Origin: Alphaproteobacteria bacterium
GTDB taxonomy: Bacteria > Pseudomonadota > Alphaproteobacteria > Sphingomonadales > Emcibacteraceae
NCBI GenBank assembly: GCA_030428615.1
Contig: JAUIDN010000004.1
Location: 62,001 to 126,000, forward strand
DNA: 64,000 nucleotides
Direction of reading: 5' to 3'
Both the position numbers and the translations under genes were made by a program. Shown here in pieces: positions 1 to 64,000 of this stretch (position 1 is the stretch's first letter; the number at the start of each line of letters is the position of its first letter). The notes below the pieces were generated by a model. The model saw only the letters and a program-made list of their open reading frames with translations, was not told the origin of the DNA and searched no databases.

Positions 1-177
1 CTGGATATTCCAAAGGAATCGATTTTAAGGCAATTAACAAAAGAAGACCTGTCTGTGCACAGTATTGATGCGCTTGAAGACCGAATAGCAATCCTAAAAT
101 CAGAAGTGGTGAGAACCGAAAGGGAAAAAGCACATAAGAAAAATGTCCATGTTGAAGCGGACAGTTTATTCACTTAA
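1..177 (+). CDS. DUF1192 family protein, C-terminal part
   Basis: The window opens inside this reading frame, which runs to a TAA at 175-177 and gives the last 58 residues. The pattern is a short acidic start, then a helix of the type D-A-L-E-D-R-I-A-I-L-K-S-E-V followed by an E/K-rich tail, as in the small alphaproteobacterial DUF1192 proteins of about 60 residues, so little is missing. Function is unknown. DUF1192 genes commonly sit beside DUF1465 and rpmE in this class, and both follow here, which supports the call. A strong hairpin with a T run lies just after the stop. Confidence 0.7.
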   Translation: MDIPKESILRQLTKEDLSVHSIDALEDRIAILKSEVVRTEREKAHKKNVHVEADSLFT

Positions 178-190
178 TACCGGATTATTT

Positions 191-223
191 AAAAGCCCCC
201 GTCTTTTCTGAACGGGGGCTTTT
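191..223. terminator. Bidirectional intrinsic terminator
   Basis: A perfect stem AAAAGCCCCC / GGGGGCTTTT surrounds a short loop, with A and T tracts on either side. It lies between the DUF1192 stop and the convergent Hsp20 stop, so it can end transcription from both sides. Confidence 0.9.
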
Positions 224-228
224 ATCAA

Positions 229-687
229 TTACGCAGCGTCTTCATCAACAATTTTTTTGATGTCAGCGGTTTTATTTATTTTAATGGAGCGTGGTTTTAG
301 ATGTTCGGGGATTTCACGCTGTAAATCAATCATCAGCAGGCCGTTTTCAAATTGCGCGCCAAGTACCTTAATAGTATCAGCTAATCTGAAATGGCGTTTA
401 AAGGCGCGTTTTGCGATTCCACGATGAAGGAAGCGTTCATTGTCCACTTCTTCGTCTGCACCCTCGGCGGAAATAACAAGTACACCGCCATCAAGCTCAA
501 TATCAAGATCTTCTTCGCTAAACCCGGCAAGCGCCATGGTAATGCGGTAATCGTCTTCATCCAGCTTTTCGATATTATAAGGGGGATAGGAAATATCGTT
601 ATTTCCTACTGCATTTTCAAAAATGCGGTTCATTTGGTCAAACCCTATTGTGGATTTGAGTAATGGGCTAAAATCTAATGTTCTCAT
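229..687 (-). CDS. Small heat-shock protein, Hsp20/IbpA family
   Basis: A 152-residue ATP-independent holdase that binds unfolding proteins during heat stress and passes them to DnaK/ClpB. The alpha-crystallin domain spans about residues 34-135. It opens with the Y-P-P-Y-N-I-E motif (34-40) typical of IbpA-like class A proteins and ends with the A-x-F-x-N-G-L-L motif (111-118); F-L-H-R-G-I-A (86-92) is also typical. The C-terminal tail carries P-R-S-I-K-I, an I-x-I-type anchor. Monocistronic, with terminator at its 3-prime end. Its leader folds into a ROSE-type thermometer (separate entry), so control is probably largely translational. Confidence 0.95.
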   Translation of the reverse strand: MRTLDFSPLLKSTIGFDQMNRIFENAVGNNDISYPPYNIEKLDEDDYRITMALAGFSEEDLDIELDGGVLVISAEGADEEVDNERFLHRGIAKRAFKRHFRLADTIKVLGAQFENGLLMIDLQREIPEHLKPRSIKINKTADIKKIVDEDAA

Positions 688-803
688 GTCTTATATCCTT
701 TCATTTAAGCGATATTACCAACTGTTGTATAAACCAACGGTTGGCGAATTTGCGTCCGTAGCGAGCCTATCGCCCCATCTGGCGACGATTTTTGCCCCGC
801 TAC
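688..803 (-). promoter_or_regulatory. ROSE-type RNA thermometer in the hsp20 leader
   Basis: Read on the minus strand, the leader forms three successive hairpins. The outer one pairs GTAGCG (803-798) with CGCTAC (763-758). The second pairs CCAAC-x-GTTG with CAAC-x-GTTGG (744-718). The last pairs ATATC (715-711) with GATAT (697-693) and CTT (709-707, as CTT of GCTT) with AAG (700-698), leaving G710 bulged. The last stem buries the ribosome-binding site AAGGA (700-696), which sits 8 nt before the ATG. The strand facing it reads UCGCU, matching the conserved U-Y-G-C-U box with bulged G that defines ROSE elements. An AT-rich stem of this kind should melt on heating and free the start site. Pairings were found by eye. 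Confidence 0.78.
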
Positions 804-904
804 ATAAATATAGATATTAAGTCATTTTGCTTTTTCAATATGTAAAGGTGATTTTAATGTTTTTTCTCTAAAAAAGATAAGGAAAGGCCCAAAAGGTAAG
901 AAAT

Positions 905-1381
905 ATGATCAATGACGTGATAACACAGGACGGTACGCTGGATTCTGCGGTGCTGGATGAACTTTATAATGAAGCGCTTGATTTAAGCGGTCGTGTCGTT
1001 GAGTATTTTCAAAAAAATCAAAAAGAAAGCTTTCAGCATCTCGGTCCGGAGCTGATGGGCTCATACACTCTTGAATGTAACCGTATTACGACGGGAATTA
1101 TGCAGGCAATGTCGTGGTGTCTGATGCAAAAGGGCGTCCGTTCTGGTGAAGTCAGCAGTGAAGAAGTCGCCAAGACGACAAACCGTTTAAGTAATACAGA
1201 ATTATTTAATGTCCCTGTAAGCAGTGATAACGACAAACTGCCCAACGAATTTATGAATTACTCGGAACGTGTTCGGGCGCTTTATGGCCGGATAGTGAGG
1301 CTTGATCGTCTTCTATATGAAGTTGACAAAACTAACGAAAACCCGGTTCGCAACCTAATGAATAAAATAGAAAAAATATAA
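905..1381 (+). CDS. DUF1465 family protein
   Basis: A 158-residue, mostly helical soluble protein with no signal peptide or membrane segment. The stretch around residues 45-80, with Y-T-L-E-C-N-R-I-T-T-G-I-M-Q-A-M-S-W followed by L-M-Q-K-G-V, matches the conserved core of DUF1465, an alphaproteobacterial family of unknown function. AAGGTAAGA lies ahead of the ATG. It stands between the DUF1192 gene and rpmE, its usual neighbourhood, and ends in its own terminator. No catalytic motif is visible. Confidence 0.8.
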   Translation: MINDVITQDGTLDSAVLDELYNEALDLSGRVVEYFQKNQKESFQHLGPELMGSYTLECNRITTGIMQAMSWCLMQKGVRSGEVSSEEVAKTTNRLSNTELFNVPVSSDNDKLPNEFMNYSERVRALYGRIVRLDRLLYEVDKTNENPVRNLMNKIEKI

Positions 1382-1387
1382 CGTAAA

Positions 1388-1415
1388 AAGGCTTCCGTAT
1401 TTATGGGAAGCCTTA
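1388..1415. terminator. Intrinsic terminator between DUF1465 gene and rpmE
   Basis: AAGGCTTCC and GGAAGCCTT form a 9-bp stem around a short loop, with flanking A and T runs. It lies between the convergent stops at 1381 and 1445 and can serve both genes. Confidence 0.88.
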
Positions 1416-1444
1416 ATTCTTATTCGTGATAAAGAAAAAATTCT

Positions 1445-1669
1445 TTATTTTGACAATTTAAAATTGGCAAAGCGTTTATTGAACTGGGCAACACGGCCTT
1501 TATCCTGAACCTGTTTCGTTCCACCAACCCACGCCGGATGTGATTTCGGGTCGATATCCAAAGTGAGCGTGTCACCTTCGTTACCCCAGGTTGAGCGTGT
1601 TTCATAAGATGAACCGTCAGTCATAACCACTTTAATTTTATGGTAATCTGGATGTATGTCATTTTTCAT
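1445..1669 (-). CDS. rpmE: 50S ribosomal protein L31, zinc-free form
   Basis: A 74-residue L31 starting [10 protein letters not shown], with the conserved S-T-W-G near residue 27 and [13 protein letters not shown] near 38-50, then an R-F-x-N-F tail. The CxxC zinc-binding motif of zinc-type L31 is absent; no Cys occurs at all, as in most alphaproteobacterial L31. The protein bridges the 50S and 30S subunits. The gene is divergent from the ABC exporter that follows. A small GC-rich inverted repeat (about 1690-1701) lies in the leader; its role is unknown. Confidence 0.95.
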
Positions 1670-1872
1670 ATCAAAACTCTTATTCTTTGGCTCCGGGGAG
1701 CAAATTTGTTGCGACTATATACCTAAGTGCCCAGTCAAGTGCAAGTGCGAATGTAGGATTATAACGCTTTTTGCCTAAAAATTTTGAAGATTCATCGATC
1801 TTTGATTGTTTGGCAGGCGGTGAGGTGCTATATCGCTTGACTTCAATAGTAATCAAAATTTTAAAAAAGTTT

Positions 1873-3666
1873 ATGGCAGATCAGAATAACATAATTACCA
1901 GTGAGACTGAAACCGAAGAAGCGCCAAAGAGAAAGGTGAGTGAAATCAAACTTCTATGGCATTTTCTTCGTCCGTATAAAAAGACTATTATGCTCGCCGG
2001 TGCGGCGCTTTTCGTTGCGGCTGGTTCTACTCTTGTTATTCCACGAGCGGTTGGTCGCATTATTGATATTGGTTTTTCCGACAATCGGCCAGAACTTATA
2101 AATTATTATTTCATCGCTTTAATGGGGGTTGTAGCAGTTCTGGCGGCAGCGACTTATGCTCGCTATTATCTTGTGACCTGGCTTGGCGAGCGAGTCGTAA
2201 CAGACATCAGAAGAGAAGTTTATTCGAAAGTCCTGACACTTAGTCCCGTCTTCTTTGAGGAAAACCGTTCCGGGGACATTTTATCACGGCTTAATACGGA
2301 TACTACCGTCATCCAATCCGTCGTCGGTTCAACAGCGTCGGTTGCGCTTAGAAATTTTCTGATGATGATTGGTGCGCTCATTATGATGTTTTATACCAAT
2401 TGGAAACTAAGCAGTTATATGTTTCTGGTGTTGCCTTTGGTTGTGTTGCCGCTGGTGATACTTGGCAGGAAGGTCAGGGGGCTTTCAAAAGAGTCACAAA
2501 CGAAAATTGCCGATGCAACTGCCGTGGCCAATGAAACGATCGGTGCCGTACAGACAGTACAGAGCTACACCCAGGAGGAATTTGAAAAGCAGCGGTTTAA
2601 AACCTTTATTGAACGCGCTTTTGATATGGCGATTGAAAGAACCAAGGCGCGTGCCGCATTAACATTTTTAGTTATTCTATTGATATTCGGCGCGATTGAC
2701 CTGGTCTTATGGCTTGGCGCGCGTGACGTCATCGCCGGCAATATTTCAGGCGGTGAACTTATGTCATTCGTCCTTTATTCGGGGTTTGTGGCCGGTGCTA
2801 TCGGCGCGCTTTCTGAAGTTTATGGTGAATTACAGAGAACCGCTGGTGCTGCAGCGCGATGTATTGAAATCATCGCAACTGAATCGGAAATTAAGGCCCC
2901 GAAAAACCCTGTTCTGTTTCCTAATCCGCCCACAGGTCGGTTGGCGTTTGAAAATGTCACTTTCGCTTATCCTTCCCGACCGACGGAAAACATTCTTGAT
3001 CGCTTTAATCTGGATGTGAAAGGCGGGGAGACGGTCGCTCTTGTTGGTCCGTCGGGTGCCGGTAAAACAACGGTCTTCCAGCTTCTTCAACGGTTTTATG
3101 ATCCCCAGAGCGGGCAGGTAACAATTGATGGTGTGGCTTTGACCGACGCTGATCCTGTTGATGTAAGGTCGCAGCTTGCCGTAGTTAGCCAGGAAAGTAT
3201 GATTTTTGCGACGTCAATTGCCGAAAACATACGTTATGGTAATCAGGACGCTTCTGATGAAATGATAAGGGATGCGGCCCGCGCCGCCCGCGCCGATGAA
3301 TTTATTGAACGCCTTCCCGAGGGGATTGAAACCTTTCTGGGTGAAAGGGGGACACGTCTTTCCGGTGGACAGCGTCAACGTATCGCCATTGCCCGCGCGA
3401 TTTTGCAAGATGCACCGATACTGTTGCTTGATGAGGCGACATCGGCACTTGATGCGGAAAAAGAAAACCTCGTTCAGGCTGCTCTTGAAAAACTTATGTT
3501 GAATAAAACAACTCTGGTTGTTGCCCATCGTCTTGCCACTGTTTTAAAAGCTGACCGCATTGTCGTATTGGATCACGGCAAAATTGTTGAAAGCGGCACT
3601 CATGATGAACTGATTGCAAAAGACGGGCTCTATGCACATCTCGCCAGTTTACAGTTCGGGGTATAG
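1873..3666 (+). CDS. ABC exporter, fused permease and ATPase (MsbA/ABCB type)
   Basis: A half-transporter of 597 residues that would work as a homodimer in the inner membrane, exporting a lipid or hydrophobic substrate that cannot be named from sequence. An N-terminal six-helix domain is followed by an ATPase domain with Walker A G-P-S-G-A-G-K-T near residues 392-399, signature L-S-G-G-Q at 496-500, Walker B ending in D-E near 520-521, and the H-loop in V-V-A-H-R-L. The frame is open to a TTG at 1771, but the ATG at 1873 gives the usual family N-terminus, though with a weak ribosome-binding site. The stop overlaps the convergent MocR gene by 18 bp. Confidence 0.9.
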   Translation: MADQNNIITSETETEEAPKRKVSEIKLLWHFLRPYKKTIMLAGAALFVAAGSTLVIPRAVGRIIDIGFSDNRPELINYYFIALMGVVAVLAAATYARYYLVTWLGERVVTDIRREVYSKVLTLSPVFFEENRSGDILSRLNTDTTVIQSVVGSTASVALRNFLMMIGALIMMFYTNWKLSSYMFLVLPLVVLPLVILGRKVRGLSKESQTKIADATAVANETIGAVQTVQSYTQEEFEKQRFKTFIERAFDMAIERTKARAALTFLVILLIFGAIDLVLWLGARDVIAGNISGGELMSFVLYSGFVAGAIGALSEVYGELQRTAGAAARCIEIIATESEIKAPKNPVLFPNPPTGRLAFENVTFAYPSRPTENILDRFNLDVKGGETVALVGPSGAGKTTVFQLLQRFYDPQSGQVTIDGVALTDADPVDVRSQLAVVSQESMIFATSIAENIRYGNQDASDEMIRDAARAARADEFIERLPEGIETFLGERGTRLSGGQRQRIAIARAILQDAPILLLDEATSALDAEKENLVQAALEKLMLNKTTLVVAHRLATVLKADRIVVLDHGKIVESGTHDELIAKDGLYAHLASLQFGV

Positions 3667-5058
3667 ATCCGAAAGATTGCTTATCAATCTATCCAACGCT
3701 TCATTTAAACCATCTTCAGTAAAGTGCCCGTAGCCCAGCGCGAAACCGCGCCAGTTCCCTTGGTCTGTTTGGTGCGGCAAATAGAAAGATTGCTCAGTAA
3801 GGCGCTTGATCAGTGCAGTCGGAAATTTTTCAAATGACATGAATGCGTGAATTCCACTGTCCAGTCCGGAAACCACAACACCATTAGGCAGCTTGCTTAA
3901 TTTGTCGCGCATAATTTTATTCAGTTTCGTGTAATGACGGCGTGATCTGGCGATATGCTTATCAAGATCACCACTATTGATGAAATGTGCCATGGCATTT
4001 TGCATCAGATAGGGAGGTTCGGAATGTTCTTCGGTAATGATATTTGCAATGGTTTTACATATGCTTTTCGGCGCGATCAAATAACCAATTTTAACGTTGG
4101 GACTGATGCTTTTGGAAAAGGATGAAAAATACAGAACGCTGCCCGTCGTATCCTGCGCCTTTAAAGTGGGAAGCGCCATGCTTTCATAATGAAATTCACT
4201 GTCATAATCATCCTCAAGAATAAGTGCATCATTATCCTGCGCCCATTTCAGGATTTTGTTTCTGCGCTTAAGGCTTAACCGAAATCCAAGTGGGAACTGA
4301 TGCGAAGGTGTTAAAAACAGCATCGTCGGTTTATTTGTCGCGTCCGGCAAATCTGCAGCTTTTAATCCATTATCATCAACTGATAGCGGTATCGTTTTTC
4401 CGCATTCGGAAAGCCATCGCCAGGCATTTCCAAAACCCGGACTTTCCAGATATGTATCCGGGTTATAGATTGTCATTGCTTTTGAAATGAGTCTCAGCGT
4501 TTCCGCTGCACCTGTTGTGATGACGATATTATCTGAAGTTGTTGTTATGTTGCGCGCACGTTTCAAATAATTTACGAGAACTTCACGAAGGCGCGGGTCA
4601 CCCGTGGGGTCCGGTTTTCGTGAAACAAATGGATGACTTAAAGCCCGGCGCCATGCCCGTCGCCAGCTAGATTCAGGGAAAAGATTCGGAGCTGGTTGAC
4701 CTACCGAAAAATTGTATGTGGCCTCATTGAGAACCCGTTTCTTCGTTTCGTCATTTTTAAACCATGTCGGTCCGACATAATCCTGATGTTGGCTATTTAC
4801 GGTTGAAGGTATATTATTGCTAACGTAGGTTCCAGATCCTGACCGTGAAACAAGATACCCTTCGGCGATAAGTTGTTCATATGCTGCGAGTGTTACGATA
4901 CGTGAAACGCCAATGTCATTTGCGAGCTTACGTGAGGAGGGGAGCTTGCCACCCATTCCGATTTCGCCGGAGAGAATATTTTCCTTCAACGCAATAATAA
5001 GTTGCTTGTGCAGCGGATCCGCCAGGTTTCTATCCAGATTAATATATAAATTGGTCAT
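3649..5058 (-). CDS. MocR-type transcriptional regulator (GntR HTH plus aminotransferase-like domain)
   Basis: A 469-residue PLP-dependent regulator. A GntR winged helix occupies about residues 12-80 (L-P-S-S-R-K-L-A-N-D-I-G-V-S-R). A fold-type I aminotransferase-like domain follows, with T-P-S-H-Q-F-P-L-G near 250-258, D284 in the E-D-D-Y-D-S-E motif, and K316 in S-F-S-K-S as the PLP lysine. PdxR (activator of pdxST) and GabR are relatives, but no vitamin B6 or GABA gene lies nearby. The divergent neighbour is a porin gene, and the shared intergenic region holds perfect palindromes, so control of the porin or of itself is plausible. The 3-prime end overlaps the ABC exporter gene. Confidence 0.9.
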   Translation of the reverse strand: MTNLYINLDRNLADPLHKQLIIALKENILSGEIGMGGKLPSSRKLANDIGVSRIVTLAAYEQLIAEGYLVSRSGSGTYVSNNIPSTVNSQHQDYVGPTWFKNDETKKRVLNEATYNFSVGQPAPNLFPESSWRRAWRRALSHPFVSRKPDPTGDPRLREVLVNYLKRARNITTTSDNIVITTGAAETLRLISKAMTIYNPDTYLESPGFGNAWRWLSECGKTIPLSVDDNGLKAADLPDATNKPTMLFLTPSHQFPLGFRLSLKRRNKILKWAQDNDALILEDDYDSEFHYESMALPTLKAQDTTGSVLYFSSFSKSISPNVKIGYLIAPKSICKTIANIITEEHSEPPYLMQNAMAHFINSGDLDKHIARSRRHYTKLNKIMRDKLSKLPNGVVVSGLDSGIHAFMSFEKFPTALIKRLTEQSFYLPHQTDQGNWRGFALGYGHFTEDGLNEALDRLISNLSDLYPEL

Positions 5059-5219
5059 ATATAATGCTCAATTTTAATGAATAATTTTATGACAATAACA
5101 TGTGAATTGTGGAGGATGAAACAAAAAGATTAGTTCAGATAATAGAATAGTTAAATTAAATATTACTATATTAATTAATTAAATATGCCGTGATACGGTT
5201 AGTTTGTCTTTTAGAAATA

Positions 5220-5266
5220 TCTTGTTCTGATTGGAGAACAAGAAGCGGTAAGACCAGAGGCCTCTG
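5220..5266. promoter_or_regulatory. Two palindromes in the MocR/porin intergenic region
   Basis: The first inverted repeat has 9-bp arms TCTTGTTCT / AGAACAAGA with a 6-bp spacer (5220-5243). The second is a perfect 12-bp palindrome CAGAGGCCTCTG (5255-5266), followed directly by TATAAATAT, a possible -10 for the porin gene. They lie in the 279-bp gap between divergent genes, so they are candidate operators for the MocR protein or another regulator. No other gene is seen in this gap. Confidence 0.4.
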
Positions 5267-5337
5267 TATAAATATAACAGCCAATCAATGAAACTCTAAA
5301 CAGGTGAGTGTGCGCAAGTAATTGTGTGCAAAAGGGA

Positions 5338-6528
5338 ATGTTATACTTAAAACAGATCAAGACAATGACTTTTATGTTGGCTATTAGCGGAACTTTTATG
5401 GGGATTAATGGCGCCCGTGCGGAAGATAATGATGCAGGAAAATTCGATTTTGGCGGATTTGTCAAAGTAAGTGCGGCGATATCGACTAAAGGAACAAATG
5501 GTATTGATGATGCGCTTGGCCTTTATAATGCGGATTTGCTATTCGCTGGTGATAACAAAGGCACACGGTTTGGGATCAGTGCGAAGGAGACGCGCCTCCA
5601 TGTCACATATACGAATACTAAAACACCACTTGGGCAGATAAAGGCCTATATTGAGGGAAATTTTGGTGTTGATGGTAATAATGATGGTAATACTATTGAA
5701 GCCTACGGGAGCACAAATCAACGTTTCGTGCTTCGTCATGCCTATATCGAAACAGGCAATTTTCTAATCGGGCAAACATTCAGTACTTTTCTTGACCCTG
5801 TTAGCGCTCCAAACGTCATTGATTATGGCGGTAATGCCGCGAGCGTTTTTGCAAGACAGCCACAAATAAGGTTCTCGCAAGGAATAGGTGATTTTACGGT
5901 CCATCTGGCGGTTGAGAATCCAACATCAAATTTGGGATATAATTTAATCACCGATGATCAGCGGATACCAGATTTTGTAGGGCGGGTTGATTTTGATGGC
6001 GAATTTGGCCATGTTTCCATTGCTGGAATTATCAGGGAACTCAGAATTGATAATGGGGAATTTGAAGCACATAAAATAACGGGCGGTGCAGCGGTTACGG
6101 CGAGCAAATCAATCATCAAAGATCGGCTTGATGTGATGGTTCAGTATATCCGTGGCGGTATAGGCCACTACGGTGCGTTTTCTGCTTTTGCTGACGGGAT
6201 CATTCTGGAAAATGAACTTGGCAAAAAATATATTGATCCTATTGATATTCAAGGCGCGACAGGCAGCATAACTATTCATTGGACTGATAAGTTAAATTCC
6301 ACCATCGTAGGGTCATGGGCGGAAAACCTGGATCCGGGGCAAAATACGATGACGCTTAGCGCGGGGCATTCAATCGAAAATGTTAGGTCGTTTCATGCGA
6401 ACCTGTATTATAATGTCACTCAAGATTTTACCATCGCCATGGAATACAAAAAACTGATCGGTAAGCTATCCGATCAGACAACGCCAAATGTTGATCGTTA
6501 TCAAGGTTCATTCATCTATCAGTTTTAA
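5338..6528 (+). CDS. DcaP-like outer-membrane porin
   Basis: A 396-residue protein with a Sec signal peptide (cleavage likely after A-R-A, about residue 26), then G-K-F-D-F-G-G-F-V-K, and a long series of alternating hydrophobic strands ending in Phe (Y-Q-F), the outer-membrane barrel signature. The layout fits the DcaP family of trimeric porins that admit small acids such as dicarboxylates. Start is uncertain: GTG codons lie upstream at 5308 and 5326, and ATG at 5365 is also possible; 5338 gives the best signal peptide. The substrate is not evident. Divergent from the MocR regulator. Confidence 0.75.
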   Translation: MLYLKQIKTMTFMLAISGTFMGINGARAEDNDAGKFDFGGFVKVSAAISTKGTNGIDDALGLYNADLLFAGDNKGTRFGISAKETRLHVTYTNTKTPLGQIKAYIEGNFGVDGNNDGNTIEAYGSTNQRFVLRHAYIETGNFLIGQTFSTFLDPVSAPNVIDYGGNAASVFARQPQIRFSQGIGDFTVHLAVENPTSNLGYNLITDDQRIPDFVGRVDFDGEFGHVSIAGIIRELRIDNGEFEAHKITGGAAVTASKSIIKDRLDVMVQYIRGGIGHYGAFSAFADGIILENELGKKYIDPIDIQGATGSITIHWTDKLNSTIVGSWAENLDPGQNTMTLSAGHSIENVRSFHANLYYNVTQDFTIAMEYKKLIGKLSDQTTPNVDRYQGSFIYQF

Positions 6529-6618
6529 AAGTGGTTATATATAAATAAGGAATAAGTGGATATTTTTTTATGACCATATTATCGGATATAACGGCATCGT
6601 ATCAAAACAATGTGAGTA

Positions 6619-7266
6619 ATGGTTATGTCAGATGTAAAAAACAGATCCGGGGCGAAAAAACGTGGGTATGATCTCGAAAGTCGTCCGGCCAATAAGCAGC
6701 GGCGCAGACATTTGGTCAAGGAAGATGACTGGATAACAGATTTTATTAAGCGTGCGCCCATTGGTTATTTCGCGACGCGTTGGGATGACCAGCCCTTCGT
6801 TCACCCTATGACATTTTGGTATGACGAAGATAAGCACTGTATCTATATGCATGGTGCAATGATGGGGCGGCGGGATGCGAATACCAAAAGGCATGAAAAA
6901 ATTGCTTTTTGCGCTTCTGAAATGGGGCGATTATTACCGTCTAACCGGGCGCTTAATTTTTCAGCGCAATTTCGTTCCGTCATGGCTTTTGGCAAAGTGG
7001 TGGAAGTCACCACAGAAGACGAACAGAAACATTGCTTTTTTGGCTTAATCAAAAAATATTTCTCTGAGATGGAACTCAATAAGGATTTTAGCCCGATTAT
7101 ACAGGAGGACCTTGATCGCACGCGAGCATTTAAAATTGAAATCGAATGCTGGAGCGGGAAAGAAAACTGGAAGGATGAAACACCCGTGAACCCGGACTTT
7201 CCCGAGCTTGACGAAAAATGGCTTCAGGATAACAGTTTCCCAATGTCATTCGGGCGGATGGGTTAA
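6619..7266 (+). CDS. Pyridoxamine 5-phosphate oxidase-like, FMN-binding split-barrel protein
   Basis: A 215-residue cytoplasmic protein whose core (about residues 40-175) matches the split-barrel flavin-binding family related to NimA: I-G-Y-F-A-T-R-W-D-D-Q-P-F-V-H-P-M-T-F-W-Y near 47-67, then C-I-Y-M-H-G-A near 74-80 and a later R-S-V-M-A-F-G-K-V-V strand. The first 35 residues are basic and probably disordered. Such proteins bind FMN or haem and act in reduction or detoxification; the substrate cannot be given. No operon partner is evident. Confidence 0.8.
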   Translation: MVMSDVKNRSGAKKRGYDLESRPANKQRRRHLVKEDDWITDFIKRAPIGYFATRWDDQPFVHPMTFWYDEDKHCIYMHGAMMGRRDANTKRHEKIAFCASEMGRLLPSNRALNFSAQFRSVMAFGKVVEVTTEDEQKHCFFGLIKKYFSEMELNKDFSPIIQEDLDRTRAFKIEIECWSGKENWKDETPVNPDFPELDEKWLQDNSFPMSFGRMG

Positions 7267-7310
7267 ATAACCCCGCCGCCCGATTTAGATGACAACTACA
7301 ACGTTTGGAA

Positions 7311-9002
7311 TTAACCGGCCTCGGATTGAAGGCTCCTATACATTTCGGTGCCTTCCTGTGCCAGTTCATTGGCACTTGAAACGGCGCCGGATATGGAACT
7401 AAGGTTGTCATTAATATCTCCGACAGCGGTTGTAGCAATTTGCATGTTGGATGTTATTTCGCTACTTGCGCTCGCTTGTTCCTCTACGGCGCTGGAAACT
7501 GTGGTCACGCTTTCTTCGACCGAACCGACAGAGCTTTTGATATGGTCAAGCCGGCTTACAACATCGACACTGATATCCTGCATTCCTTTAATTTCTCCAG
7601 AAATACTGTCGGTAGCACCAGCCACTTGATTGGCCAGTGATTTTACTTCGTTTGCAACGACGGCAAAGCCGCGACCTGCATCACCGGCGCGCGCCGATTC
7701 AATACTTGCGTTTAATGCAAGCAGGTTAATCTGGCTGGCAATATCGGAAATGACTTCAATGATGTTACCCATTGAATCCGCTGCTTCACTCAAGCGTTTC
7801 GCTGACTGATCCGCTCCTTCCGCTTCACTCGTGGCTTTCAGAACCTCTTCACGGGAAAGTTCCATACTACGGGCGATTTCCTGCGATGATGCCTGAAATT
7901 CCTCAACAGCAGCGGCAACAGATTGCACCGTTTGAAGCGTTTGCGTTGACGCTGATGCCGCTGATGTCGCCTGATTATTGGCATCTCCAACGGAACTCAG
8001 TATTTTCGTAAGATTTTCGTCAACCAATTTGCCAACGCGGTTTGCTTCATCACGTTTGTTAACCTGTTCAGTGATATCGGTGGCGTACTTCACTACCTTA
8101 AATGGGTTACCGGAGGGATCAAAAATTGGATTGTATGATGCCTGAATCCAGATTTCATTACCGCCTTTACCGATACGCTTATATTCAGCGGCCTGATATT
8201 CGCCGCGTCCCAGTTTTGACCAGAATTCAGCATATTCACTACTTTGCTTATAATCTGTTTCAACAAATATGGAATGATGCTTTCCTTTTACCTCATCAAG
8301 CGCGTAACCAAGTGTGTTCAGGAAATTTTCATTTGCCGTGATGATCGTTCCATCAAGCTCAAATTCGATGACGGCCTGCGCTTTATGGATCGCATCGATC
8401 TGGCCCTGATAATCTGCATTTCTGATGACTTGTTCTGTGACGTCCGTTGCATATTTCACGACCTTTACGGGATTGCCATTCGGATCAAGGATCGGATTAT
8501 AGGTCGCCTGTATCCAAACTTCTCTGCCCCCTTTGCCGAAGCGCTTATATTCGCCGGCCTGGAATTCACCACGGTTTAACGCTGTCCAGAAATCCTTGTA
8601 TTCGCTCGACTGGGCGTAATTTTTATCCACAAACATGCTGTGCTTTTGGCCCTCGATTTCACCAAGCTGATAATCAAAAGCGTTCAGGAAATTTTCATTT
8701 GCCGTGATAACCGTTCCATCTAGCTCAAATTCAATGACCGCCTGAGCACGGTTGATAGCGTCAACTTGGCCGGCATAATTGGCGGTTTGCAAAACCTGAT
8801 CGGTAATATCTGTGGCATATTTTACGACTTTTACGGGGTTGCCACCTGGTCCGAGGATCGGATTATAGGATGCCTGTATCCAGACTTCTTTTCCACCTTT
8901 ACCGATGCGTTTAAATTCTTTTGACTGATACTCACCGCGGTTAAGCGCGGCCCAGAATTCAGCATATTCGTTACTTGCAGCAAACTTTTTTTCGACAAAC
9001 AT
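7311..9002 (-). CDS. Soluble PAS-repeat methyl-accepting chemotaxis protein (open part downstream of an internal stop)
   Basis: This 563-residue open part carries the rest of PAS1, complete PAS2 and PAS3, and a C-terminal MCP signalling domain with the hairpin tip region around [15 protein letters not shown] and [11 protein letters not shown]. No membrane segment is present, so the receptor would be cytoplasmic and may sense redox or a small ligand through its PAS domains, signalling to CheA/CheW. The natural start is 9194, but a TAG at 9020-9018 interrupts PAS1. AGGGTGAG lies ahead of the ATG at 9002, so re-initiation could give this shorter product. No other chemotaxis gene is nearby. Confidence 0.85.
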
Positions 9003-9150
9003 TGAATGGTGCTCACCCTATATTTCTTCAAGGCTGTAACCGAGTGTATCGAGAAAGTTTTTATTGGCATCCAGGATAATGCCGTTCATGTCAAAATGTA
9101 TAACGGCTTGCGATGCATCCAAAGCGGAAAGCACGGCTTCCATTTCTGAA
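8060..9150 (-). repeat. Three tandem PAS-coding repeats of 366 bp
   Basis: The same coding block recurs with an exact 366-bp period; the matching landmark for V-K-Y-A-T-D-(I/V)-T is at about 8071, 8437 and 8803. The units differ by scattered substitutions, so they are old internal duplications kept in frame. They can recombine, which would change the number of PAS domains. Confidence 0.85.
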
Positions 9151-9194
9151 TTTGGCGCTATATTGCTCCCTGGCTTTTTCAAAATATTGAACAT
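9018..9194 (-). pseudogene. N-terminal segment of the PAS-MCP gene, closed by an amber codon
   Basis: From ATG at 9194, preceded by AAGG about 10 nt upstream, 58 codons encode the receptor N-terminus and the first half of PAS1, with D-M-N-G-I-I-L-D-A-N-K-N-F-L matching the equivalent positions of PAS2 and PAS3. The frame then meets TAG at 9020-9018, exactly where PAS2 and PAS3 have an acidic-type linker residue before G. Translation would resume in the same frame directly after it. There is no frameshift; one base change restores a 627-residue protein. Confidence 0.8.
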
Positions 9195-9424
9195 ATCTTT
9201 GTCACCTTAATTAATAACTATTGTAATAAACCCCAAAGTGAACACTAAAATAAGATTGATATATTAAAAATACATTAAACAAATTACATTTAGTTACAAT
9301 TGTTTGAGGAGTATTTAAAATACATTTAAATATTTAAGAATATATTAATATAATAATATATATTTATTTATTGTGGGTTGGGCTGAAACTCATAGTAATC
9401 AGATAAAAATAGCTTCCAGCGCTC
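9195..9424. other. AT-rich intergenic stretch
   Basis: Very AT-rich sequence with runs such as TTAATATAATAATATATATT around 9345-9365. It must contain the leader and promoter of the chemoreceptor gene on the minus strand. I see no coding frame or RNA gene in it. Confidence 0.5.
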
Positions 9425-9452
9425 TTGACATTACCCGTCCTGAGGTTAAGTT
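9425..9452 (+). promoter_or_regulatory. Promoter candidate for the riboswitch and EamA gene
   Basis: A perfect -35 TTGACA (9425-9430) is followed 16 bp later by TAAGTT (9447-9452), four of six matches to the -10 consensus. Transcription would begin near 9459, only about ten bases ahead of the riboswitch aptamer, a good fit. Confidence 0.55.
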
Positions 9453-9470
9453 CAGAATACCTATTTATGT

Positions 9471-9566
9471 ATGGCTAGGGTTCCGCTGATTTCATCAGGT
9501 CAGGACCGAGCGTCTTGATGAACCGGATATGGTAGACACCTTAAAGATTAAAAAACTAGGGGGGAT
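9471..9566 (+). promoter_or_regulatory. ykkC-family riboswitch (guanidine-I or a variant)
   Basis: The conserved ykkC landmarks occur in order: GGCTAGGGTTCCG (9473-9485), a hairpin CTGAT/ATCAG, then GGTCAGGACCGAGCG (compare GGTC-x-GGTCCGAGAG), then GACACC for the ACAC box, and AAACTAGGGGGGA (compare AAA-x-CCCGGGAGA). A short stem GTGAGC/GCTCGC with a following T-rich run (about 9573-9605) could be the expression platform. Known ykkC classes respond to guanidine, ppGpp, PRPP or nucleoside diphosphates; changes from the classical bases mean the ligand cannot be assigned by eye. The element leads directly into a DMT-superfamily transporter gene. Confidence 0.7.
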
Positions 9567-9614
9567 AGATGGGTGAGCATTTGCTCGCTTATTTAAAATT
9601 TTTAGGGAACTGTC

Positions 9615-10472
9615 ATGACACTCATTGCATTGTTACTTGTTATTGCTGCCGCTTTTTGCCATGCGACATGGAACTTTTATGTCAAACGTATTGGCGGTGG
9701 CCCGGAGCTTGTCTGGCTGATCTCATTTTTGTCAAATGTGATCTATCTGCCTTGGGTTATATATATTTTCTGGGCCCAGATGCCGGATATTGGCATTCAT
9801 GAGATATTATTCGTTATCGGAAGTTCCATTCTTCACACGGTATATTTCACGCTTCTTCAACGCGGATATCGCCATGGCGATTTGTCCTTGGTTTATCCGC
9901 TGGCGCGATCAACGGGCCCGGTTATTTCAGTTATATTTGCGGTATTGTTTTTAGACGAAGATTTGACCATCAGAAACATTATTGGTGGGGGTATTATCAT
10001 TTTCGGCATCTTCTTTCTTACCGGAGGGTTCAAAAAACGCGCAAAAAATGTATCAGTATCTATTTTATATGGTTTAACTGTTGGGTTTTTTATTGGTAGT
10101 TACACGGCTTGGGATGCCTACGTAGTATCCGTATTGATGGTCTCACCGGTGTTACTTGATTATGCATCCAATACGTTTCGCTCAATCCTGCTGGCCCCCG
10201 TAGCATATCGGCGAAAAGACGCGGTTATCGCTCATTGGAATGACCATAGATTGGGGGTGATGCTGATTGGTTTTTTAAGTCCGCTTGCTTATATTTTATT
10301 TCTTTTTGCGATTACTTTTACACCGGTGACGCTTCTTGCCCCCGTGCGGGAAACCAGCGTGCTGATTTCCGTGTTAATGGGTAGCATCTTGCTCGGTGAG
10401 GGGCACCTGAAACATCGCCTGATCTGGTCCACTGTCGTCGTATGCGGGGTAGGGATACTCGCGACGGCATGA
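9615..10472 (+). CDS. EamA/DMT-superfamily inner-membrane transporter
   Basis: A 285-residue protein with about ten hydrophobic helices in two homologous halves, the first starting A-F-C-H-A-T-W-N-F and the second A-x-W-D-A-Y. P-L-A-R-S-T-G-P and a matching P-V-R-E-T-S-V motif end the halves, typical of EamA metabolite exporters. The ATG follows a weak ribosome-binding site. Because the leader carries a ykkC-family riboswitch, and ykkC elements often control exporters from the same superfamily (SMR guanidine exporters), export of guanidine or a related nitrogen metabolite is a reasonable inference, not shown. Confidence 0.85.
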   Translation: MTLIALLLVIAAAFCHATWNFYVKRIGGGPELVWLISFLSNVIYLPWVIYIFWAQMPDIGIHEILFVIGSSILHTVYFTLLQRGYRHGDLSLVYPLARSTGPVISVIFAVLFLDEDLTIRNIIGGGIIIFGIFFLTGGFKKRAKNVSVSILYGLTVGFFIGSYTAWDAYVVSVLMVSPVLLDYASNTFRSILLAPVAYRRKDAVIAHWNDHRLGVMLIGFLSPLAYILFLFAITFTPVTLLAPVRETSVLISVLMGSILLGEGHLKHRLIWSTVVVCGVGILATA

Positions 10473-10481
10473 GAATAAGTT

Positions 10482-11582
10482 TTATTTCTGATCCAGTCTC
10501 ATTTCAATACGGCGGTTGCGTCGGTAGGCATCCTGATTATCGGCAGGATCAAGCGGATGAAACTGACCAAACCCTGTGGCCGCGAGCCGCTCTGCCGGGA
10601 TACCCTGACTGATCAGATATTTAACCACCGAAAGCGCCCGCGCTGTTGACAGATCCCAGTTTGATGGGAATTGGGCGGTTCGGATTGGTAAGACGTCTGT
10701 GTGACCATCTACGCGCAGTATCCAGTCGACATCATCAGGGATTGTTGTCATTATATCAGAAAGTGTTTGGGCCAGTTTCTGCATTTCCTGTTGACCGCCC
10801 TGTCCGAGAGTAGCGGAGCCGGAGCCAAATAAAACTTCCGACTGGAAAATAAACCGGTCACCCTGAATACGAATGTCTGTGCGGTCTCCCAGAGCCTGTC
10901 TGAGACGCCCAAAAAATTCTGATCTGAACTGGTTAAGTTCAGTTACCTTCGATGCAAGAGCTGTGTTTAAACGCTGGCTCAGGTTGGTGATTACGGCCTG
11001 CTGCTCCTTATCCCTTGCCTCTGATGCCTCAAGCGCTTCACTAAGCGCGGCGAGCTGTTGTCTTAAACTTGAAAGTTGCTGATTAAGAACTGCTACTTCA
11101 TCCCGGGCCTGTTTTGAAAGGGCACGTTCCTTATTCAGATTATCCATTGCGCCATTATAACGGCCTTGAAGGTCGGCAATCATTTGCTGCTGTTCATCGG
11201 CGGAGCGGCTAACGCGACCGGTAACGCCTTCTGCTTCTGCAATATCGGCTTCCAGTTCTGCAATGCGGCGTTGAAGCTGCTCGCGGTCACCATCAGCCAC
11301 CTGAAGCGACGCTGAAAGCTGAGTAACGTTGGCACGAAGATCATCATTCGCCTGACGTTGCATACTTAAAAGGTCACTGAGTTCCAGAACCTGTGTACGG
11401 AGCCGGTCCAACGCTTCGTCGCGCCCGGAAAGAGCCTGTCCAAGGAAAAATTGCGCCAACATAAAAATGGAAAGCAAAAAAATGATCACCAGCAGCAATG
11501 TACTGAGCGCATCGACAAAGCCGGGCCATGTATTGTTACTGGCGTCGCCGCCGGGGCGCCCTCTTGACCTGAGAAGTGCCAT
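10482..11582 (-). CDS. MotB/OmpA-like stator protein with long coiled coil
   Basis: A 366-residue protein: short cytoplasmic tail, one membrane helix (about 22-45) with D24 in F-V-D-A-L-S-T-L-L placed like the proton-carrying Asp of MotB, a long Gln/Ala/Leu-rich coiled coil (about 55-215), and a C-terminal OmpA peptidoglycan-binding domain (V-D-G-H-T-D near 300, then G-x-G-x-x-x-P and N-R-R-I-E-M). With the MotA-like gene just upstream (TAATG overlap at 11582) it should form a proton-driven stator anchored to the wall. Flagellar MotB has no such coiled coil, so a non-flagellar job is likely. No flagellar gene is nearby. Confidence 0.85.
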   Translation of the reverse strand: MALLRSRGRPGGDASNNTWPGFVDALSTLLLVIIFLLSIFMLAQFFLGQALSGRDEALDRLRTQVLELSDLLSMQRQANDDLRANVTQLSASLQVADGDREQLQRRIAELEADIAEAEGVTGRVSRSADEQQQMIADLQGRYNGAMDNLNKERALSKQARDEVAVLNQQLSSLRQQLAALSEALEASEARDKEQQAVITNLSQRLNTALASKVTELNQFRSEFFGRLRQALGDRTDIRIQGDRFIFQSEVLFGSGSATLGQGGQQEMQKLAQTLSDIMTTIPDDVDWILRVDGHTDVLPIRTAQFPSNWDLSTARALSVVKYLISQGIPAERLAATGFGQFHPLDPADNQDAYRRNRRIEMRLDQK

Positions 11583-12889
11583 TAGTCATCCCTTTTTGCT
11601 GTAAGGGCAGGTTTTTTATCCGTTTTGGGGTTTACTTCTGGCATTTTATAATTGCCGTCTTCAACGATCGTTTTTTTTGGTGCGGGTGAGGGAGCCACTG
11701 CTGCTTTTGTAATATCGGGTTGCGGCTTTGTCGCAGGTGCCTGTCTTGCCGCGGCTTGTTGCTGGACCGCTGCTGCAGGCGCACTGCCGCCATCAACCAT
11801 GGCGCCCAGGGTACGCGCAAGCACACGAATTTCAGAATGAAGACTCGAGGCAAATTTGTCCTGCGACTTTATTGTTTCGTCGGTCAGCGTCTTGAGCTGC
11901 ACGTCAATATTCCGTAGATGTTTTTCGCTTGTCTCACTGCTGCCGCCTTTTGAGCCAGCAAGAACCGTAACCATCTGCTTCATCACGGAACGCATTTCTG
12001 TCTGATGATCAACAAGGCTTGAAAGCTGGACGGACAAATTTGTTATTGCCTGATTGACCTGCGTTCGGTTTTCTTCCGATTTGGAAATAACCTTGTGAAG
12101 ACTGTCAAGACTATCAGCACTTTCTTCAAGGAGAGCGCTTACATATGCGGGAACAGATGCATCGCCCGTCTCAAGTGAGATATTTGAACCACCGGATGAC
12201 AGCTTGGTGATCCCGGAAAGCCAATCTTCAAGATGATTGAAAAAACGGCCTTGAGCCTGCCCGGTTTGAAGGTCGATAAAACCGAGAACCAGAGAACCTG
12301 CAAGACCGAAAAGAGATGAACTGAAGGCGGTGCCCATGCCAGCGAGCGGCGCGGCGAGCCCTTCCTTCAAATCTTCAAACATGATGGAGACATCCCCGCT
12401 TCCTACCTGAAGGCTGTCAATGGTTGCACCAATTGACCCAATGGTGGTCAGCAATCCCCAGAACGTACCCAATAGTCCCAAAAATATAAGAAGTCCTATA
12501 ATATAACGTGTTAGTTCGCGACCTTCGTCCATTCTGGCGGCGATCCCGTCCAGTAATGTGCGCATGGACATGGTTGATAGCGACATTTTCTTATCACGGC
12601 GTTCTTCCATCATGGTTGCCATGGCCCCAAGAAGTTCCGGTGCCTGACCTGGTGTTTCAGTGCCTTCGCTTTTTCTGAAACTATCAAGCCAGTTTACCGA
12701 CGGCACCAGCATATATGTCTGGCGCATGGAAATGAATACCCCTGCGACAAGAACCAAAGCAATCAGGCCATTAAGGCCCGGATTGGCGGCAAAAGCGGCT
12801 TCCATCGTCGGAAAGAGAAATGCACCAACAATTATGACACCTACTAGAAAAAAAATGGTTCTATTCAGGTATTTCTGTGGTCTGATCAT
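11582..12889 (-). CDS. MotA/TolQ/ExbB-like proton-channel protein
   Basis: A 435-residue inner-membrane protein with two N-terminal helices, then a pair of conserved helices in the MotA/ExbB fold: Y-I-I-G-L-L-I-F-L-G-L-L-G-T-F-W-G-L (about 130-150) and M-G-T-A-F-S-S-S-L-F-G-L-A-G-S (about 185-200). The C-terminal third is a cytoplasmic helical and Ala/Pro-rich tail. It pairs with the MotB-like gene, whose start codon overlaps its stop. The frame is open to a TTG at 12925, but the ATG at 12889 has GGGAG ahead and is preferred. Confidence 0.85.
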   Translation of the reverse strand: MIRPQKYLNRTIFFLVGVIIVGAFLFPTMEAAFAANPGLNGLIALVLVAGVFISMRQTYMLVPSVNWLDSFRKSEGTETPGQAPELLGAMATMMEERRDKKMSLSTMSMRTLLDGIAARMDEGRELTRYIIGLLIFLGLLGTFWGLLTTIGSIGATIDSLQVGSGDVSIMFEDLKEGLAAPLAGMGTAFSSSLFGLAGSLVLGFIDLQTGQAQGRFFNHLEDWLSGITKLSSGGSNISLETGDASVPAYVSALLEESADSLDSLHKVISKSEENRTQVNQAITNLSVQLSSLVDHQTEMRSVMKQMVTVLAGSKGGSSETSEKHLRNIDVQLKTLTDETIKSQDKFASSLHSEIRVLARTLGAMVDGGSAPAAAVQQQAAARQAPATKPQPDITKAAVAPSPAPKKTIVEDGNYKMPEVNPKTDKKPALTAKRDD

Positions 12890-13057
12890 TTGTATCGAAG
12901 CTCCCGGCTTAATGCGCCCTAACAATTAATACGCATAGCCCCTTATTATTAATATGGTTTTCCTGACACTTCACTGACTGAATACTATCAACAATGAACG
13001 GGAGAGTCTAAGAATTAGTTGGCAATAATAAGGCGAAAATAGGTTTTAATTATGAAA

Positions 13058-13543
13058 TCAGTTTTGTCTGAGCGTTATTCTTAGCTGGTCAGATGGCATT
13101 TCTCCCGCTGGGCCAATAGCGTGGAGCGCAATCAGTTTTTCTGAAATTCCTTGGGATTGAAGCACATTTTTTGCCTCAATCGCACGGTTGAAAGCCTTTC
13201 TGATCGCCATGTGTCTTGCGGAGGACGGTGTCATATCCATTCTGCTTCTTGGCGGTGTAGCATAGCTATAGATATGGATAGGGACCTCCGACTTTTTAAC
13301 ATGTTCAAGCCATTTTTTCAGGATTTTCATATTTTCCTCTTCCAGCGTTATCTGCTGCGGATGAAAACTAAGATATAATGGTTCAACCGTCGTCAGGTTG
13401 CCAGCATTTAGAAATATTTGTGCCTGCTCACTCGTGGAATGTATAGGAAGGTTCGAAGTCTCTTGCGCAATAGCTTCGGACGGCAGCAGCGTCAGCCATA
13501 GGGCTGACGTGATTGCAAAACTGGCTGCTGTCTTGGGGGTCAT
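13058..13543 (-). CDS. Exported OmpA-like domain protein
   Basis: A 161-residue protein with a signal peptide (about residues 1-26, cleavage after A-I-A) and an OmpA-like fold: L-Y-L-S-F-H-P at about 57, I-H-I-Y-S-Y-A-T-P-P near 90, then A-R-H-M-A-I-R-K-A-F-N-R-A and L-x-A-x-G-P. The peptidoglycan-contact motif is degenerate, so wall binding is uncertain. It is the last gene of the efp-suhB operon, 15 bp after suhB. Function unknown. Confidence 0.65.
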   Translation of the reverse strand: MTPKTAASFAITSALWLTLLPSEAIAQETSNLPIHSTSEQAQIFLNAGNLTTVEPLYLSFHPQQITLEEENMKILKKWLEHVKKSEVPIHIYSYATPPRSRMDMTPSSARHMAIRKAFNRAIEAKNVLQSQGISEKLIALHAIGPAGEMPSDQLRITLRQN

Positions 13544-13558
13544 TATGTTAACTTGTCC

Positions 13559-14383
13559 TTATTGGCTTTGCTTTGACTTATGCGCCTTTCTGGCATTCGA
13601 TAATAACCGTGTTACTGCGCCGTGTATAGCCCCGTTTGTTGCTATAATTTGCCCGGTTTGCAGCATTTTGGCGCGTCCATCAAATTCGCTGACCATTCCA
13701 CGGGCTTCACGAACAATAAGCACACCGGCAGCGATATCCCAGCTTTTAAGACCTTCTTCCCAAAAACCATCATACCGGCCTGCCGCGACCCAAGCAAGAT
13801 CAAGCGCCGCAGCACCAAAACGACGAACCCCGGCCACTTCGCCCATGATATGCTCCAGATTGGTAATAAATGTATCCTGGTGCGCGCAACCATGAAATGG
13901 AATGCCTGTTGCAAGAAGACATTCAGTAAGATTTTTACGGCTGGAAACCGTTAATCGGCGATTGTTAAGGTAAGCTCCACGGCCTTTTTCCGCCCAGAAA
14001 AGGTCATCGGTAATTGGGTTATATATAACAGCCGCCGTTAGTTCGCCGCCCTGCTCCAGAGCAATTGATGTGGCAAAATGGGGGATGCCGTGTAGAAAAT
14101 TTGAAGTCCCGTCAAGCGGGTCAATAATCCAGACACTGTTATTTCCATCCTGCGGCGGTATGTCTTCCCCTTCTTCAAGGATAAAGCCGAATTGCGGCCG
14201 TGCGAGTTTAAGTTCCTCCACGATTGTTTTTTCAGCGCGCAGGTCGGCTTTTGAAACGAAATCGGCCGGTCCTTTTCTGGATACCTGAAGATGTTCCACT
14301 TCACCAAAATCACGCGAAAGTTTGATCCCGGCTTTTTTTGCGGCTTTTTCCATCACATTGATGACGGCGGATTGAAGGGCCAT
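13559..14383 (-). CDS. suhB: Inositol monophosphatase family protein
   Basis: A 274-residue Mg-dependent sugar-phosphate phosphatase. The metal site is clear: E70-E71-G-E-D, then W-I-I-D-P-L-D-G-T-S-N-F with D88 and D91, and the later W-D-I-A-A-G motif near 210. In proteobacteria SuhB hydrolyses inositol-1-phosphate and also acts with the transcription antitermination complex on rRNA. Its start codon overlaps the efp stop (TAATG), so the two are translationally coupled. Confidence 0.9.
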   Translation of the reverse strand: MALQSAVINVMEKAAKKAGIKLSRDFGEVEHLQVSRKGPADFVSKADLRAEKTIVEELKLARPQFGFILEEGEDIPPQDGNNSVWIIDPLDGTSNFLHGIPHFATSIALEQGGELTAAVIYNPITDDLFWAEKGRGAYLNNRRLTVSSRKNLTECLLATGIPFHGCAHQDTFITNLEHIMGEVAGVRRFGAAALDLAWVAAGRYDGFWEEGLKSWDIAAGVLIVREARGMVSEFDGRAKMLQTGQIIATNGAIHGAVTRLLSNARKAHKSKQSQ

Positions 14384-14946
14384 TATTTTGCTCTCTCGTT
14401 ATAGCTGCCGTCTTCTGTATTGATGACGATGCGATCATCCTGATTTATGAAAGTGGGCACCATAACACGCACGCCATTGTCAAGCAACGCAGGTTTGTTG
14501 GATGATTTTGCGGTTTGGCCTTTAACAACCGGTTCTGTTTCAACGACCGTAAGTTCCACCGTTGCCGGAAGCTCAACACCAAGCGGTGTTGTTTGGTAAA
14601 ATTCAACAACCACTTCCATACCATCTTGCAGGTATTGTGCCTTGTCACCCAGAAATTCGCTGGAAATTTCTATTTGCTCGTAGGTTTCCGCATCCATGAA
14701 TGTGTACATGCCATCTGCTTCAAACAGGAATGTCTGGTTCTTCTGTTCCAAGCGCACTTTTTCAACTTTCTCAGAAGAACGGAAACGTTCATTCAGTTTG
14801 CGACCATCCAGCAGGTTTTTAAGTTCCACCTGAAGATAGGCACCGCCCTTGCCGGGTTGGGTGTGCTGGATCTTAACAGCCACCCATATGGTGTCCTGAT
14901 GTTCAATTACATAACCGGGGCGAATTGTATTGCCGGGGATCTTCAT
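14383..14946 (-). CDS. efp: Translation elongation factor P
   Basis: A 187-residue EF-P with the KOW-like N domain and two OB domains, ending in the usual R-V-x-V-P-T-F-I-N-x-x-D-x-I-x-I-N-T-x-x-G-x-Y pattern. The tip loop reads P-G-K-G-G-A-Y, placing the modifiable lysine at K33; no lysyl-modification genes (epmA/epmB) lie in the window. The protein rescues ribosomes stalled on polyproline. First gene of the efp-suhB-OmpA-like operon. Confidence 0.96.
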
Positions 14947-15028
14947 GGTTTCACCTGTTCAAAAGAGCTAACATAGAATTTGCGCGGAAATTAACACCAT
15001 AGCAACGTGTTGGCAACAGTTATAAGGC

Positions 15029-15952
15029 TTAATATGATCTTTCTGGGTCTACCTCGTTTTTAAGAGGTTTCCCATCCTTCATTCTGTGGTAGTTTTCCAT
15101 TATTTGACGGGCTAATTGCGCTTTATCGGTTGGGCTTGAAATATGCGGCGTAATGTGGATTTTAGGATGCCGCCAGAATGGATGATCCTTCGGTAACGGT
15201 TCTGTTGAAAAGACATCCAGCAACGCTCCTGACAACTGTTCACCGGCAAGTGCATCCATCAGATCATTTTCATTTAAATGATCGCCGCGCCCCACATTGA
15301 TTAAATATGCGCCTTTTTTCATCGCATTGAACAGTTTGATATTCAAGATGCCGTTGGTTGCAGGGGTCAGTGGAAGCAGGCAGATAACATAATCAGCATC
15401 AGCCACAGACGGGATGAGCTGATCATCACCATAGTAACTTTTTACATTATGAATATCTTTTTCAGAGCGGCTCCAGCCGGAAACTGTATACCCGTTTTGT
15501 ATAAGAAGTCTGGCGGTGGTTGATCCCAACTCACCCATGCCAAGAATGGTGACGTTACGCCCTTTGACGATATCCCTGCAGCGCCAGTGAGCGGCCGCCT
15601 GCTGTTCACGGTAATAAGTAAGATGAAGGCGGTGATTTAATATTCCGGCGAGAACATATTCCGCCATCTGATCAGACAGAGTATGATCGACAAACCGCGT
15701 GATAGGGACACCTTCCGGTAAAGACGGGTCAGATAATATATTTTCAACACCGGCACCATGAGATGCAATCAGTTTAAGATTTGGAAAATCATTCAACACT
15801 CCCTTGTCATGTTTCCAGACAACAACGCATTCAATATCTTCCGAGTTGCCAACATCAGGATAAGTACGTACCTCAGGGCAGGAGGGGAGCGATTTGAGGT
15901 GTGTTTCCAATATTGTTGGATCGACCTGATTTAAAAGAAGGAGTATAGCCAT
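15029..15952 (-). CDS. ghrA: Glyoxylate/hydroxypyruvate reductase A-like 2-hydroxyacid dehydrogenase
   Basis: A 307-residue NAD(P)H-dependent oxidoreductase. The Rossmann motif G-M-G-E-L-G is at 138-143, and the catalytic set appears as N-V-G-R-G (Arg), the E-P-L region and T-P-H-I-S (His). It would reduce glyoxylate and hydroxypyruvate in the cytoplasm. H-G-A-G-V-E near 65-70 binds the substrate carboxylate. Monocistronic as far as can be seen. Confidence 0.85.
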   Translation of the reverse strand: MAILLLLNQVDPTILETHLKSLPSCPEVRTYPDVGNSEDIECVVVWKHDKGVLNDFPNLKLIASHGAGVENILSDPSLPEGVPITRFVDHTLSDQMAEYVLAGILNHRLHLTYYREQQAAAHWRCRDIVKGRNVTILGMGELGSTTARLLIQNGYTVSGWSRSEKDIHNVKSYYGDDQLIPSVADADYVICLLPLTPATNGILNIKLFNAMKKGAYLINVGRGDHLNENDLMDALAGEQLSGALLDVFSTEPLPKDHPFWRHPKIHITPHISSPTDKAQLARQIMENYHRMKDGKPLKNEVDPERSY

Positions 15953-16006
15953 AAAGCAGTATTATCACAGCGGATGGCTATTGGAATAAAAATTTGAAGC
16001 ATTCAT

Positions 16007-16111
16007 TCATTTTAGCTCTTTCCGCAGGTCATTGGTCGCACTTCTTTGCGCCAACGCGAACACGCCAAGCCCGATAAGGTAAGTCATAATGCCAAGAATG
16101 ATTAAACCCAT
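16007..16111 (-). CDS. Small single-helix membrane protein candidate
   Basis: A 34-residue frame starting M-G-L-I-I-L-G-I-M-T-Y-L-I-G-L-G-V and ending in a charged R-K-E-L-K tail, as expected for a one-helix membrane microprotein with the tail in the cytoplasm. CGGGAAAG stands about 8 nt ahead of its ATG. The gap between neighbouring genes is otherwise empty. Size and layout recall small subunits of membrane complexes, but I cannot name a family. Confidence 0.45.
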   Translation of the reverse strand: MGLIILGIMTYLIGLGVFALAQRSATNDLRKELK

Positions 16112-16193
16112 GAATGCTTTCCCGATGGTTATTTATAAAACCCTATCAGCATAATTCATTTTCAGCAAGTTGCTCAATTGCGGTGTGGGGTAC

Positions 16194-16586
16194 TTATCTT
16201 GGCTTAGCGGTTTCAATGGCCTGACTGATTTCAAGAGCTGCCATCATATCTTGATATGTTTCTTCGCTGAGTAAAAGGCGCAGGTCGCGATTGTCTTTAT
16301 CTAACTGCTTGTATCTATTGAGTGTCTCGCTATCCCCGGGATCAAGGCCCATATCCTTTGACCATTCGAGAATATCATCACAGTCATCATAAAGCTGGAT
16401 TTCCGTCGCGTAATAATAGATCAGATTACCGAGCTTTGGGGCATCGTACCCTTCCGCCATGGTAATGGTGCGGGTCATTTGGTGATGGCGACTTGTCAAG
16501 TCACATTTAAAAGCATTGCCATCCAGTGGTTTTATGGTCATGGTTACTTCTGCGGCGGCAATTGCATCATCGATAAAATCAGCCAT
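16194..16586 (-). CDS. Hypothetical protein
   Basis: A 130-residue acidic soluble protein with no signal peptide, membrane segment or recognised motif. A basic stretch R-H-H-Q-M-T-R (about 33-39) is followed by a helical half rich in D, E, Y and L. Composition and codon use look like those of neighbouring genes, and no overlapping frame competes, so it is probably real. Function unknown. Confidence 0.55.
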   Translation of the reverse strand: MADFIDDAIAAAEVTMTIKPLDGNAFKCDLTSRHHQMTRTITMAEGYDAPKLGNLIYYYATEIQLYDDCDDILEWSKDMGLDPGDSETLNRYKQLDKDNRDLRLLLSEETYQDMMAALEISQAIETAKPR

Positions 16587-16724
16587 TTATATTTTACCTC
16601 CCATAATTAGAATAGTTGAACAGGTAATAGTCCAAATCATATCAAATGTCGAAAAATGGTTTTAATAAGTGGTTACTTTTTCGTTCTTTATTTCTTATAT
16701 CTAAAAGTGAAGGAGCTATAACAA

Positions 16725-17564
16725 GTGAGAATTATTGATTACTTCTGCCTGAGTTTGGTATATTTCTGCATAATGTCTTTTGTTCATACTGTTCATGCGA
16801 ACTCTTTTAAAGCCAGTGATGGCACCATGATTGATTTTGAAGTTGTGGGGTCAGGTGAGCCGCTTGTCTTACTTCACAGTGGTATGATGTCGCGTGAAGA
16901 TATGAGAAGGCAAATAAATCATTTTTCAAAAGAGTATAAAGTGATTGCCATTGACAGTCGGGAACAGGGTAGAAGTTCTTCTTCATCTTCACGGATTACA
17001 TATGAATTGATGGTCAGCGATGTTATGGGGATTATTGATCAGTTGAATATTCAGAAAACGTATGTTTTTGGGCAAAGCGATGGTGGGGTCACGGCATTGC
17101 TTCTTTCATTTTATCATCCGGAACGTATCCTAAAATCTGTCATCCACGGTGCGGTTTATAATCATTCAGCCTATCCGGATGATCAGAAAGAACGTTGGAA
17201 GAATATAACTTGGAGCAAAGATGACGAAGGTGATAATAATCCGGCGGGATTTCCCGGGATGGCGATCGAACATTATCTTCTTGGACACAAGGACCTAAAG
17301 GATTTTAAAGCGCATCTTCAAGAAATGTCTTTTATGTGGGCCACATCTCCGAATTTAACAAAAGAAGACCTTGGCAAAATCAATATTCCAATTATGGTGA
17401 TTGTCGGAGATCATTATGATATTTCTATCCCGCACACAGTAGAGATGCACGAAGCCCTGCCCAATAGCGAGCTTTTCATTGTTCCTGGTGCCACACATTT
17501 TGTGCATGAAGAAAAACCTGACCTTCTTCACAAGGTAATTGGTGACTTTTTGAAACAAAAATAA
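16725..17564 (+). CDS. Exported alpha/beta hydrolase
   Basis: A 279-residue hydrolase with a hydrophobic signal peptide (about 1-26, cleavage after V-H-A). The catalytic triad is readable: S118 in G-Q-S-D-G-G, D229 or D232 in V-G-D-H-Y-D, and H258 in G-A-T-H-F. H51-S-G-M near the oxyanion hole is usual. It starts with GTG, 10 nt after a strong AAGGAG. Substrate unknown; an ester or lactone in the periplasm is the likely class. Confidence 0.85.
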   Translation: MRIIDYFCLSLVYFCIMSFVHTVHANSFKASDGTMIDFEVVGSGEPLVLLHSGMMSREDMRRQINHFSKEYKVIAIDSREQGRSSSSSSRITYELMVSDVMGIIDQLNIQKTYVFGQSDGGVTALLLSFYHPERILKSVIHGAVYNHSAYPDDQKERWKNITWSKDDEGDNNPAGFPGMAIEHYLLGHKDLKDFKAHLQEMSFMWATSPNLTKEDLGKINIPIMVIVGDHYDISIPHTVEMHEALPNSELFIVPGATHFVHEEKPDLLHKVIGDFLKQK

Positions 17565-17576
17565 CTCCCTGAGACA

Positions 17577-17608
17577 GTTAACCCGCTAAGTTGGATGCTT
17601 TGCGGGTT
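17577..17608 (-). terminator. Terminator-like hairpin, copy 1 of 3
   Basis: TTAACCCGC and GCGGGTT arms around TAAGTTGGATGCTTT. It is the divergent member of a family with copies at 20230-20260 and 22346-22376. It stands just downstream (minus strand) of the truncated membrane-protein gene, as copy 2 does after the full gene, so the two were duplicated together. Confidence 0.7.
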
Positions 17609-17635
17609 GGTAGCTTTCGGTATATAAAGTTATAT

Positions 17636-17870
17636 TTATTTTTCAGTTTCTGTATCGTCCTTGGTGGACTCGTTTTCTTTTTTCAAGAATCCGGCAGCTT
17701 GCTCATCATGTTCGTTTTTTTGAGAAGACGGCATCGCCCTTGTGCGCTCACTAATTTGGTGGACTTTTGATGCGTTATCCAGGTTCCGCACACTCGTGAT
17801 CGAGGTAATGGATTCACCATCTTTTAGGAAATTGAGCACATCTTTTTTATTAAAGCAAGAGTGTTATCTG
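17636..17870 (-). pseudogene. Truncated 3-prime copy of the membrane-protein gene at 20289-22175
   Basis: The frame 17839-17636 (67 codons, GTG first) matches the last 67 residues of the 628-residue membrane protein with only ten differences by eye; both end D-D/E-T-E-T-E-K. Nucleotide similarity runs on upstream to about 17870, reaching the last bases of the lipocalin gene, and then stops. All membrane segments are missing, so no working protein of that kind can be made. Substitutions are in frame without indels. Together with its terminator hairpin this is the relic of a segmental duplication. Confidence 0.8.
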
Positions 17871-18397
17871 TAAATTAGTCTCTCTGTAGGGAAACCGTTG
17901 ATTTCAGCTTTTTCCAACAGTTTTGACAATGTGTCTTGCGGTAATGTTTCATCACGGGCTAGAATCCATAAATATTCACGCGTAGGGTCTCCCACCATCG
18001 CGTATTGGTAGTTCGGATCAAGGTCTATGATCCAGTAATCGCCCGCGAGGAATGATAGTTTTATACCTCTAAGTGGGAATTGAACTTTTAGTTTTGCATT
18101 TGTTTGCGGATCAGTAACCCAGGCCCGGCCGATTGCAGTGTCCTGTTTTCCGCCATCTTCAGGTAATATGCAGCTGTTTAATACTTTTATGTCGCCATCC
18201 TCACGCATCGAATAAAATGCTTTACTGTTGTTGCATCCTTCCTGAAACCAATGATCAATGCGGGCAATTTCGTTCCATTCACCCAAATAACGATTCAGGT
18301 CGACCTTCGGTACGGTTTCAAGTTCGGCGTGGTTTGAAGTGTTACCGGAACAGGCACCCAACATTAAAAAGGACAGAAGTGAACATCGAAATTTCAT
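17864..18397 (-). CDS. Lipocalin-family lipoprotein (Blc-like)
   Basis: A 177-residue lipoprotein. The lipobox L-G-A-C is at about residues 13-16, and the lipocalin signature Y-L-G-E-W-N-E-I-A-R-I-D-H-W-F follows the mature N-terminus; Y-x-Y-A-M-V-G-D-P and W-I-L-A-R are the later conserved strands of Blc. It would sit in the outer membrane and bind lipids or fatty acids under envelope stress. The ATG at 18397 has GGAG 8 nt ahead and is preferred over the ATG at 18436. The last codons fall at the boundary of the duplicated segment. Confidence 0.85.
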   Translation of the reverse strand: MKFRCSLLSFLMLGACSGNTSNHAELETVPKVDLNRYLGEWNEIARIDHWFQEGCNNSKAFYSMREDGDIKVLNSCILPEDGGKQDTAIGRAWVTDPQTNAKLKVQFPLRGIKLSFLAGDYWIIDLDPNYQYAMVGDPTREYLWILARDETLPQDTLSKLLEKAEINGFPTERLIYR

Positions 18398-18500
18398 TCT
18401 TATTCTCCAAAGTTTCCAACTGGGTTTGTTACGCATTCAGCAACTAGTTGGATTACACCTGACCTTGGAAAGGTGTTAAAGTATTAGCTTCCAGTATACT

Positions 18501-20069
18501 TTAATGGTTGAAATATTCGTCGTAATCAACCGCAACACCATAATCCGGGTCTTCGTCGGGAATTTGTTCCACGTTGCTTCCGGCTTTATGAAGTAAGGCT
18601 TTGCAGTCAGGGCTAAGGTGGCGCAGATGAATGGTCTTGTTGCGTCGGCTATACCGTTCTGTCAGGGTTTCTATGGCTTGAAGACCTGAATGGTCCCATA
18701 CCCTACTTTTCATGAAGTCAACAACGATGTCTTCAGGGTCATCTTTGGGGGTGAACATATCCTGAAAATTTGCAGTGCTGCCAAAGAATAGAGGGCCGCG
18801 AATATGATATATTTTATGACCTGCGTCGGCGAGTTCGGCGCGCACAGATACCCGCTTGGATGATCGCCACGCGAATACGAGCGCTGAAACAATTACGCCC
18901 ACAATGACCGCAACCGCAAGGTCGCTGTAAACAGTGACAATGGTCACGAGAATTATGACAAATGCGTCATGACGTGGTACGCGGTGCAAAACGCTCAAAC
19001 TTGACCAGGCAAACGTACCCAGCACAACCATAAACATCACACCGACAAGTGCTGCTACGGGAATTTGTTCAATAAGACCAGATGCCCACAGGATAAAGCA
19101 TAGCAGAAATAGCGCAGCAGATATGCCCGATAGTCGATTTCTACCGCCGGACTTTACATTGATCATGCTTTGACCAATCATTGCACAGCCTCCCATACCG
19201 CCAAAAAATCCGGTAACGACATTGGCTGCACCCTGCGCCGCGCATTCACGGCTGGCACCACCATGCGTTTCGGTCATTTCCGCGACTAAATTTAGGGTCA
19301 GCAAGCTTTCGATCAGACCAATCGCGGCTAGAATGAAGCTGTAGGGCAGGATTATTTTTAGGGTTTCCAGGGTAAATGGGATATCCGGAATAGCAAAAGC
19401 GGGCAGCCCTCCTTTGATTGAGGCAAGATCGCCCACTCTTGGTACATCAATGTTAAAGCCAATGACAATCAGCGAGACAGCAACAATCCCCATCAGCGGG
19501 GCAGGGATGCTACGAATAATTTTTGGCGAAGCCCAGATAATGGCCATAGTCAGGATTACCAGCCCGATGGTCATATAAAGCGGAAACCCAGTCATCCATG
19601 TTTGATTGCCAAGATGGTCTTCGACTTTAAATTGGCTAAGTTGTGCCAAAAAAATAACAATCGCGAGACCGTTCACAAAACCAAGCATCACCGGATGGGG
19701 AACCATGCGGATAAATTTACCCAGTTTAAATATGCCGGCGAGTATCTGCAGAACTCCCATTAAAATGACAGTCGCGAATAAATATTGAATGCCGTGTGTT
19801 GCAACCAGTGCCACCATCACCACGGCCAGTGCGCCAGTGGCGCCCGATATCATTCCGGGGCGCCCGCCAAAAGAAGCGGTAATTAAACCGACGATAAATG
19901 CCGCGTAAAGACCGACAAGCGGATGAACCCCGGCGACGAAAGAAAAGGCAACGGCTTCCGGCACGAGCGCTAATGCCACCGTCAGGCCGGATAGAATTTC
20001 AGTTCTGTACCTAGCGAAAACACCTGTTGATTTTGGTTCAATGATTGGCAGATCAGGTGCCGTTTGCAT
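18501..20069 (-). CDS. SulP-family anion transporter with STAS domain
   Basis: A 522-residue inner-membrane transporter with 12-14 hydrophobic segments; G-L-T-V-A-L-A-L-V-P-E-A-V-A-F-S near the N-terminus and Q-G-A-A-N-V-V-T-G-F-F-G-G-M-G-G in the middle are SulP hallmarks. A cytoplasmic STAS domain takes the last 110 residues or so. Sulfate, bicarbonate or a dicarboxylate are possible substrates. The ATG at 20069 has AGGA 7 nt ahead and gives the family N-terminus; the frame itself is open further upstream. Confidence 0.9.
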   Translation of the reverse strand: MQTAPDLPIIEPKSTGVFARYRTEILSGLTVALALVPEAVAFSFVAGVHPLVGLYAAFIVGLITASFGGRPGMISGATGALAVVMVALVATHGIQYLFATVILMGVLQILAGIFKLGKFIRMVPHPVMLGFVNGLAIVIFLAQLSQFKVEDHLGNQTWMTGFPLYMTIGLVILTMAIIWASPKIIRSIPAPLMGIVAVSLIVIGFNIDVPRVGDLASIKGGLPAFAIPDIPFTLETLKIILPYSFILAAIGLIESLLTLNLVAEMTETHGGASRECAAQGAANVVTGFFGGMGGCAMIGQSMINVKSGGRNRLSGISAALFLLCFILWASGLIEQIPVAALVGVMFMVVLGTFAWSSLSVLHRVPRHDAFVIILVTIVTVYSDLAVAVIVGVIVSALVFAWRSSKRVSVRAELADAGHKIYHIRGPLFFGSTANFQDMFTPKDDPEDIVVDFMKSRVWDHSGLQAIETLTERYSRRNKTIHLRHLSPDCKALLHKAGSNVEQIPDEDPDYGVAVDYDEYFNH

Positions 20070-20229
20070 AATTTTTCCTAAACGTGAACTCGTGCATAAG
20101 CGGCGCACTATAGAGGGGCGAGAAATTAATGCAATGTAATTACTGTAAAATTTTTGTTGCAAAAACTGGACGGGCGCTCCCCGGCCTATCTCTGCGGAAA
20201 GACGATATCTATGTATGGATTAAAAATAA

Positions 20230-20260
20230 TTAACCCGCTAAGTTGGGCACTTAGCGGGTT
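20230..20260 (-). terminator. Terminator hairpin, copy 2 of 3
   Basis: AACCCGCTAAG and CTTAGCGGGTT form an 11-bp stem; read on the minus strand it is followed by AATTATTTTTAA. It lies just after the stop of the 628-residue membrane protein gene. Sequence and loop are almost those of the copy at 22346-22376. Confidence 0.8.
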
Positions 20261-20288
20261 AGCAATTTGTAGGGTTTTAAAATCATAT

Positions 20289-22175
20289 TTATTTTTCGGT
20301 TTCTGTTTCGTCGTTATCGGACTCGTTTTCTTTTTTCAAGAAACCGGCCGCTTGTTCATCATGCTCAATTTGCTGGGAAGACGGCATCGCCCTTGTTCGC
20401 TCGTTAATCTGATGAATTTTTGACGCATTATCCAAGTCCCGCACACTTGTGATCGAAGCAATGGATTCACGGTCTTTTAGGAAATTGAGCACATCTTCTT
20501 TTATTAAGGCAAGATTGCTATCTGATTTGTGCATTTCAAGTATGTATCTCGGATGCTCCAGGTTTTTCATTCCCGTTGCCGCGAATGTCGCACTCACCAG
20601 TCGTGATACAATGATCCACGGAGTAATGCTACTTCTGACCAAAGTATTTTCGGATCGCGTGCTGTCGTGTATTCCGGTTCCAGTTGAAATTTTTGATTCT
20701 GTAAATGTTCCTTCACATTTGAAGTAGACGATAAGTGATTCAAATTGCATTTCAGCATAAAAAAGATGAGCAGAATTAGCCATGACCCGGGCAAACGAAT
20801 TTATAATAAAACCTATCAACAGGTAATGTGCGGCCGTCATTGATAAATTAACCAAATTTGAGAATTCTGCTGATGTTGTTGTTAAATTTCCGAAATCCAG
20901 ATCTTTTGCATATGAATATACGGAAGGAATTGAGTGAGCCAGCAGATAGGTAAATGCTATACCGACAACATAAAGAATATTGGCGGACAGCAGACTAACT
21001 ACTCTTGTTTTTGAGAATGCTTCTCCTAAATTCATCTCAAACACTTTTGGCTGTATTTCCTGAATCATGATCCCATCAAATGACCCTTTTCCTTCAACCT
21101 GTGCATTTAATTTAGGATCGAGTTCCCGATATACCCGGTTTGGAACCTCTTTATATCGCCTGTTGGCCATAACAAGGTTATCGAGGTTTATAAATATCTC
21201 GTTTGGATGAATTGACTCCTGCCAGTTTTCCCGCAGTTCAGAAACTTCGGTTCGCGGATCAGCGAACTGAATGCGATATTTTAACATCGTGATAATGGCA
21301 AATGAACTCAACGCGGCAGCAACCAGAATCCCAATAAGGTATAAAACTGGGTTTAGCGAGGGCAGGGCGTCAAAAAAACTTTCTACCTCGGCTGCCGTTA
21401 TATTGGTACTGCTCATTAATGTGGACAGGCCAAGACCGATGGCAACCGGCATAATTATCGAAAATGATATTATTTTTGCCAGGGTGGTTCCACCCAATGT
21501 TTGAATGGTTTTTTCGGCGTCCCTGAATATGGCCCGTCCTGCGGAAAACCAGACTATTGCGATATACACCGTCAACAATGTGGAATAAATAGGAAACGTC
21601 AGTTTGCCAGCTTCCCCAGTGAAACCCGCTAGTGTTACCAATGCGATAAACGCATATGCAATAAGCGATGTAATAGTATTTATCCAGGCACCAAAAATTC
21701 GTTGCGCCATATTGCGAATTGGATATGGCATATAAAGTAATTTCGGCAGTACGCTGTGAAGCAAACGGGCAAGAAAACCATCTGGCTCTACAAATGTAAT
21801 GTTTTTACGGCCAACCAGCATTTCCTCAAGTTCATCTTTGTTATACTGAACGTATGTAGATTCTTCCTGAGCACTGCTGCTTTCCGATTTGCTATAGTTA
21901 AGTGACAGTGACGTCGGCGGGTTACGGCCGACAAAATATCTCAATGTAGCAAGTATGCCGCCGCTGAGCACTCTTATCCCGAATGCCAGAACTGAAATAC
22001 CAAATATTATTAAAATCCACCCCACCGTTTGGTCTTCATTAACTTGTGCAACCGCTTGAAATAAAAGAATTATACCGATTGCCACCTGTATGCCACCCCT
22101 GATTGCGGTGACTACCCCCTCTTTTTTAAATGGATTTTTTAAGCCAAGATCCAGCGACCCATAATCGAAAGCCAT
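20289..22175 (-). CDS. Large multi-pass membrane protein of unknown function
   Basis: A 628-residue protein that I do not recognise. It shows about eight hydrophobic segments, near residues 24-45, 50-75, 165-187, 195-215, 230-250, 270-297, 400-425 and 450-475, grouped as two, then four, then two. Between them lie a soluble loop (75-160) and a central soluble stretch (300-395), and the last 150 residues form a hydrophilic, probably cytoplasmic tail that becomes very acidic (E-N-E-S-D-N-D-E-T-E-T-E-K). A truncated copy of the tail exists at 17636-17870. No enzyme motif is seen. Possibly a stress or envelope protein; this is a guess. Confidence 0.75.
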   Translation of the reverse strand: MAFDYGSLDLGLKNPFKKEGVVTAIRGGIQVAIGIILLFQAVAQVNEDQTVGWILIIFGISVLAFGIRVLSGGILATLRYFVGRNPPTSLSLNYSKSESSSAQEESTYVQYNKDELEEMLVGRKNITFVEPDGFLARLLHSVLPKLLYMPYPIRNMAQRIFGAWINTITSLIAYAFIALVTLAGFTGEAGKLTFPIYSTLLTVYIAIVWFSAGRAIFRDAEKTIQTLGGTTLAKIISFSIIMPVAIGLGLSTLMSSTNITAAEVESFFDALPSLNPVLYLIGILVAAALSSFAIITMLKYRIQFADPRTEVSELRENWQESIHPNEIFINLDNLVMANRRYKEVPNRVYRELDPKLNAQVEGKGSFDGIMIQEIQPKVFEMNLGEAFSKTRVVSLLSANILYVVGIAFTYLLAHSIPSVYSYAKDLDFGNLTTTSAEFSNLVNLSMTAAHYLLIGFIINSFARVMANSAHLFYAEMQFESLIVYFKCEGTFTESKISTGTGIHDSTRSENTLVRSSITPWIIVSRLVSATFAATGMKNLEHPRYILEMHKSDSNLALIKEDVLNFLKDRESIASITSVRDLDNASKIHQINERTRAMPSSQQIEHDEQAAGFLKKENESDNDETETEK

Positions 22176-22345
22176 CTCTATTCTCCCCTTTTACCAGATT
22201 TTTCTATCCGCCCATTCTTATACCCGGAGACTACAGTTTACCTGTATGTTATGTATATATGTGCTATGACTTAAACATATTTATATGGCCTAGTCACGTG
22301 AATAATTTTCGCTCAATGATAAACGAAAATGGCCATAAAAACAAT

Positions 22346-22376
22346 TAACCCGCTAAGTTGGGCGCTTAGCGGGTTA
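22346..22376 (-). terminator. Terminator hairpin, copy 3 of 3
   Basis: AACCCGCTAAG and CTTAGCGGGTT again form an 11-bp stem, followed on the minus strand by AATTGTTTTTA. It stands downstream of ccrM and differs from copy 2 at a single loop base, although the genes they follow are unrelated. Confidence 0.8.
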
Positions 22377-22399
22377 CTTACCGGAGAAGGTAAATAGTT

Positions 22400-22423
22400 A
22401 ATATTATCGGGGAAGATAATATT
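22400..22423. terminator. Second hairpin downstream of ccrM
   Basis: A perfect 9-bp stem AATATTATC / GATAATATT with loop GGGGAA, 41 bp after the ccrM stop. It is AT-rich and lacks a clean T run, so it may protect mRNA ends rather than terminate; copy 3 of the other hairpin lies just beyond. Confidence 0.5.
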
Positions 22424-22464
22424 GCTTCTTTTATTATTATTATTCCTCTACTAAAAACAACATA

Positions 22465-23673
<1,209 letters not shown>

Positions 23674-23701
<28 letters not shown>

Positions 23702-24312
23702 ATTAGGTCACGAATTGGTGCGAATGACTTTCGGTGAAAACGACTCGGACCCACAAGATTTAGTGCTTCCATATGCTCCCGCGTACCATATCCGGAATTT
23801 CGATCCCAGCCGTATTCAGGGTGAATTTCACTAAGTTTTTTCATTAAAAAATCACGCTTTATTTTAGCAATTATCGATGCGGCGGCGATGGAAACGGATT
23901 TTTGATCGCCTTTTATGACCGCAGTGGCGGGTGCTTCGAAATCGGGAAGACGGTTTCCATCGACCAGAATATGGTCTACTTTTCGGGGTAAATTTTCCAC
24001 GGCACGTTTCATGGCAAGCATTGACGCATGCAGTATATTCAGATCATCTATTTCCTCCAGCGACGCTTCACCGAAGGCGTGCTCAGCACATGCTAAAATG
24101 ACATCGTTTAGATATTGCCTTTTTTTTGCACTCAACTTTTTTGAATCGTTTAAGTCGTGGGGAATATTTTCAGGATCAAGGATCACCGCCGCCGCAATGA
24201 CCGGCCCGGCGAGTGGTCCGCGACCCACTTCATCGACACCGCAAATAAGTTTGTGCGGTGCTCCGATTTTGATTTCAAGATCATAAGTGGGTTTTGGACT
24301 TTGATTTTTCAT
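23674..24312 (-). CDS. rnhB: Ribonuclease HII
   Basis: A 212-residue enzyme that removes RNA from RNA/DNA hybrids, including single ribonucleotides in DNA. The active-site motif C-G-V-D-E-V-G-R-G-P-L-A-G-P places the catalytic Asp and Glu at 27-28; I-L-V-D-G and S-I-A-A-A-S-I-I-A-K follow, and the G-Y-G-T tract near the C-terminus is typical. Its 3-prime end lies in the ccrM promoter region, and the two genes are probably expressed in part together. Confidence 0.96.
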
Positions 24313-24355
24313 GCGCCGACTATAGACTTTGAAAAACGATCAATAAAGAGCAAAC

Positions 24356-24991
24356 ATGAGCATAACGATCATAATACCGACCCTGAAGCTTGACGATGAG
24401 TTGAAGGAAATTTTAAGTATCCTTCCGGATGATGTGATTATTGTCAATGGCGGCCCGGAAAGTTATTCATTTAAGGATCGGACTATCATCAACACAAATC
24501 CTGGGCGTGGGTTGCAGCTTAAGACCGGTGCCCAGTTCGCCACGGGCGACTGGCTTTTCTTTCTTCATTCAGATTGCACTCTGACCAAAGGATGGATGAA
24601 GGTTCTGGTTGATCATATACAAAAGCACCCGGACAAGGCGTTCGTATTTCGCCTTCGGTTTGATGATGATGGTTTTTTTCCGCGCCTGCTTGAATATTGG
24701 GTGCGGTTTCGCTGCTGGTTATTTGCGCTTCCTTATGGCGATCAGGGGCTTTTTATATCCCGCGCGCTTTATGATGAGATTGGCGGGTTTAACGATATGC
24801 CATTGATGGAAGACGTTGATATCATAAAGCGTATCGGGCGCTTGAGGCTTCGGATCGGAAAGCATGTGATTATCACGTCGGCGGAAAAATATAATAAATA
24901 TGGGTATCTTTTCCGTATGCTTCGAAACGGGTTCTGCCTGCTTCTTTATAAATTGGGGGTCGACCCCGCGACCATCAGGAAAATATACTGA
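24356..24991 (+). CDS. TIGR04283-type glycosyltransferase (GT2 fold)
   Basis: A 211-residue family 2 glycosyltransferase with I-I-I-P-T-L at the start, N-P-G-R-G-L-Q-L-K-T-G near 48-58, the metal-binding L-H-S-D-C-T motif near 69-74, and P-L-M-E-D-V-D later. N-x-G-R-G-x-Q and the short length fit TIGR04283, named for a suggested role in arsenosugar biosynthesis. Its stop overlaps the start of the next gene by one base (TGATG). No arsenic methylase or radical-SAM partner lies near, so the product is open. Confidence 0.75.
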   Translation: MSITIIIPTLKLDDELKEILSILPDDVIIVNGGPESYSFKDRTIINTNPGRGLQLKTGAQFATGDWLFFLHSDCTLTKGWMKVLVDHIQKHPDKAFVFRLRFDDDGFFPRLLEYWVRFRCWLFALPYGDQGLFISRALYDEIGGFNDMPLMEDVDIIKRIGRLRLRIGKHVIITSAEKYNKYGYLFRMLRNGFCLLLYKLGVDPATIRKIY

Positions 24992-25560
24992 TGAAAAAAG
25001 GCATTCTCATTATATTTGTGAAAGAACCCCGACTGGGCCGTGTTAAAACGCGGCTCGCGAAGGATATTGGCCGCTTTAAAGCGTGGCGTTTTTATCGCAG
25101 AACGTTAGGGGTGCTTATCAAACGTGTCGGGCGGGGAAACTGGAAAACAATTATCTGTGTCTCGCCGGATGATTATAAAGGTGCCTTTTTCGGTGATGAC
25201 TTTGACATCATCCCCCAGGGCGGCGGCGATCTGGGGCAGCGGATGCAGCGGGTATTTGATACGTTAGGTGCTGGGCCGCTGGTATTAATTGGTGGTGATA
25301 TCCCGGGAATGAGAAAACACCACATCACCAACGCCTTTAACGCTCTAAAAAACAAGGATATTGTTTTTGGCCCTGCCACGGACGGCGGGTACTGGCTTGT
25401 GGGGATGCGCCGTCGCCGTTCGCGCATTGCGCCGTTTGACGGGGTGCGCTGGTCGACAGAATATGCCCTTAAAGATACGGTGGCAAATATCAATCTTCGA
25501 AACCGCGTTGATTTTACCGACATGCTCAATGATGTGGATGAGTCCGGGGATTTAGTTTAA
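24991..25560 (+). CDS. TIGR04282/DUF2064 nucleotidyltransferase-like protein
   Basis: A 189-residue protein related to CofC-type nucleotidyltransferases: F-V-K-E-P-R-L-G-R-V-K-T-R-L-A near the N-terminus, G-G-D-I-P-G near 95-100 and G-P-A-T-D-G-G-Y-W-L-V-G near 125-136 are the family marks. It forms a two-gene operon with the TIGR04283 gene, an arrangement seen in many genomes. Its TAA overlaps the convergent neighbour stop by 3 bp. Confidence 0.78.
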   Translation: MKKGILIIFVKEPRLGRVKTRLAKDIGRFKAWRFYRRTLGVLIKRVGRGNWKTIICVSPDDYKGAFFGDDFDIIPQGGGDLGQRMQRVFDTLGAGPLVLIGGDIPGMRKHHITNAFNALKNKDIVFGPATDGGYWLVGMRRRRSRIAPFDGVRWSTEYALKDTVANINLRNRVDFTDMLNDVDESGDLV

Positions 25561-26357
25561 TACTTAATATTACTTGTTGTAATTGTTTTAAATATGGTTG
25601 ATTTGTGGATAGAGTATATTTGAAAAAGTGTCCCTAGTTGGATTTCATGATTTATGCTCAATTTAGTACTTCTTTTTTTTGTTTCTTTAACTTCGACTTT
25701 GGTGTCATTAAAATCAATGAAATTGCCAGCCCTTGCTTTAACAAATGATTTAAACATAAATTGTTCGTATTCATTTGAACCAACGTAAATACCCAGTCCA
25801 CTAGGTCTTTGCCTGCTGTTACGTAGTCCAAAAGATAAGTGGCCGACGATACGGCGCTTTTTATTGTCAATAATATTGTATGGAATGTTGGTTGGCGTCT
25901 TTTCTAATCTCGATCTAATGGAACTAACTGATATTGGGTCAATGAAACTAATGTATCCTGCATGAACTTGATCGAATATCCCGTTGTTGTCGAGGTCGAC
26001 AAAGCATCGCAACTGCGTGCTATTGCCATCAAGCATATCAAATTTTAATGAACCGCAAAAAACTGTTTTGAATTCCTCAACATGGATTTTAAAAAGGATA
26101 GTTCCTGCTAGGTAAATTTTTCCTCTTTCGTCAGTATAGTTCTGTTTAAGGATAGCTTCGTCCTGATACGTTATAGCATGAGAAAACGCTCTTTGTCCCC
26201 TGCTTACCTCGCTTTCGTATTCATTGAATGCTTTTCCTGAAATTTCAAAATAAGTTTTTGCTGAGAGTCTATTCACTTGCGCATTTAAACTGGTAGTAAA
26301 AACAAAGACGACGTAAAAAAATACTAATATCTTAGTGAATTGATTTCTTTGATACAT
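25557..26357 (-). CDS. Hypothetical secreted protein
   Basis: A 266-residue protein with a signal peptide from the ATG at 26357 (GGGG 7 nt ahead), likely cleaved after L-N-A. D-L-D-N-N-G-I-F-D (about 137-145) looks like a Ca-binding D-x-N-x-G-x-x-D loop. The rest is beta-rich without a family I recognise. Base composition is more AT-rich than the genes on both sides, so recent acquisition is possible. The frame extends further upstream to 26393 but without a better start. Confidence 0.6.
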   Translation of the reverse strand: MYQRNQFTKILVFFYVVFVFTTSLNAQVNRLSAKTYFEISGKAFNEYESEVSRGQRAFSHAITYQDEAILKQNYTDERGKIYLAGTILFKIHVEEFKTVFCGSLKFDMLDGNSTQLRCFVDLDNNGIFDQVHAGYISFIDPISVSSIRSRLEKTPTNIPYNIIDNKKRRIVGHLSFGLRNSRQRPSGLGIYVGSNEYEQFMFKSFVKARAGNFIDFNDTKVEVKETKKRSTKLSINHEIQLGTLFQIYSIHKSTIFKTITTSNIKY

Positions 26358-26670
26358 GAATATACCCCAATAAAAAATACAGAAAAATGTCAAGCTAAAC
26401 AGTATAAACTAATAGTAAGAAGTTATCTAAAAATTGTCCTTTCTTCAACAGTTTATTGAATAGAATCTGCGTGTAAGATACTGGTTGTAATCTGGATTAG
26501 ATGTTAAGAATGTTCTAGCCGTCATTGTTTCAAGGATACAACCTAGCGTAAAACATTGCACAAGATTCAATCCTAAGGTAATCCAATTGCTGATTCAAGC
26601 GGCCTGTTGTTGACTCCAATCCCAATTCCTCCCATTATAATTTCATTAAAATCATAAGGGAGAGAGACTA
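26358..26670. other. Intergenic stretch of 313 bp
   Basis: It separates two divergent genes and must hold both promoters. Three or four GANTC sites occur in its right half. GGGAGAGAG precedes the asparaginase start. No coding frame or RNA gene is evident. Confidence 0.4.
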
Positions 26671-27801
26671 ATGGCAAAAATGAACAGACGCGAAGTATTG
26701 GGGGCGGCGGCAACGGTTGCGGCGGTAACAGCAGTAGCAAGCGGTGCCAAGGGGCAGGCCCCCGCAATCATGAGCAGTTATAAACCACTTGTGGTCGCGG
26801 CGCATAACGGCAATCGGCTTAAAAATGACGATGGTGAAACCGGGGTACAGATCGCTTACCGCATGATGGCGGAAGGGGGGGACGTGCTTGATGCGACGAT
26901 TGCCTGTAACAACCTTCCTGAAAATTCGACAGAGGACAGCTCAGTCGGATACGGCGGACTTCCCGATGCCAATGGCGACGTGACCCTTGACGCGTGCTGT
27001 ATGCACGGCCCCATGAAACGGGCTGGTGGTGTCGCCTATATACAAGGGGTTCGCGCACCGTCCCATGTGGCAAAAGATGTGATGCTCAAAACCAATCACC
27101 ACCTTCTCGCCGGGCAGGGGGCGACCGATTTTGCCCGTGCCAATGGCCACAGAATAGAAGGCGATCTTAACAGTGAACATTCATTCAAACGCTATCTTGA
27201 ATGGAAAGAACGGGTGGAACGCGAAGGGGATAACCGCACATTCGCAGAACTCGGCCCCGATTTTATTGAAGAAAAAGGTTTCGAAGTTGCCTACCAGATG
27301 GCAAAGGAAGGTTTGATTGATATTGAACATATCCACGGGACCATCAATTGTAATGCGATTAACAACAAGGGCGACATTTGCGGGAATACAACGACATCGG
27401 GTCGCAGCTTTAAAGTCCCTGGCCGGGTCGGCGACAGCCCGATCCTTGGCGCAGGGCTTTATGTTAATAATGAAGTGGGTGCCGCCGGTTCAACCGGACT
27501 TGGTGAAATGAATCTTTATCATCTATGTTCATTCCTGATTGTAGAAAAAATGCGTGACGGAATGCACCCGAAAGATGCGGGTATGTTTGCGCTTCAGCGG
27601 GTTCGTGATTTTTGCATCGATAATCCACGCTATGTGAATGAAGAGGGCGAAATTGCCTTTAATCTTCAATTCTATATTCTGAACAAGAAAAGCGAATTTG
27701 CCGGTGTCGCCATGCGTGGCGGGCCGGAACGTTATTATTCGATGTGCGATGATAACGGACCACAGCATCTTGTGATGGATAGTGTTTATTGGGAAGACTA
27801 A
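26671..27801 (+). CDS. Exported N4-(beta-GlcNAc)-L-asparaginase / isoaspartyl peptidase-like Ntn hydrolase
   Basis: A 376-residue protein with a twin-arginine leader (N-R-R-E-V-L-G at 5-11, then an Ala-rich stretch to about 30). The Ntn-hydrolase core shows E-D-S-S-V-G-Y-G-G-L-P near 90, the self-cleavage and nucleophile region D-I-C-G-N-T-T-T-S-G near 236-245, and G-A-A-G-S-T-G-L-G-E near 272-281. It would split the Asn-sugar bond of glycoasparagine or an isoaspartyl bond in the periplasm after autoproteolysis. Good GGGAGAGAG ribosome-binding site; a terminator follows. Confidence 0.88.
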   Translation: MAKMNRREVLGAAATVAAVTAVASGAKGQAPAIMSSYKPLVVAAHNGNRLKNDDGETGVQIAYRMMAEGGDVLDATIACNNLPENSTEDSSVGYGGLPDANGDVTLDACCMHGPMKRAGGVAYIQGVRAPSHVAKDVMLKTNHHLLAGQGATDFARANGHRIEGDLNSEHSFKRYLEWKERVEREGDNRTFAELGPDFIEEKGFEVAYQMAKEGLIDIEHIHGTINCNAINNKGDICGNTTTSGRSFKVPGRVGDSPILGAGLYVNNEVGAAGSTGLGEMNLYHLCSFLIVEKMRDGMHPKDAGMFALQRVRDFCIDNPRYVNEEGEIAFNLQFYILNKKSEFAGVAMRGGPERYYSMCDDNGPQHLVMDSVYWED

Positions 27802-27832
27802 TCAAAAGAGATTATTTTATTCGAGACGTTAG

Positions 27833-27862
27833 CCCGCGACCATTTTTTGGTTGCGGGTTTTT
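27833..27862. terminator. Intrinsic terminator
   Basis: CCCGCGACC and GGTTGCGGG (one G-T pair) enclose a short T-rich loop and are followed by TTTTT. It closes the asparaginase gene and lies directly beside the moaB stop. Confidence 0.88.
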
Positions 27863-27864
27863 AA

Positions 27865-28392
27865 TTATGTTTCCTTTAATCGCGGCATCATTTCCGCGAA
27901 ATTGCAGGGTTTGAAGCGGATATCAAGCTGTTCTGCAAATATGTTATTCCATGCGTCCTTGCAGGCACCGGGGGAACCGGGCACCGCAAACATGTATGTT
28001 CCGTTGGCGACGCCGCCTGTGGCGCGGGATTGAAGTGTAGATGTACCGATAATTTTAAATGAAATGGCGCGGAAAATTTCACCAAATCCTTCGATTTCCT
28101 TATCATACAGTTCATGGAAAATTTCCGGTGTGATATCGCGCCCGGTAAGGCCGGTACCACCCGTTGAAATGATCACCTGAACATTGTCATCATCTATCCA
28201 TCTTTTTAACTGCGCACGAAGATCGTCCTTTTCGTCGCGGATGATCGCCCGGTCCGCCAGTTTGTGCCCCGCGTCCAGAAGTTTATCGACAAGCACCTGA
28301 CCGGAAATATCATCGTCAAGCGTACGGCTGTCCGAAAGGGTAAGGATCGCAATGTTTAGCGGTAAAAATTCTTTAGTCTGATCGATTGGCAT
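27865..28392 (-). CDS. moaB: Molybdenum cofactor biosynthesis protein B
   Basis: A 175-residue MoaB/MogA-type protein that adenylates molybdopterin. Conserved sites are the L-T-L-S-D-S-R start, I-S-T-G-G-T-G-L-T-G-R-D and the C-terminal F-A-V-P-G-S-P-G-A. The ATG at 28392, with AAGG 8 nt ahead, gives the normal family length; the frame is open far upstream into the slt gene. The first 20 bp overlap the slt 3-prime end. No other cofactor gene is in the window. Confidence 0.92.
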   Translation of the reverse strand: MPIDQTKEFLPLNIAILTLSDSRTLDDDISGQVLVDKLLDAGHKLADRAIIRDEKDDLRAQLKRWIDDDNVQVIISTGGTGLTGRDITPEIFHELYDKEIEGFGEIFRAISFKIIGTSTLQSRATGGVANGTYMFAVPGSPGACKDAWNNIFAEQLDIRFKPCNFAEMMPRLKET

Positions 28393-30196
28393 ATCGTCTG
28401 CCTTCATTATTGCTTGCGGACTGGTTATTATCCTGCGGTGTATAGATCGGCCATTCACCTGCCGCCACATAATCAAGGGTGGGGGTATCCTGTCCCATAC
28501 GCATGCGGTAAATCCACATGTTTGAAAGAACGCGTTCGATATATATCCGGGTTTCCCGTGCTGGTATGCTTTCAATAAACAGCAGCGGATCATCCTGAAA
28601 ATTTGTGCTTTTTACCCATTTCTGCATATTGCCCGGCCCAGCATTATATGCGGTGAGTGACTTGAACAGATTACCGTCCGCGAAATTTTCAAGCATCGTT
28701 TTCATATATTTCTGACCAAGATACATATTATACCTCGGGTCATCCAGCTTGATACGCCGCAAGCGACGGTTCTGGGACATATCCCCGGCGGCTCCCATCA
28801 TAAGCTGCATCAGACCGCGTGCACCAACCCCGCTTCGCGCCCAACTGTTAAAGGCGCTTTCCTGGCGGATCATGCCGAAAAGCAACGCCCGGTCAAGCGT
28901 ATAGCCACCATCTGGCGTGATATAGGGAACCGGGTAAAGGGTGCTGTCAAGTGCGGCAATACGTTTTTGTTCTTCGATGCGTCCAATTTGAAGTTGCGTG
29001 GCCGCAAGACCAAGTTTCGATGCCAGTCCCAACAAGGCCAAATGCTGACTGTCTCTTGTCCGGCTCCAGGCGACAGAAAGTTCCTGATCGGCCAAGGTAT
29101 TTTCACCAACCTGCGCGAGCGCGATGGCACGATGAACGGATGAAAGTCCGCGCAGTTCGCGGTAGTCCCGTGCTGTAAATTCCGGGGCGGTCCAGTCAAG
29201 ATCAATTTCAATACCAAGTTGGCGTGCTGCCAGAATACCGTAAAATGTTCGCTTGAATCCAACCGCTTTTTTTAGAAGCCGCCCTACTTCAGCTGGTTGG
29301 CGACAATTCAGGTATGAACGCGCGGCCCAGAAAGCACCGGCGGATGCGGTCCAGTCACCAGCCACGGCAGAGTTTGAAACATGTTCAAAATGCTGTGCGG
29401 CAACGGCGCAGTCCCCAAGTCGCCATGCGGCAAGTCCCGCGATCCAGTCGGCCTGTGAAATATGTTCACGGGAACGGCTGGCTAATTGCGCAAGGGCAAA
29501 TGCTTTCTCATCATGATTGGTCAGGTAATATTCATTGGCGATGCGCGACAGGTGGTTATCGATTTCGGTTGCGGTTAAAATTCCCCGCTCTGCAAATGCC
29601 CAAAGGCGCTTTTCCGCCCGCGCCGCGTTATGTTGCCGCAGATACCGGTTGATGTTTCTGTTTAATTCCGCAACGTCGCGACGCTCCTGCCTTTTTCTAA
29701 GTTGCGCTTCGGTGGGTTCTGTTTGTTTTTGTCTTGCTTCCTGTGCTGCCCTTATTTCCGCTTTTGATGGCGGGGTCGGTTTATCCGCAGGGAAGGCATA
29801 TGATTTGCCGGTTAGGGGCTGCATCATGCCGCCCGTTTTACCGCCGTTTTTTCGTTTGGCCAGGTCGTAAATACGCTGTGCGCCCGGAAGATCGCCGTAA
29901 TTTTCCATCCACACTTTAAGTTCACCGAATTTGGAGGTGTAGGCTGTTGCATGCATATAGCGCTGATACCAGACATGTCCCATGAGGATTGGGTTTTCGA
30001 TCTTTTTAATTTCGCGGTCCGCCTGTTTCCAGCGGCCACGGTTTTGTTCGTAAAATATATTGCGGTATGCTTCCACATCAGATTTGGAAAGCGGTTCAAG
30101 GGTGAATTCATCAAGCGATGATGTCTGCGCATTCGCCGCTGCCGCGCTCAAAAGGGAAATTGCCAATACGGCATATAAAGATAATTTTTTAAACAT
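28373..30196 (-). CDS. slt: Soluble lytic murein transglycosylase (Slt70-like)
   Basis: A 607-residue periplasmic enzyme with a signal peptide (cleavage after A-N-A, about 23), a long alpha-helical superhelix with TPR-like helices (about 40-420) and a C-terminal lysozyme-like domain. The catalytic Glu is E446 in R-Q-E-S-A-F-N; G-A-R-G-L-M-Q-L-M, A-Y-N-A-G-P-G-N and the later I-P-x-x-E-T-R-x-Y-I motif complete the Slt family set. It cleaves glycan strands to 1,6-anhydromuropeptides. It lies between udg and moaB in one minus-strand run. Confidence 0.93.
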   Translation of the reverse strand: MFKKLSLYAVLAISLLSAAAANAQTSSLDEFTLEPLSKSDVEAYRNIFYEQNRGRWKQADREIKKIENPILMGHVWYQRYMHATAYTSKFGELKVWMENYGDLPGAQRIYDLAKRKNGGKTGGMMQPLTGKSYAFPADKPTPPSKAEIRAAQEARQKQTEPTEAQLRKRQERRDVAELNRNINRYLRQHNAARAEKRLWAFAERGILTATEIDNHLSRIANEYYLTNHDEKAFALAQLASRSREHISQADWIAGLAAWRLGDCAVAAQHFEHVSNSAVAGDWTASAGAFWAARSYLNCRQPAEVGRLLKKAVGFKRTFYGILAARQLGIEIDLDWTAPEFTARDYRELRGLSSVHRAIALAQVGENTLADQELSVAWSRTRDSQHLALLGLASKLGLAATQLQIGRIEEQKRIAALDSTLYPVPYITPDGGYTLDRALLFGMIRQESAFNSWARSGVGARGLMQLMMGAAGDMSQNRRLRRIKLDDPRYNMYLGQKYMKTMLENFADGNLFKSLTAYNAGPGNMQKWVKSTNFQDDPLLFIESIPARETRIYIERVLSNMWIYRMRMGQDTPTLDYVAAGEWPIYTPQDNNQSASNNEGRRYANRSD

Positions 30197-30201
30197 ACTT
30201 C

Positions 30202-31008
30202 TTAACTCACTAATTTCTCTTTAATTGCCAACAGGTCATGCCAGGCCTGCTTTTTAAACTGTGGCTGACGAAGTAAATATGCCGGGTGGTAAATTGGCAT
30301 CATTGGTATTTTTTCGTCGCCAAGGGGATAATCGTGCCATTTGCCGCGAAGGCGGGTAATACCGGTTTTGGTATTTAGCAGCGCCGTTGCCGATGTTCCG
30401 CCAATAAGGACAATCAGTTTTGGCTTAAAAAGCTCAATATGCCGTTTTAAAAACGGCAGGCACATATCACATTCCTGATCAGTGGGCTTGCGGTTGCCCG
30501 GTGGGCGCCATGGAAGCACATTTGTGATATAAAAATCCTTTTCTCGTTTCATATCAATGGCGGCGAACATCCGGTCAAGAAGCTGTCCCGCCTGCCCGAC
30601 GAATGGTTTGCCTATTCGGTCCTCGTCGGCACCGGGTGCTTCACCGATCAGCATGATATCGCTATCCGGATTGCCATCGCAAAAGACCGTATTTGAAGCC
30701 GTTTTTTTAAGACTACAGCCATCAAATTCGAGAATCGCCGCGTTTAGTGCCGACAAACTGTCGCAACCCGCGGCAAGTTTTTCCGCAGTTTCAATCAATT
30801 CACGGTTTGATGCCAGCGGTGCCGACCCGCTCGCATTTCGTGCAGGGGGATTATTAGGTTTAACTGTTTGTGAAATATGAATATTTTCATTTTCTGCAAA
30901 CCAATTTACCGGCTGATCCGATATGGTTTCGTCAACCCCGCACTCAACGTACCATTTAAGCAGCTGAATGGGATCAAGTTCCTGTTCTGCGGTCGCAATT
31001 TTCATCAT
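30202..31008 (-). CDS. Uracil-DNA glycosylase, family 4-like
   Basis: A 268-residue DNA repair enzyme. Motif A is [11 protein letters not shown] (about 118-128), followed by G-K-P-F-V-G-x-A-G-Q-L-L-D, [15 protein letters not shown], and motif B Y-H-P-A-Y-L-L-R. The Fe-S cysteine pattern of thermophilic family 4 enzymes is incomplete here, as is common in alphaproteobacterial members. The first 90 residues are a poorly conserved extension. Immediately upstream of slt (5-bp gap). Confidence 0.88.
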
Positions 31009-31144
31009 TCGTCAATTATATATCAGGAAAATTAAAAATTTAATTACAATATTTATTTCTTTTGTAATTATTAATCGTGTCATTAATATGCTGTAAACAT
31101 CTAACAAGAAAAAAATTACTCGAGTTAAAGGAAAATAAGGATTT

Positions 31145-32080
31145 ATGGCAGCCAATTCGTCAAAAAAAGTCATCTTCGCAGCGCTTATTGGAAACTTTCT
31201 GATATTTGTTACAAAACTGAGCGCCGCAATCTATACGAATTCGTCGGCTATGTTTTCCGAAGCCATCCACAGCATTGTTGACTGTGGTAATCAGGTGCTT
31301 CTTCTTTACGGGATTAAAAAAGCCTCACAGAAAGCGGACCGGGCTCACCCGTTCGGGTATGGTAAGGAGCTTTATTTCTGGAGCTTTGTTGTCGCAATGC
31401 TGATTTTTGCGGTCGGGGCTGGTGTGTCGCTTTATGAAGGGGTTCATAAAATAATTGAGCCTGAAGAAATCACAAATATTCACATTAACTATATTGTTCT
31501 GAGTGTTGCGATCCTGTTTGAGGCTTATCCCTGGAAAATGGCTTATGATGAATTTAACAGGCGACGCTCCGGACTGCCGTTTTTTACGGCAGTGCAGGAA
31601 AGCAAGGACCCCGGTCTTTTCGCGATCCTGTTTGAAGATACGGCGGCAATGCTTGGTCTGTTTTCCGCACTTGTAGGTCTTTTGATCGGGGACTTTTTCG
31701 ACATACCGGAAGCGGACGGGGTCGCATCTGTAGCGATCGGTATTATTCTTGCGATGACAGCCGCGTTACTTGCGTTTGAATGTAAGGGGCTGTTAATCGG
31801 GGAGGCGGCGGATCCAAAGGTAATCAAAAGTATCCGCAACCTTTTTGACGGGCATCCTTATGTCGATAATATAAATGAAGTGCTTACTATGCATATGGGG
31901 CCCAGAGATATTTTGCTTAATCTCAGCCTTGATTTCAAGAATAGCATTCCTGCCGGCGAAGTGGAAAATATCATTTCGATGTTTGAACAGAAAATCAAAC
32001 AAAAGCATCCGGAAATAAAACGGGTCTTTATCGAAATTCAAAGCCGCCACGGCCATATCATGAATGCGCAGTTGGATTAG
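31145..32080 (+). CDS. Cation diffusion facilitator family transporter
   Basis: A 311-residue CDF protein with about six membrane helices; S-E-A-I-H-S-I-V-D-C in the second helix holds the H/D metal ligands, and D-x-x-A-x-x-G in helix 5 gives the matching acidic site (E-D-T-A-A-M-L-G). A short cytoplasmic domain ends the protein. Relatives export Zn, Fe or Mn; the H-x-x-x-D form alone does not fix the metal. Sits alone on the plus strand. Confidence 0.88.
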   Translation: MAANSSKKVIFAALIGNFLIFVTKLSAAIYTNSSAMFSEAIHSIVDCGNQVLLLYGIKKASQKADRAHPFGYGKELYFWSFVVAMLIFAVGAGVSLYEGVHKIIEPEEITNIHINYIVLSVAILFEAYPWKMAYDEFNRRRSGLPFFTAVQESKDPGLFAILFEDTAAMLGLFSALVGLLIGDFFDIPEADGVASVAIGIILAMTAALLAFECKGLLIGEAADPKVIKSIRNLFDGHPYVDNINEVLTMHMGPRDILLNLSLDFKNSIPAGEVENIISMFEQKIKQKHPEIKRVFIEIQSRHGHIMNAQLD

Positions 32081-32223
32081 GGGTGTTCAGGGCGGATTTT
32101 TAGGTCAAAATGCTGAACCTTTATAAAGCGGAGTAATCAGGAATTAATGATTTAATAATATATCATTGATATGATAATCGGTAAGCATTTCTGCTGTTGG
32201 AATTGGCCAGTGGGGAGGATAAA

Positions 32224-33921
32224 ATTCATATTTTTTTTCAAAAAAATGTCCTTTTTTTGTTGTCCTTATTTTCATTGATATTATTCAACGCTGGTGCTGT
32301 GTATGGACAAAGATCAGATTTTTCATCCGAAATCGGCCTTACAATAGATGAACAACAATGGTTAGCGCAGAATAAAAACATAATCGTAGCCTCTGACCCA
32401 ACGATGGCACCACTGGAGTTTATTGATCAACATGGTGAAATAAGCGGTATTGCGGGCGAATATTTAAAGTTAATATCACAACGGCTTAATATAAATTTTA
32501 TCTGGTCCGGTAATAAAAGCTGGGCCGAAGGTATGGAAAAAATAGCGTCCCACGAAGCTGATATTGTCTCCGGCGCGAATAATACGGCTGCCCGTCGTGA
32601 GTTTCTTACATTTACAGAAAGCTATTTAAATGTTTCGCATATGATTTTCGCCCGTTCTGGGGGTGAAACGTTTGGCAACATGGATGGTCTGTCAGGATAT
32701 AAAATTTCTCAGGTAAAGGGATTTGCCGTGGCAAAAAGCATTGCCAATGATTATCCCGATATTGAAATTATTGAAACTGATACTGTCGCAGATGCATTAC
32801 ATCTTGTTGCCGATGGTAAAGTGGACGCTTATGTTGGCAGTATTTCCATTGCCGCCTATTATATAGCACAGGAAGGTCTTTTGGAGCTTTCCGTAGTTGG
32901 TGGCACACCTTACAGAGGCGAAAATGCCATCGGCATAAGAAACGAACTTCCTTTGCTTGCTAGTGCCATGCAAAAGGTAATGGCGGCAATCACACCGCAA
33001 GAAAAGGCGGAAATTTCCAGAAAATGGCTCGCGTTAAATTATGAAGCAACCGAAAATTATGATTTACTCATAAAGGTCGGTGTTGGAACCATCATTGTTA
33101 TGGCACTTATCTTATTTTGGAATTACAGCCTGCGCAACGAAGTGAATATGAGAAAAGATGCGCAAAAAGAAATGCTTATTTCCCGTGAAAAAGCCAAATT
33201 AGCTCAAGCGGAAGCAGAAGAAGCCAATGCTGCGAAATCAAGGTTCCTTGCCAATATGTCTCACGAGATCCGGACGCCCCTTAATGCAATTATCGGTTTC
33301 TCCGAGAGCATGTCACTTGGAATTCATGGTGAAATAAAACAACCTAAATATAGGGATTACCTGCATGATATTACCGATAGCGGCAAGCATCTTGAAGCGG
33401 TAATAAATGATATTCTTGATCTGTCAAAAATTGAAGCCGGAAAATGGCAATTTGATAAAGTTGAATTTCTACTGGATGACTGTATTAAATCGGCGATAAA
33501 AATGCTTGAATCTCAAGCCGTAGATAAAAATATAGAAATTATATACGAAAATATCACCGATCATCGTAATCTTCATATCGTCGGGGACGAAAATGCGTAT
33601 AAACGCATTATTATCAATCTGCTTTCCAATGCGGTGAAATTTACTGATGCAGGCGGTAAAATAATATGTCAGGCGAGTAGGCAGGAGGATGGCGCCATAA
33701 AGCTTGCGGTTATTGATAACGGTATAGGCATACCTGAGAGCCAGTTGGATGAAGTATTGTTGCCATTTGGCCAAATTCACGAAACGCGCGAATTAAATAA
33801 ATCTGGTACAGGACTTGGGCTGCCCATTGTTAAGCAACTGGTGGAATTGCAGGGTGGGAAGTTTAGCCTAAAAAGTAAAGTTGGCCATGGTACCAGTGCT
33901 ATTATTTCTATATATTCATAA
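32224..33921 (+). CDS. Sensor histidine kinase with periplasmic SBP3 ligand-binding domain
   Basis: About 565 residues: signal-type helix, periplasmic substrate-binding-protein-like domain (about 40-265), membrane helix (about 283-303), coiled linker, HisKA with H347 in M-S-H-E-I-R-T-P-L-N, and HATPase with N-L-L-S-N-A-V-K-F, D-N-G-I-G-I-P and G-T-G-L-G-L. No receiver domain and no response regulator nearby, so it is an orphan. No ATG, GTG or TTG follows the strong GGGGAGG at 32212-32218 at a usable distance; the in-frame ATT at 32224 lies 5 nt after it and yields a proper signal peptide. A TTG at 32197 is the alternative. Confidence 0.85.
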   Translation: MHIFFQKNVLFLLSLFSLILFNAGAVYGQRSDFSSEIGLTIDEQQWLAQNKNIIVASDPTMAPLEFIDQHGEISGIAGEYLKLISQRLNINFIWSGNKSWAEGMEKIASHEADIVSGANNTAARREFLTFTESYLNVSHMIFARSGGETFGNMDGLSGYKISQVKGFAVAKSIANDYPDIEIIETDTVADALHLVADGKVDAYVGSISIAAYYIAQEGLLELSVVGGTPYRGENAIGIRNELPLLASAMQKVMAAITPQEKAEISRKWLALNYEATENYDLLIKVGVGTIIVMALILFWNYSLRNEVNMRKDAQKEMLISREKAKLAQAEAEEANAAKSRFLANMSHEIRTPLNAIIGFSESMSLGIHGEIKQPKYRDYLHDITDSGKHLEAVINDILDLSKIEAGKWQFDKVEFLLDDCIKSAIKMLESQAVDKNIEIIYENITDHRNLHIVGDENAYKRIIINLLSNAVKFTDAGGKIICQASRQEDGAIKLAVIDNGIGIPESQLDEVLLPFGQIHETRELNKSGTGLGLPIVKQLVELQGGKFSLKSKVGHGTSAIISIYS

Positions 33922-33982
33922 TGTCGCGAAAGAAGCACATCAGCAAAATTAAGTTTATTTGATATGTATCCAAAAAAATAAG

Positions 33983-34020
33983 TTGCTTTAATAATATATT
34001 TGCATTATTGTGCAAATATA
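33983..34020 (+). promoter_or_regulatory. Promoter and operator of the arsR-metallothionein operon
   Basis: A perfect inverted repeat with 10-bp arms TATATTTGCA / TGCAAATATA and spacer TTATTG occupies 33995-34020. It covers the predicted -10 TATTGT (34006-34011), which lies 17 bp after TTGCTT (33983-33988). Long AT-rich palindromes over the core promoter are the usual ArsR/SmtB operators, so metal release of the repressor should switch the operon on. Confidence 0.7.
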
Positions 34021-34036
34021 CATATGAGGTGGTCAC

Positions 34037-34333
34037 ATGGAAACGGAACTGGTGTTTAAGGCGCTTAGCGATCCAAACCGGATGAAAATACTGAACAACT
34101 TATGCAGCAGGGATTGTCCCTGCAACGTGGGGGATGTGGCTTGCTGCTGCACGGTGGACCTTTCGGTGGTCAGCCGCCACTTAAGCATACTGAAGAATGC
34201 CGGGATAATTTCGGCTGAAAAACGGGGTAAGGAAGTCTTTTACCACGTAAACAGGAAGGAAGTTGCCGCGCTTCTACGACAAACTGCGGAAAATATCGAA
34301 AAACATGTTGTTCATGAAAGGAGATACAAATGA
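34037..34333 (+). CDS. ArsR/SmtB-family metal-sensing repressor
   Basis: A 98-residue winged-helix repressor: A-L-S-D-P-N-R-M-K-I-L at the N-terminus and D-L-S-V-V-S-R-H-L-S-I-L-K as the recognition helix (about 41-53). Six cysteines precede and enter the recognition helix (23, 27, 29, 36, 37, 38), a rich thiolate site suited to soft metals or arsenite, but not matching the classical C-V-C-D-L exactly. Its TGA overlaps the start of the Cys-rich peptide gene (ATGA), so the pair is coupled and self-regulated through the palindrome in front. Confidence 0.92.
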   Translation: METELVFKALSDPNRMKILNNLCSRDCPCNVGDVACCCTVDLSVVSRHLSILKNAGIISAEKRGKEVFYHVNRKEVAALLRQTAENIEKHVVHERRYK

Positions 34334-34425
34334 CAACGGAAAAGCAAGAAGAAAACAAAAACAAAGAATGCGATTGTGAGGGCGGCTGTGACTGTTCCAA
34401 GTGCGATTGCAAATGTTGTCACTGA
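34330..34425 (+). CDS. Metallothionein-like Cys-rich peptide
   Basis: A 31-residue peptide. After a hydrophilic, Lys/Glu/Asn-rich start come eight cysteines (14, 16, 20, 22, 25, 27, 29, 30) as three C-D-C units plus a C-C-H end. That density and the C-x-C spacing are those of metallothioneins, yet the length is about half that of SmtA and no family is recognised. AAGGAG stands 7 nt ahead of the ATG, inside the repressor gene, and the ATGA overlap couples translation. Role inferred: buffering the metal sensed by the repressor. Confidence 0.75.
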   Translation: MTTEKQEENKNKECDCEGGCDCSKCDCKCCH

Positions 34426-34435
34426 ACATAAAAAT

Positions 34436-34467
34436 GGCGTTTATCATCGTGCCTGATGATAAACGCC
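34436..34467 (+). repeat. Long perfect inverted repeat after the metallothionein-like gene
   Basis: Thirteen-bp arms GGCGTTTATCATC / GATGATAAACGCC with loop GTGCCT, 11 bp after the stop. There is no T run, so it may stabilise the short mRNA or act as a factor-assisted terminator. Confidence 0.65.
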
Positions 34468-34511
34468 GGAACAGCTCATAGAACTGCTCTTTGAAAACAA
34501 AATTATAAAGG

Positions 34512-34544
34512 CCGGCGGGTTTATATTCGATCCGCCGGTTTTTT
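34512..34544. terminator. Intrinsic terminator
   Basis: CCGGCGG and CCGCCGG arms followed by TTTTTT. It ends the plus-strand metal operon and contains the last bases of the convergent amidase gene (TAA at 34545-34543). Confidence 0.88.
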
Positions 34545-35193
34545 ACTGGTCTTCGCGCTGCGGCGTTTCTTTCTTTAAATCAACGGCGGCAAGAAACCTG
34601 TCCCACGGGAAATAGGGGCCGGGGTCCATCTTTCGGTTTACTTCGACATCGGCGTCATTTTCCGCCGGCATCATACGGGTATCCAGATCTTCGTGCCCCT
34701 GCGTATATTGAATGGACGGGTATCTGCTTTTTAATTCATTGACCAGTAATATCAGCGCTTCGATCTGCGCATCAGGGTAGGGTTCCTGCATTCTTTGATG
34801 GTCGCTATGATACCAGTTGGGGTAGCGCCCGCGGTTTACCAGTTCGATACTAAGTGTTTTTGAATTCCAGCCCGATGTGTGGTGGGCGATACGGTTATCT
34901 GGAACATATTGTTCGATAGTGCCGTCGCGGTCAATGTAATAATGGCCGGATGCACCGGTGCCGCTTTCTTCATAAAGAATACGTTCCCCGTATTCGCGCG
35001 CTTCATCCATATCGGTCAATTCCGTTGCATGGATCACAATCATATTAAGTTCATCAGTGGTGCGCGCATTCAGATTAAGCCAGTACGGCAGTTTATTGTC
35101 TCTGATATCCGGTCCGTCATCAAGCCCAAGCCATCCGCAACCAGTTAATGTAAGCAGCAGAAGTGCCAAAAATGTTTTACCAAACAAAGTCAT
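34543..35193 (-). CDS. N-acetylmuramoyl-L-alanine amidase lipoprotein (AmiD-like)
   Basis: A 216-residue Amidase_2 enzyme. The lipobox L-T-G-C places the lipid on C19. Zinc ligands are H55 in I-V-I-H-A-T, the later Q-G-H-E-D region and the D of K-M-D-P-G-P; A-S-G-H-Y-Y-I-D-R-D-G and I-A-H-H-T-S-G-W are standard family strands. It removes peptides from (anhydro)muropeptides on the outer membrane. A dipeptide epimerase gene for the same peptides lies 1.3 kb away. A candidate small RNA or attenuator precedes it. Confidence 0.9.
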   Translation of the reverse strand: MTLFGKTFLALLLLTLTGCGWLGLDDGPDIRDNKLPYWLNLNARTTDELNMIVIHATELTDMDEAREYGERILYEESGTGASGHYYIDRDGTIEQYVPDNRIAHHTSGWNSKTLSIELVNRGRYPNWYHSDHQRMQEPYPDAQIEALILLVNELKSRYPSIQYTQGHEDLDTRMMPAENDADVEVNRKMDPGPYFPWDRFLAAVDLKKETPQREDQ

Positions 35194-35244
35194 ATTATTT
35201 CTATAGATAATGTTACCGGTTCCGTAAAGCTAAATTATATACGC

Positions 35245-35332
35245 AAAAAAACGACCGACAGGGGGAAGACTGTCGGCCAGGGGGTTTATTATTGTTTATT
35301 ATTATTGGTTTGGGAGGGAAATATTTAAACGT
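35245..35332 (-). ncRNA. Candidate C-rich small RNA (or amidase leader attenuator)
   Basis: A complete transcription unit without a gene. A good minus-strand promoter leads to a start near 35332, and an intrinsic terminator ends it: CCGACAG / CTGTCGG (35276-35255) followed by TCG and seven T (35251-35245). The roughly 88-nt product has two unpaired C-rich stretches, CCCTCCC (35318-35312) and the terminator loop TCTTCCCC, both complementary to Shine-Dalgarno sequences, as in several alphaproteobacterial regulatory RNAs. It could instead be an early-terminated leader of the amidase gene, which starts 52 nt downstream. Confidence 0.6.
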
Positions 35333-35338
35333 TACCGC

Positions 35339-35367
35339 ATTTTAGATTTGCGCCACTATTTAGTTAA
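35339..35367 (-). promoter_or_regulatory. Promoter of the small RNA candidate
   Basis: On the minus strand TTAACT (35367-35362), 17 bp, then TAAAAT (35344-35339), matching the housekeeping -35 in four of six and the -10 in five of six positions. Confidence 0.5.
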
Positions 35368-35506
35368 GCATTCAATGCTGATGCTCACGAATCGTTTTAT
35401 TTAATAATTGAGCACTTAATAGAAACATGATGTTAAGGATTGATGATGGAAATATGATGGTTGTGTGACAATTTGTGAAGAAACGCTCCCGCATTCCACC
35501 TGCGTT

Positions 35507-35550
35507 TGTCATAAATGTGTCCCACCGCTGTAACATGCCTCGCTTATTCT
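35507..35550 (+). promoter_or_regulatory. Pho box and promoter of the secreted protein gene
   Basis: Three PhoB half-sites follow each other at exact 11-bp steps: TGTCAT (35507), TGTCCC (35518) and TGTAAC (35529). A -10-like TATTCT (35545-35550) lies one step further, where Pho-activated promoters have it and where no -35 is needed. Activation in phosphate starvation is inferred. Confidence 0.6.
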
Positions 35551-35620
35551 CTCGCATATGAAAACATCGCCGATCCTGCCGATGGATTTTAAGTCGGTCG
35601 ATTTTAATGAGGGAGAAATT

Positions 35621-36511
35621 ATGAAAAAAATCGCGATCTTTTTAATTTTAATTGGGGGCTTTGCGGGCATCTCACATGGTCAGGATGTGCCACAATATGA
35701 AGCATCCCTTATTGGAAAATTTTCGGCGCCGGATGCGCGTCAGGGCGTTGCTGTCGATAAAAGCCATTTTTATGCGGTGGACAGTTACCGAATAACCAAG
35801 CATTCAAAGATCGATGGTTCACCGGTCGCACAATGGGACGGGGTGGAATATGGTAAGGTCATTTTTCATCTGGATAGTGGTGTGGTGCTGAATAATCGGC
35901 TCTATGCCTCGCATTCAAATTATGGCCTTCGGCCAATGACCAGTTCTATTGAAGTGTGGGACACAATGACGATGGAGCATGTAGGCTCCTATAGTTTCGG
36001 CATCGAGCGGGGTTCTTTTACCTGGCTTGACCGCTACGGAGGGCATTGGTGGGGTGCCTTTGCCAATTATGACAGGGTGCAGGACGGGGACAGCGAACCA
36101 TATGGTGAAACCCGCAATACGCAGGTCGTTAAAATGGATAATAAATTCAAAGTAGTCGAAAGCTGGATCATTCCGGACCACATACTTGAACGCATAAAAC
36201 CCATGAGCAACAGTGGCGGATCGTGGGGTCCGGATGGGTATCTTTATTTAACCGGGCATGACCATGGGGAACTTTATGTCATGCAGCTTCCCGATGCCGG
36301 TTCCGTTCTGCATCATGCGGCGACGGTTATCGTGCCGAATGCGCTTCAGGGGCAGGGGATTGCATGGGACCGTAGCGCAAAAGGCCCACGCATTCTTTGG
36401 GGAATATCCAAATCCAAACGTGAAGTTTACAAGGTGGAAATGCCGATCATTAAACGGACACTTCCACAATCAAAAGGGATAATCAGGAAAAGTGATTTTA
36501 ATGTAAATTAA
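35621..36511 (+). CDS. Secreted protein of unknown function, propeller-like
   Basis: A 296-residue protein whose ATG has GAGGGAG 6 nt ahead; a signal peptide ends near residue 20 (S-H-G-Q). Repeated short strands such as G-V-A-V-D-K-S-H-F-Y-A-V-D and G-W/G-P-D-G-Y-L-Y-L-T-G-H-D suggest a beta-propeller, and clustered D, H and W residues could form a metal or substrate site, but I do not recognise a family. The Pho box suggests a role in phosphorus supply, for example a phosphoester hydrolase-like or binding protein. That is a guess. Confidence 0.7.
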   Translation: MKKIAIFLILIGGFAGISHGQDVPQYEASLIGKFSAPDARQGVAVDKSHFYAVDSYRITKHSKIDGSPVAQWDGVEYGKVIFHLDSGVVLNNRLYASHSNYGLRPMTSSIEVWDTMTMEHVGSYSFGIERGSFTWLDRYGGHWWGAFANYDRVQDGDSEPYGETRNTQVVKMDNKFKVVESWIIPDHILERIKPMSNSGGSWGPDGYLYLTGHDHGELYVMQLPDAGSVLHHAATVIVPNALQGQGIAWDRSAKGPRILWGISKSKREVYKVEMPIIKRTLPQSKGIIRKSDFNVN

Positions 36512-37480
36512 TTATCCCCAGAGCGCGGGTGTCGGAATGCTGGCAATGCCGCCTTCCATGTAGTCAAGGCCATGTTCCACATCCTGTTTTAAAAACAGCG
36601 GCCCGTCAATATCAACGAATTGACAAAACTGGCCGACAACATAGCTTGGTGCCATACCAAGGGACGATCCGGTCATATTACCGACCATAAGGCCTTTCCC
36701 ACCAAGCGTGGCCAGTTTGATGATTTTAAGTGCATCGGTCAGTCCGCCGCATTTATCAAGCTTTATATTAATCACATCATACCGTTTTGCATTCTGTTCA
36801 TATTCAGCACTGTCGAGGCAGCTTTCATCCGCGCCCAACGGTACGTCGGATTTAAATCCTTCAAGCATTTCATCCGCCCCGCGCTTGAGCGGCTGTTCAA
36901 TCATGGCGAGGCCCAATCTTTTGCAGTGTGGAATATATTCCCTCAGTTCTTCAAAGCTCCATCCCTGATTGACATCGGTAATCAGGGTCGCATCGGGGCG
37001 TGCGGCGCGGATCGCTTCCAGTCGTTCTATTGGTTCGTCGGCGGATAGTTTAATTTTTAAATTCGGGTATTTGGCAAATTTTCTTGCTTTTTCGGCCATT
37101 GCTTCCGCTGTATTAATGCCGACGGTTGCCACGGTGGAAAGCGGCTTGGGTGTTATATCCAGAAGCTCCCATATGGTTTTTCCTTCCGTCTTCGCGCGCA
37201 GGTCCCAAAAAGCACAGTCAAGGGCATTTCGTGCTCCACCGCGGGGCAGTATTTCGTCCACCTCCTCATGGGTGAGACGGCTATGGACAACGTCTTCAAT
37301 CTGTCTGGCCATGCTTTGCGCTGTTTCATTTTCATAATAGATGCCGTTTGCTTCACCGCGGCCGATATGGCCATCTTTTTCAATGATTACACGGACGGTA
37401 CTTGAATCGTTGAAAGTATACCCGGTGATAACGAACGGTTCTTTGAGCGGAAATGAATGTGTCTCTATTTTAAAGTGCAT
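36512..37480 (-). CDS. Dipeptide (L-Ala-D/L-Glu) epimerase, enolase superfamily
   Basis: A 322-residue enolase-superfamily member. K-I-K at 142-144 and K240 are the two acid-base lysine positions; metal ligands are D169 (T-D-V-N-Q-G-W), E195 (I-E-Q-P-L) and D218 (G-A-D-E-S). L-Ala-D/L-Glu epimerase of murein recycling is the most likely activity; N-acetyl-D-glutamate racemase (DgcA) of D-glutamate breakdown is a close relative and cannot be excluded. Divergent from the DUF819 permease gene and near a murein amidase gene. Confidence 0.82.
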   Translation of the reverse strand: MHFKIETHSFPLKEPFVITGYTFNDSSTVRVIIEKDGHIGRGEANGIYYENETAQSMARQIEDVVHSRLTHEEVDEILPRGGARNALDCAFWDLRAKTEGKTIWELLDITPKPLSTVATVGINTAEAMAEKARKFAKYPNLKIKLSADEPIERLEAIRAARPDATLITDVNQGWSFEELREYIPHCKRLGLAMIEQPLKRGADEMLEGFKSDVPLGADESCLDSAEYEQNAKRYDVINIKLDKCGGLTDALKIIKLATLGGKGLMVGNMTGSSLGMAPSYVVGQFCQFVDIDGPLFLKQDVEHGLDYMEGGIASIPTPALWG

Positions 37481-37581
37481 TGGCTGACCCCGTTAAATAA
37501 ACTATTGGCAACAACTAATCATATCAGATAGGGTCATTACAAGTGAAAATTAATGCAATGGGTAACCAAGGGAGATTTTAA

Positions 37582-38715
37582 ATGTCGTTAATTCCGGCTG
37601 ATAATGATTTTGCCATGTGGGCGGTGATGTTACTTCTGGTAGCGCTTGTCTTTAAACTTGAAAAAACGGAATTGGGCCAAAAGATATCCGGAACGATCAT
37701 GATCATTACGTTTGGTGCGATACTGGCGAATTTTAAAATCATTTCCCCATCCAATAACGTGTTCAGCAGCATCAACACAACGGGCGTTCCCATTGCCATT
37801 GTCCTTCTTCTTTTTAATGCGAACCTGAAAAAAATATTTAAAGAAAGCGGGCCGACATTAATTGCCTTTATTTTCGGCGCGATTGGTACCACTCTCGGTA
37901 CAATTCTAGGGGTGCTGACATTGCCACTTGGAGAGAAAGCACCGGAGCTGGCGGCAGTGTTCAGCGCAACTTATATTGGCGGTTCGGCTAATTTCGTCGG
38001 TGTTTCTAACGCGATTGGTTTCGATGACAGTAATCTTCTGACGGCCAGTGTTGCTGCGGATAATGTGGTCGGTGTTGCTTTTATGGCGCTGCTGATTGCC
38101 ATTCCGTCCGTACAATTTGTGGCCAAAAAGTTTTCTTATGATGCAAATTCAAACCTCTATGACGATGATGACGCAGAACACACCGAAGAAGAGCAACCAT
38201 TTTCCATTGAACGGGCCGTGGCAAGCCTTGGTATTGCATTTTTAATTGTGGTCTTAAGCGATATTATTTCCGGACTTATCGGTTATCCACCGCTTCGCCT
38301 TCTTATTCTGACGGCGCTGACGGTAGCGATGGCCACCTTCGCCCATGAAAAAGTGGCAAGCCTTAGTGAAGCATTCCCAATCGGCATTGCTATTATGTAT
38401 TTATTCCTTGGTATGATTGGGGCGGGGGTTGACATTATCACGATGCTCGAAAGCGGTATGATACTGGCATTATTTGCTTTTATTATTCTTTTGGTACATT
38501 TGATCACGGTTCTCACACTTTCAAAGCTCTTTAAAATTGGACTGCCCGAAGCGCTTGTGGGGTCGAACGCCTGTATCCTTGGGCCGCCAACCGCCGCCGC
38601 CATGGCGGGTGCGCTGGGCTGGAAAAGTCTTGTGACACCTGCGGTTCTGTGCGGAACATTTGGTTATGCGACGGCCAATTTTATTGGCGTGAGTATTTTC
38701 GGGCTTATGGGATAA
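37582..38715 (+). CDS. DUF819 family membrane protein
   Basis: A 377-residue inner-membrane protein with about 10-11 helices. A-T-Y-I-G-G-S-A-N-F-V-G-V-S (about 132-145) and the mirrored A-N-F-I-G-V near the end are family marks of DUF819 (YjcL type), thought to be a secondary transporter. An acidic cytoplasmic loop (D-D-D-D-A-E-H-T-E-E-E) divides the halves near residue 195. Divergence from the epimerase gene suggests uptake of a murein-derived peptide or amino acid; the substrate is unproven. Confidence 0.82.
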   Translation: MSLIPADNDFAMWAVMLLLVALVFKLEKTELGQKISGTIMIITFGAILANFKIISPSNNVFSSINTTGVPIAIVLLLFNANLKKIFKESGPTLIAFIFGAIGTTLGTILGVLTLPLGEKAPELAAVFSATYIGGSANFVGVSNAIGFDDSNLLTASVAADNVVGVAFMALLIAIPSVQFVAKKFSYDANSNLYDDDDAEHTEEEQPFSIERAVASLGIAFLIVVLSDIISGLIGYPPLRLLILTALTVAMATFAHEKVASLSEAFPIGIAIMYLFLGMIGAGVDIITMLESGMILALFAFIILLVHLITVLTLSKLFKIGLPEALVGSNACILGPPTAAAMAGALGWKSLVTPAVLCGTFGYATANFIGVSIFGLMG

Positions 38716-38726
38716 GGTAGCTTGTC

Positions 38727-39239
38727 GTGGAATTAAAGAAAGTTGATGTGTCCTTTGCGAATCAGCTTGTTGATCTCTGGGTAAGTACATTCTATCAGGC
38801 ATATTCTGATAAACACACAATGGAAAATATGAAAAGCTACACTGACCGTGTGTATACGCTGGGTGCAGCTAAAGACGTTCTTCGCTCAGATGTTCAAGAC
38901 TGCATTGTTGCATTTGAAGATGAAAAAGAAGTCGGGTTTTATTTGAATAAATATTGCCCCTGTCCCGTCATGGACAAAGATGAAAAATCAGTGGAATTAA
39001 AGCAAATTTATATTCTGCCTGATCAATTTGGCACGGGCCTTGGTAAAACATTACTTGAACATGCCTATGAAACGGCGCGTAAGGCAGACGCAAAAAATAT
39101 CTGGCTTGTTGTTGTGGATATCAATGAACGGGCGCGGCTGTTTTACCTAAAACAGGGTTTCGTTGAAATTGGTGAAGGCCCGATCCTTGAAATAGGGTCG
39201 GATCATCTTACCTCCAAATATATGATGCGCCGATTATGA
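38727..39239 (+). CDS. GNAT-family N-acetyltransferase
   Basis: A 170-residue acetyltransferase with the acetyl-CoA motif Q-F-G-T-G-L-G-K-T-L-L near residues 99-109 and V-D-I-N-E-R-A-R-L-F-Y-L-K-Q-G-F-V-E near 130-147. It starts with GTG after AAGG and follows the DUF819 gene by 11 bp, so they probably form an operon. The acceptor may be an amine or peptide related to the permease substrate. Confidence 0.85.
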   Translation: MELKKVDVSFANQLVDLWVSTFYQAYSDKHTMENMKSYTDRVYTLGAAKDVLRSDVQDCIVAFEDEKEVGFYLNKYCPCPVMDKDEKSVELKQIYILPDQFGTGLGKTLLEHAYETARKADAKNIWLVVVDINERARLFYLKQGFVEIGEGPILEIGSDHLTSKYMMRRL

Positions 39240-39261
39240 CTATTATAAAAGCGGCTAAATT

Positions 39262-40170
39262 TTATTCAAAAATATCCAGATCGTTTGCGGAAACGACCTC
39301 TCCTTCGTAACCGGCTTCTTTGACTTCTTCCGCCAGATTATCATCTGCCTTATCCCAATATATCTGATGGTAAAGAACCAGCAGACGGGGTTTTGCCTGA
39401 TTGGCAATATCCGCCAGTTCATCAGGTAACGTATGAAACGCCCGTTGGTAAACCTGCCATTCTTGCGGCCGTTTCAGGAGTGCGATGTTTGAAACCACTT
39501 CGTGGACTAATATATCAACTCCTGTTGATGCTTTCATAATTGCGTCACTTTTTGCAGTATCCCCCGAAATTACAACGGTTTTCCCGGTTGATTTTTCGGT
39601 AAATTTATACCCATAAGCGTGTTTCCAGGTGCCGTGGGGTACTTTTATTGCGTCAACGATAACATTATCATCTTCGAAAATCTGACCGGATTTCGAATGT
39701 TCACGGGTAATAACCTTATATCCATCCGGGTTCGCGGGCTGCGACCCGTTAAGGCGCATATCGATGTCTTGCGTATAGGCTTCAATAATATTGTCGGCCA
39801 TGTGTTTTGTGCCGGGCGGGCCGTAAAGTTTGATCGGTACGGCGCGTCGTAAAACCCACGGAGCCAAAATCATATTTGCCAGCCCGGCGGTGTGATCGGA
39901 ATGAAGATGCGTTAAAAAAATCGTGTCAAGATTTGGTGGTGTCAGTTCTGTAACACCATTTTCCACAGCCAATCTTGTTCGCCTGAATATGCCCGCGCCA
40001 CTGTCAACAATATAGGATTTTCCGCCTGATATCACGGCTACACCCGGCCCCGATCGCTCGGGAAATGATAGTGGAGTTCCGGTTCCAAGCATTACGATTT
40101 TCATATCATCTGCCAAAGCCGCTTGCGTCAGGCACAAGCAAATAGCCAGATTAATAAATAATTTTTTCAT
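39262..40170 (-). CDS. Exported metallo-beta-lactamase-fold hydrolase
   Basis: A 302-residue MBL-fold protein with signal peptide (about 1-20, cleavage after A-L-A). The zinc motif T-H-L-H-S-D-H-T-A-G-L, a later G-D-T-A and H-E-V match the RNase Z/phosphonate-type branch. Being periplasmic, it is more likely a hydrolase of a small ester or cyclic compound than an RNase. It is the last gene of an operon with the two PLP enzymes, 4 bp after the Tat-exported one. Confidence 0.85.
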   Translation of the reverse strand: MKKLFINLAICLCLTQAALADDMKIVMLGTGTPLSFPERSGPGVAVISGGKSYIVDSGAGIFRRTRLAVENGVTELTPPNLDTIFLTHLHSDHTAGLANMILAPWVLRRAVPIKLYGPPGTKHMADNIIEAYTQDIDMRLNGSQPANPDGYKVITREHSKSGQIFEDDNVIVDAIKVPHGTWKHAYGYKFTEKSTGKTVVISGDTAKSDAIMKASTGVDILVHEVVSNIALLKRPQEWQVYQRAFHTLPDELADIANQAKPRLLVLYHQIYWDKADDNLAEEVKEAGYEGEVVSANDLDIFE

Positions 40171-40174
40171 AAAC

Positions 40175-41269
40175 TTAGGTCAGAAAATATTTTGCATAGG
40201 GATGAAGCGCCGGTGCACCGCCGGTATGAAGGAACGTGACATCCTTGGCATTTTCAAGTTTATTGTTTTTCACCATATCAATCATTGCTGACATGGCTTT
40301 ACCCGTATAAACCGGGTCGCACAGTACACCCTCATTCTTTGCCGTCATTTTCACAGCGTCAAGACCCGCTTCGGTAGGATAGCCGTAAGCCTTACCATAA
40401 TAGTCTCCCAGAACGATAATGTCCTCATCCTTGATGAAGTCGGCAGGGACCCCCATTACTTCACATGTTTCGTTGAGCACGGCGCGGACGCGCTTCATTG
40501 CCGGTTCAGCGGGACCACCAACCGAAACTCCCATGACTTTGGTGGTTGTATTGCCAAAATAACGAAGTCCCATGATTAATCCGGCTTGGGTGCCGCAGCT
40601 TCCTGTCGGATGAAAAATATGACTTGGAGATATGCCCATTTCTTTCCATTGGGCGACAAGTTCACGGCCGGCATTCACATATCCCATGCTGCCGATGCCG
40701 TTTGATGCACCTGCGGGGATGTTATAGGGATTTTTCCCTGCCGCCGTAAGATCTGCAAGAACTTTTTCTACTACTGGCCCACGGCCATCTTCAGCGACAT
40801 ATATATGGGCGCCCATGATATGATCCATCAGATAATTGCCGCTTCCCATCAATTCATCTTTCATTTCCGGGACAGGGTTGGAAAGAATAACGTGGCATTC
40901 AAGACCGATTTTGGCGGCGCCGGATACGGTTTGACGCACGTGGTTGGATTGCAATCCTCCTTGGGTTACGACCGCTTTGGCGCCATTGTTCAACGCTTCG
41001 GCCAGCGCATATTCAAGTTTCCTGGTTTTGTTGCCGCCATGCGCCAGCTCCATCACATCGTCGCGTTTAATGTAAAGATCCGGACCACCGATCTGATCTG
41101 TCATATTATTCATTTTATAGCACGCAGTAGGCAACGTAGTCAGGCGAATACGCGGTACTTTGTCAAATTGATCACTTGCCTGCGCGAATGAAATGCTCCC
41201 ACCGACGAGGCTGGCAACTGTCGCACCACCTGCGGCCTTCATGAAAAAACGACGACTCTGTCTGGTCAT
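40175..41269 (-). CDS. Tat-exported D-cysteine desulfhydrase/ACC deaminase-like PLP enzyme
   Basis: A 364-residue fold-type II PLP enzyme. K81 in H-G-G-N-K-T-R-K-L-E-Y binds PLP, S108 in Q-S-N-H-V-R-Q stands next to the substrate, and T-G-S-C-G-T-Q-A-G binds the phosphate. A twin-arginine leader (S-R-R-F-F-M-K at 5-11, then an Ala/Gly-rich helix to about 30) precedes the domain, which its cytoplasmic paralogue next door lacks. The Tat route fits a cofactor-loaded enzyme. D-cysteine, L-cysteate or another beta-substituted alanine are possible substrates. Confidence 0.85.
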   Translation of the reverse strand: MTRQSRRFFMKAAGGATVASLVGGSISFAQASDQFDKVPRIRLTTLPTACYKMNNMTDQIGGPDLYIKRDDVMELAHGGNKTRKLEYALAEALNNGAKAVVTQGGLQSNHVRQTVSGAAKIGLECHVILSNPVPEMKDELMGSGNYLMDHIMGAHIYVAEDGRGPVVEKVLADLTAAGKNPYNIPAGASNGIGSMGYVNAGRELVAQWKEMGISPSHIFHPTGSCGTQAGLIMGLRYFGNTTTKVMGVSVGGPAEPAMKRVRAVLNETCEVMGVPADFIKDEDIIVLGDYYGKAYGYPTEAGLDAVKMTAKNEGVLCDPVYTGKAMSAMIDMVKNNKLENAKDVTFLHTGGAPALHPYAKYFLT

Positions 41270-41346
41270 ATATTTGCTCCCTTTCGTTTATTATGTGAAA
41301 CAGCCTATTTCACTTTACCGCAAATGAAAAGGGTGAGAGATAACTT

Positions 41347-42360
41347 TTATTCAGGATCAATGAAAAGGTCTGCAAAACTGTGAATGGCAGGCGCTCCGCC
41401 CGTATGCAAAAACACGATATCCTCCGGGTTATCAAGCTTATTTTTTGTCAACATATCAATAAGACCTGCCATTGCCTTGCCAGTATAAACAGGATCCAAG
41501 ATTATGCCTTCTTTTTCCCCCAGCATTCTTATCGCTTCGTTGGCGCTATCGGTCGGGTAGGCGTACGCTTTGCCGAAATAATCACCACTAACAATAAGGT
41601 CGTCGTTGCTAATCAGGGTATCATCAATATCGATTACGTCATGAATTTGTTTAAGTACGTCCCTTACAGTCTGTTTTTTAATTTCTTCCGGTTGGCTGAC
41701 GGATATGCCGATTACTTTGGTTGTCTTATTACCAAAATACCTTAATCCCGCAAGTAATCCTGCCTGAGTGCCGCCGCTGCCAGTGCCCAGAAAAATGTGG
41801 CTTGGATTTATATTCATCTTTTCCCATTGGTTTATGAGTTCCTTTGCTGCGAGCACATAGCCTAAGCTGCCGAGTCCGTTTGAAGCGCCCATAGGTACGG
41901 AATATGGCTTTTTGCCTTCGGTGCGAAGTTCGTTTTCAATACGCGTCATTTCAGCGGCAACCTTTTCGTCGTCACCATCAATGATATATTCGCTGGCACC
42001 CATTATGTTATCCATCAGATAATTGCCGCTTGATCTCATCTCTTTTACGCGTTCCGGAACCGGGTTATTAAGAAAAATATGACTTTCAAGTCCTAATCTG
42101 GCGGCGGCGGACACGGTTTGTCGAACATGATTGGATTGAATTCCACCCATTGTAAGAACAGTATCCGCACCCTTTGAGAGAGCATCAGCGAAAACATATT
42201 CAAGCTTTCGGGTTTTATTGCCGCCATGCGCAAGGTCCATGACATCATCACGTTTTATATAGATATCTGTTTTACCCAGATGATTACTAAGATTTGACAT
42301 CTTGTAAAATGACGTTGGTAAACTCGTAAGAGGTATGCGTTCGATATCTTCGAATTTCAT
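41347..42360 (-). CDS. D-cysteine desulfhydrase-like PLP enzyme, cytoplasmic paralogue
   Basis: A 337-residue protein aligned over its full length with the downstream Tat-exported paralogue; PLP lysine K49 in H-G-G-N-K-T-R-K-L-E-Y, S76 in Q-S-N-H-V-R-Q and the phosphate loop T-G-S-G-G-T-Q-A-G. It begins at the domain edge with no leader. DcyD (D-cysteine), CuyA (L-cysteate sulfo-lyase) and ACC deaminase are relatives; the sequence does not decide among them. First gene of the three-gene operon. Confidence 0.86.
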   Translation of the reverse strand: MKFEDIERIPLTSLPTSFYKMSNLSNHLGKTDIYIKRDDVMDLAHGGNKTRKLEYVFADALSKGADTVLTMGGIQSNHVRQTVSAAARLGLESHIFLNNPVPERVKEMRSSGNYLMDNIMGASEYIIDGDDEKVAAEMTRIENELRTEGKKPYSVPMGASNGLGSLGYVLAAKELINQWEKMNINPSHIFLGTGSGGTQAGLLAGLRYFGNKTTKVIGISVSQPEEIKKQTVRDVLKQIHDVIDIDDTLISNDDLIVSGDYFGKAYAYPTDSANEAIRMLGEKEGIILDPVYTGKAMAGLIDMLTKNKLDNPEDIVFLHTGGAPAIHSFADLFIDPE

Positions 42361-42508
42361 AATTCTGCCTCATATGATCATTAGATAGATAAACATTCTT
42401 AGTACAGATTGCTGCCGAAATAAACAGCTAGTTTGCCACAAGTATGATTGACCTGACTGCCCTTTTACGGTTATCTCTAAAAGTAATGATAAAAAGGAGT
42501 TTGCGCTG

Positions 42509-44158
42509 ATGGAACGGGAATATATGGAGTATGACCTGGTCATTGTTGGCGGCGGGCCAGCGGGGCTTGCTGCTGCGATTAGATTTAAGCAATGTGCAAC
42601 TGAAGCCGGTAATGATTATTCCGTTTGCGTCATTGAAAAGGGATCGGAAATTGGTGCCCATATATTATCCGGGGCAGTGATCGATCCGATTGCGCTTGAT
42701 GAACTTATCCCTGATTGGAAAGAACTGGGAGCACCTGTTAAGGTAACCGTGACCAATAACCAACACTGGGCCCTGAGCGAAAAAGGCAAAACCAATCTAC
42801 CTCATATATTAATGCCGCCACTTCTGAGTAATAAGGGAAACTATATTATCAGTCTTGGGAACTTGTGCCGGTGGCTCGCGCAGCAGGCTGAAAATATGGG
42901 TGTTGAAATATTTCCGGGATTTGCTGCGGCCGATGTTCTTTTTCATGAAGATGGCTCTGTTAAGGGTGTCCTTACGGGTGATATGGGGGTCGCCGCGGAT
43001 GGCGGTCACAAAGATGGTTATATGCCCGGCATGGAACTACACGGAAAATACACTTTTTTTGCAGAAGGGGCACGTGGGTCACTTTCCAAAACACTTATCG
43101 AAAAATTCAACCTTCGTGAGGGTTGTGAGCCACAGACATACGGTATCGGCATTAAGGAATTATGGGAGGTTAGCCCGGAAAAACACAAAGAAGGAACAGT
43201 GATCCATACACAAGGCTGGCCACTTCAAAGTGACACGGTGGGGGGTGGCTTTTGTTATCATCTTGATAATAATCAGGTTGCCATCGGCTTTGTCGTGGGA
43301 TTGGATTATTCAAATCCATACCTTTCCCCGTTTGATGAAATGCAACGGTATAAAACGCACCCTGCATTTGAGCGGCTTTTTGAAGGGGCAAAACGTATAT
43401 CATATGGTGCACGAGCGATAAATGAGGGAGGTTTCCAATCGGTACCGAAATTGTCTTTTCCTGGCGGCGCGCTTATTGGATGTTCAGCAGGTTTTGTAAA
43501 TGTTCCTCGTATTAAAGGGACCCATAACGCGATGAAAACAGGTATGCTTGCAGCCGAAGAAGCCGCTAAGGCATTGAATGGTGGCGGGGATATCTCTGGG
43601 TATGACCGTGCTTATGAAAACAGTTGGGTTTATAAAGATCTGAAGAAAGTACGAAACGCGAAGCCGGCGATCCATAAGTTCGGTGCTTTTTGGGGAACGT
43701 TGTATGCGGGGTTTGATATGTGGCTTAATAATGTTGGATTGGGATTTCTTCTTCCCTGGACGTTTAGCCATGACGAAGACCATACGTGCCTGGTTCTCGC
43801 TTCAGAGGCGACAAAAATTGATTATCCCAAACCGGACGGAAAAATTACTTTTGACAAGCTCTCGTCAGTGTTTTTATCGAATACCAATCATGCAGAAGAT
43901 CAGCCCTGCCATTTAACTTTAAAAGACAGTAATGTTCCGGTTGAAATAAATTATAAAAAATATGCCGGGCCTGAGGTTCGATTTTGTCCGGCGGGTGTAT
44001 ATGAATTTATTGAAGTAGGTGGCGGCAATGAGCCACAATTGCAAATAAATTCACAAAATTGTGTGCATTGCAAAACATGTGATATTAAGGACCCGACGCA
44101 AAATATTAATTGGGTGCCACCGGAAGGTGGTGGTGGACCGAATTACCCCAATATGTGA
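42509..44158 (+). CDS. Electron transfer flavoprotein-ubiquinone oxidoreductase
   Basis: A 549-residue inner-membrane-associated flavoenzyme that passes electrons from ETF (fatty-acid and amino-acid oxidation) to ubiquinone. FAD motif G-G-G-P-A-G-L-A-A-A near 12-21, E-K-G-x-x-I-G-A-H-I-L-S-G near 45-57, and the C-terminal 4Fe-4S ligands: C-P-A-G plus C-V-H-C-K-T-C in the last 65 residues. The usual P-P-E-G-G-G-G-P-x-Y end is present. Strong AAAAAGGAG ahead of the ATG. No etfAB in the window. Confidence 0.96.
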   Translation: MEREYMEYDLVIVGGGPAGLAAAIRFKQCATEAGNDYSVCVIEKGSEIGAHILSGAVIDPIALDELIPDWKELGAPVKVTVTNNQHWALSEKGKTNLPHILMPPLLSNKGNYIISLGNLCRWLAQQAENMGVEIFPGFAAADVLFHEDGSVKGVLTGDMGVAADGGHKDGYMPGMELHGKYTFFAEGARGSLSKTLIEKFNLREGCEPQTYGIGIKELWEVSPEKHKEGTVIHTQGWPLQSDTVGGGFCYHLDNNQVAIGFVVGLDYSNPYLSPFDEMQRYKTHPAFERLFEGAKRISYGARAINEGGFQSVPKLSFPGGALIGCSAGFVNVPRIKGTHNAMKTGMLAAEEAAKALNGGGDISGYDRAYENSWVYKDLKKVRNAKPAIHKFGAFWGTLYAGFDMWLNNVGLGFLLPWTFSHDEDHTCLVLASEATKIDYPKPDGKITFDKLSSVFLSNTNHAEDQPCHLTLKDSNVPVEINYKKYAGPEVRFCPAGVYEFIEVGGGNEPQLQINSQNCVHCKTCDIKDPTQNINWVPPEGGGGPNYPNM

Positions 44159-44238
44159 ATATCTTAGTGTTTTATTAGGACAATTGCAGATATATTTTTA
44201 ACATTCATAACCCATCTTTAGGATAAGGCCAAAACCAT

Positions 44239-45948
44239 ATGACGACGATAACAGGCAGTGTAAAAAAAGTTTCTATCGTGCTTGCTCTAATGCTGACAAC
44301 TTTGGCGGTGCTGTCGAACGGTTTGGAGGGGGCGCAGAATACTTCTGCGGACACGCCGAATTTACCATTTGGTGAGTATCTTGCCGGACGTCATGCATTG
44401 GTCAATAAACAATATGATCTGGCAGCGGAGAATTTTTTTAAAGCTCTTGAACTTGATCCTGAAAACGTAAATCTTAATCAATTTACCATAACGGTTCTTG
44501 TGGCGGATGGACGTCTCGACGATGCAATTTCAGTTGCCCGAAGACTGGAACAGATGGATCAGCAAACTGATTTGTCAAAATTGCTGCTTTATTTTGATCA
44601 GGTGAAAACCGGAAATTTTGAACAGGCTTTAACCAATGTCGATGATCTTGCAACGAGTGGTATTTTAAATTTGATCAAACCACTTTTGAAGGCATGGATT
44701 TTAGCAGAGCAGGGTGAAAAAGAGCAGGTCGAACAGATTGTCAGGGGATTTGACGAAGGTACAACATTTAACTTTTTTAATTTCTTTCAAAGTGGTCTTC
44801 TCTATGAATACATGGGCAATGATGATCGGGCTGAGGTTTATTATTCCAAAGCACTTGGTGCCCGGGGAATGCTGAACCTGAGGGCCGTGGAAGCATACGG
44901 AGCAATTCTTCTAAGACGCGGTGAACAAGCGCGGGCGGAGGAAGTGTTTAAAGAATATCTTCAGGATGTACCGACCAATGAAAACTTGAAGGCCGGTCTT
45001 GTTGCAGCACAAAATGGTGACAATATTGCGCCATTGGTTACAAACTTGAATGATGCCTATGCAGAGCTTTTCTATACAGTTGCGACGATTATGATGCAGG
45101 ACAACGTAAAGCGTGTGGCGACGAATTTCCTTCAATATGCGATGTATTTTAAACCGGAATTTCCGCTCGCACATTTTTTGCAGGCACAAATTTTTGAAAG
45201 TGATGAGTATTATGAAGGCGCTGCTAGGCAGCTCGATAAAATTTCCGCCGAAAGCCCGCTTTATTTTCCGTCCAATATCCAAAGAGCGTGGCTTTTAAAT
45301 GATATGGAAGAGGAAGAAAAGGCGCTCGAAGCTTTTTTACAGTTGGAAAAGGAATATCCAAATAGCCGAACAGTGTTGAATTCCATCGCCGAGTTTTACA
45401 GAACCCATGAAAGATATGCAGAGGCTATCCCGGCCTATGATAAGGTGGTGGCTGTTATTGAAGAAGAAACAGAGCGTGATTGGGTTTTATATTATACGAG
45501 GGGAATTGTGCTTGATCAGGAAAAACGTTGGCCGGAAGCGGAGCGCGACTTTAAGAAAGCGCTTCAGTTAAGGCCCGAACAACCGATGGTGCTGAATTAT
45601 TTGGCTTATTCTTGGGTGGATCAGGGTAAAAATTACAATGAAGCGAAAGCGATGCTGGAAAGGGCTGTGGAGCTTAGGCCGAATGACGGATATATCGTTG
45701 ATAGTCTGGGCTGGGCGTTATTTAAAATGGGGCAAAAAGAAGAAGCCGTAGGTGTTCTGGAGCGTGCTGCACAGTTGCAGACACAGGACTGGGCGATTAA
45801 TGACCATCTAGGTGACGTATATTGGCATGTAGGAAGAAAAAATGAGGCTCGCTTTCAGTGGCGACATGCGTTATCCCTGTCTCCTGACGAAGACAAAGTT
45901 GACGGAATTAAAGCAAAAATTGAGAACGGTCTACCAACTTCGAAATAG
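44239..45948 (+). CDS. Exported tetratricopeptide-repeat protein
   Basis: A 569-residue protein with a signal peptide (about 1-35) and at least eight TPR units from about residue 50 to the end, the last group very regular (A-E-R-D-F-K-K-A-L-Q-L-R-P, A-M-L-E-R-A-V-E-L-R-P, S-L-G-W-A-L-F-K). It is likely a periplasmic or outer-membrane scaffold. The gene precedes ispE by 9 bp, an arrangement frequent in Alphaproteobacteria. Confidence 0.88.
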   Translation: MTTITGSVKKVSIVLALMLTTLAVLSNGLEGAQNTSADTPNLPFGEYLAGRHALVNKQYDLAAENFFKALELDPENVNLNQFTITVLVADGRLDDAISVARRLEQMDQQTDLSKLLLYFDQVKTGNFEQALTNVDDLATSGILNLIKPLLKAWILAEQGEKEQVEQIVRGFDEGTTFNFFNFFQSGLLYEYMGNDDRAEVYYSKALGARGMLNLRAVEAYGAILLRRGEQARAEEVFKEYLQDVPTNENLKAGLVAAQNGDNIAPLVTNLNDAYAELFYTVATIMMQDNVKRVATNFLQYAMYFKPEFPLAHFLQAQIFESDEYYEGAARQLDKISAESPLYFPSNIQRAWLLNDMEEEEKALEAFLQLEKEYPNSRTVLNSIAEFYRTHERYAEAIPAYDKVVAVIEEETERDWVLYYTRGIVLDQEKRWPEAERDFKKALQLRPEQPMVLNYLAYSWVDQGKNYNEAKAMLERAVELRPNDGYIVDSLGWALFKMGQKEEAVGVLERAAQLQTQDWAINDHLGDVYWHVGRKNEARFQWRHALSLSPDEDKVDGIKAKIENGLPTSK

Positions 45949-45957
45949 CGGAAGCGA

Positions 45958-46812
45958 ATGATGCTCGCGGCAGCAAAGATAAACCTTGATCTGAGAATAA
46001 CAGGGCGTCGCGAAGACGGCTACCATCTATTGGACAGCATCGTGGTCTTTACAGAATTAGGCGATTATTTGACAGCCGAACATTGTGATGAGTTATCGCT
46101 TGTCATTGATGGTGAGTTCTCGAAAGACATATCCAATAACGGTGACAATTTGGTTCTCAAGGCCGCTCACGCAATCTGTAAGCAAGCAGATGTCAGGCCC
46201 AATCTGAAATTTTATTTAAAGAAAAACTTACCCTCATCCTCCGGTATCGGTGGCGGTTCAGCCGATGCAGCCGCAGCATTGAAGATTTGCAATGACATGC
46301 TGGGAATTAATTTTGATCAAAACAGGTTAAAAAAAATAGCCCTGCAGATTGGTGCAGATGTTCCGGCATGTCTGTTATCCAAAGCTTGCAGAATGACCGG
46401 AATTGGGGGTATTATTTCGCCAATCGAATTTGATAATGATCTGCAAATGTTGCTGGTTAATCCCGGAATTTCAATTTCAACACCTGCTGTGTTTACCGCA
46501 TATAAGTCACTGGATACCCCATTTGAGAAAAAAAGAGCATTTTCAGTCAACAAAATTCATTTACCATTAATGATTGATCAATTAAAAAGCAGCAAAAATT
46601 CGCTTCAGGATGCGGCATGTCAACTGGAAAGCAGGGTTTCAGGTGTGTTAGGTGAATTGTCAGATTTAAAAGGAGCTGTGTTGAGCAGAATGTCCGGGAG
46701 TGGAGCTACCTGTTTTGCTTTGTTTGAGAATGAAGAAGATTGCAAAAATGCAGCGAGCGATCTGCAAAGGAGAAACCCGGATTGGTGGATTAAAATGACG
46801 CGCTTTGGATGA
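45958..46812 (+). CDS. ispE: 4-diphosphocytidyl-2-C-methyl-D-erythritol kinase
   Basis: A 284-residue GHMP kinase of the non-mevalonate isoprenoid pathway. A-K-I-N-L-D-L and G-R-R-E-D-G-Y-H near the start, and the ATP loop L-P-S-S-S-G-I-G-G-G-S-A-D-A-A-A-A, are characteristic, with M-S-G-S-G-A-T-C-F near the end. GGAAG lies just ahead; the second of two adjacent ATG codons (45961) has the better spacing. Probably cotranscribed with the TPR gene. Confidence 0.95.
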   Translation: MMLAAAKINLDLRITGRREDGYHLLDSIVVFTELGDYLTAEHCDELSLVIDGEFSKDISNNGDNLVLKAAHAICKQADVRPNLKFYLKKNLPSSSGIGGGSADAAAALKICNDMLGINFDQNRLKKIALQIGADVPACLLSKACRMTGIGGIISPIEFDNDLQMLLVNPGISISTPAVFTAYKSLDTPFEKKRAFSVNKIHLPLMIDQLKSSKNSLQDAACQLESRVSGVLGELSDLKGAVLSRMSGSGATCFALFENEEDCKNAASDLQRRNPDWWIKMTRFG

Positions 46813-46926
46813 CTAATTAATATAGGTAATACTTGCGCTTCGCCTTTTATATGATAGATTTGCCAATATACTTAAAATATGGTTAATTTTGAATAGTTTG
46901 AAACACTCGGTAGGATATCGAATATA

Positions 46927-49710
46927 ATGATCAAGAGAAAAAACAGCATATTCATGAAAACAGTTTCAGTAATCCTTGGTATGCAAATATTATGTGGTGT
47001 GTCGGTGTTTGCTCAAGGGCTCGATCAAACCATATTTGATCAGATTAAAAGACAGACAGGGGCGACAACAGATGCCACGAGAGTGCGGTCCCCGCTTGAT
47101 CAGACCAGAGAGCAGGAATATGTCGACCAATTAAATGCGCAGCTTGAAAAAAGGAGATATGCCGGCCCATCGAATATTGAGATGGATTACAATTCACGGC
47201 GAAGCGGAATTGGTAGTGGTTCAGGAGTCGAACTAAAGCAGTTTGGTTATAACATATTTGACCGGTTGCCACTTTTCGACCAGGTCATGACTGGAAGTGT
47301 GCCGGACAGTTATCGGCTAGGCGTCGGCGATGAAGTCATTGTCAGCTTTAAGGGATCAAGAGAAGAAGTTGTTTCGCTAAAAGTTGATAGGGAAGGACGC
47401 CTGATAATTCCATCGTTACCCCCGCTGAATGTTTCCGGATTAACCGTGGGGGAAGTCAAGAATTCACTTCAGCAACAGGTGTCGGAAAGTTTAATCGGTA
47501 CGGAAGCTTATTTTTCTGTCGCAACATTAAGAAGAATATCGGTTCTTGTGGCTGGCGAAGTTGAAAACCCCACTTTGGTAAGCACCACCAGTTTAGCAAC
47601 ACCAATAGAAGTTTTGCTCCATGTTGGCGGTGTGAAGAAAACAGGCAGTTTGAGAAATATTGTCCTTCAACGCGGCGATGAAAGAATCCCTGTTGATCTT
47701 TATAGTACAATTGCAGGGTCAAATGCTGAAATTATCACCTTACGGGATGGGGACCGGATCGTTGTTCCAACAATAGGAGCAACGGTAGCAATTGACGGAA
47801 ATGTGGTAAGGCCGGCAATATACGAACTTGCCGGTGGCCAAACAAGTATTTCCGCCCGTGAAGCATTGGCGCTTGCCGGTGGAACAGTGAGGGCTAAAGG
47901 TAACTCGATGACCCATCTCCGGTTTGATGATACGGGCAGGGTGAATTTTGAAAAGCTGGATTTAACAGGTAGTCTTTCCAGCGGTGAGATTATCCTGGTA
48001 AATTTACTTGAAAACTCACAAATCGGCAAAGTCACGTTAACAGGCCACGTAAAAACACCTGGTGCCAGATCCGTCTCCGTATATAATAATGTACGTGATT
48101 TACTGGGTAACGTAAAAAATCTGACGCAGAATCCATATCTTTTATTTGGCGTCATAGAACGTACAGACCCAATGACGCAAACCCGGCAGCTTATCCCCTT
48201 TAGTCCGCAAAAAGTTTTGTATGAAAATGAAAATGTTGAGCTGATTGATGAAGATAGAGTGGTTGTTTATGGCCGTAATGATATTGAGTTTCTTAAATCG
48301 GACATAATCAGACAGGCCATTTTCACCAGCGAATATCTTGAGGAAGAATTTTTGCCCAACGGGGAAATAAACCACATGTATTGCGCTCCGGTCAAAAGAC
48401 TGGCGAGAATTATTTCCGATACGCAATCAGACCGGTTTGCGACCGCGATTAGAGCGGTATTTGTGCGCCGTGAAAGCACCGAAGAGCAGCAAAAAGATAG
48501 AGAAATGGTGCTTGATGAGGCCGAGCTTCTGGAACTTGAAAAACAGCGCCGCGAGGCACTTCTCAGTCTTTCCGCTACGCCGACTGAACAGGCACTGGCT
48601 GAGAAACAAAAAGAAGCGGAGGATGAGGAAGAGGAAGATAACTTTGATATTTGCCCTTCTGTATATCAGGAAGTCGATAACCTTCTTTCCTTTACGCTTG
48701 AACATATCGTGTCGGTTGATGGTGCAGTGCGACTTCCAGGGGTTTTTCCGATTGCTAGTGAAACATCGGTGGATCTGCTTCTTTCGGTTTCGGGTGGAAC
48801 TTCCAATGATGCGAACATGGGTCGGATCGAAATCACCAGTTATCGCCAGGAAGCCATTGATGGTAATCTGGCTATGAGCTGGGAGAATGTGGATGGTTCG
48901 GTTCTGGATCTGAGCACCGTCACTGTTAATGCAGGGGGTGGTGTGCGCGTCAGTAGCGTATATACAAATTTTGAAGCTGGCGCAGTGTTGCTTTCGGGGG
49001 AATTTGTCCAGCCGGGAGTTTACACCATTAGAAAAGGTGAAAAATTATCATCCCTGATTGCCCGGGCTGGCGGTATCACCGATCAGGCATATCCCTACGG
49101 TGCGATTTTCACGAGAGATCGTGTGAAACAAATTCAGCGCCAGGAAATGCAACAGACTGCGAAAAGGTTGCAGTCAGCGATGGTTTCCGCATCGGTTAAA
49201 AAGAATATTGACGCCAATGGTGCGATTGCCCTGCAACGGATAGTAGGTCAGATGGCTGATCAGGATTTCATAGGGCGGGTGGTTATAGAATCCGACCCCG
49301 TGGTCCTATCTCTAGACCCGGGTAAGGATACGGTTCTGGAGGCGGGAGACAGCCTCTTTATGCCAAAAAGACCTAATTTTATTGTTACTGTTGGTGATGT
49401 GTTGAACCCAAGTGCACTTCAATTCGTTCCCGGAAAAGGGGTTAGCAGCTATTTGGATGAAGTTGGTGGCTTTACCCGCGCTGCAGACGAAGATCGCGTA
49501 TTTGTCGTTTATCCAAATGGTGTGGCTAAGCCGATTAGTCTGGCTTCGTGGGGCGGCGACCGCAATTTAAGTGTGCCTCCAGGTTCGGCGATTGTGGTGC
49601 CAACTGACTTAAGCCCTTATGACAGTCTGACACTTGTCCGAGAAATTGGCGATATCTTTAGAAATCTGGCTGTTTCTGCTGCGTCAATCGCTGTTCTTGT
49701 CAGAAATTAA
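46927..49710 (+). CDS. Large Wza-like polysaccharide export protein with several SLBB domains
   Basis: A 927-residue outer-membrane export protein. A signal peptide ends after F-A-Q (about 29). The Poly_export domain starts Y-R-L-G-V-G-D-E-V-I-V-S-F-K near 130, and at least five SLBB modules follow, visible as repeats of G-x-V-x-x-P-G-x-Y/A-R and L-L-x-V-G-G/L-I-A-R-A-G-G. A charged coiled stretch (about 520-570) separates two groups. It is longer than Wza (about 380) and resembles the multi-SLBB form found beside YjbH/GfcD proteins. Its stop lies 3 bp before the next frame. Confidence 0.9.
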   Translation: MIKRKNSIFMKTVSVILGMQILCGVSVFAQGLDQTIFDQIKRQTGATTDATRVRSPLDQTREQEYVDQLNAQLEKRRYAGPSNIEMDYNSRRSGIGSGSGVELKQFGYNIFDRLPLFDQVMTGSVPDSYRLGVGDEVIVSFKGSREEVVSLKVDREGRLIIPSLPPLNVSGLTVGEVKNSLQQQVSESLIGTEAYFSVATLRRISVLVAGEVENPTLVSTTSLATPIEVLLHVGGVKKTGSLRNIVLQRGDERIPVDLYSTIAGSNAEIITLRDGDRIVVPTIGATVAIDGNVVRPAIYELAGGQTSISAREALALAGGTVRAKGNSMTHLRFDDTGRVNFEKLDLTGSLSSGEIILVNLLENSQIGKVTLTGHVKTPGARSVSVYNNVRDLLGNVKNLTQNPYLLFGVIERTDPMTQTRQLIPFSPQKVLYENENVELIDEDRVVVYGRNDIEFLKSDIIRQAIFTSEYLEEEFLPNGEINHMYCAPVKRLARIISDTQSDRFATAIRAVFVRRESTEEQQKDREMVLDEAELLELEKQRREALLSLSATPTEQALAEKQKEAEDEEEEDNFDICPSVYQEVDNLLSFTLEHIVSVDGAVRLPGVFPIASETSVDLLLSVSGGTSNDANMGRIEITSYRQEAIDGNLAMSWENVDGSVLDLSTVTVNAGGGVRVSSVYTNFEAGAVLLSGEFVQPGVYTIRKGEKLSSLIARAGGITDQAYPYGAIFTRDRVKQIQRQEMQQTAKRLQSAMVSASVKKNIDANGAIALQRIVGQMADQDFIGRVVIESDPVVLSLDPGKDTVLEAGDSLFMPKRPNFIVTVGDVLNPSALQFVPGKGVSSYLDEVGGFTRAADEDRVFVVYPNGVAKPISLASWGGDRNLSVPPGSAIVVPTDLSPYDSLTLVREIGDIFRNLAVSAASIAVLVRN

Positions 49711-49743
49711 CACATGAATTTACCGGGACGAAGGGCGTATTTT

Positions 49744-52152
49744 ATGAAATATCTTAAATACGCCCTCTATTCCACGTTGACGGTTGTGCCACAATTTTTG
49801 TATGCGCAGTCTAGTCCAGTCACCGAAGTGGGGTCGGTGGGCTCATTTGGGGGCATTGGTCTTCTTGAGATGAGAAACGCGCGTTTTGCAAACGATGGTG
49901 ATTTGTCCATCGGATTTGCTTATCTAGATGACAGTCAGAATTATTATGCAACGTGGCAGGCGACACCCTGGCTGGAAACTACTTTGCGGTTTTCAGATTA
50001 TGATGATGTTGATCAGGGTATTGATAAAGGCCTTGATGTTAAACTTCGTTTGATGAAAGAGGGGAGTTTTAAGCCCTCACTTGCCATTGGCCTTCAGGAT
50101 CTATTGGGGGACGGCTTGTTCAGTGGTGAATATATTGTGGCGAGTAAGAAAATCCATGATTTTGATGTTACGATGGGATTTGGTTTTGGCAATTTGGCCT
50201 CCCGTTCCAAGCTCTATAATATCATGCGCATTTTCGGTAACGGATTTAGTGAGAGAGGGTTTGATCAACAGGGCTCTGAAAAGTTTCGGTTCTCGGATTA
50301 TTTCTCGGGCGAAAAAATGGGATTTTTCTGGGGTGTTGAGTATAAAACACCCATAAAGGGGATGACGGCAAAAGTTGAATACTCGACTTTGGATAAATCG
50401 AAGATACCATTATTTGAAGATTATAAGAGTAAAACAGCATTTAATTTCGGTGTTAATTACAAGGTTAAAAATTGGCTTGAAGTCGGTGGAGGGCTGCATC
50501 ACGGCAATCAGTTGGGACTCCATATTACATTGCGACAAAATCTGCATAAACCGGTCAAATTGAATTTTGCAAAAGGGCCGGACGTGGATGAGATTCGTAC
50601 ACGAGAGCTCAGGAACGTTGCAATTAATGCCAACGATTATAAGGACGCTAGTGACAGGGATATTATATTCGAGCGTTTGTATTTCCTCGGTTATTCAATA
50701 TCGTCTTTGGATTTGTCCGGTGGCAATCTCAGAATTGAGGTTGAAAGAGGTGAGAGACCTGCAGAAGGCGATACCTTGGTTCTCGGTGCGGTTCTTGATG
50801 TTTTTGATCGGGTTACGATCAAATTCCCTGATCATGAAATAAGTGGCACTTCAGATGATATATCTGGGAAGTCATCTATACAGGAATTTCGCAAGAGTGC
50901 TGTTTTTGCGAGAGAGGGCGAGATAAAGACATCGACAGAAAGTGAAAAAAAATTGATTGAGAAGTCAATTTTCAACCGTATGAAAGAAAAAGAGTTAAGG
51001 CCAGTTTCTGTGTCAGTTGACATTGATGAAGTTACGGTGGAAAAAAATATTGCCCCTTTCGTTGAAGTGCCGAAAAATGTTGGTAGGACTGCCAGAATTT
51101 TGACCAGCGAGGTGCCTGACAATGTGGAACGGTTTAACATTATCTCCAGAGACCGTGGCATTAAAGTCTCCAATATATCCGTACTGAGAAAAGATTTTGA
51201 GAAATTGGCAAGCTACAATTCAAGCCCCGAAGAGATATTGGCGAATGCAGATATAAAAAATCCCTCGGATAGCGGAAATGCAAATCCATCGTTAGAAGAA
51301 TTTCCAAATTTTGATTATGGGTTCTTACCAGATGTGGAAATGCATTTTGGTTCCGAAAAGAATGATCATTTTAAGAGCGATCTTAATTTGAGAATATTTG
51401 GCCAAGTCAATTTGACTGAAGATTTACAGCTTTATGCCGAAGCCAAGCAACATATTATCGGAAATCTTGATCAAATACCGACGTCAGCTGATCCAGATGT
51501 TTACCACGTCAGAAGTGATATAGGACGATATTCGGCGCAGGGTAAGACGAGTATTCGAAGAATGACGTTGGAATATATAAAAAATCCGACCAATGATTTT
51601 TACACCCGGTTAACGGCTGGACATCTTGAAGCGATGTATTCGGGTGTAAGTGGCGAAATTTTATATCGCCCCTATGACAGCAGCTTTGCATTTGGTATCG
51701 ATGTCAATTATGTGAAACAGCGTGATTTCGAACAGCTGTTTGGAATGCGCAATTATGAAACCGTAACAGGGCATGCCAGTGCCTACTATGTAAATAAAAA
51801 ATATGATATCACAACCAAGGTGAGCGTTGGACGGTATCTGGCCAAGGATTGGGGAACAACGATCGATATTTACCGCCAGTTCAAAAATGGCATTCGCATT
51901 GGTGCCACGGCAACGTTTACTGATATATCAGATAATACTTATGGCCGGGGCAGTTTTGATAAAGTTTTATATATGACCATTCCGTTTGACTTTTTCTGGT
52001 TTAAACAAACACGTAAAAAAGCAAGTTTCAAATTCAGACGTTTGGACAAGGATGGTGGTCAAAAAATCGACCATCAAACTGATTTGTATGATTTGCTATC
52101 GGCCAATCAGCCTTATAGAATTAGAAGCAATTGGAACAGTATTCTTAAGTAA
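49744..52152 (+). CDS. YjbH/GfcD-like outer-membrane polysaccharide biogenesis protein
   Basis: An 802-residue protein with a signal peptide cleaved near Y-A-Q, then beta-rich YjbH-type domains: G-S-V-G-S-F-G-G-I-G-L-L-E-M-R-N-A-R-F near the mature start, and many amphipathic strands of two barrel-like regions separated by a charged central segment (about 290-510). Such proteins act with Wza-like partners in exopolysaccharide or group 4 capsule secretion. The ATG at 49744 has AAGGG 8 nt ahead; an upstream ATG at 49714 lacks one. Confidence 0.85.
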   Translation: MKYLKYALYSTLTVVPQFLYAQSSPVTEVGSVGSFGGIGLLEMRNARFANDGDLSIGFAYLDDSQNYYATWQATPWLETTLRFSDYDDVDQGIDKGLDVKLRLMKEGSFKPSLAIGLQDLLGDGLFSGEYIVASKKIHDFDVTMGFGFGNLASRSKLYNIMRIFGNGFSERGFDQQGSEKFRFSDYFSGEKMGFFWGVEYKTPIKGMTAKVEYSTLDKSKIPLFEDYKSKTAFNFGVNYKVKNWLEVGGGLHHGNQLGLHITLRQNLHKPVKLNFAKGPDVDEIRTRELRNVAINANDYKDASDRDIIFERLYFLGYSISSLDLSGGNLRIEVERGERPAEGDTLVLGAVLDVFDRVTIKFPDHEISGTSDDISGKSSIQEFRKSAVFAREGEIKTSTESEKKLIEKSIFNRMKEKELRPVSVSVDIDEVTVEKNIAPFVEVPKNVGRTARILTSEVPDNVERFNIISRDRGIKVSNISVLRKDFEKLASYNSSPEEILANADIKNPSDSGNANPSLEEFPNFDYGFLPDVEMHFGSEKNDHFKSDLNLRIFGQVNLTEDLQLYAEAKQHIIGNLDQIPTSADPDVYHVRSDIGRYSAQGKTSIRRMTLEYIKNPTNDFYTRLTAGHLEAMYSGVSGEILYRPYDSSFAFGIDVNYVKQRDFEQLFGMRNYETVTGHASAYYVNKKYDITTKVSVGRYLAKDWGTTIDIYRQFKNGIRIGATATFTDISDNTYGRGSFDKVLYMTIPFDFFWFKQTRKKASFKFRRLDKDGGQKIDHQTDLYDLLSANQPYRIRSNWNSILK

Positions 52153-52256
52153 GTGAAGTATTTAATAAATGCTTCTATCTTATGTTTTTTTTAACAATTT
52201 GCGTCTAGTGTAACTGAAAAATAAAATTAGATAAAAAAACTAAAGTGGAAGAATAA

Positions 52257-53546
52257 ATGTCAGCTTTATCATTAACACCCGAAACACGCATTGTTGTAGT
52301 TGGTCTTGGGTACGTAGGACTGCCGCTTGCAGTTGCACTTGCCAAAAAATACGATGTGCTTGGTTTTGACATCAGTGAACAAAGAATTGCTGAACTTGAA
52401 GATGGCTTTGATCGCACAGAGGAAATTGAAAGAGAACGGCTTGAGGCAAGTGCTCTCAAAGTAACAAGCTCTGTTGATGACATTAGAGGTGCTGCGATTT
52501 ATATCGTTACTGTACCGACGCCTGTTGACGATAATAATAGGCCTGACCTTACACCTGTTCGCTCATCCTGCGAAACATTGGGGCCGGTTATTGGAAAAAA
52601 CAGCATCATCGTATTTGAAAGCACCGTTTATCCTGGTGTTACTGAAGAACTTTGTGGTCCAATCCTAGAAGAAAAATCAGGACTTGTGTGCGGTGAAGAC
52701 TTCTTCTTGGGTTACTCACCGGAGCGTATTAACCCCGGTGATAAGGTGCATACCGTGGACAAGATCACCAAGGTTATTTCCGGCCAAACACCTGACGTGG
52801 TTGATGCTTTGGAGGAACTTTACTGTGCGGTGACAAGTGGGGGAGTTTTTAAGGCATCAAGTATTCGTGTAGCGGAAGCTGCGAAGGTTATTGAAAATGC
52901 CCAGCGTGATATAAATATCGGCTTCGTAAATGAAATTACAATGATTTTCCAGAAATTGGGTATTTCTGTTTATGATGTGCTTGAAGCAGCGGGAACAAAA
53001 TGGAACTTCCTAAACTTTACGCCTGGACTTGTTGGCGGGCACTGTATTGGTGTCGATCCTTATTATTTGGCAGAACGGGCTAAGCAAATCAATCATGATC
53101 CGCGCATCATACTGTCCGGTAGAGCAATTAATGATGGTATGGCTGATTTTGTGGCGGAACGCATTTGTGCTCAGCTTTCGGGATCAGGTAAAATTCTGGT
53201 TCTTGGGCTTACGTTTAAGGAAAATTGCCCAGACCTTAGAAATACGAAAGCTGTCGATCTTATCAAGGGACTTAAAGTACGTGGTTTCAGCGTGGATGTT
53301 CACGACGCCGCCGCAGACCCTGTTGAAGCGAAGCAATTCTTTAACATTGATCTTAAAGGTGATTTAAGTGACCTGACCGATCATAGCTATTCGGCTGTGG
53401 TAGGTGTGGTATCGCATGATGCATATAAGGATATCCCTGCGGCAGAATTCGAAAGATTACTTGAACCAGGCGGATTAATTGCAGACATAAAAGCCATGTG
53501 GAAAGATATGGATAAGCCCAATTATATCAGAAAGTGGCAACTTTAA
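52257..53546 (+). CDS. tviB: UDP-N-acetylhexosamine 6-dehydrogenase (TviB/WbpO type)
   Basis: A 429-residue nucleotide-sugar dehydrogenase. The NAD motif is G-L-G-Y-V-G-L at 16-22, and the catalytic C263 lies in G-G-H-C-I-G-V-D-P-Y-Y. Y-S-P-E-R-I-N-P-G-D-K and K-V-I-E-N-A-Q-R-D fit the subgroup acting on UDP-GlcNAc or UDP-GalNAc, giving the uronic acid. With the epimerase gene 2 kb away it may supply acidic amino-sugar precursors for the exopolysaccharide. Closed by a strong terminator. Confidence 0.88.
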   Translation: MSALSLTPETRIVVVGLGYVGLPLAVALAKKYDVLGFDISEQRIAELEDGFDRTEEIERERLEASALKVTSSVDDIRGAAIYIVTVPTPVDDNNRPDLTPVRSSCETLGPVIGKNSIIVFESTVYPGVTEELCGPILEEKSGLVCGEDFFLGYSPERINPGDKVHTVDKITKVISGQTPDVVDALEELYCAVTSGGVFKASSIRVAEAAKVIENAQRDINIGFVNEITMIFQKLGISVYDVLEAAGTKWNFLNFTPGLVGGHCIGVDPYYLAERAKQINHDPRIILSGRAINDGMADFVAERICAQLSGSGKILVLGLTFKENCPDLRNTKAVDLIKGLKVRGFSVDVHDAAADPVEAKQFFNIDLKGDLSDLTDHSYSAVVGVVSHDAYKDIPAAEFERLLEPGGLIADIKAMWKDMDKPNYIRKWQL

Positions 53547-53556
53547 TGAATGAGCA

Positions 53557-53581
53557 AAGGATCGCGGAGCGATCCTTTTTT
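53557..53581. terminator. Intrinsic terminator after the UDP-sugar dehydrogenase gene
   Basis: AAGGATCGC and GCGATCCTT with loop GGA, followed by TTTTT. The convergent YdcF-like gene ends directly beside it. Confidence 0.92.
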
Positions 53582-54403
53582 CTATGATTCTATTGCAGGA
53601 AAAAGTGAACTGGATCGCCCGGTAACGTAATATGCGAATAGTCCGATATATTCGTGAATTGCCCAATCAAATAACCGCAGGTTTTTAGCTGCATCAAAAT
53701 TGAAAATGCCCTGATAATTCATAGTTGTCATATAATCTACAGGATAAGGCTGAATGTTCACTCCCGCTTTTCGAAAAGCGCCGACTGAGCGTGGCATATG
53801 AAACGCACTGGTTACTAAAAGCCATTTTTCATTTTCATATTCGGAAATCATTTTTCTGCTTTCGGTTGCATTTGAATGCGTATTATAAGACTTCCGATCA
53901 AATCTTATTCTGGAAATATCAGTTCCCGCATCCTTAAAAAACCTTTCCGCTACATCGTTTTCCGACCACTCATCTTGCTCCTGTCTACTACCCCCGTTGT
54001 GAATTATAGGCAGATCCGGAAGCTTTCTGGCCAATGCAGCTGCTTCAATCAGGCGTTCGCCGGAATTTCGCAATGTTGCCTGATCGACGGCGGTACTGAT
54101 AGTGGTGAGTTCGGATCCCCCCAATACAATAATGCCACTATAAGGTGGTGACGAAATTAAGTTATTGTAGCTCGCAAACCGACCTTCCAGCGGCCAAAGT
54201 AACCATGATGATATATTTGTAAAACTTGCCGCTGACAACATTATTAAGCTGCAAATTATCGCTTTTCGTGAGATGTTTTTTACTCTTTCTTTTTTTGCGA
54301 AAACATTATTTGTGATAAACGCGGTGATAAGAAGCAGAACCATTAAATTACTGGGTTGAATAATTACCCAGATGCTTCGCGATATAATGTTGTCCCAGGC
54401 CAT
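53582..54403 (-). CDS. YdcF/SanA/ElyC-family (DUF218) membrane protein
   Basis: A 273-residue protein with two N-terminal membrane helices and an extracytoplasmic DUF218 domain: I-I-V-L-G-G-S near 105, I-I-H-N-G-G-S, S-Y-N-T-H-S-N-A and L-V-T-S-A-F-H-M-P-R-S. ElyC and SanA act in envelope and lipid-carrier functions. Start: the ATG at 54403 gives a normal leader; an ATG at 54448 extends it by 15 residues. Its place among polysaccharide genes fits envelope assembly. Confidence 0.85.
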   Translation of the reverse strand: MAWDNIISRSIWVIIQPSNLMVLLLITAFITNNVFAKKERVKNISRKAIICSLIMLSAASFTNISSWLLWPLEGRFASYNNLISSPPYSGIIVLGGSELTTISTAVDQATLRNSGERLIEAAALARKLPDLPIIHNGGSRQEQDEWSENDVAERFFKDAGTDISRIRFDRKSYNTHSNATESRKMISEYENEKWLLVTSAFHMPRSVGAFRKAGVNIQPYPVDYMTTMNYQGIFNFDAAKNLRLFDWAIHEYIGLFAYYVTGRSSSLFPAIES

Positions 54404-54506
54404 GAATGATCTCTGATGTTTTGTGGTTTTGTGTTTGACTGTAAACACTAGATTTTATGCCGAATAATTAAAAGTCAAAAAAAATGAAAATAAGTAAAAA
54501 ACATTA

Positions 54507-54535
54507 TTGCAAGTTTATCTGAAACTCACTATGTT
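54507..54535 (+). promoter_or_regulatory. Promoter of the tRNA-Gln gene
   Basis: TTGCAA (54507-54512), 17 bp, then TATGTT (54530-54535). Transcription would start near 54542, about 24 bases before the mature tRNA. Confidence 0.55.
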
Positions 54536-54565
54536 CGCACCACCTTAAAGCAAACTGTTGATTTT

Positions 54566-54639
54566 TGGGGTGTAGCCAAGCGGTAAGGCATCGGGTTTTG
54601 ATCCCGTGATCGCAGGTTCGATCCCTGCCACCCCAGCCA
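54566..54639 (+). tRNA. tRNA-Gln (anticodon TTG)
   Basis: A 74-nt cloverleaf. The acceptor arms TGGGGTG / CACCCCA pair fully, followed by discriminator G and an encoded CCA. D stem GCC/GGC, T stem GCAGG / CCTGC with TTCGATC loop, and anticodon loop TTTTGAT give anticodon TTG. The outermost pair of the anticodon stem appears as T-T, a small irregularity. The gene is alone. Confidence 0.95.
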
Positions 54640-54662
54640 ACAGTTTCCTGTTTTCTTTATTG
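54640..54662 (+). terminator. Short terminator after tRNA-Gln
   Basis: AACAG / CTGTT with a four-base loop, starting directly at the tRNA 3-prime end and followed by TTCTTTATT. The stem is short but the T-rich tail and position are right. Confidence 0.5.
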
Positions 54663-54678
54663 TTGTAATTGCCGGCGC

Positions 54679-55215
54679 TTATTGGCGTCCGGTCGGGTAT
54701 TCAATCAGAAGAAGGTTTGCCCGACCATCCAGAATGTTCAGGCTCCAATCAAATGCATTTGCGTTAATGAAAGTGGCAATGTAACCACGGTCTGTGCAAT
54801 CCACTCCGTTTAATCGCGTCATGGCGTTCCAATTGGAGAATTTAGCGGCTTTATGGGATTGGCCGTCACTCCAAACCAGATCAGAATCTTCGCAAAAAAA
54901 GCGAAGGCCAATCCATGTTCTTTCCGGAAATATAAAATTTCTTACGATAAAAAGGTGGGTTTCTGGTCTGTTTATTGTTGCCAGTCGTCCGGAGATGCCC
55001 TTAAATCTATGGCTTGCAGCTGTCATTGAGGCCTGTTGCCAAGTATTGCTTTCTGTTCGAACAAGTTCAAAATAACTCTTAGTGGCAGAATTATAATATG
55101 GTCCGGCAGTGAATGTGCCGTCTTCACTTGGCGTGCGCCGATTGGTGTCGGCATAGGCTGCATGAGCACCGCAATAAAATACGATAAATAATAAAATACG
55201 GCTAATGGTTTTCAT
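54679..55215 (-). CDS. Secreted C-type-lectin-fold protein
   Basis: A 178-residue protein with a signal peptide (cleavage after Y-A-D, about 23) and one C-type-lectin-like domain: Y-F-E-L-V near 50, W-x-x-A-S-M-T-A-A near 60-68, a helix with L-A-T-I-N-R-P-E-T-H, W-I-G-L near 107-110, W-S-D-G-Q near 124-128 and W-N further on. Two Cys (about 114 and 146) could form the domain disulfide. The usual Ca-binding W-N-D is not conserved, so carbohydrate binding is uncertain. It stands between the tRNA and the epimerase gene. Confidence 0.75.
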   Translation of the reverse strand: MKTISRILLFIVFYCGAHAAYADTNRRTPSEDGTFTAGPYYNSATKSYFELVRTESNTWQQASMTAASHRFKGISGRLATINRPETHLFIVRNFIFPERTWIGLRFFCEDSDLVWSDGQSHKAAKFSNWNAMTRLNGVDCTDRGYIATFINANAFDWSLNILDGRANLLLIEYPTGRQ

Positions 55216-55283
55216 TTTAACATCACTAATTTCGATTAATTGACAACAACATTTGTTCTCAGAATATTGAAGTTATAATGCAT

Positions 55284-56381
55284 TTATTTAAATAAATTCT
55301 TAATGATATCTCTTATCCGTATGGCTGTTTTTCCATCCCAGTTTTCAGGTTTTTTTCCATGGATCCAGTCGCCGGACAAAACCTGGTCGACGTATTGGGA
55401 CAATTCCTGAGGCTTAACAAGCTTATTTGTACCTTCGGTTATCGTTATCGGTCTTTCCGTGTTCTCTCTTAGCGTCAGGCAGGGTATGTCCAGATAGGTA
55501 CTTTCTTCCTGAACGCCACCTGAATCAGTAATGATTAATTTTGCTGACCGAACCAAGCTCATAAAGGGTACATAACTAACGGGTTCAATCAAAATAAGGT
55601 TCTCGTGTTGTTGAAGGTCTCCCCAAAGATTGTTTTTCTCGAGGCTGTTTCGCGTACGGGGGTGAACTGCAAATATCAATTTTATCTTCTTTGAATTTTC
55701 GATTAAGCCATTCATAAGCGTTTTTAATATTTCCGGGTCATCGACATTGGAGGGGCGATGCAAAGTCACTACACCATACTGATTTTTTTTAAGACCATAT
55801 TTTGCGGGTGCATTTTCTGTTTTTATTTTTTCCGACAAGAGTTCGTATGAATCCATCATAATGTTTCCAACACGAATAATACGGCTATCAGGGTGGCCTT
55901 CATTTTTCAGATTTTCATCTGCATCGGGAGAAGGAGTCCAGAGGTAATCACATATAGCATCGGTAACCAACCGGTTTATTTCCTCCGGCATCAGTCTGTC
56001 GCCACTTCTCAATCCTGCTTCAAGATGAGCAACTTTTATGTGGAGTTTTGCTGCAACCATTGCGCAGGCCGCAGTTGAATTTACGTCGCCTACGACAACA
56101 AGAAGATCAGGCCTTTCAACATTCATACAGATGTTTTCATAAGCCATCATCACCTTGCCAACTTGTTCCGCATGGGTTCCCCCGCCAACACCGAGATGAA
56201 AATGAGGTTCGGGCAACATGAGATCCGCGAAAATATCGTCTGACATATTTGCATCATAATGTTGTCCTGTATGAATTATGCTGACTTTGCACCAATCCTG
56301 ATCAGCAAGAGCATGATAAAGAGGGGCTATCTTCATGAAGTTCGGGCGGGCTGCTGCAATGAGATGAATGTTTTTTGACAT
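55284..56381 (-). CDS. wecB: UDP-N-acetylglucosamine 2-epimerase, non-hydrolysing
   Basis: A 365-residue enzyme giving UDP-ManNAc from UDP-GlcNAc in the cytoplasm. G-D-V-N-S-T at 98-103, H-L-E-A-G-L-R-S-G-D at 119-128, P-E-E-I-N-R at 132-137, and later T-L-H-R-P-S-N-V-D and D-S-G-G-V-Q-E-E are the full motif set. AAGGA precedes the ATG. It supplies ManNAc units for the polysaccharide region; the matching dehydrogenase may be the TviB-like enzyme nearby. Confidence 0.93.
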   Translation of the reverse strand: MSKNIHLIAAARPNFMKIAPLYHALADQDWCKVSIIHTGQHYDANMSDDIFADLMLPEPHFHLGVGGGTHAEQVGKVMMAYENICMNVERPDLLVVVGDVNSTAACAMVAAKLHIKVAHLEAGLRSGDRLMPEEINRLVTDAICDYLWTPSPDADENLKNEGHPDSRIIRVGNIMMDSYELLSEKIKTENAPAKYGLKKNQYGVVTLHRPSNVDDPEILKTLMNGLIENSKKIKLIFAVHPRTRNSLEKNNLWGDLQQHENLILIEPVSYVPFMSLVRSAKLIITDSGGVQEESTYLDIPCLTLRENTERPITITEGTNKLVKPQELSQYVDQVLSGDWIHGKKPENWDGKTAIRIRDIIKNLFK

Positions 56382-56532
56382 ATATTTTTCCTTGGTTATA
56401 AGCCGGCAATTATCATTTCATTGCTCATCTGCCGTACTTGATCATTTGTGCTCTATTGATATATGTTTTTGGGTTTCATGAAAATAAGTTTTTTAAACTG
56501 ATTCTATTTCCATATTATTTACACAGGAAATT

Positions 56533-56712
56533 ATGGTTAACAAACTAGGTAAATTTCTCAAACTGGGACAATTTATAGTTAACATATTATTTTTTTTACC
56601 AATTTATTGGTTATTTCTGCAAAATAAGCGAATTTATGCTATTTTATTGCTCCTGAGATATCTGTTTTTGAGTGGATTTTTCGGATTGTGTTGTAGACGA
56701 GAGTTCTTTTGA
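56533..56712 (+). CDS. Small two-helix membrane protein candidate
   Basis: A 59-residue frame with AGGAAA 5 nt ahead of the ATG. It starts M-V-N-K-L-G-K-F-L-K and contains two hydrophobic helices (about 14-29 and 34-53) followed by C-C-R-R. The end resembles the membrane-proximal start of some acyltransferases, so it could be a truncated remnant. It lies in the 650-bp gap between wecB and the XrtA-type operon (56382-57034), in which I see no other gene; the remainder is AT-rich and must hold the operon promoter. Confidence 0.35.
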   Translation: MVNKLGKFLKLGQFIVNILFFLPIYWLFLQNKRIYAILLLLRYLFLSGFFGLCCRREFF

Positions 56713-57034
56713 GTTAGTGATAGTATTTGAGTATGACGGGTGGTGTGATTAATTTGCGGGCTTGGGCGGATTTAAAAAGAAGCCACTATAGAAAATCGTT
56801 ATACGGCGATTGGGTATGTTATCATATCAGCGCCTTTATTATTGCGTCCTGTAAATATTTAACAAAACATTATTATACATGCAAATTCCCTGGTTAGGTC
56901 TTGCGAAGAAATAAATCTGCATGAATTTTGAAAAATTTATAAAGATTTAAGAAAGTTAGACTAATAAGGAATGTAATACACCAGCTCAAAAGAATATGAG
57001 TTTTAAATTAAAAAAATAAAGAAGGAATTTAATC

Positions 57035-57691
57035 GTGGTAAGCCTTTTGAAAAAAATGAATGATACGGCAGAAAATATTGCCAAAATTTTTGCTGTTTTT
57101 TGTGTATCAGTACTAGCGGGATGTGCCAGTGGTGGTGATGGTGAATTGCCATCTGCGCAATTTGTTACAAGTAACGAAGGGCCAGGACCTCAATATGTGG
57201 TTGGTCCCCTGGATACTTTGGAAATCTTTGTTTGGAGACAGATTGAGCTTTCTAGACCCGTAACAGTTCGTCCGGACGGCCGTTTCTCAATGCCACTTAT
57301 TGATGATATCGCTGCAACAGGTAAAACACCTACTCAGTTGGCACGTGACATTGAAGAACAACTTTCACGTTATGTTCAAAGCCCGATCGTGACAGTGATC
57401 GTCGGGGGCTTCACAGGACCATTTGCACAACAAGTTCGTGTTGTTGGCTCTGCAACCGCTCCTCAGGCAATTCCATATAGAGCGAATATGACGCTTCTTG
57501 ATGTGATGATCGCTGTTGGCGGATTAACAGAGTTTGCATCTGGTAATGCTTCCACGTTGGCGCGCATCGAAAATGGTAGCCAAAGAGAATATACGGTTCG
57601 TCTTGATGATCTCCTTAAAGACGGTGATGTGTCAGCGAATGTGAAAATTGAACCGGGTGATGTGATTATTGTTCCGGAAAGCTTCTTCTAA
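57035..57691 (+). CDS. XrtA/PEP-CTERM-type polysaccharide export lipoprotein (TIGR03027-like)
   Basis: A 218-residue Wza-type export lipoprotein. Lipobox L-A-G-C gives C30; the Poly_export domain opens Y-V-V-G-P-L-D-T-L-E-I-F-V-W near 55-68 with V-R-P-D-G-R-F-S-M-P-L-I, and one SLBB unit follows to the end (L-L-D-V-M-I-A-V-G-G-L-T). It starts with GTG after AAGAAGGA. It is the first gene of the co-directional exosortase-associated set and would form the outer-membrane exit. Confidence 0.9.
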   Translation: MVSLLKKMNDTAENIAKIFAVFCVSVLAGCASGGDGELPSAQFVTSNEGPGPQYVVGPLDTLEIFVWRQIELSRPVTVRPDGRFSMPLIDDIAATGKTPTQLARDIEEQLSRYVQSPIVTVIVGGFTGPFAQQVRVVGSATAPQAIPYRANMTLLDVMIAVGGLTEFASGNASTLARIENGSQREYTVRLDDLLKDGDVSANVKIEPGDVIIVPESFF

Positions 57692-57708
57692 GCTTGCAAT
57701 CGATTTGG

Positions 57709-57735
57709 CGTGCCGACCAGTTTGTGGCCGGCACG
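57709..57735 (+). terminator. Hairpin between export and chain-length genes
   Basis: CGTGCCG and CGGCACG pair across a 13-base loop, 18 bp after the export gene stop. No T run follows, so it may partly stop transcription or stabilise the upstream message, giving more of the export protein than of the later products. Confidence 0.4.
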
Positions 57736-57848
57736 TTATTAAAAAAGAAATGGGTTTGTTCTTGGTATCTGGTTTGATCTGATGGGATCGGGATTTACAA
57801 AGAATTGATTTGAAGACAATAAAGAGTTTTATTTGAAAGTATAATAAG

Positions 57849-59441
57849 ATGAATGAAATTTATACTCAATTTATATCAATTTTGTATGGTATTTGGCGTA
57901 ACAGGAAAGTGGCCTTGGCTGTTGCTTGGGGCGTTTCGATCCTTGGGTGGTTATATATATCGCAAATACCCAATCAATATGAAGCCAAAGCGCGCTTGCA
58001 CTTTGATACAGACAAAGTGTTGACGCCGCTGATGTCTGATTTGACTGTAAATAACAACATTTACAACCAGATTCTTTCGCTTCGTGAGACTTTGTTAAGT
58101 CTGGACAATGTTGAGAAAGTGATTAAAGGGACCAATATTAAGAATCTGATTAATCCTACCGGTCAGCTTACTGAAGCTGAGACGGGCTTTTGGGTTAATG
58201 AAATTGTCGATAACTTTCTTATTCAACCAGAATCCATGACACTTTTCAGTATGTCATACTCACATGAGGATCCAATTATTGCGCATGGCGTTGTACAGGG
58301 TTTCCTGGATGCGTTTATGGGGGGTCAATTTGTTGACAGTTCTGTCGAACTTACTGGTGCGCTTCTATTCATTGAAAATCAGCTCGCCGATCAGGAAGCG
58401 AAGCTTGAAGCAGCGGAGAAAAAACGCTCAGAATTTGTTCAGGAAAATATGTCATTCCTATCAACTACGGGACAGACTTATTTCCAGCAGCTTAGCGCGG
58501 CCCGCAAAGAAGTATCAGACGTTCAGCTTCAAATAGATGAGCTGGAAAGCCAGAAGGCACAGATTATTTCATACCGTGACGAATTGCCACCATTCGTATC
58601 ATCCTTTGGTATTGGTCCGATGACAGGCGCACAGCGTGTTACCGTTGAAACAAGGATTGCCTCAATGGTTACGCAGTTGGATGCGCTTTATGTAAGGGGT
58701 TATAAAGATCAACATCCTGACGTGGTAATACTTAAGGATCAAATCAGGTCCCTTGAAGAAAAGCTTATGCAGGAGAAAGAAGATCTTGCACGTGCGATGA
58801 ACGACGGGGATACATCTGCGCTGTCTTCAATGGATGGTCTAAGGCCAAATCCACTATTTGATCAGCTCAGCATTAAACTTATTGATGCAGAAGGTGAAAT
58901 TGCCAAACTTCAGGCGCGTAAATTTCAAAAAGAGTCAGTGGTAAATAACTTGCTAGCACTTTCTCAGCGCGTACCGGAAGTAGAGGCGGAAGAAGCACGC
59001 TTAAATCGTGACTATGAAATCCTTCTGGAAAATTACAACTTGTTGCTTGGTAAACGCGAAGAGGCAAGAATGTCTCAGGTATTGGAGGACACTTCACAAG
59101 GTATCAATTATAGCCTTCTTGAACCCGCCGTTATTCCTACAAGCCCAGCAAGCCCAAATCGCCTGTTCCTGATTTCGCTCAGTGTTATAGTAGGGATTGG
59201 AATGGGAGCAGGTGTGGCGTTTATTATGAACCAGTTTCATAGTACATTTTCGTCAGAACAACGCTTGCGTGATGTATTTAACTTACCTGTCCTTGGGAGT
59301 GTTTCCGCAATCCTTTCAAAACAGGATGAAGCACTTCGTAAGCGTAACATGATTACGTCATCTGCGATGTTTGGAGGGCTGTTCGTTGCTAGTATATTTG
59401 TATACATCCTTTTGGAACAAATGAACTCTAGTGTGGTTTAA
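57849..59441 (+). CDS. XrtA-type polysaccharide chain-length determinant (Wzz-like, TIGR03007-like)
   Basis: A 530-residue inner-membrane protein. A helix at about 18-36 and one at about 432-455 flank a large periplasmic coiled-coil domain (about 165-350); P-x-S-P-A-S-P-N-R before the second helix is the usual Wzz motif. A third hydrophobic segment ends the protein (about 503-525). It would set polymer length together with the tyrosine kinase encoded next. It begins 157 bp after the export gene. Confidence 0.9.
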   Translation: MNEIYTQFISILYGIWRNRKVALAVAWGVSILGWLYISQIPNQYEAKARLHFDTDKVLTPLMSDLTVNNNIYNQILSLRETLLSLDNVEKVIKGTNIKNLINPTGQLTEAETGFWVNEIVDNFLIQPESMTLFSMSYSHEDPIIAHGVVQGFLDAFMGGQFVDSSVELTGALLFIENQLADQEAKLEAAEKKRSEFVQENMSFLSTTGQTYFQQLSAARKEVSDVQLQIDELESQKAQIISYRDELPPFVSSFGIGPMTGAQRVTVETRIASMVTQLDALYVRGYKDQHPDVVILKDQIRSLEEKLMQEKEDLARAMNDGDTSALSSMDGLRPNPLFDQLSIKLIDAEGEIAKLQARKFQKESVVNNLLALSQRVPEVEAEEARLNRDYEILLENYNLLLGKREEARMSQVLEDTSQGINYSLLEPAVIPTSPASPNRLFLISLSVIVGIGMGAGVAFIMNQFHSTFSSEQRLRDVFNLPVLGSVSAILSKQDEALRKRNMITSSAMFGGLFVASIFVYILLEQMNSSVV

Positions 59442-59462
59442 TTAATAAGAGAAGATTTGAAT

Positions 59463-60407
59463 ATGAACGTGAACGAAAAAAAACAAAAAACGAAGGAAAG
59501 CCTAGTTGAGCGGGCGGCGAGGAAACTCGCAGACAGCAAACAGGCTCCGGATATTCAATCCCAGACCAAAACTGCAAATGGTGAGTTGGTAAAACCGGCA
59601 AACTATAGCGCTACGGAAAACAGGGTCGAACCTTCTCTTTCGAATAAGGATAATTCCTTTAAAGAAGTGACGAAGACGATCAAGATTGATGAAGACCGTC
59701 TTAATGAGAAGAATATTCTGACGCTGAACAATGACAATGTATTGGTCGCTGAAGAATTCCGTCTTATCAAAAGAAGTTTGCTTATCAATGCTTTTACCGG
59801 CGGTGAAAATGCCATTGAAAATGGAAACATTATTATGGTCACAAGCTCACAACCGAACGAAGGCAAAACCTATTGCGCGTTAAGCCTCGCATTGAGTATG
59901 GCCAAGGAGAAAGACCTGAACGTCCTCCTTGTGGATGCTGATGTGGCGAAACCAGATGTCATGAATACCGTTGGGGTTAAAGGCGGGAAAGGTCTTATTG
60001 ATGTGATCGGTGATGACAGTATTGATCTGGCTGATTGCATTCTTAAGACTGACATTAGAAATTTAAGCATTCTACCTGCAGGTAAGAAACATTCTTTTAC
60101 TACAGAGTTACTCGCCAGTGAAAAAATGGGTAAATTGATAGACGAGCTTGCACAGCGTTATCATGACCGTGTGATTGTGATTGACAGCCCGCCTGTGCTT
60201 GCGAGTAGTGCATCATCCGTACTTGCGATGCATGTCGGCCAAATTTTGTTCGTTGTGGAGGCAGATAGGACATCTGAGGAGGAAGTCAAAGAGGCGCTCC
60301 AACTTATTAAAAACTGTGACCATATAAATTTGATTCTGAATAAGGCGCAGATTCACACTGGTAATAAACGATTTGGCTCCTATTATGGTTATGGTTATAA
60401 TCAATAA
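59463..60407 (+). CDS. XrtA-associated tyrosine autokinase (BY-kinase, TIGR03018-like)
   Basis: A 314-residue cytoplasmic kinase. A basic, disordered first 90 residues lead to the P-loop S-S-Q-P-N-E-G-K-T (128-136), Walker A-prime V-D-A-D-V-A-K-P and Walker B V-I-D-S-P-P. The C-terminus carries a Tyr cluster (S-Y-Y-G-Y-G-Y) for autophosphorylation. It pairs with the chain-length protein 21 bp upstream to drive polymerisation and export. The ATG at 59463 is preferred; TTG at 59457 is in the same frame. Confidence 0.9.
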   Translation: MNVNEKKQKTKESLVERAARKLADSKQAPDIQSQTKTANGELVKPANYSATENRVEPSLSNKDNSFKEVTKTIKIDEDRLNEKNILTLNNDNVLVAEEFRLIKRSLLINAFTGGENAIENGNIIMVTSSQPNEGKTYCALSLALSMAKEKDLNVLLVDADVAKPDVMNTVGVKGGKGLIDVIGDDSIDLADCILKTDIRNLSILPAGKKHSFTTELLASEKMGKLIDELAQRYHDRVIVIDSPPVLASSASSVLAMHVGQILFVVEADRTSEEEVKEALQLIKNCDHINLILNKAQIHTGNKRFGSYYGYGYNQ

Positions 60408-60442
60408 CAAATAAAATAAGATACTGTCAGGACAATATAAAA

Positions 60443-62056
60443 ATGAAAAATAAAGTCGGAACAGCCATACTTATGTCAGCTCTTGGAGCTATGGGGAGTG
60501 CGGCTTCAGCTTACGCGCAGGTTGCTCAACAACTTCCACCAGTTCCAGGACAGGGACAACCCGGTGCAGCTGCTCAGCAGGCCGGACAGACTGATCCCGC
60601 AACAGCGGCGGCCCAGACTGTAACCCCCGCGGGACAGGCCGCAAATCTGACGACGAATTTGCCAGAAGCTGTATTGACACAATCTGCTCAGTTTGGCTCA
60701 CAGCAGGGAACAATTGAGGAAAGTTGGATTATCAATCCGTCACTCACTGTAATGGAGACTTATACTGATGATGTGGATCTCGACGAAGCCTTTGCGCAAA
60801 GTGACTTTGTGACGACCACAACGCTTGGGCTACAGGTGATTACGGATGGACCGAGGTTCGACTTAAATCTGGATTACGCACTCAATCATCTTTTTTATCC
60901 GGGGCTTGATGGGGATAAAGATGAATTTCGCCATAATTTACAGGCAAATTCCAGTTCAGAAGTCGTTCGGGATCTGTTTTATTTTGACGCCGCGGCGGGT
61001 ATAAATCAGCAATTTATTGATCGAAGGGGAGCTTTCACTTCCGTTGCTGTCGCGCGCACGAACAACCGTTCTACCCTTACAATCGTTGACCTTAACCCTT
61101 ATCTGCTGAACCGTATTAATGGCAATTTCGCTACCATGAGGACTGGGTATAATTATAGTTATGTCGATAGCTCGCAGAATATAACACTTGATGGTATTGA
61201 TCTGGGTGGCGGAAGCACACAGTTCCATGAAGGTAGCATTATTTTTGATAGTGGGACGCGCTTTACAAAGACGACATGGAATTGGGAAAATATTTTCCAG
61301 ACGCAAAGAAGGACTAATGCAGAAGATCTTGATGTTTATTCATCAATTGTGACCGCTGAGTACCAGTATATCCGCGAAGTGGCTTTTATTGGATCAATTG
61401 GTTATATGAAGCGTATTGGTGACCAATTTGCGCAGAACTTTGACGGTATTGTCTGGCGTGTGGGCGGGCGGTTAACCCCAGGCCCAAGGACAATTGTTGA
61501 AGGAACATACGGAAAAGACTTTTTTGGTAATACCTGGGATTTTAATGGATCTTATCGGATTACGCCGAATTTGCTGTTTACAGCTAGGTATAATGATCAA
61601 TATCAAACATTTGCTGAAAATGCGCTCCAGAATTTCCAGGATGGCGTGATACAACAGCAGTTTGTAAGTGGACAGTTTTCGCGTTTCAAGGAATATACAG
61701 CAGGAATTGAAGGAACGCGGGGCCGTTCAACGATCACCATTACGGTGGCTCGCAGAACCACTGAATCAAACAATGTGGATACAAACTTTACACGTGATTC
61801 AGTCGGAATCGGGTGGACACGAAGATTAAGCCCCCGTCTGACGCTCAATTTAGTGGCCAACGTAATGGAAGATGATTTTGTAGGCGCAATACAAACGGAT
61901 AGGTTTATAAACCTGGAAGGGCGGCTTGACTATGCGCTTTCTGCAAATTTAACGGCGGCAATTGAATATATTCACACAAATCGTGAACAGGCGCTGTTTA
62001 ACTTTGTACCAAGAGGGTCGAATTATGTCAGTGTTTCAATCGGTTATGTCTTCTAA
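60443..62056 (+). CDS. XrtA/PEP-CTERM-associated outer-membrane beta-barrel (TIGR03016-like)
   Basis: A 537-residue protein with signal peptide (cleavage after A-Y-A, about 25), a Gln/Ala/Pro-rich linker to about 85, and a long barrel of alternating strands ending in G-Y-V-F. W-I-I-N-P-S-L-T-V-M-E-T-Y-T-D-D-V near 93-110 matches the family opening. It probably forms the outer-membrane polymer channel or anchor. The Q/A/P linker at 60530-60640 is compositionally low-complexity. Confidence 0.85.
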   Translation: MKNKVGTAILMSALGAMGSAASAYAQVAQQLPPVPGQGQPGAAAQQAGQTDPATAAAQTVTPAGQAANLTTNLPEAVLTQSAQFGSQQGTIEESWIINPSLTVMETYTDDVDLDEAFAQSDFVTTTTLGLQVITDGPRFDLNLDYALNHLFYPGLDGDKDEFRHNLQANSSSEVVRDLFYFDAAAGINQQFIDRRGAFTSVAVARTNNRSTLTIVDLNPYLLNRINGNFATMRTGYNYSYVDSSQNITLDGIDLGGGSTQFHEGSIIFDSGTRFTKTTWNWENIFQTQRRTNAEDLDVYSSIVTAEYQYIREVAFIGSIGYMKRIGDQFAQNFDGIVWRVGGRLTPGPRTIVEGTYGKDFFGNTWDFNGSYRITPNLLFTARYNDQYQTFAENALQNFQDGVIQQQFVSGQFSRFKEYTAGIEGTRGRSTITITVARRTTESNNVDTNFTRDSVGIGWTRRLSPRLTLNLVANVMEDDFVGAIQTDRFINLEGRLDYALSANLTAAIEYIHTNREQALFNFVPRGSNYVSVSIGYVF

Positions 62057-62064
62057 GGTTTGAT

Positions 62065-63147
62065 ATGTATTCAGAATTTTATAAACTGACAGGAAAACCG
62101 TTTCAATTAACACCTGATCCCAACTTTTACTTTGATAGCAGTACGCACCATAAGGCGATGGCGTATCTTTCATACGGTATTAGTCAGGGAGAGGGGTTCA
62201 TTATCATTACAGGGGAGATCGGATCGGGGAAAACGACCCTTGTTGGACGCCTGCTTCAAAGTCTTGATCCCGCTGAGTTTGTAACCGCAAAAATTGTTAC
62301 ATCCCAGCTGGACGCAGATAACATTCTAAAAATGGTTGCTGCCGCGTTTGGGATTGATATCACAGTGACCGACAAAGCGATAATGATCACCGAGATTGAA
62401 AAATTCCTGCGTAACAATAACCGAATGGGTAAAACGACGCTTCTTTTGATTGATGAGGCGCAGAATCTAACGACCCAGGCGCTTGAGGAACTAAGAATGC
62501 TTTCCAACTTTCAGGAAGGAAACAAGGCTCTTTTACAAAGTTTTCTTGTCGGACAGCCGGAATTTCGTGATAAATGGGCTTTCGATCCGGCGTTAGAGCA
62601 GCTTCGCCAGCGTGTTATTGCGACCCACCATCTTTCACCGATGACTGCGGAAGAAACAAAAGAATATATTGAACATCGTTTGACACTGGTTGATTGGAAG
62701 GGAAATCCTGAATTTTCCGATGACGGCCACGCGGAAATATATAGATATTCCGGTGGTGTGCCGCGGAAGTTGAATACGCTTTGTACCCGTTTGCTTTTAT
62801 TTGGAGCGATTGAAGAATTGGAAGTTATTGATGCGGATGTGGTTAAGGAAGTCCTGGCGGATATGGAAGAAGACAACTATGCCGCTTCTGCCAGTGCGAG
62901 ACTTGCTCAAAACAGCCATATAGCGGCAAATGAAACAAATGGTATAAATAAAACAAGTGCTAATGAAAATAACAGTTTGAATATTTCCGAGGAAGCAATT
63001 GAAGAAGCAAAAGAAGCGGGCCTGACAGCATCTGCAGAGCTAATGAAATTGAGAAAACGGGTTGTCAGGTTGGAAAAAAATATAAAAATTCATGATAAAA
63101 CCATCAAAGGCACGATCGACATCGTTGACGACCTGTTAAACGCGTGA
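62065..63147 (+). CDS. XrtA/PEP-CTERM-associated AAA ATPase (ExeA/TIGR03015-like)
   Basis: A 360-residue ATPase beginning Y-x-L-x-x-x-P-F-x-L-T-P-D-P-x-F. Walker A is G-E-I-G-S-G-K-T-T (50-58) and Walker B L-L-L-I-D-E-A-Q-N near 130-138, followed by the L-S-N-F-Q sensor region. The last 90 residues are a charged, coiled C-terminal extension (R-K-R-V-V-R-L-E-K). Related ExeA/GspA proteins assemble secretion pores. AAGG lies 6 nt ahead of its ATG. Confidence 0.92.
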   Translation: MYSEFYKLTGKPFQLTPDPNFYFDSSTHHKAMAYLSYGISQGEGFIIITGEIGSGKTTLVGRLLQSLDPAEFVTAKIVTSQLDADNILKMVAAAFGIDITVTDKAIMITEIEKFLRNNNRMGKTTLLLIDEAQNLTTQALEELRMLSNFQEGNKALLQSFLVGQPEFRDKWAFDPALEQLRQRVIATHHLSPMTAEETKEYIEHRLTLVDWKGNPEFSDDGHAEIYRYSGGVPRKLNTLCTRLLLFGAIEELEVIDADVVKEVLADMEEDNYAASASARLAQNSHIAANETNGINKTSANENNSLNISEEAIEEAKEAGLTASAELMKLRKRVVRLEKNIKIHDKTIKGTIDIVDDLLNA

Positions 63148-63167
63148 GGCATGGGTGTTGATTTATT

Positions 63168-64000
63168 ATGAAAGAAACTGTGTCACAAATTACTAATCAT
63201 GATCAGTCGTTAGAAGATGACCGCATAATAAATGCGATGACGGTTGATGTTGAGGATTATTTTCATGTTGGTGCATTTGAACATGATATCTCACGTGATG
63301 ATTGGGATGACCTTCCGTGCCGAGTAGAACAAAATACCAAGCGAACATTGGAACTATTTGATCGCTACGATATTAAAGGGACATTTTTTATTTTGGGCTG
63401 GGTTTGCCAACGCTATCCGGCTTTAATAAGAGAAATCCATCAGAAAGGCCACGAAGTGGCGAGCCACAGCATAGGGCATCATAGGGTCACAGATCTTAGT
63501 CGTGAAGAATTTATTGATGATATTAACCGGTCAAAAAAGCTCCTTGAAGATACGATCGGGGCTGCTGTTATTGGCTACCGCGCACCCAGTTTTTCAATCG
63601 GAGAGAAAAATATATGGGCGTTGGAATGCTTGAAGGAAGCCGGTTATCTCTATAGCTCCAGCATTTACCCCATTCGCCACGATCATTACGGGATGCCATC
63701 TGCTCCCCGGTTTGCGTTTAAGCCGATAGAAAACAGTGAGTTTCTTGAAATGCCGGTTACTACATTTGAATTTTTGAATAAGAAATTCCCCTGTGGTGGT
63801 GGCGGATATTTTCGCTTGCTGCCTTACTCGCTTTCAAAACTGGTTATGAAAAGAGTGAATGAAAAGGACAGTGAATCATGCATATTTTATTTTCATCCGT
63901 GGGAGATTGACCCGGAGCAGCCACGGCAGGAAAATGCAAGTCTCAAGTCAAAGTTTCGCCATTATACAAACCTTGATGTTATGGAAAAGAAAATCGAAAA
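63168..64000 (+). CDS. XrtA-associated polysaccharide deacetylase (TIGR03006-like), cut by the window end
   Basis: The first 277 codons of a NodB-type carbohydrate esterase 4. D27 and D30 in T-V-D-V-E-D-Y-F-H, the metal-binding H100 and H104 in S-H-S-I-G-H-H, and Y-R-A-P-S-F-S-I further on form the catalytic set; F-H-P-W-E is also conserved. It would remove acetyl groups from N-acetylhexosamine units of the polymer. The family length is near 280, so only a few residues are missing. Next genes, including the exosortase, lie outside. Confidence 0.9.
   Translation, partial: MKETVSQITNHDQSLEDDRIINAMTVDVEDYFHVGAFEHDISRDDWDDLPCRVEQNTKRTLELFDRYDIKGTFFILGWVCQRYPALIREIHQKGHEVASHSIGHHRVTDLSREEFIDDINRSKKLLEDTIGAAVIGYRAPSFSIGEKNIWALECLKEAGYLYSSSIYPIRHDHYGMPSAPRFAFKPIENSEFLEMPVTTFEFLNKKFPCGGGGYFRLLPYSLSKLVMKRVNEKDSESCIFYFHPWEIDPEQPRQENASLKSKFRHYTNLDVMEKKIE

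Follow-up and report, generated by a model that had tools for sequence, protein, structure and literature searches.

Organization of the locus

The window (the whole 64 kb stretch of DNA analyzed here) belongs to a genome of 3.39 Mb assembled in 41 contigs. It carries a gene of the ArsR/SmtB repressor family followed by a gene for a very short cysteine-rich peptide (Table 1). The initial annotation had paired an ArsR-type gene with a 31-residue, eight-cysteine ORF, and both ORFs were confirmed. The ORF translation, MTTEKQEENKNKECDCEGGCDCSKCDCKCCH, contains the three CDC units and the CCH end that had been read in it, and the AAAGGAG sequence serving as its predicted ribosome-binding site is present as described. 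AGGAG also stands shortly before the peptide start in each of the four complete relatives from the same genus, and a ribosome-binding site is found in 5/5 units.

Genes encoding a histidine kinase and a CDF cation-efflux protein lie 5' of arsR, and an amidase gene in convergent orientation lies 3' of the unit. The CDF gene is located at most approximately 110 nt upstream of arsR in three of the five complete units (G008, G010 and G012), while about 700 nt separate the two genes in G006. Among the five complete units, a histidine kinase gene between the CDF gene and arsR was seen in the window only.

Table 1. Features of the arsR-peptide locus (window coordinates)
Feature	Position	Strand	Description
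Histidine kinase gene	32197-33921		With solute-binding domain; between CDF pump gene and arsR
Predicted promoter	33983-34011	+	-35 TTGCTT (33983-33988), 17-nt spacer, -10 TATTGT (34006-34011)
Candidate operator	33995-34020	.	Perfect 10-bp inverted arms with 6-nt centre, over the -10 box
Operator core	33999-34016	.	TTTGCATTATTGTGCAAA
arsR	34037-34333	+	ArsR/SmtB-family repressor, 98 aa, frame-shifted tail HVVHERRYK
Ribosome-binding site of peptide gene	34317-34323	+	AAAGGAG, read from sequence
Mini-metallothionein-like peptide gene	34330-34425	+	31 aa, 8 Cys
Perfect 13-bp hairpin	34436-34467	.	Directly 3' of the peptide ORF; conservation follows that of the unit
G+C-rich 15-bp hairpin with U run	34507-34543	+	Probable terminator of the two-gene unit

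The two genes had also been described as overlapping by ATGA. This is true of the window but of none of the four complete relatives: in three of them 10-12 nt separate the two genes, and in G012 the genes overlap by a single base (TAATG).

Promoter, operator and 3' hairpins

The layout TTG-N20-TATTGT recurs at the same spacing in 7/7 same-genus arsR leaders. A generic promoter scan did not list this promoter, which falls below the consensus cut-off of that scan. Over the -10 box lies an inverted repeat, the candidate operator, in which ATTTGCATTATTGTGCA is identical in 7/7 same-genus arsR leaders. It had been called a perfect 26-bp palindrome; its 10-bp arms are indeed perfect, but the 6-nt centre is not palindromic and 20 of the 26 bases are paired. 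The arms were read directly from the sequence, as a repeat search with a 12-nt minimum does not list 10-bp arms. The window genome has a single exact copy of the operator and seven further sites with three mismatches. Shuffled windows contain 0.26 such sites per 64 kb, or approximately 14 when scaled to 3.39 Mb, so the seven sites are at chance level. Four of them were inspected with their neighbors: three are inside ORFs and one spans an ORF junction, with no evident metal-resistance gene.

Two hairpins follow the peptide gene. The first, a 13-bp hairpin, is present in 5/5 units and in 0/4 loci without the unit. Its stem (GGCG-TTAT...ATAA-CGCC) is kept, with compensatory changes at two pairs. 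It has no U run on the + strand and was scored as an opposite-strand terminator. The second, which is G+C-rich and carries a U run, was not listed by the terminator scan; its position also folds in the consensus of the five units, with some pairs broken and one row shortened. The 3' region as a whole folds with a z-score of -5.72. A separate structured RNA element at this site was considered and rejected: a search of Rfam at E-values up to 1 gave three matches, all below their gathering scores, the best by bits being SR1 (20.6 against a gathering score of 45). Leader-peptide attenuation was likewise tried as a role for the peptide ORF and rejected, because what comes next is a probable terminator and the convergent amidase gene, with no close co-directional gene seen.

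The peptide gene

The peptide has eight cysteines within a 17-residue stop-free stretch, while the runner-up stretches of the real window have six. When 64 kb were simulated 40 times with a first-order Markov model, the maximum was six cysteines in 10 simulations, five in 29 and four in one. The ORF was found behind arsR in all five same-genus genomes (including that of the window) with readable downstream sequence, and its frame is unbroken in these units. The encoded peptides are 29-39 aa long, with eight cysteines in four of them and 14 in one (G012), and 8/8 aligned cysteine columns are invariant across the five.

Codon changes were counted in the 17-codon core of the four eight-cysteine forms (six pairwise comparisons). 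Summed over the pairs, there are 46 synonymous and 15 non-synonymous differences, with zero at cysteine codons. The synonymous/non-synonymous counts per pair are 7/1, 8/4, 11/0, 9/5, 9/1 and 2/4; the last of these, G008 against G010, counts against the function proposed below.

The initial annotation had recognized no known metallothionein family in the peptide, and profile searches agree. None of the five peptides matched Pfam at E-values up to 1, no PDB chain was matched by the window peptide at E-values up to 10, and there was no match in NCBIfam. PF02069, the SmtA/BmtA family, had no match in any of the 13 genus genomes at an E-value of 0.01, with the Synechococcus control matching. Of the proposal that this is a novel mini-metallothionein, one part is supported by the data: a real gene for a mini-metallothionein-like peptide, maintained by selection, follows a repressor of ArsR type. 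The other part, that the product binds metal as a metallothionein does, is predicted from its cysteine content and its CxC/CC layout.

Distribution of the unit

This arsR gene was detected at an E-value of 1e-12 in 7/13 same-genus genomes, counting that of the window, and is absent from 6/13. Downstream sequence is readable in five of the seven, the arsR genes of the other two being cut by contig ends. In four of the six genomes without arsR (G001, G005, G007 and G009), approximately 1.5 kb of the CDF locus was read and neither arsR nor the peptide gene is present there. An amidase gene, as found behind the unit, comes after the CDF gene in G001, G005 and G009, while G007 has other genes there. 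Since the unit is lacking behind the same pump gene in four relatives, arsR and the peptide gene appear from sequence to be a discrete cassette that is gained or lost whole. At the G007 locus (L147), the CDF gene is followed by an unrelated 93-residue ORF with several cysteines and, by eye, a signal-peptide-like start.

A search of 99 relatives with the ArsR protein gave eight matches at an E-value of 1e-12, of which one is outside the genus (G074, related at the order level, 38% identity). An ArsR profile run against 385 genomes of the class at an E-value of 1e-18 matched the window genome and one distant ArsR. Plasmid sequences yielded 19 records, every one below 60% identity. The peptide profile matched 4/60 relatives (including the window genome) and 1/398 genomes of the phylum (the window genome itself), but this absence elsewhere is weak evidence, as the profile missed the 14-cysteine form of G012 at an E-value of 0.01 even though G012 is one of its rows.

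The initial annotation had suggested looking for short cysteine-rich ORFs behind related ArsR genes. Within the genus such an ORF is present in 5/5 readable cases. In the 500 nt behind the ArsR genes of loci L016-L095 there are few ORFs with 5-8 cysteines, several of which sit in other frames of longer genes, and only those of L016-L018, which belong to the genus, resemble the peptide by eye. Loci L013 and L015 were left out of this search, and the sequences of L024 and L047 end inside arsR.

The repressor

The window ArsR passes the cut-offs of ArsR/SmtB family models and of none narrower: PF01022 (35.4 bits, cut-off 22) and NF033788 (75.2 bits, cut-off 55). The nearest solved structure by sequence score is SmtB; the AfArsR structure 6j05 is distant (E-value: 1.4e-4). 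Three alpha-5 zinc ligands of SmtB (D104, H106 and H117) align with R73, E75 and N86 of the window protein, so that none of the three is kept. In a by-eye ungapped comparison with CVC-bearing ArsRs (R773 not included), the CxC positions correspond to N30 and G32.

The ArsR of all four complete relatives reads through to EKxCCS, followed in G012 by NNRRN. In the window protein, the last nine residues (HVVHERRYK) are out of the relatives' frame and replace this Cys-Cys tail. According to the available part of PMC11868830, AfArsR-type (type 2) arsenic sensors have a C-terminal Cys95-Cys96-Cys102. The three-cysteine tail was not found here: the four complete relatives have an adjacent pair with no third tail cysteine, and the window protein has none. 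From this comparison, the Cys-Cys tail of the window protein is either lost or mis-assembled, with intact copies existing in relatives. Accordingly, induction in the window genome may be altered.

A stronger version of this reading is that the unit is decaying in the window genome, with a real frame shift in arsR that leaves the repressor no longer inducible or no longer repressing. Loss of a tail present in 4/4 complete relatives is what decay would produce. The peptide gene, the operator and the DNA-binding region are nevertheless intact, and an indel confined to a single genome, the one available for its species, in a 41-contig draft may be an artifact of sequencing or assembly. We therefore regard decay as rather unlikely.

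Relationship to ArsRs preceding arsM and hgcA

To place the repressor, we used the best 80 of 498 confirmed ArsR loci, picked through the motifs FKALxDPN and MKILNxLC; because of the motif selection and the restriction to the best 80, the sample is biased with respect to the clade. The closest relatives among these 80 are two from Emcibacteraceae, two from Alphaproteobacteria and one from Kordiimonadaceae, with 85-94% identity over the matched stretch. In a quick tree of the 80 sequences (only 111 columns), the five genus sequences form a clade (99) nested in a clade of 34 (SH-aLRT 98). The 29 non-genus members from this best-80 sample share 39-57% identity with the window ArsR; they belong to Planctomycetota, Myxococcota, Acidobacteriota, Fermentibacteria and further groups. 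The gene following arsR in these 29 is arsM in 17, hgcA in five, an ACR3-like gene in one and none of these three in six, with the arsM call for L040 being weak (E-value about 1e-10). Where neighbors were checked against NCBIfam curated cut-offs, 1/1 ArsM and 3/3 HgcA proteins passed.

The non-genus members of this clade, again within the best 80 of 498, were also compared for their cysteines. Cys37 and Cys38 of the window protein are cysteines in 21/29 and 20/29 of them, respectively, and an adjacent cysteine pair close to the C-terminus was seen by eye in 24/29, five having none.

Leaders were then compared over 200 nt upstream of the arsR segment that the search had matched, with the 18-mer of the genus as reference and a site accepted at p < 0.05 against 200 shuffles of each leader. 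A site like the genus operator was found in 28/30 leaders of the group and in 0/44 of the other ArsR loci from the same 80 of 498, the likeness having been noticed beforehand in 20 of the tested leaders. No such site was found for L040 (p 0.075) or for L048 (p 0.995), the latter just outside the 34-sequence clade; control L092 was dropped as it has less than 80 nt upstream. An operator of the kind TTTGCAT-N5-YGCAAA is common to arsR genes located before arsM or hgcA in several phyla (leaders L019-L046, L050 and L093), and is a candidate for a common regulatory motif of arsenic and mercury methylation.

The window ArsR thus shares both the nesting in the arsM/hgcA-linked clade and the operator of that clade. 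It does not have an adjacent arsM or hgcA gene: the peptide gene occupies this position in the five readable genus units, and tblastn searches for the two genes were negative in L016-L018. On these sequence features, the repressor belongs with the arsM- and hgcA-linked ArsRs and is not SmtB-like.

Arsenic genes elsewhere in the genus

The window genome encodes an ACR3 arsenite efflux protein (L123:1198-2226, 430 bits, cut-off 282.8). No arsR gene was found in the 3.6 kb read around it, and by eye its upstream region has no copy of the operator, so the window ArsR does not visibly control ACR3. The ACR3-type family PF01758 has a match in 7/13 genus genomes; the unit-bearing genomes G010 and G012 have none at an E-value of 1e-10. 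No ArsM match was found in the window genome at an E-value of 1e-15. In the genus, 9/13 genomes match in the ArsM search, mostly through partial pieces of frames of 380-400 residues, and such matches are for this reason not evidence of ArsM. G009, which lacks the arsR-peptide unit, has an ArsM-like methyltransferase gene (L108:1375-2421) that is 40% identical to a portion of the query (E-value: 3e-32).

Proposed function of the unit

We consider it probable, with some reserve, that the locus is a two-gene, autorepressed mini-metallothionein operon whose inducer is most probably trivalent arsenic or a similar thiophile and not zinc. An ArsR dimer bound to the inverted repeat over the -10 box would keep its own gene switched off. 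Binding of a thiophilic metal or metalloid (As(III) or methylarsenite being the most probable) to cysteine thiols of the repressor would release it, and the short transcript made as a result, predicted to end at the G+C-rich hairpin with its U run, would yield more ArsR along with the 29-39-residue peptide. The eight peptide thiols (14 in G012) could then trap the inducer, or soft metals related to it, in thiolate complexes. This model starts from the gene order, the promoter-operator geometry, the conservation of the peptide and its cysteines, the presence or absence of the unit, and the clade and operator placement, all read from the sequences compared. Repression, the identity of the inducer, metal binding and a benefit to the cell are the steps that the model predicts.

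Trivalent arsenic is proposed as inducer because the clade mostly precedes arsM, because an arsR-arsM-arsC operon is governed by a repressor responsive to As(III) and MAs(III), and because hgcAB of ND132 is reported to be under ArsR control with an arsenic response. The first of these repressors is of a different ArsR type (extract of PMC11868830), and the second is known to us as cited in the available part of PMC10349881. Against arsenic, the relatives from which the inducer is deduced (best 80 of 498) are only 39-57% identical and precede enzymes, not peptides. As this kind of repressor elsewhere stands before genes for the methylation of arsenic and mercury, the peptide probably acts as a tiny metal trap that is produced in response to arsenic or to an element with a comparable affinity for thiols. 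Peptides rich in cysteine often bind Zn, Cd and Cu, and the physiological cargo may therefore be a different one. The more specific idea of a bacterial, gene-encoded, As(III)-chelating mini-metallothionein under the repressor and operator common to the arsM/hgcAB group is put forward as tentative.

The initial annotation had instead drawn an analogy to smtB-smtA. Taken literally, this would make the unit a Zn, Cd or Cu metallothionein operon, with a repressor that senses a di- or monovalent metal and a peptide that acts as its buffer. The logic of a repressor with a cysteine-rich peptide is the same, SmtB is the nearest solved structure by sequence score, in 3/5 complete units the gene for a CDF cation pump is found no more than about 110 nt upstream, and short fungal peptides of this kind (Neurospora) are generally known to bind Cu(I). 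The analogy holds for the logic but not for the parts. The two genes are co-directional, none of the three ligands D104, H106 and H117 is kept (R73, E75 and N86), there is no PF02069 match, and both the repressor and its operator cluster with those of the arsM/hgcA-linked group; the CDF gene, moreover, is also found where the unit is absent. An operon of this type appears unlikely, if still worth weighing.

Two further readings concern the peptide itself. It could be an accessory for signaling or delivery, acting as a thiol buffer or as a carrier of metal to adjust the repressor or supply a pump, and not a bulk sink; the very small size of the peptide, its place directly behind the regulator and the proximity of the CDF pump gene, at most about 110 nt before arsR in 3/5 complete units, would fit such a role. 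The 14-cysteine form of G012 points to capacity, however, and the pump gene occurs without the unit in four genomes, making this role improbable. That the peptide is a chance ORF in the 3' region and no gene, as its mere 31 codons and lack of a database family might suggest, is contradicted by the simulations, the codon pattern, the cysteine conservation across species and the ribosome-binding site in 5/5 units, and is very nearly negligible.

Comparison with known systems

The autorepressed arsenic-type operon that we favor shares the logic of a repressor with a cysteine-rich peptide with smtB-smtA of Synechococcus and AzuR-NmtA of Anabaena. SmtA is approximately twice the size of the window peptide, which has no match to the SmtA family, and the window repressor is of the arsM/hgcA-linked kind. 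In the extracts available, both known systems are described as an ArsR/SmtB repressor controlling a cysteine-rich metal-binding protein via an inverted repeat in the promoter (PMC7387436, PMC8790569); smtB is divergent from its target and azuR is elsewhere in the genome, whereas the window genes are co-directional neighbors.

The unit has the same ArsR clade, operator sequence and regulator-first position as arsR-arsM operons, but where these have an arsenite methyltransferase gene next, it has the peptide gene. A parallel difference separates it from the ArsR-hgcAB units of mercury methylators, which carry mercury-methylation genes where the window unit carries the peptide; 5/29 non-genus clade members (best 80 of 498) precede hgcA. 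The metallothionein of Neurospora crassa (25 aa, PDB 1t2y), a short CxC-rich sequence that binds Cu(I) and is copper-regulated, is like the window peptide very short and CxC-rich but differs in its cysteine spacing. ArsR-like genes near hgcAB and arsM have been noted before (PMC7438021, in the part available). A model peptide of the AfArsR tail had a much higher affinity for Hg(II) than for As(III) (extract of PMC11212059), which cautions against reading the physiological cargo from the affinity of a peptide.

Novelty and implications

In the titles and abstract openings of the literature retrieved, we found no bacterial arsenic-responsive metallothionein and no arsR-peptide operon, nor did we find a paper joining hgcAB, ArsR, palindrome and promoter. 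Within that literature, the repressor group has no earlier link to a peptide, and the sequences described here indicate a new mini-metallothionein-like family under its predicted control. A 2020 paper counts two bacterial metallothioneins with investigated function (PMC7387436, extract). A family of 29-39 residues, found via its ArsR neighbor, would extend the metallothioneins to sizes readily overlooked by gene finders.

Chelation of As(III) inside the cell is listed as a eukaryotic route in the available part of a 2025 paper (PMC11868830), and a bacterial arsenic-responsive chelator peptide would therefore be a new route. If this reading of the unit is true, bacteria would respond to arsenic by peptide chelation in addition to efflux and methylation. 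For the question of how mercury-methylation genes are controlled, the candidate operator common to arsM, hgcA and peptide units across phyla would provide a concrete motif.
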